DNA of 36,737 bases from Oceanisphaera pacifica. Lineage in GTDB: Bacteria > Pseudomonadota > Gammaproteobacteria > Enterobacterales > Aeromonadaceae. The stretch is taken from the NCBI RefSeq assembly GCF_017498065.1, contig NZ_JAGDFX010000023.1, forward strand, positions 1 to 36,737, in the 5' to 3' direction. A program made the translations under genes and the position numbers. Below are positions 1 to 36,737 of this stretch, in pieces. Numbering within the stretch: position 1 is the first letter of the stretch; the number at the start of each line of letters is the position of its first letter. The notes below the pieces were generated by a model that worked only from the letters and a program-made list of their open reading frames with translations, did no database searches and had not been told where the DNA came from.

Positions 1-131
1 TCATTTGTATAGACTTTTGCTTACGAGCAAGCGCTGTGAAGTCCGTATTTTTGAAGTCATCCATAGAATAATCATCAAGTAAGGCAGGGTGGGAACAATT
101 AGACCATATCTTTACTTAGATTGGTATTAGT

Positions 132-197
132 CCACGGAGCCCGAATGAAAAAAGCCCTGCTCGATGAGCAGGGCTTTGGGATGATGGCGGGGTGGCA
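132..197. repeat. Terminator-containing repeat unit, copy 1
   Basis: This 66-bp unit closely matches 259-327. Both read CCACGGAGCC, then GAATGAAAAAAGCCC, a hairpin, and end in GATGGCGG(G/A)GTGG. The last 11 bases (187-197) match the acceptor/CCA end of the tRNA fragment in copy 2 and then diverge. It may be a scar of an earlier duplication or integration at the same tRNA end (inference). Confidence 0.6.
151..177 (-). terminator. Rho-independent terminator
   Basis: A perfect 12-bp stem (AAAGCCCTGCTC / GAGCAGGGCTTT) has a 3-nt loop. On the minus strand it is followed by a run of T, so it would stop leftward transcription, the direction of the tRNA remnant. Confidence 0.8.
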
Positions 198-258
198 AAC
201 GCACCGCGTTTGAAGGTTGGAGCGCAGCGACCTGTAGGGTCGAATTTATTCGACCGCT

Positions 259-327
259 CTATCCACGGAGCCAGAATGAAAAAAGCCCAGACTGTTAAGT
301 CTGGGCTTTTGAATGATGGCGGAGTGG
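259..327. repeat. Terminator-containing repeat unit, copy 2
   Basis: This is the second copy of the unit at 132-197, about 127 bp away. It runs into the tRNA-Asp 3' fragment at 317. The hairpin sequences differ but the flanks are conserved. Confidence 0.6.
281..310 (-). terminator. Terminator of the tRNA-Asp locus
   Basis: A 13-bp perfect stem (AAAAGCCCAGACT / AGTCTGGGCTTTT) encloses loop GTTA. It lies 6 bp beyond the CCA end of the tRNA-Asp remnant, where a tRNA terminator is expected. Confidence 0.8.
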
Positions 328-365
328 ACGGGACTCGAACCCGCGACCCCCGGCGTGACAGGCCG
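317..365 (-). tRNA. tRNA-Asp(GTC), 3' fragment (attachment site)
   Basis: Read on the minus strand, this 49-nt piece carries the anticodon stem-loop with GTC, the variable region, a T arm with GGTTCGAGTCCC and the acceptor end CCACTCCGCCA. The D arm and 5' acceptor strand are missing: matching stops just inside the anticodon stem, after which the sequence is AT-rich and unrelated. Tyrosine integrases commonly cross over at the anticodon loop, so I read this as the displaced 3' half left at one end of an integrated island. The island would lie to the right, and a reconstituted tRNA-Asp would stand at its far end, outside the window. As it stands it cannot make a working tRNA. Confidence 0.85.
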
Positions 366-512
366 TGCCAGTCAATATTTCTTAATATACGCTATTCTAC
401 ATTAAACTTAACTAGTTGATATAAATGAGTTAATTCTGGTATGTTAATTTTATGGATTTGAGATAAATTGACAACAATTAAGTGGTCACGGTCACAGTAT
501 ATTAATTTTTCA

Positions 513-538
513 CAGATCAATTCTTGATCTGATTTTTT
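513..538 (+). promoter_or_regulatory. Perfect inverted repeat with T tract before the recombinase operon
   Basis: CAGATCAA-TTC-TTGATCTG is a perfect 8-bp inverted repeat followed by ATTTTTT, 46 bp before the first start codon of the operon. It could be an attenuator or an operator for the HTH-like first gene product. A TTGACA hexamer stands at 468-473, but I see no well-spaced -10 box. Confidence 0.45.
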
Positions 539-584
539 GCAACATGCACACTGATATTAGCTTATTTATCACTCAGGTGTCACT

Positions 585-1205
585 ATGCCGGCTGCTGTTT
601 TTGTTAATCGAAACATCCATGTTGAACTCCACCCTGCAGCACGTTCAGCATATGAATGGTGCATGCAATACCCTCAACGAATCAGTTGGTCTGATCTGCC
701 TCAACCGATCATAACCGGACTGAGTAAAGAGCCCCTACGCGGCGTCATGATTAAAGAAGAAGGTACAAAGAAAGACAATAAATCTGCACGTCACTTTATG
801 CTTTACTCACCGCTGTGGTCGATACAATTGTGGCCATCAACACGCCCCCCAAATGGCACTCTGCTCGTCAGTTTAAGTCCGCAAGAAATATCAGATGAGG
901 AGGTCGAAACCGCAGCTTGGCTGTCAGCACTTAGTCCACTTTTGTTGTCAGTGGATCATCACCAAACTGCTGAAATCCGTGACGCACTTGTAGCCCATAT
1001 GCCAGTCAAAGTGCACCAAAAATTACTCCGAGCAAAGGTGCTAAGTGATCCTATGTTATGCAGATGGCTAAATATTTCTCGAGGTACTCTAGTGCAACAA
1101 CGACAGAGGAAAGTAATTCGCGAAGATGAAGCGATAGCGGAAGTTCCACAGTCAACTGATGAGTTAATTGCGGCGCTGAAAAAAACTCGGAGTCCAGATG
1201 ACTGA
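585..1205 (+). CDS. Small first protein of the three-gene recombinase operon
   Basis: This is a 206-aa soluble protein that I cannot assign to a named family. Residues about 145-175 (VHQKLLRAKVLSDPMLCRWL and following ISRGTLVQQRQR) look like a helix-turn-helix, as if a short DNA-binding accessory protein. No signal peptide or membrane segment is visible. The ATG at 585 has an AGGTG about 8 bp upstream. Its stop overlaps the next start by 8 bp, so it is co-translated with two large recombinase-like proteins. By position it is probably the directionality factor, repressor or targeting subunit of the element (inference). A small third protein also occurs in other recombinase trios such as Tn554 and the gamma-mobile-trio islands. 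Confidence 0.65.
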   Translation: MPAAVFVNRNIHVELHPAARSAYEWCMQYPQRISWSDLPQPIITGLSKEPLRGVMIKEEGTKKDNKSARHFMLYSPLWSIQLWPSTRPPNGTLLVSLSPQEISDEEVETAAWLSALSPLLLSVDHHQTAEIRDALVAHMPVKVHQKLLRAKVLSDPMLCRWLNISRGTLVQQRQRKVIREDEAIAEVPQSTDELIAALKKTRSPDD

Positions 1206-3432
1206 ATACAAGTTTCGCTCTTACAGACGGAGGCTCATTACTCAGGCTATCGCGCCTAAAGAGCTGACAAAATGGCATCGGCAGATCATATTTTCGCGTC
1301 TTGCTCAGCTTTGTTCTCCGCTGTTAGAACACTTCGAAAACGATTTAGTTTGGTTCACTGACTCGCTGGAGCAACGCTTAAAAAATACGGCACAGCAACA
1401 ACCAAAAGATGGCGTTGAACTCCAACTAGCGTATCGGCATTTGAGAAAAAAAGAGCGGCTAACTTACGCATCTTATGCGGCTGCACTTTGTGCCCCTTGG
1501 CCTCGAATCGACGATCATGAAAGGTACGCTCAATGGTTAGGAGTGATAGTGCTTTGCTGCTGTCAGTTGCACATTCAAGGACAATACGATTCGGCCATTA
1601 GTTCTGCGCTCCGAGAAATCAGGCTGATTGCTAACGACGCCAAGCATGCGAACATATTTAAGTTGCTACCCACTCCAACAAGTTTCCACTCACTGGCCGA
1701 GCTGGGAGAACAGTTAGAAGTACTTAGGTTGCGTTATGCAGAGCCAAATATTGAATCGACAGGTATAGGCTACCTGTCTGTCGCTGTAAGAAGCGCGGCT
1801 CATCTCAAACAAGGAATCACCCGCAACAGAAAAATTAAGACACCAAAGTTTGAAGCGCCCGAACTTCTCACGCTGATATCGTTGGAACCAGTTGATGACT
1901 CCGGCCTTGAAGTCGACCTGTTGCAAATCACTCCCGAGACAACAGATATCCAAGCCACCGATGAACGAATGAAGCCGGAACCAGGAAAAGCAATGCGTGT
2001 GCATGATCCGCAGCAACGTCAGCAAACACAAACCATGATTGCATTGCAAGGACAGCGCTTCGCAGAGCTACTTGCCAGTCGGCAGCAGTCACTGCCCCCC
2101 AGTTTTGAACAACTCACCGAGTGGGATATCCATCATCTTATTCTGTACTGTTTGGAGAAGTTGAAACAAAAAGATAAACTCGCTGGCTGGATAATACTAG
2201 CCTTGGTCACAGGACGAGACCCAGCCTGGTTGCACGCTCGAGCCAAGCAGTGGAAGTTACTCCAGCTAGCAAAAGGCTATCCCTGTGTGCAAATGCAACA
2301 TAGTGTGCCGGCTAGCCAGCAGGCGGAGATGTTAAAAGAAGTGTTGCCGGAGGTGTCTGGGCATTTCTATCAGGCTCTTCCTATTCAGCTATATGACTGG
2401 GTGGTACAATTTTCTTCCTCTACAAAACCTCCTACTAAAAGCGAGTGTCGAGCTTGGCTTAAAGACATTGATAAGCAACACTCGACTCGCTTGACACTAG
2501 GTCGAATTGTGCGATTTATGGAACATTGGTGTTTGAACCATGGTGTTGATCGGGTCATCATCGCACTTATGCGAGGCGAACACTATCAATCCCGCCCTGC
2601 ACTCTCTTACAGTCACCTGCATCAAGACGAATTAGTGCTGTGCCACTATCGTTATGTAAACGCTATTTTCATTATGGCGGGGCAAGACCCGGAGCTACCA
2701 ACCTCACGCAAAACAGAAGTATACCTAGGAAGCAGATTGCACTTGTCACGGTCAGTGCTCGGCAATTCTTTTGATATATTAGCATCGCCACTTAAGCAAA
2801 AGCGCGATGTTTGGACTGTTCATAATGACTATACTGGCTATGTCTGGGCAATCTTGGCTTTCGCCACGGGCCACAGGGACGTCACCGCTCCACTAGGGAA
2901 AATCACTGATTACAACCCCTATCAACATACCTGGTGGATTAGTGATAAAGAGCGACGTCATGGGCTGGCAGCCAGAACCCTGATTATTCCGCCTACCGCT
3001 GCCAAACAGGTTGAACACTATTTAGAGCACCTGCGCCAACTACAAATACACTGCCGATTTTTGGATCCGGATCTTGCAGTACGTTGCCAGCAGGCCCTGG
3101 ATGGCAGTGGTAACCTGCTATTTATCCTCACCGATAAGCAGGATAAAAAAGTACCAGCAGATCTCACTCCATCGCTGCTGGCAGACCTGTTGCAGACTCG
3201 TCTACCCTGGTCTAGAAACTGGGCTCGCCATCATTTACGCTCTGAGCTAGTTAAATACAGCGTTAATCCTGAACTGATAGACGGGTGGATGGGACATGAG
3301 GAAATTGGCGAGGAAGCATTAGGCCGCCACAGTTTTTTGAGCATGGCTGATTGTAGGGAGGTAGCAGATATTATTGAATCTATTTTTGTTACGCACAAAA
3401 TAAAGGCGATTATCGGATGGACAACCCACTAA
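1198..3432 (+). CDS. Tyrosine-recombinase-like protein, nucleophile apparently missing
   Basis: This is a 744-aa protein. The C-terminal third has the tyrosine-recombinase pattern: Arg in FATGHRDV near residue 558, an HxxR box in WARHHLRSEL near 678, and the second His box in GWMGHEE near 700. Where the catalytic Tyr should follow, the sequence reads ALGRHSFLSM with no Tyr. The first 450 residues show no domain I recognise and may bind DNA or partner proteins. It overlaps both neighbours (8 and 16 bp), implying fixed stoichiometry. It may be a catalytically dead subunit that works with the downstream enzyme, or may use another residue. Recombinase fold confidence is good; the loss of activity is inferred from the missing Tyr. 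Confidence 0.75.
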   Translation: MTEYKFRSYRRRLITQAIAPKELTKWHRQIIFSRLAQLCSPLLEHFENDLVWFTDSLEQRLKNTAQQQPKDGVELQLAYRHLRKKERLTYASYAAALCAPWPRIDDHERYAQWLGVIVLCCCQLHIQGQYDSAISSALREIRLIANDAKHANIFKLLPTPTSFHSLAELGEQLEVLRLRYAEPNIESTGIGYLSVAVRSAAHLKQGITRNRKIKTPKFEAPELLTLISLEPVDDSGLEVDLLQITPETTDIQATDERMKPEPGKAMRVHDPQQRQQTQTMIALQGQRFAELLASRQQSLPPSFEQLTEWDIHHLILYCLEKLKQKDKLAGWIILALVTGRDPAWLHARAKQWKLLQLAKGYPCVQMQHSVPASQQAEMLKEVLPEVSGHFYQALPIQLYDWVVQFSSSTKPPTKSECRAWLKDIDKQHSTRLTLGRIVRFMEHWCLNHGVDRVIIALMRGEHYQSRPALSYSHLHQDELVLCHYRYVNAIFIMAGQDPELPTSRKTEVYLGSRLHLSRSVLGNSFDILASPLKQKRDVWTVHNDYTGYVWAILAFATGHRDVTAPLGKITDYNPYQHTWWISDKERRHGLAARTLIIPPTAAKQVEHYLEHLRQLQIHCRFLDPDLAVRCQQALDGSGNLLFILTDKQDKKVPADLTPSLLADLLQTRLPWSRNWARHHLRSELVKYSVNPELIDGWMGHEEIGEEALGRHSFLSMADCREVADIIESIFVTHKIKAIIGWTTH

Positions 3433-6400
3433 CTTTACCTGCATCACGACAAGCTGCCATGATCATGTTGGGCCGAGAACACCGTCGGGTTAAGCGCCAG
3501 CTACGAGATGAGCAAATTTTGCGTGTAGCTATTAGTATCGTGCGCCGACATTTTCCTCGCATACTACATAATCCGCCCGACGCTCAAGGATTCGATAAAG
3601 CTTGGCCACAAATAGAGCAGTCACTCCGGGGGGAGCTGAAAAATGAGAGTGCTTACCGACATGCCTACAGCTTTTTATGCAAACAGCTAGAGGCCGGAAA
3701 TCGTAAAGGGATCTGGCTAGTACAGGTACCGGCTCCATATATCACATTACGCCGAAGACGCCCTACCCGAACCCTAACCTGGCAACATAGTTCCCGGCTG
3801 ATAGCCGAAGCAGAGCATCACTGGTTTATCAGCCTACAACCCAGTCAACTGGAGCCTGATGCGCTGTTTTCCCGACTATTACTCTCCATGGTGCTCTATG
3901 GCGGGCTCAGCCGTCCAGCACTATGGCCGGCATTAGCTCAAGCACTGAACAAACCCAGCCCCCTCAAAGGTAATAGTGAATGTTGCTGGCTAGTTCTAGA
4001 GCGCGTCCCAGATCGTCATCAAGCCAGCAACTTGTATATCAGAGAACCAGAGACTGGCGAGCTGGTCACCCACTGTGAGATCCTTTATGTGCCCGATACC
4101 ATCAGTCTTGGCCTATTACGGCAATTTTTACAGCAGAAGCCATCAGGCTGGCAGCCCCCTGTTACTACTGCTGAATGCTTAACACTGCTGAACCAAGAGC
4201 TGGGTACAGATCTTTCTAAAATGCAACTTGCACATGGGGGAATCACCGTCACTGAACATCAAAAAGGGATCGAGCTACCTCAGGTGCTGATAGAATATGC
4301 TACGGGTCGTCAGCCTAGTGCAAGTCTGCCTTATTGTTACTGGCGACGATTGCTTCAACCGGCACTGCTTTCTTGTAAAGTCACAAGTTTTACGCAATTC
4401 TCAACCTTTCCTCCACGACTCACTCAGCAGCGCCGCCAGCAAAATAATCGCCGTCCAAAACCACATTTAATTAGCCTGTTGCGAGGACTGTTAACAACTG
4501 ACCCTGCTCGCTATAAAAGTAAACGTGCTGTCATCAACGAGTTACGTGAGCTTAGTCGAGAAGAACTAGCATTGCCTGAGAGTGCGTTGATCAACTGGCT
4601 GCTTGAACACCTTGAAGACAGAGGTAACGCTATATCGACAGCTAAACGTTACTTCAATGCAATTGCTACCGAATGGCTAATTGCGACAGCTGATCAGGAC
4701 TTGCTCAGCTATTGTGGCGAGGATTTTCATGACTTGTATTTATCGATACTCAATCGGCCTCGTAGCCAGCAAGATAGAGAATATCGGGCGAGCCGTCTGG
4801 AAGATCTCCATTTGTTTGGGGCTAAAGTGCTGGGATTTCCTCCTTTACCAGAGCCATTGCAGGAAGGGAGCGATGTTATCGTTCGTATTAGCTCAGCGGT
4901 GGTGGATGAGCCCCTGTTTTCTGCTCTTTTGAAGCAGTTTCAGAGCCTAGAAGATCTTGGCGAATATTTGCGCCGCACCTATATTTGCTTTCTGATCATC
5001 GCGTACCGCACCGGTCTGAGACCTGGCGAAATAGCCAAACTGCGCTTGTGCGATATCGAGCCTTCTGCCACAGCCTGGCTATTTGTGCGTAACAACCAAT
5101 ACGGCAGTAATAAAACTGAGGCTGCCCTGCGTAAGGTTCCATTATACCCGCTACTAACTGCAACAGAGCATAAGCTAGTTAGCCAATTTATAGGGGAGCG
5201 TCGCCTGAATAGCGAAAAAACAACACAATTGCTATTTCATCAACCAGAAAACCCTTATGAGCCTCTGGATACCATGCCGTTATCTCTTGCTGTGCGTACC
5301 ATTTTGGCTGAGTGTACTGGAGGTTTATATTACCGACTCTATCATCTACGCCACAGTGCGCTGTCCCGCTTACAACTGCTTCTACATGAGGATTACCTGA
5401 GCTTGCCTGAATATCTGGCGACGTTACTGCCTTACAGCGTCGCTAAACGGAAAAGCCTTCGTACTCTAATTACAGGGCAAAGTCGCTTGCGAGATAGATA
5501 TTCAGCACTGGCAGTATTTGCAGGACATAGCAGCCCAGATACAACACTCAGTACTTACTTGCATTTTAGTGACATACTGTTAGGACTGCATTTAAGGCAT
5601 AACCAGCGCGAGCTCAACGCTGAGCAAGCCCAAACGTTACTTGGACTCAGGCCATTTCGCATTAGCCAGCTGCAAAAAGAAGAGATCCCCATTACACCAG
5701 CGCACACTGCAGACTATATACGCAAACGCCTATCACGCTATATCGACCCCGTGCTGATGCCAAAGGAAGCTCAAGCCATTCCGTCTGAAATAGCGCTACC
5801 CTCTAGAAGTAGCAGCAAATACGAGCCCATGTTAGCAGTACTGGCCAAAATACAAGACGGTTATGATCATAGGGAAATAGCCTGGTTTTATCAGCTGAGT
5901 ACAGAACAAATAGAAGGATGGCATCAAAGTGCTCTAGCGCTGCGAGCACTGACTACTGAAAAGCAACTATCTCGCTTGTTCCCTCGTAGCCGTCGTCATC
6001 AACTACTTCCACCAGAGCCGGTAGGCGTGGCAGAACGACGTGATTTAGCTATCGGCTTAAAACGATGTCGTGAGTTATATACCTCACCGGAGACTAGAAG
6101 TGAGTTAATCAGTTTAATTCGTTATACCCTCACACACAGTAATAGCTCGCGGTCAGGGATTAAATTCGACGACCCTGTTTGTTTTCAACGTTTTATGACG
6201 ACAGCAAGCCAAGTGTTTGATGAGAAACGTTGGCGACTATCCTTGCGCTACACTGATCAGCAAGTTACTCAGCAATGGCAATATGGCTCAATGGAGATTT
6301 TAGGCTATCCCATGAAACAGCAGGCTCGGTTTAATCAGGGCTCAGGCTGGCTACAGCTACGCCATAGAGAAGAGGAAAAGCGCCAAGAAACAGGTAAGCT

Positions 6401-6545
6401 AGGTTATTCATCTCATAGCCTGCGTATTTTATTACACAGGCTCGCTATTATATTATTTACAGCAGATGAAATTAGCGCTTGGCAAACATCGGATGAAGAC
6501 GTCGAGTTCTTAGACTCTGAGCGACCCAACAGTCGAGAAGACTAA
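3417..6545 (+). CDS. Giant tyrosine recombinase, third gene of the trio
   Basis: At 1042 aa this is far longer than usual integrases (300-450 aa). The catalytic domain is central: Arg in YRTGLRPGE near residue 535, Lys candidate in ALRKVPLY, HLRH in LYHLRHSALS near 642, and FAGHSSPDTT followed by the nucleophile in STYLHF near 712. All expected residues are present. About 520 residues precede and 300 follow this domain. The latter part contains a short region resembling helix-turn-helix (DHREIAWFYQLSTEQIEGWH). The start overlaps the preceding gene by 16 bp. It is probably the active recombinase of the element. Lengths and order (206/744/1042) do not fit Tn554 or RIT elements. The gamma-mobile-trio family is the closest idea, but I could not confirm it. 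Confidence 0.8.
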   Translation: MDNPLTLPASRQAAMIMLGREHRRVKRQLRDEQILRVAISIVRRHFPRILHNPPDAQGFDKAWPQIEQSLRGELKNESAYRHAYSFLCKQLEAGNRKGIWLVQVPAPYITLRRRRPTRTLTWQHSSRLIAEAEHHWFISLQPSQLEPDALFSRLLLSMVLYGGLSRPALWPALAQALNKPSPLKGNSECCWLVLERVPDRHQASNLYIREPETGELVTHCEILYVPDTISLGLLRQFLQQKPSGWQPPVTTAECLTLLNQELGTDLSKMQLAHGGITVTEHQKGIELPQVLIEYATGRQPSASLPYCYWRRLLQPALLSCKVTSFTQFSTFPPRLTQQRRQQNNRRPKPHLISLLRGLLTTDPARYKSKRAVINELRELSREELALPESALINWLLEHLEDRGNAISTAKRYFNAIATEWLIATADQDLLSYCGEDFHDLYLSILNRPRSQQDREYRASRLEDLHLFGAKVLGFPPLPEPLQEGSDVIVRISSAVVDEPLFSALLKQFQSLEDLGEYLRRTYICFLIIAYRTGLRPGEIAKLRLCDIEPSATAWLFVRNNQYGSNKTEAALRKVPLYPLLTATEHKLVSQFIGERRLNSEKTTQLLFHQPENPYEPLDTMPLSLAVRTILAECTGGLYYRLYHLRHSALSRLQLLLHEDYLSLPEYLATLLPYSVAKRKSLRTLITGQSRLRDRYSALAVFAGHSSPDTTLSTYLHFSDILLGLHLRHNQRELNAEQAQTLLGLRPFRISQLQKEEIPITPAHTADYIRKRLSRYIDPVLMPKEAQAIPSEIALPSRSSSKYEPMLAVLAKIQDGYDHREIAWFYQLSTEQIEGWHQSALALRALTTEKQLSRLFPRSRRHQLLPPEPVGVAERRDLAIGLKRCRELYTSPETRSELISLIRYTLTHSNSSRSGIKFDDPVCFQRFMTTASQVFDEKRWRLSLRYTDQQVTQQWQYGSMEILGYPMKQQARFNQGSGWLQLRHREEEKRQETGKLGYSSHSLRILLHRLAIILFTADEISAWQTSDEDVEFLDSERPNSRED

Positions 6546-6547
6546 TA

Positions 6548-6578
6548 AAAAACGGGCTATGAAAGCCCGTTTTTAGCT
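6548..6578 (+). terminator. Bidirectional terminator between convergent genes
   Basis: AAAAACGGGCT-ATGA-AAGCCCGTTTTT is a GC-rich stem flanked by A and T runs. It sits between the convergent ends of the recombinase operon and the HD-domain gene and can serve both strands. Confidence 0.85.
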
Positions 6579-6589
6579 AAAGGTGTTCA

Positions 6590-7459
6590 TTACCCTAATC
6601 GCTTATACAACTGATTATCTAGAGGAGATTTTGCATACCAGTAATAATCAGGAACATTGGTGAATGCGCGACGCCAGTTAGAGACCTCAGCTGAAATTCG
6701 GTCACACATACGCACGATACTGGCAACCTGATAAGGCTCACCATGCTGACCGACTTTTACAGATAAACATGCACTTAATGCTTCAAATATTTTCGGTGCT
6801 CGCACACTGAGCCGGTCTAAAGGATCAGCCAGCAACATAAAGTTATAAGACTCATGTTGTACGCACATACCTGAGGGCTGATTATAATATAAACGAATTT
6901 TTCCTATGTCGTGTAACAGACCGCCGACGAACGCGACCCAAACAGAGGTGCCACCTAACTGATGCTTATTACATAACATAGCAGCCGTCATCGCTACCTC
7001 ATGACTATGCGCCAGCAACCCACCTAGCTCATCATGATGGTGGCGATGGCTACCCTGCCCCTGACAAAATGGCACCATAATAGAATCATTCATCAACACT
7101 TCGAGCAAGAAATCACGCAGTGCGGCTCCTTCGATATACGCGAGCATGCTCCATATTTCTTCTAATAAAGGCTTTTGTTCTTCGGACACTAAGGCCAACT
7201 GCTGAGTCAATTTTTGCTTATCAATCAGTTGAGGTAACGAAACTACTGAGCAGAGCTGGAACATACCACCCTGATGAATAATATCAGCAAGCACCCATTG
7301 ACCATCTGGATTGACCGCTTGCATTTGCAAAGGCATAAGCGATAACGATACTTCACGTTTCTCTGAGCTAAACCGCCATACCGTAGCAACACCATTATCA
7401 AATTGCTGCTCTGCCCAGAGCAATTCAGGGCGAGTTTGTGTCAAAAGTAATGGACTCAT
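6590..7459 (-). CDS. TraI-type HD-domain protein (TraI_2-like)
   Basis: This 289-aa protein has an HD signature: HHHDELGGLLAHSHEVA near residues 139-155 and GGLLHDIGK near 179-187, giving the His/His-Asp metal ligands. This arrangement is that of the TraI_2 domain found in ICE TraI proteins and in stand-alone island proteins. Here the C-terminal relaxase-type half is absent, so conjugation is not implied. It overlaps the integrase stop codon by 4 bp (ATGA) and is translated after it. In many islands this kind of gene is co-transcribed with the integrase; its task there is not established. It could be a phosphohydrolase acting on nucleotides or nucleic acid. Confidence 0.7.
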   Translation of the reverse strand: MSPLLLTQTRPELLWAEQQFDNGVATVWRFSSEKREVSLSLMPLQMQAVNPDGQWVLADIIHQGGMFQLCSVVSLPQLIDKQKLTQQLALVSEEQKPLLEEIWSMLAYIEGAALRDFLLEVLMNDSIMVPFCQGQGSHRHHHDELGGLLAHSHEVAMTAAMLCNKHQLGGTSVWVAFVGGLLHDIGKIRLYYNQPSGMCVQHESYNFMLLADPLDRLSVRAPKIFEALSACLSVKVGQHGEPYQVASIVRMCDRISAEVSNWRRAFTNVPDYYWYAKSPLDNQLYKRLG

Positions 7460-8634
7460 GCTTCTTCCTCCACTGTGAACTCTTCATCAAGTAATGATTC
7501 AAAGGCCGCCCCATCTCGCCTCAGTAAGTTAGGAACGTAACGTGAATACACACGGAATAACATTGAAGTGTTGGCATGGCCCAGCTGGCGGGCAATCCAC
7601 TCTGGATTTTCACCTGCGGCTAACCACAAAGTGGCGGCGGTATGCCGTGTTTGATAGGGATTACGCTTAGCAAGATCTAAATGCTCTAACAGCGGGTACC
7701 AAACTCGTCGCGTCACATTGCGGTGGTTTAAAGGCTCCCCATTACGTGCACAAAATACAAATTCACTTTTTTCACCTGTTCTACCCCATTGTTCAAATAA
7801 GGCGTCATAAACCCGCTGAGACATAGAAAGTGTGCGATACGAGCCTGATGTTTTGGTCGGCCCCAATTTGCCACGCACTAGCGCTTGATGGATATGAATG
7901 AGTCGGGCGCCAAAATCGACATGTTCCCAGGTTAAACCGTCTATTTCACCAGTGCGTAGCCCGGTAAAGAAGCGCACAGTGTAATAAGGTCTAAAATCCG
8001 GCCGTATCTTAGCTAATAGCATGGACACCTCTTCTAGCGAGAAGGGCTGAATATCAGCACGAGGCATCGGTAGAGCTTTAATATTACGCCATGGCGACTC
8101 GTACCCAAGGCGATCAGCTGCCTCATTCAAGATAAGTCGCAAGTAGGTCATAATATGGTTGATACGCGATGCAGATAAAGCCTTACCCGTCACTGCATCA
8201 GCCGCACAAAGACCCAGACGAAATGCCAAGATATCACTTTTAGTAATAGCTCCAATCGGTATATCACTAAATTTCGGCTCAAGGTGGCAACGTAAAATGC
8301 CCTCTACGGTTTCATACTGGCTCTCTCGCCACTCCACCCGCTTCTCTTCTAACCACTGCTGACTAAAAACCGAAAAAAGCATTTTTCCACCGGTTGCCTT
8401 CTGCGCTTCTAATATCGCAATATGACGAAATGTCTCTACGCGCGGGCTGTCAGGGAAGTGGTGGGCATAATCAAAAGTGCCCAACTTTATTTGCTGCTCC
8501 ATCTGCGCCAGCAGTTTTTCTAGCTTCTTACGATTCGCAGGCGTATCTGCCACCTTGGTTTGCTCGCGGCAACGCTTCCCCTTAAAACGAAAATCCAGAT
8601 ACAAACGTCCATCGCGTGTATTAACCGTTCCCAT
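7456..8634 (-). CDS. Site-specific tyrosine integrase
   Basis: This 392-aa protein has typical phage/island integrase layout. The N-terminus (about 1-65, GTVNTRDGRLYLDFRFKGKR) matches the DUF3596 Arm-DNA-binding type. A SAM-like core-binding domain follows (about 85-185). The catalytic domain has Arg in FTGLRTGE near 225, the TRHTAATLWL box near 325, LGHANTSM near 350 and the Tyr in VYSRY. All key residues except a clear first His of the HxxR box are present, and the variant YQTRHT is common in this group. Start chosen at the ATG preceded by GGAGCAC. It heads a leftward operon with the HD gene, 10 bp after the excisionase-like gene. Its likely target is a tRNA 3' end. Confidence 0.9.
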   Translation of the reverse strand: MGTVNTRDGRLYLDFRFKGKRCREQTKVADTPANRKKLEKLLAQMEQQIKLGTFDYAHHFPDSPRVETFRHIAILEAQKATGGKMLFSVFSQQWLEEKRVEWRESQYETVEGILRCHLEPKFSDIPIGAITKSDILAFRLGLCAADAVTGKALSASRINHIMTYLRLILNEAADRLGYESPWRNIKALPMPRADIQPFSLEEVSMLLAKIRPDFRPYYTVRFFTGLRTGEIDGLTWEHVDFGARLIHIHQALVRGKLGPTKTSGSYRTLSMSQRVYDALFEQWGRTGEKSEFVFCARNGEPLNHRNVTRRVWYPLLEHLDLAKRNPYQTRHTAATLWLAAGENPEWIARQLGHANTSMLFRVYSRYVPNLLRRDGAAFESLLDEEFTVEEEA

Positions 8635-8644
8635 AATGTGCTCC

Positions 8645-8857
8645 TTACATCATGCCGATGGCATCGTTAACCGACAGACCTTGCAGCATGGTTTCTTCCA
8701 CCCGCTCCCAAATAAATAAAATCTTACGACCACCAAAGGGACGGATGTAATGTACCCCCTCAAACAACACCGAATCCTTTAAACACTGACGGATGGTGCG
8801 AACGTCGTACTTGATACGAGAAGACAGCTCTTCAGTTGTTAGATAGGTATGTGTCAT
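8645..8857 (-). CDS. Excisionase / AlpA-like DNA-binding protein
   Basis: This is a 70-aa protein. TTEELSSRIKYDVRTIRQCL is a winged-helix or AlpA/MerR-like HTH, followed by a basic wing-like part (HYIRPFGGRKILFIWER). Small proteins of this kind directly upstream of an integrase act as recombination directionality factors or integrase activators. I start at the ATG at 8857 (SD GAGGG) and not the upstream TTG. It lies just before the integrase gene on the same strand and diverges from the XRE gene. Confidence 0.75.
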   Translation of the reverse strand: MTHTYLTTEELSSRIKYDVRTIRQCLKDSVLFEGVHYIRPFGGRKILFIWERVEETMLQGLSVNDAIGMM

Positions 8858-8945
8858 AATCAAACCCTCGCTTTTTGCTCTTCAACAAACATTAATGACC
8901 TACTGAAGAGAATTTAGCACACTTAAGAACCATTGCAAGTCATTT

Positions 8946-8962
8946 ATACCTACTACAGGTAT
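8946..8962. promoter_or_regulatory. Candidate operator in the divergent xis/xre promoter region
   Basis: ATACCT-ACTAC-AGGTAT is a perfect 6-bp inverted repeat. It is 20 bp before the XRE start and within 90 bp of the excisionase start. A related half-site (GACCTACTGAAG) lies upstream near 8895. Autoregulation by the XRE protein is inferred. Confidence 0.45.
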
Positions 8963-8982
8963 TTTTTAACTTTGGAGGTGAA

Positions 8983-9210
8983 ATGATCAAATGCCATCTA
9001 TCGCGAATCTTGGGCGAGAGAAAACAAAAAATAGCTGAGGTATCCAGAGAAACGGGCATCAACAGAAACACCCTACACCGCCTCTATAACGAAACGGCTA
9101 CTAGAGTAGAGCTGGATGTAATCGAGACTTTATGCAGATATTTAGATATTCAGATAGGGGAGCTGTTTGAGATTGAAGAGGGCGATACGCAAGAAAAAGT
9201 AGAGCAATAG
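8983..9210 (+). CDS. XRE/Cro-type transcriptional regulator (HTH_26/YozG type)
   Basis: This 75-aa protein is almost entirely one helix-turn-helix domain: SRILGERKQKIAEVSRETGI followed by NRNTLHRLYNE, then a helix with the family pattern VELDVIETLCRYLDIQIGEL. The strong SD GGAGGTGAA fixes the start. It faces away from the excisionase-integrase operon and probably represses it, as in many islands and prophages. Effector unknown. Confidence 0.85.
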   Translation: MIKCHLSRILGERKQKIAEVSRETGINRNTLHRLYNETATRVELDVIETLCRYLDIQIGELFEIEEGDTQEKVEQ

Positions 9211-9213
9211 TAT

Positions 9214-9246
9214 AAAAAATCCCCGCACTAAAGGTGTGGGGCTTAT
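9214..9246 (+). terminator. Terminator after the XRE gene
   Basis: CCCCGCAC-TAAAG-GTGTGGGG forms a stem preceded by an A run and followed by a T-poor tail (CTTAT). It lies directly after the XRE stop codon. The weak T tract lowers confidence. Confidence 0.55.
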
Positions 9247-9723
9247 CAACTGATGATGTAAACAATGTCTATGAATTATGATAAAACCTAGCCGCGTTTT
9301 TTCTGTTGGATTGCTCCAGATCTTGCTCACTATCCAGGAGTGTACTGAGCCTATGGATAAACCTTGCTAAGCGCTTTCCAAAAACCCAAAGCGCTGTTAG
9401 CAGTAGCTAGACTTTGGACAGGTCGATAAAACTCACGCTAGCAATCCATTAAACAGCTCAAGTCGCGCTGCCGTTACTCTAGATGCTCATTCATCAAGCG
9501 CTCTCTGAGTCTAAAAATAGTTTTAGCCGATAAGCCTTTAGCGTTCTACCCTAGTAAGGCTGTAGCGCTTATTGGTAGCCCTGTGCACTTGCAGTAACAA
9601 CGGATAGCGTTCCGAATAGCACATCGAATAACGTATAAGTTACTTTTATGCTTTGCCGTGTATCTAATAGTATAAAATAACAATGAATAGATATCGTCCT
9701 ACCTACTTTAATATCGTCCGTTA

Positions 9724-9770
9724 GGTAGGAGTTCGAATCTCGAGGGAGGCAGATGCCCCCCTAGCTCAGG
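9724..9770 (+). other. tRNA-like sequence fragments
   Basis: GGTAGGAGTTCGAATCTC resembles a T arm, since TTCGAAT is a canonical T loop. It is followed by GGGAGGCA, which could be an acceptor end, and then GCCCCCCTAGCTCAGG, which resembles the 5' acceptor and D stem of another tRNA. The T stem pairs only partly and no complete cloverleaf can be made. It is possibly a remnant of a tRNA attachment site at the distal end of the integrase module. Confidence 0.3.
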
Positions 9771-9836
9771 AAGCAACGCCAATACTAAGCACACTATATG
9801 TGCACATTCACAACATAACCCAACAAATTCGTTAAC

Positions 9837-9860
9837 ATCTGTGTGAGCCCTCACACAGAT
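9837..9860. promoter_or_regulatory. 24-bp palindrome upstream of the acyl-CoA synthetase operon
   Basis: ATCTGTGTGA-GCCC-TCACACAGAT has perfect 10-bp arms and ends 84 bp before the start codon. It contains TGTGA-N4-TCACA, which is too short for a CRP site (N6). A smaller dyad, GCACA-N5-TGTGC, lies at 9789-9803. It is a candidate operator for the CdaR-like regulator or another activator (inference). Confidence 0.5.
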
Positions 9861-9944
9861 ATTAATCACTAATAGACTAGTATTTTACCTAGTTAAAAAA
9901 TAATGACGACCATTGATGTAATGGCTAGCAAGGGGTCAGAATAG

Positions 9945-11471
9945 ATGTCACACAAGCTTCAATATAACAGCTTATATCAGAGTCTAGAGCTGAGTGCTCA
10001 GAGATGGCCAGATAGGCAAGCCTTTATTGTTGGTGATCAAAGTATTACCTATCGAGTTTTTCTGCAACGAGTAAAAGAAGTTGCCGGCCTGCTTCTACAT
10101 AAATTCGAGTTGCAAAAAAATGATAAAATTATTCTGGCCATTGGTAATGAGATATCATTCTGTGAAGTATTTTATGCAGCAATGAGTTTAGGCATCATTG
10201 TCGTACCTGTCAGCACAAAAATGACATCCGATGAAGTAGCATCGCTAGTGCAGCAAGTAATGCCTTCATGGGTTTTGTGCCATGATGATCATATTGAAAA
10301 ATATACTGACTCTTTATCCTTTAAATCAAAAACCACAACCTTGAGTCAATGGGAATTGTTATCAAGCAAAGGGCTTAACCCTGTAGTTGCCTCGGATGTT
10401 TGCCATGATGATACTGCTATAATAATATTCACTTCAGGAACAACTGGGCAACCTAAAGGAGCAATAATAAGCCATGGCAATCTCCTGCATGGAATAACAT
10501 CATATCAAAGCGCTTTTTCATTAACCGAAAAAGATAGCACTATATTAGCGGTTCCTATTTATCATATTACTGGCCTAGCCGCTATTCTTGGCTTGTTTAT
10601 CCACATTGGTGGAACAATTAATTTGCAAAGAAAGTTTAATGCTAAAATCATTCTAGAGTGCATCGAAAATCAAAACATTACTTTTATGCATGGCTCACCT
10701 ACCGTATTTATTTTACTATGTAATGAATTCAAAACCAGTAAGACAAACTACAAATTGGGCTCTCTAAAAAAGGTTGTGTGCGGTGGCGGACACCTTAACA
10801 ATGGCACCATCAAAACTATTAAAAGCATATTCAAGAATACTGATATTCATCCTGTTTATGGTTTGTCAGAAACCAGTTCTCCTGCCAGTATCTTCGTTGA
10901 AGATTTAAGTTCGCACAATAAGTTAGGTAGCTCAGGAAAAGCCATTCCCGGTGTGGAGTTTCTGATAAAAAGTAAAGATGGTGAGACATTAACTAATGGT
11001 GAGACTGGTTTACTCTGGGTAAGGGGGCCTGTTGTTATAAAATCTTATTGGAATAACCCGCTTGCCAATAAAGAATCTTTTGAGGATGGTTGGTTCAACA
11101 CTGGTGACCTAGCCTATATAGACAATGACAATTATATCTATATACAGGGAAGACTGAAGGATATGATTAATAGGGGTGGGGAGAAAATTTATTCACTAGA
11201 GGTTGAAAATATACTTTCCGCCTACCCAGGTATTAATGAAGTAGCGTTAGTCCCCTTCCCTAGTGAAATATATGGTGAAGAACCCATGGCATTCATTATA
11301 GCTGACCGCGACCACCCTATCACAACAAAAGAGCTCCTAGTTTGGGCTCATACAAAACTAACAAAATACAAAATTCCTAAAAAAATAATATTTGTAGAAA
11401 ACTTTCCAAGAACTAAAAATGGAAAAATAAGTAAAAAAATTCTTAAGGAAAGCGTCCATAAATATCTTTGA
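9945..11471 (+). CDS. Acyl-CoA synthetase (class I adenylate-forming)
   Basis: This 508-aa protein has the full ANL-superfamily motif set: P-loop FTSGTTGQPKG near residues 162-173, YGLSETSSP near 304, GWFNTGDLAY near 381, GRLKDMINRGGEKI near 400-413, and the catalytic Lys in RTKNGKISKK near 490. It converts a carboxylic acid, ATP and CoA to acyl-CoA, AMP and pyrophosphate in the cytoplasm. Length is normal for medium/short-chain or fatty-acid synthetases; exact substrate cannot be read. It is first in an operon with a CoA-transferase (30 bp downstream) and an SDR. A second acid-activating enzyme next door suggests either alternative activation routes or two acids. Confidence 0.9.
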   Translation: MSHKLQYNSLYQSLELSAQRWPDRQAFIVGDQSITYRVFLQRVKEVAGLLLHKFELQKNDKIILAIGNEISFCEVFYAAMSLGIIVVPVSTKMTSDEVASLVQQVMPSWVLCHDDHIEKYTDSLSFKSKTTTLSQWELLSSKGLNPVVASDVCHDDTAIIIFTSGTTGQPKGAIISHGNLLHGITSYQSAFSLTEKDSTILAVPIYHITGLAAILGLFIHIGGTINLQRKFNAKIILECIENQNITFMHGSPTVFILLCNEFKTSKTNYKLGSLKKVVCGGGHLNNGTIKTIKSIFKNTDIHPVYGLSETSSPASIFVEDLSSHNKLGSSGKAIPGVEFLIKSKDGETLTNGETGLLWVRGPVVIKSYWNNPLANKESFEDGWFNTGDLAYIDNDNYIYIQGRLKDMINRGGEKIYSLEVENILSAYPGINEVALVPFPSEIYGEEPMAFIIADRDHPITTKELLVWAHTKLTKYKIPKKIIFVENFPRTKNGKISKKILKESVHKYL

Positions 11472-11501
11472 TATGGTCGGAATAACATCAATGGAGAGAT
11501 A

Positions 11502-13040
11502 ATGAAAAACAAAATTATGACTAAAGAAGAAGCAGCTGAGCTTATCCGTGATGACAGTACAATTTGTACCGTAGGGATGACGTTGATCAGCGCCTCCGAG
11601 TCTGTATTATCTTCGATCGAAAAACGCTTTCTCGAAACAGAATCCCCTAAAAATCTGACACTGGTTCATGCTGCCGGTCAAAGTGATAGAAATCGAGGTA
11701 TACAGCACTTAGCTCATCCCGGTCTGGTAAAAAGAATTATTGGTTCACACTGGGGGCTGGCTCCTAGATGGATGGCCATGATCTCAGATAATCAAGTAGA
11801 AGCCTACTGCTTGCCTCAGGGACAAATGGTACACCTATACAGTGACATGGCAGCTGGCCTGCAAGGCAGAATATCACCGGTTGGTCTGAATACCTTCATA
11901 GATCCAAGAATTGAAGGCGGAAAAATGAACAGCTGTACAAAAGAAGATATTGTAGAGCTGATGCAAATCAAGGATCAGGAGTATCTATTCTACCCCGCCA
12001 TCCCCCTAGATACATTAATCATCCGCGGTACTGCCGCCGACTCCAAAGGTAATCTGACCACAGATGAAGAAGCGATAAAGCTTGAAGTACTCCCTGCGGT
12101 ACTCGCGGCTAAACGCTTTGGCGGCAGAGTTATTGCGCAAGTAAAGTACCTGGTGGAAGACGGTAGCCTTGATCCTAAATCAGTCGTTGTACCCGGTAGC
12201 TTTATAGATAACATTGTACTCTGTAGTGATCCGGAAACCGATCACCGTCAGACTTCATCCTGGTATTATGACCCCGCCTATTGTGGAAAAATACGAGTAT
12301 CAACTCAGCAAGGTATATCAAAAACACCGCTTGATATTAGGAAACTTATTGGCAGAAGAGCTGTGGAGTTAATAAATCCAGGTGCTATCATCAATCTAGG
12401 AACTGGCATCCCCAATGACGTAATAGGACAAATAGTAAAAGAAAAAAACATGGCAGCTAGTGTCACTATTACGGTTGAGTCTGGTATTTATGGCGGAATA
12501 CAGGCAGGCGGAGTTGACTTTGGTATCGGGAGAAACCTATCGTCCATGATCAGTCATCAAGAGCAGATGCTTTATTACAATGGTGCAGGCGTAGATATAA
12601 CCTATATGGGTGCAGGTGAGCTGGATAAAGACGGAAATGTCAATGCCACAAGATTGGGTTCACAATGCACTGGTGCGGGTGGTTTTATTGATATTACACA
12701 AAATGCAAAACACGTTGTATTTTGCTCAACATTTACTGCTAAAGGACTTAAAGTCGAAGTAGGCAATGGGAAATTGAGCATAGTACAAGAAGGACAAGTA
12801 AAAAAGATGGTTAACACTGTAAATCAGATATCTTATAGTGGAAACCTTGCCATAGAAAAAAATCAAAAAATGCATTTTGTTACTGAGCGAGCTGTATTCG
12901 AGATGACTGAACAAGGCCTAATGTTGATTGAAATTGCCCCAGGCATTGACCTTGAAAAAGACATACTAAATCTTATGGACTTCAAGCCTCTGATATCAAA
13001 AAATTTAAAATTAATGGATCAATCATTATTTACTCAATAA
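11502..13040 (+). CDS. Acyl-CoA:acetate/3-ketoacid CoA-transferase (YdiF/Pct type)
   Basis: At 512 aa it is the size of fused alpha-beta family I CoA-transferases such as YdiF and propionate CoA-transferase. The N-terminal half carries GMTLISASESVL, and the C-terminal half has LGTGIPNDV followed by the conserved catalytic Glu in ITVESGIYGG (Glu326), which forms the glutamyl-CoA thioester. GAGGFIDITQ and FCSTFTAKGL are also family-typical. It transfers CoA between acetyl-CoA or similar donors and short-chain or hydroxy acids. The SD GGAGAG precedes ATG 11502. Between the synthetase and the SDR it likely activates the imported acid. Substrate uncertain. Confidence 0.88.
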   Translation: MKNKIMTKEEAAELIRDDSTICTVGMTLISASESVLSSIEKRFLETESPKNLTLVHAAGQSDRNRGIQHLAHPGLVKRIIGSHWGLAPRWMAMISDNQVEAYCLPQGQMVHLYSDMAAGLQGRISPVGLNTFIDPRIEGGKMNSCTKEDIVELMQIKDQEYLFYPAIPLDTLIIRGTAADSKGNLTTDEEAIKLEVLPAVLAAKRFGGRVIAQVKYLVEDGSLDPKSVVVPGSFIDNIVLCSDPETDHRQTSSWYYDPAYCGKIRVSTQQGISKTPLDIRKLIGRRAVELINPGAIINLGTGIPNDVIGQIVKEKNMAASVTITVESGIYGGIQAGGVDFGIGRNLSSMISHQEQMLYYNGAGVDITYMGAGELDKDGNVNATRLGSQCTGAGGFIDITQNAKHVVFCSTFTAKGLKVEVGNGKLSIVQEGQVKKMVNTVNQISYSGNLAIEKNQKMHFVTERAVFEMTEQGLMLIEIAPGIDLEKDILNLMDFKPLISKNLKLMDQSLFTQ

Positions 13041-13059
13041 TTATACACTGGAGAAAAAA

Positions 13060-13797
13060 ATGAAACTCAAAGGGAAAACAGCCATAGTTACTGGTGCAAA
13101 TCAAGGTATTGGTTTTGGTATCGCTCGTGTTCTAGGACGCGAAGGCGCAGCAGTTATCATTGCGGATATGAATGAAGAAGGTGGAGTGTCTGCTGTAAAT
13201 AATTTAAAAAATGAAGGTACGGATGCTGTTTTTGTAAAATGCAATATTGGCAATAAAGAAGACATAAATGAGCTCTTTGAATTCGTAGAAATAAATTATG
13301 GCAAGTTAGATGTGTTAGTAAATAATGCAGGCATCAACCGCGATGCAATGCTGCATAAACTAAGTGAGGACGACTGGGATAGCGTAATTGATGTGAACCT
13401 GAAAGGCACCTTTCGTTGCATGCAGGCAGCAGCGATTAAGATGCGAGAACAGGGATCAGGAAGAATTATCAATATCGCTTCCGCCAGCTGGCTAGGAAAT
13501 GTGGGCCAATCAAACTATGCGGCCTCAAAAGCAGGTGTTGTGGGGCTGACCAAAACAGCTTGTCGCGAACTAGCCAGAAAAGGGGTGACGGTAAATGCTA
13601 TATGTCCTGGGTTTATCGATACTGCAATGACCCGAGGAGTTCCGGAAAAAGTATGGGACGCCATGATATCTAAAATTCCAGCGAGCTTTGCAGGCGAGCC
13701 AGAAGATGTAGGTGAATGTGTAGCCTTTCTCGCTTCAGACGCCGCACGATATGTTAACGGTGAGGTAATCAATGTCGGCGGTGGCATGGTTCTGTAA
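13060..13797 (+). CDS. SDR oxidoreductase, FabG/3-hydroxyacyl-CoA dehydrogenase-like
   Basis: This is a 245-aa classical short-chain dehydrogenase. Cofactor motif TGANQGIG is near residues 11-18, NNAG near 88-91, the catalytic Ser in NIASAS near 138-140, and the Tyr153/Lys157 pair in NYAASK. D36 in IIADMNE after beta2 suggests NAD(H) preference, as is usual for catabolic members. In an operon with CoA-activating enzymes, and with a thiolase elsewhere in the cluster, the likely reaction is oxidation of 3-hydroxyacyl-CoA to 3-ketoacyl-CoA. Classical FabG-like SDRs tend to use the (R) isomer. SD GGAG precedes the start. Confidence 0.88.
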   Translation: MKLKGKTAIVTGANQGIGFGIARVLGREGAAVIIADMNEEGGVSAVNNLKNEGTDAVFVKCNIGNKEDINELFEFVEINYGKLDVLVNNAGINRDAMLHKLSEDDWDSVIDVNLKGTFRCMQAAAIKMREQGSGRIINIASASWLGNVGQSNYAASKAGVVGLTKTACRELARKGVTVNAICPGFIDTAMTRGVPEKVWDAMISKIPASFAGEPEDVGECVAFLASDAARYVNGEVINVGGGMVL

Positions 13798-14678
13798 TTC
13801 AAAAAAATAGCTTGCCTCTCGTATCAGTTTGATCATGCTTATTCATTATGACATGTAAAGATAAAAGGAAAATTATCCTCACTATTCTATTCATGAAATG
13901 AAAGCCATTAAATCGAGCAAGCCGATGCTAACACCGCAATTGTATTTAACAAATACTGCTCGTCTATAGTACTATTTACATACCGGTGACCTATACGAAT
14001 AATGGAGAGGAGCGAAGATCAACTGTGAAGGCTCCTCTCTTCTAAGGCAAACTAATCAATGTCACTAGTCTCAAGACCGACGCGTGATCACTTTTAATTC
14101 AATTTAAGCAAAGTTTGGTCACCCCTTCGCTAGGAATGAACGAACAAACTTGTTTCCTCCGCAGTAAAGGAAATAAGTGGTTGAAGTTTATCCCAAATTA
14201 GCTTATGTGTGATCCAGACATCTTTGTTATATTATCTAGAGACACTCTTAGATCCCGACTTTGTGGCAAAATATACCCAGATAATATCAGCCTGTCATTC
14301 ATCAACTCAATTTTCTGATGGCTTGAGCTTGACAGCAACGACGCAGATTTGAGCTGAGCTCTAGATCACTGATACACACCTTGAATTAAGAACTCAAGAA
14401 CATCTATCACCATACAATTTGATGATGTACTTACAGGCAGTAATCTGACTATCTATGACACAGGCAGGTTGATAATATAACAACTTTTGACAAGATCAGG
14501 GTAGGTGTTGCTCGATGCGAAACCACATGGAATACCTGTTTTTTTCCTTACCGGCCCCTAATTTTCAACGTCGGTTGGAGAAGCTCAAGCGGATCGGCTA
14601 CGGAGCTAGACGCTCATACCTTAAGAATCGACCACCTTGCTTTCCTATAGGTAAATATACTATCAACAGGCAGTACTT
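13798..14678. other. 881-bp gene-poor region between SDR and regulator
   Basis: It contains a terminator at 14005-14041. Otherwise I see no convincing gene. A 50-codon frame starting with ATG at 14529 ends at the regulator start (TTATGA overlap). It has no SD or recognisable sequence and I do not annotate it. Confidence 0.5.
14005..14041 (+). terminator. Terminator-like hairpin after the SDR operon
   Basis: GAGAGGAGC (14005-14013) pairs perfectly with GCTCCTCTC (14031-14039) over a 17-nt loop and is followed by TTCT. It lies 200 bp after the SDR stop. The T tract is short. Confidence 0.5.
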
Positions 14679-15836
14679 ATGAAGATCAACTCAGAATTAG
14701 CTAATGAAATTGTTAGAAGATCTATAGCTATTATTCATCACAATGTTAATGTTATAGATAACAACGGCATTATTGTAGCATCTGGTAATCATAAGCGAGT
14801 AGGACAAAAACATGGTGCTGCAATTGAGGCAATAAAAAAAGGTGCTCGAATAACTATTAATAATGATATGGAAGCCGAACGCTATGAAAATACAGAACCA
14901 GGTATTAATCACCCTATAATAATAGAAGGTGATGTGGCTATTACTATAGGGATAAGTGGTAACCCGGCTATTATATCCCGTTATTCAGAGTTGGCTATTC
15001 TTACTGCCGAACTGTTGTTAAAGCAAGCAAGTGAAATAAACTCTTCGAATTGGAAAAAAAGAGTAAATGATAGTTTAATAAATGAGTTCATTGAGTATGG
15101 CGAGCATAAAAGAGGTGTTTCAGCGCTTGATAAAATAAATAAAAATAGCAACGTACTAAATATAGAAACCATACCCATCATAATAAAAACAGGCGCTTAT
15201 ACGATTATGATGAGCGAGGTAGTAGACTCTTTATTAAGTAAACTATCATCAATGACTGATAGTAATAGAATTATTTTGTTAAATCATAATGAAATACTCC
15301 TGCTTCCCCCTGCCGACTCTTCAATTTCTTCCATTATAGAGAAAGCCGAACTAGCTATTGCTAGCCAATTGAGTAGCTTTAAAATAGGGGTGGGTATTAA
15401 TGCATGCTCACCCTTAGACATTAGAGAATCAGTCATATATTCTCGTTCTGTTATAGATGTAGGAACAAAGTCAAATAGTGAACAAAGAATATACTGCTTT
15501 AAAGATATGGCTATTCAGTGTCTTTTAAAAGAACTAGAAAGCAGCTACCTATCAAGCTTCTTTAAAAAAATAGTAAATAATTTAGTTAGACATACCCAAG
15601 GACATCAACTCATTGAAACTCTAGAGTTGTTTATCGAAAATAATGCCGAGTTGGGTAAAACAGCAACTCAACTAAATATCCATAGAAACACTCTTTCCTA
15701 TCGTTTATCAAGCATAAAAAAGATCACCTTGCTAGACCCTCTAAAATTTTTGGATTTGTTACAATTAACAATCTCTATTCATTATTACAGAAAAGAACAT
15801 CCCAGAAAAAAGATCTGGATAGAGAGCATTATCTAA
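14679..15836 (+). CDS. CdaR-type (sugar diacid/PucR-like) transcriptional regulator
   Basis: This is a 385-aa protein. Residues 1-130 match the diacid recognition domain of CdaR, with SELANEIVRRSIAIIHHNVN and ING-type GDVAITIGISGNP. The middle is a GGDEF-like or linker region, as in CdaR. The C-terminal PucR HTH (ELGKTATQLNIHRNTLSYRL, near 325-350) binds DNA. CdaR-like proteins usually activate genes for hydroxy acid or sugar acid use. Its gene is AT-rich compared with the operons on each side. It is probably the activator of the flanking synthetase operon and the TRAP/thiolase operon (inference from position). Confidence 0.85.
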   Translation: MKINSELANEIVRRSIAIIHHNVNVIDNNGIIVASGNHKRVGQKHGAAIEAIKKGARITINNDMEAERYENTEPGINHPIIIEGDVAITIGISGNPAIISRYSELAILTAELLLKQASEINSSNWKKRVNDSLINEFIEYGEHKRGVSALDKINKNSNVLNIETIPIIIKTGAYTIMMSEVVDSLLSKLSSMTDSNRIILLNHNEILLLPPADSSISSIIEKAELAIASQLSSFKIGVGINACSPLDIRESVIYSRSVIDVGTKSNSEQRIYCFKDMAIQCLLKELESSYLSSFFKKIVNNLVRHTQGHQLIETLELFIENNAELGKTATQLNIHRNTLSYRLSSIKKITLLDPLKFLDLLQLTISIHYYRKEHPRKKIWIESII

Positions 15837-16177
15837 GTTTTAAAAATATACTGTAGTTATATGTTCTCCTACTGCTGGTAGCTGTGCTGATGAGGCGCTA
15901 CTTGCTGTAACGTACCGTTAGATAAAACTGATACCTCACTGAGCTTCTTGTCTCGGTCTTCGTCACCCCCTCACATGAGCCGAGCTATGCCTTGGCTTAC
16001 AACCAGAGTAGCGTAAATGAGCAGATTATCGGTGCTACTGCACAACTTAACAATAGCCTCATCCCAGATTCAATACGCTACTCTGCAGAGATCTAAGATA
16101 GTAACCATGACTTCTGCCCTGCTACATTAAGGTTAGCGTCAAAACCAAGGCTTTAATGTTATTATATTGTTAGGAAA
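15837..16177. other. 341-bp gap between regulator and IS element
   Basis: I see no coding frame, RNA or convincing terminator here. Confidence 0.5.
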
Positions 16178-17880
16178 CCGACATTCCGCACCTAATTTAA
16201 GAATAAATAGTGAGATAGTGTTCACCGAGAGCATTAATAATTGTCTGCTGCGGAGGTTGAAGCTTCACTACGAGTGGCGGGGCTTCTCCAACACCAAGCT
16301 CATGAATGCCGCCGAAACATTGGAATACCCAGCGGGCCGTCGGCTTTTGACTCGGCTTATTCTTCATATCAGGGAAAGTCAGCTCATTCTGTTTCAGTGA
16401 CTGGCGGATCCGGTGCTCTAACGCAGCGTAAACCATCAGGCTACAAGTCATGATCATCAACAATGCCTCGATGCGCTTTGGCTTTTTCAGAAATAGAGAA
16501 GAGACCATGAAGTCAGGGCTTTCAAGAAACGAAAGCCGCGCTCAACAGTTTGTTGAGACTTATAGGCGGCAAGTAGCCCAGCCATATCAAGCTCATCACT
16601 CATGTCGTTAGTGGTTAAGATAAAAATGCCTGGTTGTTCTTTAGCTTTCGCGACTTTTTTGAGGTAAGTTATGGCCTGCCCTGCCCTGTGAGAAGGTAAT
16701 CAATGCTGTCCGGAGCTTGGCCTTTTTTAGGTCGGCCTTTACCATTAAAAACTGGTTTGGCTAGTGTTCCGCTATCTTCTATCCGTAACACGCTGAGCTT
16801 ATTGCAAAATTCAGCTAAAGCTTGCTCTGCATCATGCTGGCAGACAAAGGTTTTTTTACATAGTTTCTGGAATTGCTTAAGCTCTTGAGTGCCCGTTTTA
16901 AGTCGGTTTTTGAGTACGTTTTTTTGCTCTCGATGCGTTGCTTGTTCACTACGCACCATCAGCCAACGTTGTGGAACACCTGCATAATCAGCCTCGAGCC
17001 AGTATCCATGATAGCCATTCTCTAGCGCTTCCAGCTGGCCTGTTTTGAGCGATGAAACCGCGCCCTTTGAATCTTTCAAGGTCATCGGAACACGAGTCAC
17101 AAATAACTGGTCTTGCTGGTGCAAAGCACAGATGGACTCAGCGGTATACAAAACGGCATCACCAATGAAGTAACGGCTTTGCTGCGCTGACTTTAAAGAC
17201 TTCACGTGATTTTTAATGACATCAGCGAACGCTCTTTGATCATTGGTGTTGCCGTTCATTGCCTGCATATAAACGGGTATTCCAGCTAAATTTTCACAGA
17301 TGAGCTCTAGAGCCACCTGGTTCAGCTCGGGCCGATGATCACGGCTGTAACCCTTAACAAGCTGAATGCCAGCAGCGCCTTCCTCCTGAGCATAAGCTCC
17401 GTCCACATGAAAACTGGTGATATCAAGATGAACAGCGCTGTTATTCAGGCCCAGCTGTGTGACGACATTCTCGGCGATGGCTTGGTAGAGCAGAGAAACA
17501 TCGGCCTCAAACAGCGCATCAAGGCAGCGGCCTAACGCATCATCATTGAGGTGCTCGGGTAAGATCCCCGGACGCAGTAGACGCTCGGTCGGCTTATCAG
17601 CAAAGAATTGAGGAACCATATGTAACGTGCGGCTATGAAACCCTAAGCCATTGATAATCATAGCAACGAGAGCTTCACCATGACTAACATGATGCTCGCC
17701 TTGCTTAGGTATAATGGCGTCCACCATGCGTGCGAGCCAGCAACCAAGCCCAGATGGTCGAGATTCTTGATGTGATAAGAAGGAGTTGTCATGATTATGG
17801 CCGCCAAATAGAAGTAATAGATCAAAATGGCGGATCTGTGTCAAGAACAATAAATTAGAAAATCAGGTGCGGAATGTCGG
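16178..17880 (-). mobile_element. IS1634-family insertion sequence, decayed
   Basis: The ends are 21-bp inverted repeats with one mismatch: CCGACATTCCGCACCTAATTT at 16178-16198 and the complement of AAATCAGGTGCGGAATGTCGG at 17860-17880. Length is 1703 bp. It contains a broken IS1634-type transposase gene on the minus strand. I see no clear target-site duplication (TAGGAAA left, AAGCAAC right). Confidence 0.9.
16197..17850 (-). pseudogene. IS1634-family (IS4 superfamily) transposase, frameshifted
   Basis: The main fragment (17850-16669) contains the DUF4277-type N-terminal region (IIPKQGEHHVSHGEALVAMI) and the DDE domain with HLDITSFHVDGAY and FIGDAVLY. Three frame breaks are visible. Near 17730 the expected LDHLGLVAG is in another frame. 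Near 16680 a GGGCAGGGCAGG duplication leads to a premature stop, after which the frame continues with AITYLKKVAKAKEQPG and the catalytic Glu of TVERGFRFLK. Near 16525 one A is missing from the expected FLKSPDF. The C-terminus (MVSSLFLKKPKRIEALLMI onward) ends at 16197. Inactive. Confidence 0.88.
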
Positions 17881-18327
17881 AAGCAACATTAGGGGGTATT
17901 TTTGAGTGCTCAACTACCAATTTGATATGATGAGAACCTTTTGTTCTCTTTTTGGCCAAAATATTCACTCCAACTACAAAATGATCGTGCTCCCACAATG
18001 ATAGATTAGAGTTGATCAGGGTTCACTTTTGTTCACACCTAATTAACACTGCATGTTATCGCTTTGCTAGCCCCCTCTTCATCTGTGACCCGTTTGCCGG
18101 CCTAAGTGTTAACGCTATCCATTGTATGTTTGCACAAAGGGTAATAATTGTTTCGTGTTTGTAAATGTGCTCGTGCTCAAATTTTCTCTGCGGGGTTCTG
18201 TTAGTCTGGATAGTGACTCGATAGAAAACATGCTGTTTAAATTTGGACCATCATCTCACTCGGGGAGTCTGAATGATCTGAATGATTAGGATCCCAATCA
18301 AGCGTTAACGAAAAGGAATTTTTGATT
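17881..18327. other. 447-bp intergenic region upstream of the TRAP operon
   Basis: No gene is seen. A perfect 12-bp palindrome TTTTGGCCAAAA (17950-17961) and a GTTCAC-N5-GTTCAC direct repeat (18021-18036) lie here and may be regulator sites. The native promoter of the TRAP operon should be here, since the IS separates it from the regulator. Confidence 0.45.
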
Positions 18328-19290
18328 ATGAAAAAAACGATCATTGCTTCAACTCTATTTGCACTTGCCTCTAGTTATTCTTATGCAGACACTCTGAAGC
18401 TTGGGCACGTATATGATGTTAATCATCCTTGGCATAAGAGCGCCGAAGAAGCAGCTCGCAGGGTTGCTGAAAAAACGGAAGGCAGAGTAGAAATAAAGAT
18501 TTTCCCATCCAGTGCTCTTGGCTCAGAGCAAGAACTTCTTGAACAGGTGATTGTCGGTGGTGTAGATATTGTTGAAGTCGGCTCAGGCCAACTTGGCAAT
18601 ATATTCAAGCCTATCATTATCACCGAAATGCCTTATATTTTCAGAGACAATGAACATTTGTTGCAGTTTTTCGAAAGCGAAACTGCGGATAAAATATTCA
18701 ACGATTTTCATCAACAGTTTAACGCTCATATCGTAGGCTCTAGCACCTGGGGAGTACGGCATGTGATAGGTAACAAATCCATTACCAACCCTGAAGACTT
18801 TAACAATTTTAAACTACGTGTACCTGAACAGGCCATCACAATGGCCTATGCTAAAGCCATGGGCAGTAACCCGACGCCTGTCCCATACTCTGAGGCATAT
18901 CTCGCCATGAGACAAAATATGGTCGATGGCTTAGAAAACCCACTGGGCTCAATCAGATCAATGAAGTTCTACGAAGTCGGTAACAATCTTAGCTTGACCG
19001 GCCATGTCATTACTGCTGTACACTATGTTGTTAATGATAATTCACTTCAATCTTTAAGTTCTCAAGACAAAGAAGCTGTGCTTAGTGTATTTAAAGGTAT
19101 GGGGAGATACACTAAAAACCTTGTTGAAAAGGATGATAAAAACTCTCTAGAATTTTTCAAAGAGCAAGGTGTCAACATTGTAGAAGTTGATCGAGATGCC
19201 TTCAAAGAAAAAACAAAGAAAATGTCAGATGATTACAAGAAAAACTGGTCTGGATATGGTGATCTTTATACCGAGATCTCTAATCTTTAA
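18328..19290 (+). CDS. dctP: TRAP transporter solute-binding protein, DctP family
   Basis: This 320-aa protein has a clear Sec signal peptide (KKTIIASTLFALASSYSYA, cut before DTLKLGH). The mature part shows the DctP pattern: LGHVYDVNHPWHKSAEEAA, then the substrate-carboxylate Arg region FKLRVPEQ near residue 170, and MRQNMVDGLENPLG. It captures a carboxylate in the periplasm and hands it to DctQM. I choose ATG 18328 (SD AAGGAA), not the upstream TTG. A strong hairpin follows the gene, allowing an excess of binding protein over membrane subunits. Confidence 0.9.
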   Translation: MKKTIIASTLFALASSYSYADTLKLGHVYDVNHPWHKSAEEAARRVAEKTEGRVEIKIFPSSALGSEQELLEQVIVGGVDIVEVGSGQLGNIFKPIIITEMPYIFRDNEHLLQFFESETADKIFNDFHQQFNAHIVGSSTWGVRHVIGNKSITNPEDFNNFKLRVPEQAITMAYAKAMGSNPTPVPYSEAYLAMRQNMVDGLENPLGSIRSMKFYEVGNNLSLTGHVITAVHYVVNDNSLQSLSSQDKEAVLSVFKGMGRYTKNLVEKDDKNSLEFFKEQGVNIVEVDRDAFKEKTKKMSDDYKKNWSGYGDLYTEISNL

Positions 19291-19329
19291 ACACTAGTGA
19301 TTTGTAGTGAGTCGATGTATATCCGGAAA

Positions 19330-19360
19330 AGCCCTTTCTATATTGAAAGGGCTAATTTTT
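19330..19360 (+). terminator. Intercistronic terminator/attenuator between dctP and dctQ
   Basis: AGCCCTTTC (19330-19338) pairs with GAAAGGGCT (19345-19353) over loop TATATT, followed by AATTTTT. Being within an operon, it probably permits partial read-through or protects the dctP 3' end. Confidence 0.75.
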
Positions 19361-19374
19361 AAATTCGGACGAGC

Positions 19375-19878
19375 ATGAAATTCTCTAACATATACGAGAT
19401 TGACATGAAAAAAATCTATCTGAAAGTAGAGGCCGCACTACCTGCCATTATATTTTCTCTTATTTTTATAGTAATGATGATTAATATAATAACTAGAGAA
19501 CTAAGCTCTAATGCGCTTGATTGGCCTATTGAACTCAGTAGGTATGCGTTAGTATGGCTTACTTTCCTAGGTTCTGTTTATTTGTTCAGAACAGATCAAC
19601 ACATCAGGGTGGATGCATTCTGGAATTACCTTCGCAGAAAAATTAATCCTACAACTATCACTATAATCGAGATAATAAAGCTATCTGTTATTATTTTTTT
19701 CTCCGGTTTTTTTTCTTACTATGGTTACATTTTTTCAGAGCGGTTAAAGTTTTTCAGCAGCCCCTCTCTAAACATTAGTCAATCTTATCTTTATATGATT
19801 GTACCTATATCTGGTGTTTTTATTACATTAATTACACTATTTAAAATATACAAAACGCTTAAAAAAGGATCTGAGTGA
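19375..19878 (+). CDS. dctQ: TRAP transporter small permease, DctQ family
   Basis: This 167-aa protein has four predicted membrane helices (about 20-42, 56-72, 95-118 and 135-157). The family pattern WPIELSRYALVWLTFLGS is followed by RTDQHIRVDAF, typical of DctQ. It bridges DctP and DctM in the inner membrane. The ATG at 19375 has a GGACGAG nearby; an internal Met near 19405 is an alternative. Its stop overlaps the dctM start (TGATG). Confidence 0.88.
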   Translation: MKFSNIYEIDMKKIYLKVEAALPAIIFSLIFIVMMINIITRELSSNALDWPIELSRYALVWLTFLGSVYLFRTDQHIRVDAFWNYLRRKINPTTITIIEIIKLSVIIFFSGFFSYYGYIFSERLKFFSSPSLNISQSYLYMIVPISGVFITLITLFKIYKTLKKGSE

Positions 19879-21155
19879 TGTTAATACTAATAGGATTACT
19901 CTTTCTGTTCATGTTGCTAGGCATACCGATTGCATTTTCTATCGGCGCGGCCTCGCTATTCTATGTATTAATAGACCCTTCACTATCAGAAACAACAGCA
20001 ATACAGAGGATGGTTGCTGGTGTTAACTCATTTACTTTCTTGGCTATTCCATTTTTCATTTTTGCCGGAAACCTAATGAACAGCGGTGGCATTACCCATA
20101 GAATATTTGAGTTTGCTGCCGTATGTGTCGGTCATATCCGTGGTGGCCTGGCGCATGTCAATGTTGCCTCAAGTGTTATTTTTGCTGGTATGTCTGGAGC
20201 CGCCGTCGCAGATGCCGGTGGTCTTGGTGCAGCAACCATAAAAGCTATGCGAGCTAAAGGATATGGTGAACCCGTTTCAATTGGTGTCACTGCTGCCTCC
20301 TCTATTATTGGCCCTATCATACCTCCCAGCATGGCGATCATTGTCTATGCTATAGCCTCATCTCAATCAATTGAGCGCCTGTTTGCAGCTGGCATTGCTC
20401 CTGGATTTTTAATGGCATTGTCACTAATGGTGATGATCTATATATTCAGTGAACGTCTAAAGTGTCCAGCTGAAAAAAAGGCAAACCGAAAGGAAATTTG
20501 GATTGCTTTAAGTCGTGCCCTTCCATCTCTTATGGCACCAGTAATTATTTTAGGTGGTATTTTTACCGGTATATTCAGCCCTACTGAATCAGCAGCTATT
20601 GCTTGTACCTATGCTATTATTCTAAGTATTATTTATAAAGAATTTAGCTATACCTCTTTCAAGACATCAGTAATGAACTCGGTTGTAACATCCGTTCAAG
20701 TTCTCTTGATTGTAGCTTCAGCTAACTTATTCGCTTGGATATTGACTAGCAAGGAAATACCACAAAGTATCTCTCAGGTAATACTTTCAACCACAGAAAG
20801 CTACCTGCTTGTTTTATTGGCTCTTAACTTATTGTTGCTATTAGTTGGTTTGTTTTTAGAGACCGTTGCTGCGATCAACCTGCTGGTACCGATTATTTTG
20901 CCAATAATGACCATTGGCTTTGGTATGGATCCTATTCAACTAGGTATTATTGTTGTACTTAACTTGATTATCGGCACCTTAACGCCACCTTTCGGTACAG
21001 TGCTTTTTGTGCTTAGCAGCGTTTCTAATACACCAGTAGAAAAAGTTACAAAATATACCGCAATATTTTTACCACCATTAATTATTGTTTTGATCTTAGT
21101 AAATATATTCCCAGGGCTGACTCTCTGGCTTCCAGACTTTTTCTTTGGAAAGTAA
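19878..21155 (+). CDS. dctM: TRAP transporter large permease, DctM family
   Basis: This 425-aa, highly hydrophobic protein has about 12 helices. Family-typical segments include FLAIPFFIFAGNLMNSGG near 55-72, GGLAHVNVASSVIFAGMSGA near 95-115, and IIGPIIPPSMAIIVYA near 145-160. It is the ion-coupled translocation subunit. ATG 19878 has SD AAGGA 8 bp upstream and overlaps the dctQ stop, so the two are translationally coupled. Confidence 0.92.
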   Translation: MLILIGLLFLFMLLGIPIAFSIGAASLFYVLIDPSLSETTAIQRMVAGVNSFTFLAIPFFIFAGNLMNSGGITHRIFEFAAVCVGHIRGGLAHVNVASSVIFAGMSGAAVADAGGLGAATIKAMRAKGYGEPVSIGVTAASSIIGPIIPPSMAIIVYAIASSQSIERLFAAGIAPGFLMALSLMVMIYIFSERLKCPAEKKANRKEIWIALSRALPSLMAPVIILGGIFTGIFSPTESAAIACTYAIILSIIYKEFSYTSFKTSVMNSVVTSVQVLLIVASANLFAWILTSKEIPQSISQVILSTTESYLLVLLALNLLLLLVGLFLETVAAINLLVPIILPIMTIGFGMDPIQLGIIVVLNLIIGTLTPPFGTVLFVLSSVSNTPVEKVTKYTAIFLPPLIIVLILVNIFPGLTLWLPDFFFGK

Positions 21156-21190
21156 TTAACTAACCATTCATCATTACTTTAGGAGTAACC

Positions 21191-22375
21191 ATGAAAAATA
21201 ACGACGATATCGTAATTGTCAGCGGTGTCAGAACTGCAATTGGTACACTAGGTGGCAGCCTTAAGGATGTACACCAGCATGACCTTGGTGCTAACACCAT
21301 TCGCGAAGCAGTTTTACGCGCTGGTATTGAGCCATCCATGGTTGATGAAGTGATAGTAGGTAACGTAGGACAGATAGCCGAGAGTGGATTTATTGGCCGC
21401 ATTTGCCAACTAAGAGCAGGCTTACCCAATGAAACAACCGCCTACTCGGTTAACAGACAATGCGGGTCCGGACTGCAAGCTGTAGCTGACGGTATGATGC
21501 AAATCCAAACCGGTCAGGCCGAGATAGTGGTGGCCTGTGGCACAGAAAACATGACTCAGCTGCCTTATTATGTTCGTAAAGGTCGTTATGGCTATAACAT
21601 GGGTCACGGCTCTCTAGAAGATGGCCTAATTTCTATTCTTACTTGGCCGGAAGGTCCTTACCACAATGGTATAACAGCTGAAAATGTTGCAGATCGTTTC
21701 AACATCAGCCGTGAAGAAATGGATGATTTTGCTATATCCAGTCAACTTAAAGCAGCAAAAGCAATAGAAGACGGCCTGTTTAAAAATGAAATATTACCAG
21801 TAGAAGTTAAAGTCAGCCGTAAGGAAACCAAGCTGTTCGATACCGATGAACATCTCAGAATGGTTGACCGTGAAAAACTCGCCAACCTGCGCCCTGTGTT
21901 CAAGGAAGGCGGCAGTGTAACCGCAGCTAATGCCTCTGGTATTAATGACGGCGCTGCTGCTGTAGTACTAATGAAACGCTCCAAAGCTTTAGAGTTGGGT
22001 CTCACGCCTCATATGACCATCCGAGGGTGGTCGGTTGCCGGTTGCGAGGCCGCAATCATGGGCTTTGGCCCTGCTCCAGCAACTAAAAAGCTGCTTAAGA
22101 AATTTAACTTGGACGCCAATCAAGTTGACCTCTATGAAATTAATGAGGCATTTGCAGCTCAAGCGCTGGCTGTTATGAAGGATCTGCAACTAGATGAGCA
22201 TCGGGTAAACGTGAATGGAGGAGCCATAGCACTAGGCCATCCTGTGGGGGCAACGGGCACCATTCTGACCGTTAAATTGATGTACGAGATGGAACGCAGA
22301 AAAGCTGATACTGGTCTCATCACCATGTGCATCGGTGGCGGTCAAGGTATTTCCATGCTCTTTGAACGTGGATAA
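21191..22375 (+). CDS. Thiolase (acetyl-CoA C-acyltransferase)
   Basis: This 394-aa thiolase has all catalytic residues: Cys91 in NRQCGSGLQA, His350 in GGAIALGHPVGATG, Cys380 in TMCIGGGQG, and the NEAFAAQ motif near 318. It splits 3-ketoacyl-CoA with CoA into acetyl-CoA and a shortened acyl-CoA, or condenses two acetyl-CoA. It lies 35 bp after dctM with SD AGGAG and is co-transcribed with the transporter. With the SDR and the CoA enzymes it completes a route from a 3-hydroxy acid to acetyl-CoA. Acetoacetyl-CoA thiolase or a longer-chain enzyme cannot be told apart. Confidence 0.92.
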   Translation: MKNNDDIVIVSGVRTAIGTLGGSLKDVHQHDLGANTIREAVLRAGIEPSMVDEVIVGNVGQIAESGFIGRICQLRAGLPNETTAYSVNRQCGSGLQAVADGMMQIQTGQAEIVVACGTENMTQLPYYVRKGRYGYNMGHGSLEDGLISILTWPEGPYHNGITAENVADRFNISREEMDDFAISSQLKAAKAIEDGLFKNEILPVEVKVSRKETKLFDTDEHLRMVDREKLANLRPVFKEGGSVTAANASGINDGAAAVVLMKRSKALELGLTPHMTIRGWSVAGCEAAIMGFGPAPATKKLLKKFNLDANQVDLYEINEAFAAQALAVMKDLQLDEHRVNVNGGAIALGHPVGATGTILTVKLMYEMERRKADTGLITMCIGGGQGISMLFERG

Positions 22376-22526
22376 ATTTTAGAATTTTGCTGGTTATAAG
22401 CTACTATAGCCAGCTTTTATTCGTAAACAGCCAGAATTATAGATCTTTTGATCATATTGTCCAGAATAACACCATTCGTATCAAACATTGGATCTGTCTT
22501 ATCCAGCTTTAATTACATAGTGATTT

Positions 22527-22802
22527 GTAAGCGCTCTTAAATCGGCACTTTGACGCTTAAACAAACACTTCACGAGTATGTTAGCTTAATTTTACATTCC
22601 ATGGCAACAGAGCTTCGAGTTTTTCGAGCGTATCGGCAACAGCAATGTGGTCAAGAATGTATTTAATGTAGGTCTGTGGATCAAGGTTATTCGCCTTGGC
22701 CGTTTCTATTAGCGAGTAACACGCTGCACCGGCTTCTGCGCCTTTTCGTGTGTCGGCAAACAACCAGTTTTTACGACCAATGGCGAAGGCACGGATATGT
22801 TC
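22527..22802 (-). mobile_element. IS66 remnant A: 3' end of tnpC with terminal repeat
   Basis: The terminal GTAAGCGCTCTTAAATC at 22527 is the IS66-family end sequence. Minus-strand reading gives the tnpC C-terminus: IRAFAIGRKNWLFADT, then CYSLIETAKANNLDP and the final LEKLEALLPWNVKLS. The catalytic part and 5' half are gone. The frame continues upstream to 22922 (MIELKLVRQ onward) with residues I do not recognise. Confidence 0.85.
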
Positions 22803-22904
22803 TTTTAACTCGCTTGACATACAAAAATACGCTACGTGAAATTTAAGAGCGGATTGTCCGCTGCTATCTTTTATTATACGAGAAGAATTATTAACCTGCC
22901 GTAC

Positions 22905-23049
22905 AAGCTTTAATTCTATCAATTACCTTGTCGCGAAAATCACCATGCCCACGCGTAGCTCTCGGGTGAGCAACTCTAAAGCATATGGCATTGGCTGCCT
23001 CAAACTCCCAGAATGTTCTGGAAATCACTTCTCTATTTCGATAACCACC
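22905..23049 (-). pseudogene. Unidentified C-terminal coding fragment beside the IS66 ends
   Basis: An open minus-strand frame of 47 codons (from GGYRNREVISRTFWEFEAAN to a stop at 22905-22907) abuts the IS66 terminal repeat at 23050. It reads like a real protein tail rather than noise, but I do not recognise it. It may be a host gene cut by an IS66 insertion. Confidence 0.3.
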
Positions 23050-23224
23050 GTAAGCGCCCTTAAATCAGCACTTTGGCGCTTAAATAAACACTTTTCGAAC
23101 GCGTTAGCTTAACTTTACATTCCATGGCAGCAGGGTTTCGAGTTTTTCAAGCGTGTCGGCGACGGCAATGTGGTCAAGAATGTGTTTAATGTATCTCTGG
23201 GGATCAAGGTTATTCGACTTGGCC
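23050..23224 (-). mobile_element. IS66 remnant B: 3' end only
   Basis: It starts with the IS66 end GTAAGCGCCCTTAAATC and carries the last part of tnpC, closely similar to remnants A and C. Similarity stops at TTGGCC (23224), giving way to unrelated DNA. Confidence 0.8.
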
Positions 23225-23532
23225 TTGAGCTATAGTCATTTGTGGTGTATGAGGAAAAAAGAAGGTGGCGTATCCTGTTGATTGTTTCGACCAAGAAATA
23301 ACCAACAGTTGAGTGATACGCCATGACTAATATTACCTTGAATGTTCTTTCACAACCAGATGAAACTGGCGGAGCCCGGCGTTGATCCAAAAGTAGCAGC
23401 AAAAAAACTTGCAGAAAAAGGCCAAAAACAAGTTGTACTTGCAGCAGTACAAGAAACGTCACAACCAACGATATCAAATCAGCTCTCTAGCCCAGAAGCT
23501 TGAACTGAAGAGGGGTAAGGTCAAGCCCCTCT

Positions 23533-23604
23533 ACCTAACGCCCGCATTTGCGGCAGGTTTGGAGCGGAGCGGAAAACCTGTCCGACAACATGCGCTTGTT
23601 AGCC
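23533..23604 (-). other. attC: Integron attC site 1 (Septu cassette)
   Basis: This 72-bp element is bounded by ACCTAAC (23533-23539) and GTTAGCC (23598-23604). Inside is an imperfect dyad: GCAGGTTT with AAACCTGTC and GCATTTGCG with ACATGCGC. Its outer core GGCTAAC (read leftward) matches the first bases of the Septu cassette (TTAGCC at attC 2), as expected for a circularised cassette. Confidence 0.88.
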
Positions 23605-23632
23605 TAAGTTTCATATTTTAGAACAAGCGATT

Positions 23633-24487
23633 TTAACCACTTTTAAATTCATTAAACCCACCATCACAGAACCATTCACTATTCATCATCGCCTGGTAAG
23701 CTGCTGTGTTCCATGAATTAACATGATTATTTCGCCGCGATTCTTCCTCCTCTTCGAGATAGGCCTTCACAGAATTTTTTCCTCCTTTTTGATGGAGTCT
23801 GTTTAATCGGAACTGAATTTCCGTCACGGTTGAATTTGCATTCGACATATACAAACTTCCAAGATCTAGCTCTCTGAAGTGAAATTTAATTCTTTCGTTG
23901 AGTGCCTCATCATAAACATCAACATCCGATGTATGGAATCGAATAGCTCCAGGGCTTTCTTCTTTTACTTCGGCAAAGAGCCACTGTTCACATGTTACAT
24001 CATCATAATAAGGATGGAGTGTTTGTTCGCTTTCGCTGCCAGGGACTTTATCCAATTTTGCTTTGTTACAATCTGAGCAGGCTGGTATCAAATTCAGTGG
24101 GACAACGATCAATGAGGGAAAATCAGATTTTGGTAAAAAGTGGTCTAAGGTTGAGACTACTCGCTGGCCACATAACGGGCAGATTCCATTTGGTGCTGCG
24201 TTTTTAAGTTGATCATATAAAGCTCTTCCTGGAGCTTTTTTTCCAACCATTCTTTGCGTATAAACTTTCTCCATCTCGGCCTTACCTACTACGCCGTCAA
24301 CACCATCACTACTCTCAATCAAGAACCACTGTTGCTCCTCAGACTTCTCTTGATATTCCCGAGCAGCTATCTCTATAGAGCCTGAGATTTTAAGAAATCT
24401 TTCTTTTAGAGCTCTATTTCTAACCTTACTTATGCACGTTTCATATACGTCTTTTGCAACCAGATCGGGCTTAGCAATTACCTTCAT
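23633..24487 (-). CDS. ptuB: HNH endonuclease, Septu PtuB-like
   Basis: This 284-aa protein has the HNH zinc-finger nuclease pattern: CPLCG near residue 99, STLDHFLPKS near 113-122, then NLIPACSDCNKAK near 130-143. The N-terminal 95 residues include KERFLKISGSIEIAAREYQ, helical. Its ATG overlaps the stop of the upstream ATPase by 4 bp. An AAA/ABC-type ATPase with an HNH partner is the make-up of the anti-phage system Septu, where the nuclease degrades nucleic acid when the ATPase senses infection. The pair is alone in an integron cassette and no retron or reverse transcriptase is nearby. Family call by motifs and gene pairing only. Confidence 0.82.
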   Translation of the reverse strand: MKVIAKPDLVAKDVYETCISKVRNRALKERFLKISGSIEIAAREYQEKSEEQQWFLIESSDGVDGVVGKAEMEKVYTQRMVGKKAPGRALYDQLKNAAPNGICPLCGQRVVSTLDHFLPKSDFPSLIVVPLNLIPACSDCNKAKLDKVPGSESEQTLHPYYDDVTCEQWLFAEVKEESPGAIRFHTSDVDVYDEALNERIKFHFRELDLGSLYMSNANSTVTEIQFRLNRLHQKGGKNSVKAYLEEEEESRRNNHVNSWNTAAYQAMMNSEWFCDGGFNEFKSG

Positions 24488-26052
24488 GCTTCACCTCTGT
24501 CTACTTCCTTGTCGAGAAATAGTCCTCGTAATACGCCTCTAGCCTCTGCACCAAGCTGGCCATTGAACTTTCTCAGTGCCTGCTTATAGGTGTCTGCAGA
24601 CTCAGCTTCTTTTTTTAGCATCTGATGGAAGCCTGAATCGGTTACTTCCAACCCAAACACCTCTCGTGTCAATACGCCCACATTTTCACCAAATGTTTCA
24701 GTTTCAGGCCTTTCAGCAACGGCATCAAACCCACTTCGCCTTAACTTCCATACACAACTTTTAGGTACTTCTTGGAGTATTACAGGGGAATGTGTTGCAA
24801 TAACCGCCACCGCATTTCTATGAGAGAGCAATTCAGATAAAGTACGTATAAACGCCGAAAGTAGCGGAGGATGTAGGTGGGATTCGGGCTCATCCAAAAG
24901 AACTAGGGTTTTCTCCTCAATTTTTTCAACTAACTTAGCAATAGTCAGTAATACAATTGCATGGCCTGAACTTAGCTTGGCAAAAATGTTTTTCGTAGTA
25001 TTCTCCAAATCATCAGTTGAAGACAGTACTACATCGGCAAGTGCAATATCTTTAAAAAGACTATCTGTTTCTAGATCTCGAATTGCCTCAACCAATCGAT
25101 CTTGGTATCCAAATCGCCGAATATTGTTTAAACAATAGGAAAATTCTCTATTTAGCATTGGGCGGCTCATAGGAATGTGTTCGCCATCTTTGGTTGTTGA
25201 TTCCTGTTTTAAACCGATATAAGCGTAATTGAGCCCCTCTGTTTTATCTTTCCGTTCAGGTATCGGCTCAAAAGGATCAAATGCGCTAAATGCTACAGAA
25301 ACGACACCAGCAAACATTTCTTGAAGATCTTCTCTCTTAGTAGACTCCTTGCGACCAGTTACAACTGAAAAACACCCATCACTCTCTTGAGTTGTGTCAG
25401 TATCCACAAGAGCCTTAACCATTTTATGAAGAAGGTAGGTTTTACCAACACCATTTCGACCAATTAAGACATGAATATTTGAAGGAGGGTTAGATTCTGG
25501 ATCGACATAAAAATCCAAATCTAATCCAGCAGAACTTTTTCCTTGCGGAAGCGAATAAGAGAAATCAAATTCTGTACGCAGCTTTCCGCCATTAAGTAAT
25601 CGCTTAAACTGCCCTTTTATTGAAGCAATACTTACTTCTCGCAGCAAAGATTCCTTCATTACCTTTTCATTGAAAGCGATATCATAAGTACTATGATCAT
25701 GCACTACATCGTTTAAGCTTTTTAAAATGCAGGCCCTTAGTTCTTGATCTAAAGCATATAGGTTTTGATAGTATTCATCGCTTTGCCCAAGTGCAAAGAA
25801 AGCTTTATCTAGTGCTGGGAATTCTTTGGGAAGTTTTTTTTGAGTCCACCCACTCTCTTGACCTACATAGCCAATTTTTACTCCCCCGATATCATGTTCC
25901 TCTCCATTTGCGTCATAGACCACTAGGTGAAATGTAGATTTAAAACCAAAATCATCCCAGTTATTCGCCTCCAGATAGGCAATATTTACAGTACGCTTTC
26001 GTTTAGAGTAGTAGCGCGAATAAGGGGGAACGTTGAATAGCAAATCAACCAT
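24484..26052 (-). CDS. ptuA: AAA/ABC-type ATPase, Septu PtuA-like
   Basis: This is a 522-aa protein. After an N-terminal region of about 190 aa come Walker A in VLIGRNGVGKT near residues 193-203, an ABC-like signature LSSGHAIVLL near 357, Walker B LVLLDEPESHLHPP near 378-391 and the H-loop VIATHSP near 415. This OLD/RecF-like ATPase architecture is that of PtuA. It is the first gene of a two-gene cassette with the HNH nuclease. The start lies 51 bp from attC 2, and I see no obvious promoter, so expression may depend on read-through. Confidence 0.85.
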   Translation of the reverse strand: MVDLLFNVPPYSRYYSKRKRTVNIAYLEANNWDDFGFKSTFHLVVYDANGEEHDIGGVKIGYVGQESGWTQKKLPKEFPALDKAFFALGQSDEYYQNLYALDQELRACILKSLNDVVHDHSTYDIAFNEKVMKESLLREVSIASIKGQFKRLLNGGKLRTEFDFSYSLPQGKSSAGLDLDFYVDPESNPPSNIHVLIGRNGVGKTYLLHKMVKALVDTDTTQESDGCFSVVTGRKESTKREDLQEMFAGVVSVAFSAFDPFEPIPERKDKTEGLNYAYIGLKQESTTKDGEHIPMSRPMLNREFSYCLNNIRRFGYQDRLVEAIRDLETDSLFKDIALADVVLSSTDDLENTTKNIFAKLSSGHAIVLLTIAKLVEKIEEKTLVLLDEPESHLHPPLLSAFIRTLSELLSHRNAVAVIATHSPVILQEVPKSCVWKLRRSGFDAVAERPETETFGENVGVLTREVFGLEVTDSGFHQMLKKEAESADTYKQALRKFNGQLGAEARGVLRGLFLDKEVDRGEA

Positions 26053-26102
26053 ATCATCTACCCATTATTTATAATTTTAGAAAATTAAGCCAGATTCAAT
26101 CA

Positions 26103-26174
26103 GGCTAACGCCGCGCTCTGCGGCAAATTTGGAGCGCAGCGGAAAATTTGTCCGACAGCAGCGCCTTGTTAGGT
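26103..26174 (-). other. attC: Integron attC site 2 (restriction-modification cassette)
   Basis: This 72-bp site is bounded by GGCTAAC and GTTAGGT and is closely similar to attC 1 (GGCAAATTTGGAGCGCAGCGG versus GGCAGGTTTGGAGCGGAGCGG regions). Its ACCTAAC core (leftward) complements the TTAGGT that begins the restriction-modification cassette at attC 3. Confidence 0.88.
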
Positions 26175-26176
26175 GC

Positions 26177-27031
26177 TTATACTGTCATTAGTGTCGAGTC
26201 TGAAATTTTGGCTTCTAGCTTTTCTATAATTTCTTCGAGTTCTATTCGTGCTTCAGTTTCCAAGCCTAAACAAGTAGAAATCCCTTCCGCGTCAGTACTC
26301 TTTCGATCTGCCAAATTCAAACGAAAATTACCTTCATTATTGCTTAGCTCATAAGCATGAAAGTGCATTGAGTCACCAACTCTTGCATTATCATTTATAT
26401 GAGCAAATGAGAACTCTCTGGCCATATATTCTAATAAGTGATTTTGTACCACTAGCACAAGATGCTTATTAATATGTTCAAATGTCTCAATTTTATGATG
26501 CATTTGAACTAGAATTGTTTTGGCCGTCATCTTCCAGTTCATGCCAAATGGCTTAGTTGAATCAATATCTTCTTGCTTCGCGTCAATTCCTTTTGAACTC
26601 ACAAATCGTTGCCTAAAGGGCCAGACAGTTCCAGTTGTATCAAGCGTTTGCAATTCAATTGCGACGAAATCTTTAACTTTTCTGTCGCGAGTAGAAACTA
26701 GAAAATAGTCAACATTACCACCAGGAATTCCGACCTCTGCTACAACGTGCAACTCGTTTCCTGGCTCATGAGAAGTAAGCAAGTGAAGGCAGTCGATAAA
26801 TATTTGCCTTCTTTCAAGAAGTCGATGAGGACAGATTATTACATCCTTTTTGTCTCTGCCATAAGTAACTGAGCAAGTACCTATAGTTAGCTCTGCTTCG
26901 CTCTTTCTGTTTTTTAAACACTTTCGGCCAAGATAAGGACATTGTTGTTGGCCAACAAGATCATTCCAATCAGTTTCGTTGTTATGAATAGAAATGCCGT
27001 ATATTTCTGCTATATTGTTTGCTGATGCCAT
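26177..27031 (-). CDS. NotI-like restriction endonuclease
   Basis: This is a 284-aa protein. A Cys-rich N-terminal part (CPYLGRKCLKNRKSEAE near 30-46, then TCSV and ICPH) matches the Cys4 iron-binding fold of NotI. The nuclease core shows AEVGIPGGNVDYFLV (Glu, and Asp near 105) and VAIELQ near 123, the PD-(D/E)xQ-type active site described for NotI. NotI itself is longer (383 aa), so this is a short member. It overlaps the methyltransferase by 22 bp and ends 3 bp from the attC. The recognition site is not readable from sequence and need not be GCGGCCGC. Confidence 0.82.
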   Translation of the reverse strand: MASANNIAEIYGISIHNNETDWNDLVGQQQCPYLGRKCLKNRKSEAELTIGTCSVTYGRDKKDVIICPHRLLERRQIFIDCLHLLTSHEPGNELHVVAEVGIPGGNVDYFLVSTRDRKVKDFVAIELQTLDTTGTVWPFRQRFVSSKGIDAKQEDIDSTKPFGMNWKMTAKTILVQMHHKIETFEHINKHLVLVVQNHLLEYMAREFSFAHINDNARVGDSMHFHAYELSNNEGNFRLNLADRKSTDAEGISTCLGLETEARIELEEIIEKLEAKISDSTLMTV

Positions 27032-28086
27032 TCGCTACATCTTTCCTCTGCTAATTCTAAATACTCTTCCGATAAGTCTACGCCAATCGATTTTCTATTA
27101 AATGATTTTGCAACAAGCATTGTCGTACCTGTACCACAAAAGGGGTCGAAGACAATCCCGTCAGGGGGGCAGGTAGCGAGAATAGGGATTTTGCAAAGAT
27201 CTTCTGGGTAAGCTGCGTAGTGTTTTTTACGCTTTTGGGTATCTTCAGGCAAAATATCCCAAACATCACTAGGCTTACTACCTTTAGGGTGATACCTAAG
27301 AATACAGTACCCCTTATCTCTAAGCTCTTTGGCTCGTCCTGAAACTTTCTCTGAATCAGAGTGTGTTGCTCTTTGTTGGCCACGAATGATCATTCTAAAG
27401 TCAGATAACTCACCCTTTCTGATTTTTTCTAGCGTTTCGTTAAGAGCACCTAGAGCATTCTTTTTTTCTTCCATACTTAAATCAGTAGACAGTTCTATTT
27501 GGCGCTTGTATCTCACTCCGCTGACTCCAGTCGCTGATACGACAGCTCCGTTTTCTACTTTGGCCTCGCGAGGTTTTTTCCTGACTGCATCAGCATCGTA
27601 ATAATAACCTTTAGACTTTTTTACAAAGTGAAATACGTTTTCATGGATGTTTCTCAACTTATCTTTGGAATTATCAGGTGCCCCTTTTACTTTATTCCAA
27701 ATTACGGAGTTTCTTAAGACCCAGCCCTGCTCATCAATTAGCTCAAAAGCAATTCGCCACGGGATGCCTAATAGAGCTTTGCTCTTATAGGTGTCTCCAA
27801 TATTCAACCAAAATGAGCCTTCATCTTTAAGGACTCTTTTAAGTTCAAGAAAGACTTCACATAGTTCATTGATATAATCTTTATGATTTTTCTCTAGACC
27901 AATGCCTCCGCCTTCATATTGGCGCTGCCCCCAATATGGTGGGCTTGTAATACACATATCTATAGATTGATCGGGCATTGATTTAAGTACTTCAAGGCAA
28001 TCGCCTTGAATAAATACAGGAGTGATGCTTGCATCACTCCTGTATTTATTTAGATCTTTTTTGATTTGATTGCTTAAGGATGTCAT
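27010..28086 (-). CDS. DNA methyltransferase (beta-class, probably N4-cytosine)
   Basis: This is a 358-aa protein. Catalytic motif IV CITSPPYWGQRQ is near residues 43-54, and the AdoMet motif I (FDPFCGTGTTMLVAKSF) is near 311-327, followed by IGVDLSEEYLELA. The order IV before I defines the beta group. TSPPYW is usual for N4-cytosine enzymes, though N6-adenine cannot be excluded. It protects host DNA from the NotI-like nuclease whose gene overlaps its end, so methylase is made first. A six-base gap separates it from the RHH gene upstream. Confidence 0.9.
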   Translation of the reverse strand: MTSLSNQIKKDLNKYRSDASITPVFIQGDCLEVLKSMPDQSIDMCITSPPYWGQRQYEGGGIGLEKNHKDYINELCEVFLELKRVLKDEGSFWLNIGDTYKSKALLGIPWRIAFELIDEQGWVLRNSVIWNKVKGAPDNSKDKLRNIHENVFHFVKKSKGYYYDADAVRKKPREAKVENGAVVSATGVSGVRYKRQIELSTDLSMEEKKNALGALNETLEKIRKGELSDFRMIIRGQQRATHSDSEKVSGRAKELRDKGYCILRYHPKGSKPSDVWDILPEDTQKRKKHYAAYPEDLCKIPILATCPPDGIVFDPFCGTGTTMLVAKSFNRKSIGVDLSEEYLELAEERCSEWHQQTI

Positions 28087-28092
28087 ATCTTC

Positions 28093-28278
28093 TCAATTGT
28101 GTGCTTTCTTAGCTTCTCGGTCAGCAAGTTCTTTTATCCAAGCAGAAACAGAAAGCTTGGCTTTTTCTGCTGCCTTCTTGTAAAGAGCTTTCTGCTCTGG
28201 AGTTACCCTTATTGGAGACAAAGTCTCAGAAGCAGAATTTGATTTTGGGGGTCTTCCCCGAGGCTTATCAATGTTCAT
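28093..28278 (-). CDS. Small ribbon-helix-helix-like regulator of the R-M cassette
   Basis: This 61-aa protein starts basic (KPRGRPPKS) and continues LSPIRVTPEQKALYKKAAEK then LSVSAWIKELADREA, the beta-strand/helix/helix pattern of RHH (CopG/Arc-like) repressors. I prefer the internal ATG at 28278. A longer reading from 28332 adds hydrophobic residues encoded by the promoter region and is less likely. A perfect 16-bp palindrome lies 12 bp upstream. No Shine-Dalgarno is visible, so translation may be leaderless. It probably plays the role of a controller protein for the restriction-modification genes (inference). Confidence 0.65.
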   Translation of the reverse strand: MNIDKPRGRPPKSNSASETLSPIRVTPEQKALYKKAAEKAKLSVSAWIKELADREAKKAHN

Positions 28279-28290
28279 AATGAGGAGTAT

Positions 28291-28306
28291 TATTGTATAT
28301 ACAATA
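28291..28306 (-). promoter_or_regulatory. Perfect palindrome/promoter before the RHH gene
   Basis: TATTGTATATACAATA is its own reverse complement over 16 bp. It overlaps a likely -10 (TATACAAT) and lies 12 bp before the chosen start, the expected position for autorepression by an RHH protein. Confidence 0.6.
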
Positions 28307-28356
28307 AATATAAGCAACAGATACTTTTGCACAGATGAATCTAGCTACTGGAGGAC

Positions 28357-28432
28357 ACCTAACGCCGCCAACACAGGCGAGCGTCAGCGAGTCCAGCCAG
28401 CTTGCTGGCGTTTGTGATTGGCCTTGTTATGA
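28357..28432 (-). other. attC: Integron attC site 3
   Basis: This 76-bp site is bounded by ACCTAAC and GTTATGA, with an internal dyad (GCCAGCTTGCTGGC region). The TCATAAC core (leftward) fits the TTATGA that begins the next cassette at attC 4. Confidence 0.85.
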
Positions 28433-28690
28433 GCTTAAGTAAAAGTACGAATTTACCTCTGTGCTCCGAAAGTATCAGATAAAACGCCCGCGCCGCCGCT
28501 GCCAATATTGAATGTAGCTCGCCGGATGTTCAACGAGATGCCCAGCTGAGATATTGAATATTGAGAACCACAGCCAAGTACCTTGCCCAACTCTCCGAAA
28601 GACAATGCCAACGCTGCCCTTTTACTCTGCCCTTTCAGTCAGCTCGATAATAACGTTATAAATTGACTCCGTGGCTGGCAGACTATTGAC
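28433..28690 (-). other. 258-bp integron cassette without an ATG-initiated gene
   Basis: The DNA between attC 4 and attC 3 contains no ATG frame of length on the minus strand. One frame is open from the TGA near 28632 to the stop at 28453. See the small candidate CDS within it. It may otherwise be a non-coding or promoter cassette. Confidence 0.7.
28453..28611 (-). CDS. Candidate TTG-initiated small protein in the short cassette
   Basis: A 52-aa reading from TTG 28611 gives MALSFGELGKVLGCGSQYSI, later LNIRRATFNIGSGGAG and LSDTFGAQR. AAAAGGG stands about 4 bp upstream as a possible SD. No family is recognised and no membrane segment is clear. The frame alone spans most of the cassette, but without ATG or conservation data this may be chance. 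Confidence 0.3.
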   Translation of the reverse strand: MALSFGELGKVLGCGSQYSISQLGISLNIRRATFNIGSGGAGVLSDTFGAQR

Positions 28691-28790
28691 TCATAACGCC
28701 TCGTTAAGAGGCAATAAAATTGTTGGCTAAAATTAGCGACGAAGGAGCAAAAGCCAACTGTTTTTTGTCCTTTTAAACGACTTGTTATAC
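28691..28790 (-). other. attC: Integron attC site 4
   Basis: This 100-bp site is bounded by TCATAAC and GTTATAC, with long dyad arms TTGGCTAAAATT... and AGCCAACTG. It is very similar to attC 5 although the cassettes differ. Confidence 0.88.
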
Positions 28791-28791
28791 G

Positions 28792-29349
28792 CTAAATACT
28801 CAATACGACAACTTCTACTTTACCATGTTTATCATAAGGTTGAATTTGCATTTTAATTTGATTCTCGTTTGTTAGCTCTAACGAACTTTCCGAAGCTTTA
28901 TATTTACTATAAATAACATTAACAGCATTAATGCCTAAAGCGATTTCTTTTTCCATGCGAAGAACCAAACCAAACGAAGTTGTAGCACCACCATTTGTTC
29001 TATAAAGAACATAGCTTTCATCACCAACCTTTAGTCTGTTTATTTCCTCGAAAGAATAATCCACACCTTTAGTTGTTATATCCGCGTAATCAAGCTTTGC
29101 AAAAGTAAATGTTAAAAAACAAGGAATAGCCAAACAAACCGAAATAATAACACCTATTACTTTTACCGATTTAGTGTCCCTTAACGTAGACCAAAAAAAT
29201 GCAGAAATAGGTAAAATAATCGCTAATACCATAACAAATAGGTAATTATATTTGGTATTAACAAACCTTAGCTCCCATGGAAAATAGATCATATTAAGGC
29301 AAGTTGTCAAAGTAACAATAATTAGAAGTATATTTGAGACTTGTTTCAT
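28792..29349 (-). CDS. Membrane protein of unknown function (integron cassette)
   Basis: This protein of 185 aa starts at ATG 29349 (MKQVSNILL). A longer frame upstream runs through the attC core and is unlikely to be translated. Three hydrophobic helices (about 5-22, 33-52 and 60-82) are followed by a soluble C-terminal domain of about 100 residues containing VDYSFEEINRLKVGDESYVL. The family is not recognised. Its stop falls 2 bp from attC 4, typical cassette economy. Confidence 0.7.
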   Translation of the reverse strand: MKQVSNILLIIVTLTTCLNMIYFPWELRFVNTKYNYLFVMVLAIILPISAFFWSTLRDTKSVKVIGVIISVCLAIPCFLTFTFAKLDYADITTKGVDYSFEEINRLKVGDESYVLYRTNGGATTSFGLVLRMEKEIALGINAVNVIYSKYKASESSLELTNENQIKMQIQPYDKHGKVEVVVLSI

Positions 29350-29369
29350 GTGACCAAAACCTGAGTAGC

Positions 29370-29470
29370 GTATAACGCCCTCGTTAATGGGCAAAATTTA
29401 GTTGGCTAAAATTGTTGAGGAACGAAACACAGCCAACTGTATTTTGTCCTGATTAAACAGCTTGTTATAT
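29370..29470 (-). other. attC: Integron attC site 5
   Basis: This 101-bp site is bounded by GTATAAC and GTTATAT and is highly similar to attC 4 (shared TTGGCTAAAATT and AGCCAACTGT blocks). GTATAAC faces the cassette start in attC 5 itself: the TTATAC at the start of the 185-aa cassette matches attC 4's GTATAAC core. Confidence 0.88.
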
Positions 29471-29474
29471 GCCA

Positions 29475-29738
29475 TTACCACCAGACTCTAGCATGAATTG
29501 CTAAAGAAAATAAAACATAACCCACACCCGAAATACCCCAAAAGAATTTAGGAGAATTTAAAGTTTTAATACTTACAAAGGCTGATAGAGCGATCAAGAC
29601 TAAGCCAATAAATAAACTAGGATTTGGGAAAGCATCGTAACCGTGACCTACTTCTATTGATGGTATTGGCGGAATAGCTAAAGCTAGTGCAGCAAACACC
29701 AAAATAACGATTAATAATTGATAAAGAGCAGGTTTCAC
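29475..29738 (-). CDS. Small membrane protein (integron cassette)
   Basis: This 87-aa protein has three hydrophobic helices (about 4-24, 42-58 and 66-85) and a short PIPSIEVGHGYDAFPNPS loop. It starts with GTG 29738 preceded by the SD AAGGATG. The stop is 5 bp from attC 5. The family is not recognised; small membrane proteins of this kind are frequent in integron cassettes. Confidence 0.7.
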   Translation of the reverse strand: MKPALYQLLIVILVFAALALAIPPIPSIEVGHGYDAFPNPSLFIGLVLIALSAFVSIKTLNSPKFFWGISGVGYVLFSLAIHARVWW

Positions 29739-29756
29739 AAATCATCCTTGAAAGGC

Positions 29757-29849
29757 ATATAACGCCCCAATAACCGGCAGCTGGAATGTAGCGAAGCGCA
29801 GTGTAAGCTGTCCGGCGCCGCAGGCGCGTAGTTGATTGGTTTGTTATGA
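29757..29849 (-). other. attC: Integron attC site 6
   Basis: This 93-bp site is bounded by ATATAAC and GTTATGA with internal dyad GGCAGCTGG/GCTGTCCGGCGCC. Its TCATAAC core (leftward) complements the TTATGA at the start of the first cassette (30661-30667). Confidence 0.85.
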
Positions 29850-29850
29850 A

Positions 29851-30645
29851 TCATATGCTTGGCAAATGTACTTTAGGGCCTTTCCATGAAAATGCCTCAA
29901 GCAACCTCTGAAAGATCGAGTGTAGTGCTTCCATTGATGCTGGAGATACATCGACCTCTCCATAATGACCATCAGCCATGGTGTTCCCATACTTGGTTCC
30001 ATTTAGGCAATTTAACATCAAGGCACCGTTTTCGGATTTTACGAGTTCATTGTCGATGGGCTGAAGTTCAAGGGGTTGAGGTGGCAGACCTCTTCGTCCG
30101 GCTCCGAGCCCTCGTGACCTATCTTCCATATGCTGGGAAGTATTTCTTACGCCTCGTAGGTCAGGAAAAGAGATTCCGATTTCATCGTGCAGCCCTGAGA
30201 TTTCTTCAGGAACATTTGGCTGATTTTTTAGAACTCTTAGAAACTTGTCGAATGAATCTAGAGCATACAAGAATGCACGAGCATGCATAAAGGCTTGATT
30301 GTGCTCAAATTCTCTGGGTAATTTGCCGGACTGCCACTGCTCTCGCTTAAATATTATTTCTGTTTGTAGATGTATTTCATCCCATACAGAATGGTCATAT
30401 GGGTTTCCGTACTTTTGCACTATTTCTCGTCGGATTTCAGATCGACGATTAGCATCTGCTTCCCATTGCTCTCTAGATGGAGGCCTTCTATCTCTTTGTA
30501 AAGTATGTAGGAACATATTAAAAGCAAGATTAGCTTCGTAAAACTGACCTTCTAAGCTACGAAGAATGCCTTCTATTTCCCAACTCCATTCTCGATCTTC
30601 GCTTTCAAGCCAAGTTCCTGGCTTCACTATTTCATAGATATACAT
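29851..30645 (-). CDS. Unknown protein with a HEPN-like RNxxxH motif, first cassette
   Basis: This 264-aa, largely helical soluble protein carries RGVRNTSQHMEDR near residues 164-176, whose R-N-x-x-x-H matches the catalytic motif of HEPN ribonucleases. Preceding helices (ARAFLYALDSFDKFLRVL near 125-142) fit the HEPN four-helix layout. Overall family is not recognised. A strong SD AGGAGGG sits 5 bp before ATG. It is the cassette nearest attI and so the best expressed if a cassette promoter is active. It could be a toxin-type or defence RNase, but no antitoxin partner is present. Confidence 0.65.
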   Translation of the reverse strand: MYIYEIVKPGTWLESEDREWSWEIEGILRSLEGQFYEANLAFNMFLHTLQRDRRPPSREQWEADANRRSEIRREIVQKYGNPYDHSVWDEIHLQTEIIFKREQWQSGKLPREFEHNQAFMHARAFLYALDSFDKFLRVLKNQPNVPEEISGLHDEIGISFPDLRGVRNTSQHMEDRSRGLGAGRRGLPPQPLELQPIDNELVKSENGALMLNCLNGTKYGNTMADGHYGEVDVSPASMEALHSIFQRLLEAFSWKGPKVHLPSI

Positions 30646-30991
30646 CGATCCCTCCTGGATTCATAACAGCTAATTCAACGACAAGTGACATCTATGCAAA
30701 CCGCATCTATTTCGCGAAGCGTAATCTTAAATATTTAAATTAACTTATTTATCAAACACTTAAACTGCGCAGTAGTGACACATCAAGAAATAAGCGTCAA
30801 ATGTCGTTTTTTACACAAAGTTTCTGTTCGCTTATTTATTTGTAAGTTTATCGACTACTGCTGATTTTTCAGTAGTTTATAAGCTTTATAGAGCAAAATC
30901 ATGAAGTTTTACGACAATTGTCGTATAGATCCGCGTTTCATTAGGAAATTATCACCGCAGCAGCTAGGCCACTATGTATTAAAGTGAGCGT
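30646..30991. other. attI: attI/promoter region between first cassette and intI remnant
   Basis: The core site TCATAAC (30661-30667; GTTATGA leftward) marks the insertion point of the first cassette. No attC-like dyad lies upstream, so this is attI rather than attC. Leftward -35/-10 candidates (TTGATA and TATTTA near 30757-30730) could be the cassette promoter. A hairpin ACTACTG/CAGTAGT is at 30854-30876 and a perfect palindrome TACGACAATTGTCGTA at 30910-30925. Confidence 0.6.
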
Positions 30992-31186
30992 ATGGTTATG
31001 GATGTACCACCCAGACTGCCAGACAAACCAACTCGCTTCATTGCTCCACTGCGCACTTTGATTCGTAGTTGAAATCTGGCCTACAAAACCGAGCAAACCT
31101 ATTGTCATTGGATTAAGCGGTTTATTCGCTTTCATGGCATGCGCCACCCCTCCACCTGTTCAAACACTGCTATATTTACTTCGTAA
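30992..31186 (+). pseudogene. intI: Integron integrase intI, N-terminal remnant with internal stop
   Basis: Plus-strand reading from ATG 30992 gives PPRLPDKPTRFIAPLRTLIRS, then a TGA (31066 region), then in the same frame NLAYKTEQTYCHWIKRFIRF and HGMRHP. This is the characteristic N-terminus of integron integrases (RTEQAYVHWIKRFI-type). Similarity ends after RHP (about 31150), and the frame stops at 31184-31186. The catalytic domain is absent within the window. The gene points away from the cassette array, as intI does. It is therefore an inactivated, truncated integrase. Confidence 0.85.
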
Positions 31187-31402
31187 CCCGTAATTATGCA
31201 TCGCTCCAATGGGTTATACGGGTGCAGAGCGTCTCCCTGCCTAAGCGGCGCTCTGCATCCTCCTATCTCTTGGCTATGAGGCATAATGACCCTTCTGCCT
31301 TTGTGTTAGCCAGCTATCTACCTCTCTCAACCTAAACATCACCGCTGCCTGCCGTGACTCTCCCATTTTTATGGGTCGTGGGAAAGTAGGATCTCTTTTT
31401 AT
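31187..31402. other. Non-coding DNA between intI remnant and IS66 end
   Basis: No gene is seen. The loss of the rest of intI must have happened here, between the intI homology end and the IS66 terminal repeat at 31403. Confidence 0.4.
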
Positions 31403-31594
31403 GTAAGCGCCCTTAAATCAGCACCCTTGCAGAACGGCTACTTAGCTTAATCCAGCTCTACATTCCATGGCAGCAGGGCTTCGAGTTTTTCTAATGTGTC
31501 AGCGACAGCTATGCGGTCAAGAATGTGCTTGATGTAGGCTTGTGGATCGAGGTTATTTGCTTTGGCGGTTTCTATCAGTGAGTAACGAGCGGCG
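31403..31594 (-). mobile_element. IS66 remnant C: 3' end of tnpC
   Basis: It starts at IS66 end GTAAGCGCCCTTAAATC and encodes ARYSLIETAKANNLDPQAYI followed by LEKLEALLPWNVELD. At 31595 it joins directly to an IS4-family fragment, creating an apparent 109-aa chimeric frame (31447-31776) that is not a genuine gene. Confidence 0.85.
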
Positions 31595-31928
31595 CGGTGT
31601 ATGTCAGCCAGGTTGGCGTTGGATTGCGAGCTCAGTGTTTGTACGATGGCACCGATGAGATGGAGTGGAGAGAGCTGCCGTAACCGTTTGATAAAGCCAG
31701 TCTTACGGGCCAGACCGAGCAGGTATTGAGGTTCAAACAGGGATTTAAGATTTTGCTGGATAGTGGTAATCTTCATGGGTGCTGTCTGTTGTGAGTTTTT
31801 TGATTTTTGGCGAAACCATTAGATCACAGCAGCAGCACACTTCAAACCATTTTTCTGATAAATCAATCGACTAGCCTCCCTACAGCAAGCTTTGACAGCA
31901 GCCTCCGCTTAAGATCCTACGAATGAGT
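31595..31928 (-). repeat. 334-bp inverted repeat, left copy (IS4-family 5' end)
   Basis: It is the reverse complement of 34517-34850. It contains the first 60 or so codons of an IS4-family transposase (MKITTIQQNLKSLFEPQYLL, then ARKTGFIKRLRQLSPLHLIG) and about 160 bp of upstream IS end. The transposase is cut after ADIHR at exactly the same base in both copies. Confidence 0.88.
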
Positions 31929-32064
31929 TGGTTGTAACATAACAATTACCTCGCTCATAAGTAGCTTTATTTTTCCCTGATGATTGATCTTAAAGAGGGA
32001 GATTAGTTTCCTAAGGCTGCTATAGCAGATTTATTGCAATTTGGAGTTTTATTTGAATCTTCTT

Positions 32065-32092
32065 TTGACAAAAACTGTCGCAGTAGTATAAT
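32065..32092 (+). promoter_or_regulatory. Near-consensus sigma-70 promoter of the lipoprotein gene
   Basis: TTGACA (32065-32070), a 16-bp spacer and TATAAT (32087-32092) lie about 30 bp before the lipoprotein start. Both hexamers are perfect consensus, suggesting strong constitutive transcription. Confidence 0.85.
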
Positions 32093-32125
32093 CCGCATCA
32101 AAAATAATTGATGATAGGAATGATG

Positions 32126-32488
32126 ATGAAGGGATTGAAAGTTGTTGCTGCTGTGAGCTTAGTTGTAGCTTTATCTGGTTGTTCTAGTATTTTAACTGAG
32201 AAGACCCAGCGCGTTAATGTTGTTTCTAATGCTAAAAATCTTCAAGTAGAAATCGATGGCCAAGTGCAGAACGCACCAGGTATCGTTACCATTCTTAAAG
32301 AAAATAAAGATAAAACTCTAACTGTAAAAACCGAAGGTTGTGAGCAGCAAATTGCTTTAAACAAGCAAGTTGAGCCTACTTTCTTTGTTAATATTTTATC
32401 TGGGGGTGCTTTTGGTTCTACAACTGATTACTCCACTGAAAAAATGTGGCGTTACCAAGAGTCTGTTGAGATCCAGTGCGCTCAGTAA
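32126..32488 (+). CDS. Small outer-membrane-type lipoprotein
   Basis: This 120-aa protein has a lipoprotein signal: KGLKVVAAVSLVVALSGC, with the lipobox LSGC and Cys lipidation. The mature part is beta-rich (RVNVVSNAKNLQVEIDGQVQ) with two further Cys (EGCEQQ and EIQCAQ) that may form a disulfide. Ser after the Cys (CSS) suits outer-membrane sorting. Of several possible starts I choose the ATG at 32126, with AGGA 6 bp before it. Its stop overlaps the next start (TAATG). Exact function unknown. Confidence 0.78.
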   Translation: MKGLKVVAAVSLVVALSGCSSILTEKTQRVNVVSNAKNLQVEIDGQVQNAPGIVTILKENKDKTLTVKTEGCEQQIALNKQVEPTFFVNILSGGAFGSTTDYSTEKMWRYQESVEIQCAQ

Positions 32489-34275
32489 TGAATTTATTAT
32501 CTTATATAAAAAGAAGCCTAGCGGCTTCTTTTTTTTTAGTAAGTCTAAATGCTTACTGTCATATTAATTCGCTTGATGACATTAGTGTGAGCGAAGAGAA
32601 TCAGCTGCGCGCTTTATTTCATATCCAAGATGATGCACCTAAAATATTAGATAATAAATTTTTATTGCAGTCACCTTATATAGGATTTAAACAAGAACTT
32701 AAAAATAATTACGCTGACTTTATATCGGAAGAGACGAGAGGCAGTTATCTTTGTCGCTTTCCTGCTCGATCATTGTGGTTGTCCCGTAAACTTTCAATGC
32801 TGCCTCCTAGCTTTCAACATTGTGAAGAGTTAAGCCGTTATCTGAGATCTGTGCCTGCAGATGCTATTAGTGTTATCTATGCTTCTGAGAACATTGTCAG
32901 TCCGAGCAGCTTTATGGGGCACTCTTTTCTTAAGCTTAAAGATAAAGATGATAATTTCAGTCATGCTGTCTCATACTTTACTAATGTAGAAGGGTTTAAT
33001 TTACCTAAGATAATGTTTGAGTCCTTGGTAACGGGTAAGGAAGGTTATTTTATAATATCCCCTTATCAAGAGGCTAAAGATTATTATAAGGATATTGAGG
33101 GTAGGAATGTTTATGAATATAACTTGTTGCTGGATGGTTTCGAAAGAGAACTCATTAAATTACATCTTTGGGAATTGAAAGATAAGAAAATAGATTATTA
33201 TTTCCATACCAATAACTGTGCCACTTTGACGCTGGATATTTTGTCTATCGTTGAGCCCAGTTTAATAAAGTACAGTGAAGAGTGGCTGAGTCCTCTTGAT
33301 GTTATAAAGTATATCAATGACACTAGCATGGTTAAAAATACTGAAGCTGCTCCTGCAATTGGCTGGCGAGTTAGAGCTTTTGGTGAGGTATATAGTTACG
33401 CTCAGCGCCAAGCATTTTTAAGAGCAGTGAAGTCAGGAAGTATCAGCACTCACCACTCGGGGCAAGAACCAGATTATTTAAGTTATGAATATCAACAAGC
33501 CCTAAATGACTGGCTTTACCAATCTGAGGAACTGACTAAAAAAGTTTATGAAAAGAATAACGCAGTATTATTAAATGAGACTTCGGACTATGAATTAGAT
33601 TTAAGTGGGTATAAAAACCCTATATTACGCTCGCCAGATAGTCAGCTGGCAATAGGTTTTAATCATAATGAATATAATAAGGAGTTGTTGTTTTCTTGGT
33701 TGCCAGCTTCTCATTTATTAACTGACGATAATACTAATGCATTTAGCGAGTCCTCATTGGAGGTGTTAAAGAGCACTGTTAGTATTAATGAAAGAAGTGT
33801 TTCATTGCATGAATTAACTTTATATGGAATTGAGAGCTATATTCCTTACGATTCTATCGTTGGAGGTTGGTCTGGCAAGTTTAAGCTAGGCTGGGAACGG
33901 GGCGGTTATGCATCGTATGGGCATAATGAACGCTTTAATTTAACTGCAGCATTAGGAATGGCGACAGATATACACCCTGCTATGTTGACTTATTTAACTT
34001 TTGGTTCTGAAGTGTCCGCTAATAACAGAGGGTTGTGGGCAGCTCCTCAATTAGAGACCGGCAGTTTCATGTATTTAGCCGGCGGCTCTAAACTTCGTCT
34101 TAAATATCGATTAAACTTTAATGAATTGAATGATAGTGAATTTATTTATGCTATGGAATTAACTAATACACATTATTTTAATAAAAATGTGGCATTTGAT
34201 ATTGGTTTGGCTAAGTATGTAGGCGAACAGGTTAATGAATCACAGCTGTTATTTAATTACAGATATTATTACTAA
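32488..34275 (+). CDS. Lnb-like (DUF4105) periplasmic/outer-membrane protein
   Basis: This 595-aa protein has a signal peptide (IKRSLAASFFLVSLNAYC). The DUF4105 domain, now called the Lnb N-terminal periplasmic domain, is seen in ASENIVSPSSFMGHSFLKLK near 130-149, with His as likely catalytic residue, and HTNNCATLTLDIL near 238-250 with the conserved Cys. The C-terminal 200 residues alternate polar and aromatic residues and end in NYRYYY, like an outer-membrane beta-barrel. Bacteroides Lnb is a lipoprotein N-acyltransferase; activity here is untested. It is translationally coupled to a lipoprotein gene, its possible substrate or partner. An intrinsic terminator lies in its first codons. Confidence 0.8.
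   Translation: MNLLSYIKRSLAASFFLVSLNAYCHINSLDDISVSEENQLRALFHIQDDAPKILDNKFLLQSPYIGFKQELKNNYADFISEETRGSYLCRFPARSLWLSRKLSMLPPSFQHCEELSRYLRSVPADAISVIYASENIVSPSSFMGHSFLKLKDKDDNFSHAVSYFTNVEGFNLPKIMFESLVTGKEGYFIISPYQEAKDYYKDIEGRNVYEYNLLLDGFERELIKLHLWELKDKKIDYYFHTNNCATLTLDILSIVEPSLIKYSEEWLSPLDVIKYINDTSMVKNTEAAPAIGWRVRAFGEVYSYAQRQAFLRAVKSGSISTHHSGQEPDYLSYEYQQALNDWLYQSEELTKKVYEKNNAVLLNETSDYELDLSGYKNPILRSPDSQLAIGFNHNEYNKELLFSWLPASHLLTDDNTNAFSESSLEVLKSTVSINERSVSLHELTLYGIESYIPYDSIVGGWSGKFKLGWERGGYASYGHNERFNLTAALGMATDIHPAMLTYLTFGSEVSANNRGLWAAPQLETGSFMYLAGGSKLRLKYRLNFNELNDSEFIYAMELTNTHYFNKNVAFDIGLAKYVGEQVNESQLLFNYRYYY
32511..32537 (+). terminator. Intrinsic terminator embedded in the Lnb-like signal-peptide codons
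   Basis: AAGAAGCC-TAGC-GGCTTCTT followed by nine T. It lies 23 bp after the lipoprotein stop and codes for KRSLAASFF of the next protein. It would end most lipoprotein transcripts and let only a fraction read into the downstream gene. Confidence 0.75.
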
Positions 34276-34278
34276 TGT

Positions 34279-34378
34279 TGTATAGCTTAGGTGGCAATTG
34301 TTAATTTAACGCTTGCTTCGCGAAGCACTATTTTTGAAATGGACAGCGAAGCCCTAAGCTATATACTTAAGATTTTTA
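34279..34378 (+). terminator. Inverted-repeat terminator region after the Lnb-like gene
   Basis: Outer arms TATAGCTTAGG and CCTAAGCTATA enclose an inner hairpin TGCTTCGCGAAGCA followed by CTATTTTTG near 34313-34333. The inner hairpin with its T run is the likely terminator. Confidence 0.6.
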
Positions 34379-34380
34379 AT

Positions 34381-34518
34381 TTAACCTAAGTGATCCAGCG
34401 GCAATGCCGTTTCGTGCTTGATTCGCCTTAGCACAAAGCTGGAGCGCACGCCGGTCACGCCATTTACTCGGGTGAGTTTTCCCAGTAAAAACTGCTGATA
34501 ATGTTCCATATCACGCAC
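34381..34518 (-). pseudogene. Truncated Lrp/AsnC-family regulator, C-terminus
   Basis: Minus-strand frame VRDMEHYQQFLLGKLTRVNG, then VRSSFVLRRIKHETALPLDH and a stop at 34381-34383. This is the end of an Lrp-family effector (RAM) domain. The gene is cut where the IS4-derived repeat begins at 34517, so only about 45 codons remain. Confidence 0.88.
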
Positions 34519-34850
34519 TCATTCGTAGGATCTTAAGCGGAGGCTGCTGTCAAAGCTTGCTGTAGGGAGGCTAGTCGATTGATTTATCAGAAAAATGGTT
34601 TGAAGTGTGCTGCTGCTGTGATCTAATGGTTTCGCCAAAAATCAAAAAACTCACAACAGACAGCACCCATGAAGATTACCACTATCCAGCAAAATCTTAA
34701 ATCCCTGTTTGAACCTCAATACCTGCTCGGTCTGGCCCGTAAGACTGGCTTTATCAAACGGTTACGGCAGCTCTCTCCACTCCATCTCATCGGTGCCATC
34801 GTACAAACACTGAGCTCGCAATCCAACGCCAACCTGGCTGACATACACCG
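34517..34850 (+). repeat. 334-bp inverted repeat, right copy (IS4-family 5' end)
   Basis: It mirrors 31595-31928 base for base as far as I can read. It begins at ACTCATTCGTAGG inside the Lrp gene, runs into the transposase start at 34669 and is cut after the codon run ADIHR at 34850. Beyond that the DNA is IS66 in the opposite orientation. Confidence 0.88.
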
Positions 34851-36208
34851 TTGTTTTAAGGTGTAGTCGATAGCCGCTCTCAGTGCGCCGCATTTCATAA
34901 TTCTGGCGGCGTTGGTCTCCAGCCATTGTTTAAAATCGTTCAGTACCGGCACGCTGATTTCTTGGCGCGCCGTTAATCGCTCTGCATCGGTTTTATCTGC
35001 TATGTTGCTTTCTATGCGATACAGTTTGCGGATATAGCTGAGCGCGATATCGGCTTTATTTACGATGCCTTTTTTAGCTTTAGCTCTGGCTTTAGGGTCA
35101 GTACTTTTATTGGCTTCCACAAATTTACGGCGTGCATGATCCCAGCATCCAATGCGGGTAATGCTGTTTTGTTTGCATACTTTACTGTAACCAGAATAAC
35201 CATCAGCTTGCAGCACGCCATTAAAATCATCGAGCAGGCGCACAGCCACGCTACCGGCACGCGACGGATCGTATTCAAAGAGCACGCTGAGTTGATGGGG
35301 CGGCCCACCTCGGGTCACCCACATCCACTTATCAGATTGTGCTGCTTTTCCGTCTTCTTTCAGCACTTGTAGACGGGTTTCATCAGCTTGAAGATAATCA
35401 CCGCTGTTTTGCACTTCTCGCATCAGGTGCAGCAAGGGTTGAGCCGCCTCAGCAAAGCGCATGCACCATTGCGCCATGTTATTACGGTAAATCGACTGGC
35501 CTAGCCTTTTGAATTTACTTTCTTGACGATACAGCGGCATGCCATACACATATTTGTCGGTAATAATGTGCGCAATCAGGGGGTAGTGACCGAGCACTTA
35601 CCAAAGGGGTGTACCGGACGTTGCGCGGCCACCATTTGGTCATCTTTGGTATCATAGTTAGCGGTAAACACGGCTTTTTCTTGCCAATGCTCTAACACTT
35701 TGAGTTGAGCGGGGATGTAGTGCAGCTCTTCTTTCACTTTGGTGAAGAAGGTCTTCTCCGCGCCGGCCTTTTCAAGCTCAGTCAGCGTATGCTCAATGCG
35801 CTCGCGCACCAAGTTTGCCGAGAAGCCCCGCTGGCGTGTTTGGCGTACTTTACGCTGCTGGGCAATTTCTTCACTTTCTTCAAGCGTTTCAGGCAGCACA
35901 TCAAACAGTTCATCGAGTTGGGTTTCCAGCTCGGCTTCATCAAAGAGATTGAGCTGAAAGGTGGATTTCTCGCTGCTGGCACTGAACTTCTGCGTTTTGA
36001 GCAGGCGGTTCATTTCTTCCAGTAGCTCGATACGACGATGGGCAGCGTCTAACGCTTTATCTTGATTTAATAAGCGCGCATTTTGGTCATCAATAACAGT
36101 TTGAAACTGCTGCTGCATCTGAGCCATAACCAAACGCAAATCAGCGGCACTAAGGCCGCTTAAATCAGGGGTTTTAATGGTGCGTTTGACGTGTTTTTTC
36201 ATGCCCAA
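34851..36208 (-). pseudogene. tnpC: IS66 family transposase tnpC, 5' two-thirds, frameshifted
   Basis: The first part (36208-35576) has the leucine-zipper and zinc-finger regions of TnpC (KKHVKRTIKTPDLSGL, LLEEMNRLLKTQKF). The second (35597-34851) carries the DDE domain: QADETRLQVL and VLQADGYSGYS as the two Asp motifs. One extra C in CCCCCTG near 35583 breaks the frame between TTP and LIAHIITDKYV. The gene stops at AAIDYTLKQ where it meets the IS4 fragment; the catalytic Glu region is missing. The best start is ATG 36202. The upstream tnpA and tnpB and the left IS end are absent. Confidence 0.88.
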
Positions 36209-36570
36209 AGTTTAGACAAAATAGCCCAAATCATAAATATTATTACACCCAACCCTAGAAAAGTGAGTATATTTGATAGGCTATCAGTGTTTTCGTTCTT
36301 CGACTCTTCCACGCATCCTATTTTTGTACTTTTTTTATCCTGCTGTTTTTTTATTTCCACTGTAACTCTAAGCTCATCTTTTATAGATTGAACTCTATAT
36401 TTCATGTACAAAGCCTTGGTCGTCTGTTCAGAGCCTCCACTATGTGCGAGCGCTTTAGCCCAAAGTCCTTCCCGAACTGCACCCTGATCAAGTTCATTTG
36501 CGACCTGCTCATAAAGCTGCTCTTCAATAATCCGAGATTTTGCAGAGTTGTTTTTTATGCTTTCAAACAA
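36199..36570 (-). CDS. Unknown tail-anchored-like membrane protein
   Basis: This 123-aa protein has a soluble N-terminal part (RIIEEQLYEQVANELDQGAV, then LWAKALAHSGGSEQTTKALY) and one membrane helix at the C-terminus (ILTFLGLGVIIFMIWAILS). Starts with TTG 36570, with AAAGGG upstream. I do not recognise a named family, though the ALxxSGGxxxxAxxLYxxYR pattern suggests a SEL1- or helical-repeat-like domain. Its last codons abut the IS66 tnpC start (GCATGA), so the IS is truncated exactly there. Confidence 0.6.
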   Translation of the reverse strand: MFESIKNNSAKSRIIEEQLYEQVANELDQGAVREGLWAKALAHSGGSEQTTKALYMKYRVQSIKDELRVTVEIKKQQDKKSTKIGCVEESKNENTDSLSNILTFLGLGVIIFMIWAILSKLWA

Positions 36571-36642
36571 TGTTCTACCCTTTCTTACCTAACGCATACA
36601 CCATATGTACCGGTGATTTTCAACCCAGTTGTCCAAATAAGA

Positions 36643-36736
36643 CTGTCTAAGCAGCCATTTTATTTCGCTCCATTTCCTCGAGTTTACAGGGATTGAGCGA
36701 GACAGCTCCCGTCACTTCCCAGTTTCGGGTATTACC
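36643..36736 (-). CDS. Partial, unrecognised frame at the window edge
   Basis: An open minus-strand frame enters from the right edge and ends EEMERNKMAA then stop, about 29 codons. It is too short to identify. It may be the tail of a transposase or host gene. Confidence 0.2.
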
Positions 36737-36737
36737 C

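Follow-up and report, generated by a model that had tools for sequence, protein, structure and literature searches.

A probable chromosomal integron platform in Oceanisphaera pacifica, with a decayed integrase gene and a cassette array that may be stabilised rather than strictly frozen

The DNA analysed here (the window) is a stretch of 36,737 nucleotides from Oceanisphaera pacifica in which the start of an integron integrase gene (intI) lies beside an attI site and an array of six cassettes. The intI remnant, delimited by translation, profile search and DNA alignment, occupies 30992..31163 on the plus strand and comprises the first 57 codons with a TGA at codon 27 (31070-31072). In the plus-strand frame from 30992, the 26 residues before the TGA read MVMDVPPRLPDKPTRFIAPLRTLIRS, NLAYKTEQTYCHWIKRFIRFHGMRHPSTCS follows it, and integrase homology then ends at about 31163. 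In a whole-genome search the integron-integrase model NF011946 matches 31019-31168 across this one internal stop (E = 1.7e-9), below its curated cutoff; the intact IntI on contig C31 of this genome likewise falls short of it (331 versus 435 bits). The same model finds matches in all 14 control genomes, above the cutoff in none of them, and because of this low specificity DNA alignment is the stronger test of identity. Positions 30662-31161 align with the intact intI-attI region of C31 (76% over 515 bp) and 30665-31163 with the broken intI-attI region of contig C20 (73% over 518 bp). Both alignments span attI, the promoter region and the start of intI, and their ends place the break in intI at 31161-31163. 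At the protein level the remnant aligns with the intact C31 IntI at 72% over residues 1-61. The unspecific profile matches could also be produced by a fragment of a Xer or phage recombinase or by a chance open reading frame (ORF), but the extended DNA identity to a region with an intact IntI, attI included, refutes that origin, which we regard as practically untenable. The sequence-only reading had recognized an interrupted and truncated integrase N terminus at 30992..31186 and considered the array's own integrase lost; both points are upheld, the gene being stopped at codon 27 and broken after codon 57, so that this is no complete integron with a functional intI, while the last ~23 bases of the proposed extent lie beyond the homology.

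How old is this lesion? Where codons can be compared (56 of them), most differences between the remnant and other IntI sequences lie at third positions; against the intI of genome G022, first, second, and third positions account for 3, 3, and 16 differences, respectively (dN 0.047, dS 0.64). This predominance makes the loss of intI look young relative to the age of the split between platforms, as far as substitution patterns can tell. The remnant also has the highest dN relative to C31 (0.12) among six Oceanisphaera-group sequences. Its changes at residues 17, 18 and 27 affect residues otherwise identical in 12/12 other sequences, and a further change is found at residue 19, which is Q in 10 of the other sequences and R in 2.

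Platform alignment locates the attI core, a AACAGCTAATT block facing the cassettes, at 30663..30700 on the minus strand. This core, which starts at 30665, is one base off the 19-platform consensus within the first ~34 columns and near-identical to the attI core of C31. The AACAGCTAATT core is invariant in 19/19 platforms, an invariance to be read within a set selected for being homologous. The site adjoins the intI remnant and is homologous to that of the 18 other platforms, in agreement with the earlier proposal of an attI-like core between remnant and array with intI oriented away from the cassettes. In a tree of 19 attI regions the window is weakly placed (46 and 54 at the adjacent nodes). 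No match was obtained for a consensus promoter (Pc) in 30600-31100 or for any Rfam family in the window.

A decayed LexA (SOS) operator is found at 30970..30991 on the plus strand. Eleven bases present in C31 are absent between an upstream palindrome and the start codon, so that the LexA box is destroyed; the best match to CTGTN8ACAG in the region has three mismatches, and the locus no longer qualifies as a LexA-controlled integrase. The exact motif is present in all 10 platforms with an intact intI and in two of the nine with a broken one (C20 and G019); of the other seven, G011 departs from it at one position and six do so at two or three. According to the available text of Cambray et al. 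(PMC3108266), integrase inactivation correlates with loss of LexA control. The window fits this correlation, with either loss possibly coming first; C20 and G019, which keep an exact LexA box despite intI loss, mean that the two are not always coupled. The palindrome itself, TACGACAATTGTCGTA, is a perfect 16-bp element at 30910..30925 upstream of intI, defined by sequence and platform comparison. When up to two mismatches are allowed, the five attI platforms are its only sites in the 3.1-Mb genome, compared to one site for a reversed control. A match to its core is kept in the window, C4, C8, G011, and G014b, where intI is absent or only a remnant, and also in C20 and G019; in G014a and G005 it has disappeared along with the region replaced, and in G022, whose IntI is intact, it is altered. 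Marinobacter platforms carry a related palindrome. Visual inspection shows TGTCRT hexamers again in the attI core, so that IntI itself or some regulator may bind the palindrome.

The six attC sites lie at 23535-23602, 26105-26172, 28359-28430, 28693-28788, 29372-29468, and 29759-29847, with the bottom strand corresponding to the plus strand of the window. A regex-plus-fold scan recovered precisely these six on the plus strand and none on the minus strand, compared to 22 matches on both strands of 100 surrogates that a first-order Markov model generated for the whole window. Trained on 39 attC sites of other loci, with those of the window excluded, a covariance model likewise detected 6/6 (E = 1.6e-13 to 1.6e-5) and no further site in the window at E ≤ 1. 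Single-strand DNA folding gave a divided picture of the bottom strands: three sites clearly beat their shuffles (0/200 as good), and the other three are less clear (4, 14, and 11 of 200 shuffles as good), with the ends of 29372-29468 left unpaired in the lowest-energy fold. The number of sites claimed from the sequence is thus borne out by the scan and the held-out model, while the expected folding is clear for half of them. All six share one orientation, attI faces the array, and the genes to the left of attI are integron cassettes, as proposed; the correct order and orientation of attI, first cassette, and attC sites also indicate that the link between array and attI is intact. With at least two attC sites and no functional intI nearby, the array falls under the definition of a CALIN, although a bare CALIN needs neither the recognizable intI start nor the conserved attI that remain here.

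All cassettes are on the minus strand, with bounds taken from the covariance model and ORF list or, for cassettes 5 and 6, profile searches. Cassette 1 (29759..30664) joins attC 29759-29847 to an uncharacterised 264-amino-acid protein (29851-30645), and cassette 2 (29372..29758) joins attC 29372-29468 to an 87-amino-acid protein (29475-29738) matching DUF7649 below cutoff. Cassette 3 (28693..29371; attC 28693-28788) encodes an uncharacterised protein in an ORF at 28792-29394, for which an ATG at 29350 fits the cassette bounds better by eye. Cassette 4 (28359..28692; attC 28359-28430) is without an ORF of at least 80 amino acids. Sequence spanning its body (28431-28692) has counterparts at 73 to 81% in G017 and G014 arrays (L121, L125, and L126), and its 72-nucleotide attC is about 90 to 97% conserved in several arrays. 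Cassette 5 (26105..28358; attC 26105-26172) contains a NotI-family endonuclease (26177-27031), an N6/N4 methylase (27010-28086), and a small NikA/TacA1-like protein (about 28099-28281); a perfect 20-nucleotide inverted repeat with a 2-nucleotide loop (28009-28050) lies within the methylase gene, close to the start codon. Cassette 6 (23535..26104; attC 23535-23602) pairs an HNH protein (23633-24487) with a PtuA-like ATPase (24484-26052). The ATPase matches a PtuA model with an E value of 1.8e-203 and remains far under the NCBIfam PtuA cutoff (49 of 500 bits). Its partner matches PF01844 (E = 5e-5) and, in PADLOC, the candidate system PDC-M01B only (best E = 2e-109). A PtuA-type ATPase with an HNH partner is the composition of Septu (PtuA/PtuB).

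Profile matches thus bear out the earlier claim of defence genes among the cassettes through these two candidate pairs, and cassettes 5 and 6 are likely anti-phage systems, namely a methylase/NotI-family endonuclease pair and a Septu-like ATPase/HNH pair. Integron defence cassettes of Vibrio and Xanthomonas are reportedly the subject of 2025 papers in Science and Nat Microbiol. In the integrons of these two genera, restriction-modification and other defence systems occur as cassettes, as in the window, while the window has two- and three-gene sets within single cassettes, whose defence role is predicted. A search of 297 genomes returned the cassette 1 protein from two, its own and G052, which belongs to another family (77%) and has its relative bracketed by attC sites. 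Plasmids, too, carry relatives of genes from cassettes 1 and 5 (up to 61%), and four such plasmid stretches yielded no attC at E ≤ 1, indicating that these genes are not confined to cassettes. The endonuclease of the 26177-28086 pair has plasmid relatives at 59 to 61%, with a methylase adjoining and no attC found in both records examined (pBspH9 of Acinetobacter sp. NEB 394 and a Klebsiella plasmid).

The flanks of the platform bear traces of IS66 elements. Profile and sequence comparison placed a C-terminal remnant of IS66 TnpC to the right of the intI break (31447..31776, minus strand), and two stretches left of the array end (22527..23224, minus strand) resemble the IS66 remnant at 31393-31567 (80 to 81%). 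A 306-bp perfect inverted repeat (31595-31900 and 34545-34850) and an IS66 DDE transposase (34716-35597) together suggest recent IS66 activity beside the break. Homology of 31151-31400 to the region downstream of intI was considered and rejected: in six of seven relatives at least 22 of 200 shuffles aligned as well, and the seventh comparison, with G005 (6/200), was not taken as homologous either. The left flank is collinear with that of G014 up to 22469, with different genes beyond, and the right flank at 32108-34275 is 71 to 75% similar to those of three other genus members, a fourth matching over 30 bases. No clean empty site was resolved through these left (G014) and right (genus members) flank matches. 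The IS66-like remnants on both sides and the end of collinearity at 22469 would be in keeping with a platform imported or cut up by IS66-driven rearrangement, that is, a fragment of a larger integron; the correct order and orientation of attI, first cassette, and six attC sites speaks against it, and we consider this origin unlikely.

The genome (G000) contains five attI platforms, namely the window, C31, C20, C4, and C8. A search for an IntI that could act in trans, as the sequence-only reading had envisaged, returned a single intact one, on C31, with 330 residues, both integrase domains, and an exact LexA box. C4 and C8 carry attI stretches without intI near contig ends, and C20 has a broken intI. 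Genome-wide, 24 attC matches (E ≤ 1) were obtained among 150 of 1037 candidates scored: six each on C15 and C31, five on C4, three on C35, two on C1, and one each on C13 and C20. Contig-end repeats are common to C1, C20, and C31, and another set to C35, C8, C4, and the window, so that several pairings of these arrays with attI platforms are possible. In comparisons of C15, C31, C4, C1, C35, and C20, the only cassette ORF common to arrays is one shared by C31 and C1 at 86% protein identity, which is no proof of recent cassette exchange within the genome. A 1.3-kb element with a weak IS200-like Y1 match lies in or near three cassette arrays at 91 to 93% identity (L118, L209, and L208, the last at 6948-8242 of C1), and an attC-like sequence abutting it in C1 suggests that the element may target attC.

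Among named genomes, the closest IntI is that of Candidatus Oceanisphaera merdipullorum (92%), followed by seven of Marinobacter (81 to 85%); other Marinobacter IntI proteins are at 60 to 67%. DNA matches to the platform were found in 15 of 61 genomes searched, its own included, and matches of >200 bp define 12 platforms in seven genomes of the same genus, each species represented by one genome. Intact intI is missing from nine of these 12 platforms, whose lesions are by eye of at least seven kinds, and the C4 lesion includes sequence resembling those of G014a and G005. G000, G017, and G022 encode an intact IntI of this type, and other genomes encode a second type (46 to 49% identity); at E ≤ 1e-20 no IntI was detected in 6 of 23 genus genomes. 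The seven Marinobacter chromosomal integrons share with the window the attI core and a related palindrome; their LexA box, decayed in the window, is exact in 7/7. A flanking protein of about 1,050 to 1,105 amino acids is common to all seven, whereas the same test found no common protein in ten Oceanisphaera-group flanks, although G005 and G014a proved orthologous. The idea that all Oceanisphaera-group platforms occupy unrelated sites was accordingly dropped in part. The flanking proteins of the seven intact Marinobacter platforms resemble imuA, imuB, and, for the protein of about 1,050 to 1,105 amino acids, an error-prone polymerase, which would put these integrons (L039 to L045) beside putative SOS mutagenesis genes.

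Can an array change after its own integrase is lost? G005 and G014, two related species whose nearest named relatives are Oceanisphaera, bear on this question. G005 and G014a have the same intI replacement, with 94% identity across some 670 bp. On the intI side, 4.8 kb of flanking sequence is collinear between them at 95%, although G014 has an additional ~12 kb ahead of the platform; past the arrays the two align again, at 96% over the 290 bp examined. Shared flanks and a shared replacement indicate that locus and lesion are common to both. At E ≤ 0.01, six attC sites are found in G005 and ten, one of them isolated, in G014. No ORF of at least 70 amino acids from G005 matches the G014 stretch at 1e-8, and the only matches of at least 100 bp besides the platform and far end are two attC-bearing segments of 110 to 116 bp. 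With the lesion shared and no cassette ORF detected in common, the cassettes probably changed once the cis integrase was gone, an integrase in trans being the simplest route. Both genomes are now without IntI at E ≤ 1e-20, so that the helper is one we infer; homologous recombination with imported DNA is a possible alternative. In both (L127 in G005 and L125 in G014), the intI replacement contains, as read by eye, a small ORF that continues in frame into the final IntI residues and is conserved between the two species.

Three papers make an array with a dead intI an already known kind. Xanthomonas has inactivated intI repeatedly and carries CALINs at multiple loci, and mobilisation of CALINs in trans is possible (PMC12444791); some Shewanella genomes have two or more integrase genes, as well as CALINs in the presence or absence of intI (PMC9229058); and in class 2 integrons a premature stop codon can interrupt intI2 (PMC8876359). 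The window group resembles the Xanthomonas case, as described there, in the repeated lineage-specific loss of intI with arrays kept and, for the window, in defence genes among cassettes and CALINs at other loci; it differs in having five attI platforms in one genome instead of a retained intI at one site (ilvD). Searches for publications on integrons in Oceanisphaera and for relevant ones on attI without intI found none. The multi-dock genome and the G005/G014 turnover are absent from the literature searched, in the portions available, which is weak evidence of novelty.

We consider it highly probable that the window is a chromosomal integron platform with its own integrase decayed, an explanation supported by the homology of remnant and attI to an intact platform and by the recovery of 6/6 attC sites with the held-out model. 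Cassette capture would date from a time when this platform, or a sister integrase, still worked; loss of SOS control would be linked with loss of intI, as reported for other integrons; and the C31 IntI could still serve the surviving attI and attC sites in trans, leaving the array stabilised and not strictly frozen. The sequence-only reading had called the array frozen outright. In a rival account of this kind, nothing would have moved since the intI break and selection on defence genes would keep the array in place. The dead cis integrase and destroyed LexA box agree with this, the sole ORF shared by arrays of the genome gives no sign of recent exchange, and Xanthomonas strains sharing an intI lesion usually have identical arrays in the accessible text of PMC12444791. 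The intact C31 IntI with its near-identical attI core points the other way, as do G005 and G014, which share the loss of intI but, unlike the Xanthomonas strains, have different arrays with no cassette ORF detected in common. With one genome per species, no direct sign of recombination of the window array after the break was seen, and complete freezing is quite possible, if somewhat short of an even chance. That the single SOS-controlled IntI of C31 serves all five attI docks, so that satellite arrays keep exchanging cassettes in trans, is a tentative and rather doubtful extension of the decayed-platform explanation.

If such trans service were real, four docks would have lost or broken intI and yet kept attI and the platform-specific palindrome. 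Loss of intI, often together with LexA control, would then be a route to safe satellite arrays, and exchange would go on only as long as a driver remains, which is no longer so in G005 and G014. An array that lacks an integrase of its own is usually taken for a dead store. If intI-less attI docks are filled in trans, active integrons would be undercounted, and defence cassettes would circulate via loci annotated as inactive. Trans filling can be tested with the G005/G014 pair and with the five-platform genome, and the window brings the loss of LexA control and the loss of intI together in one small locus.
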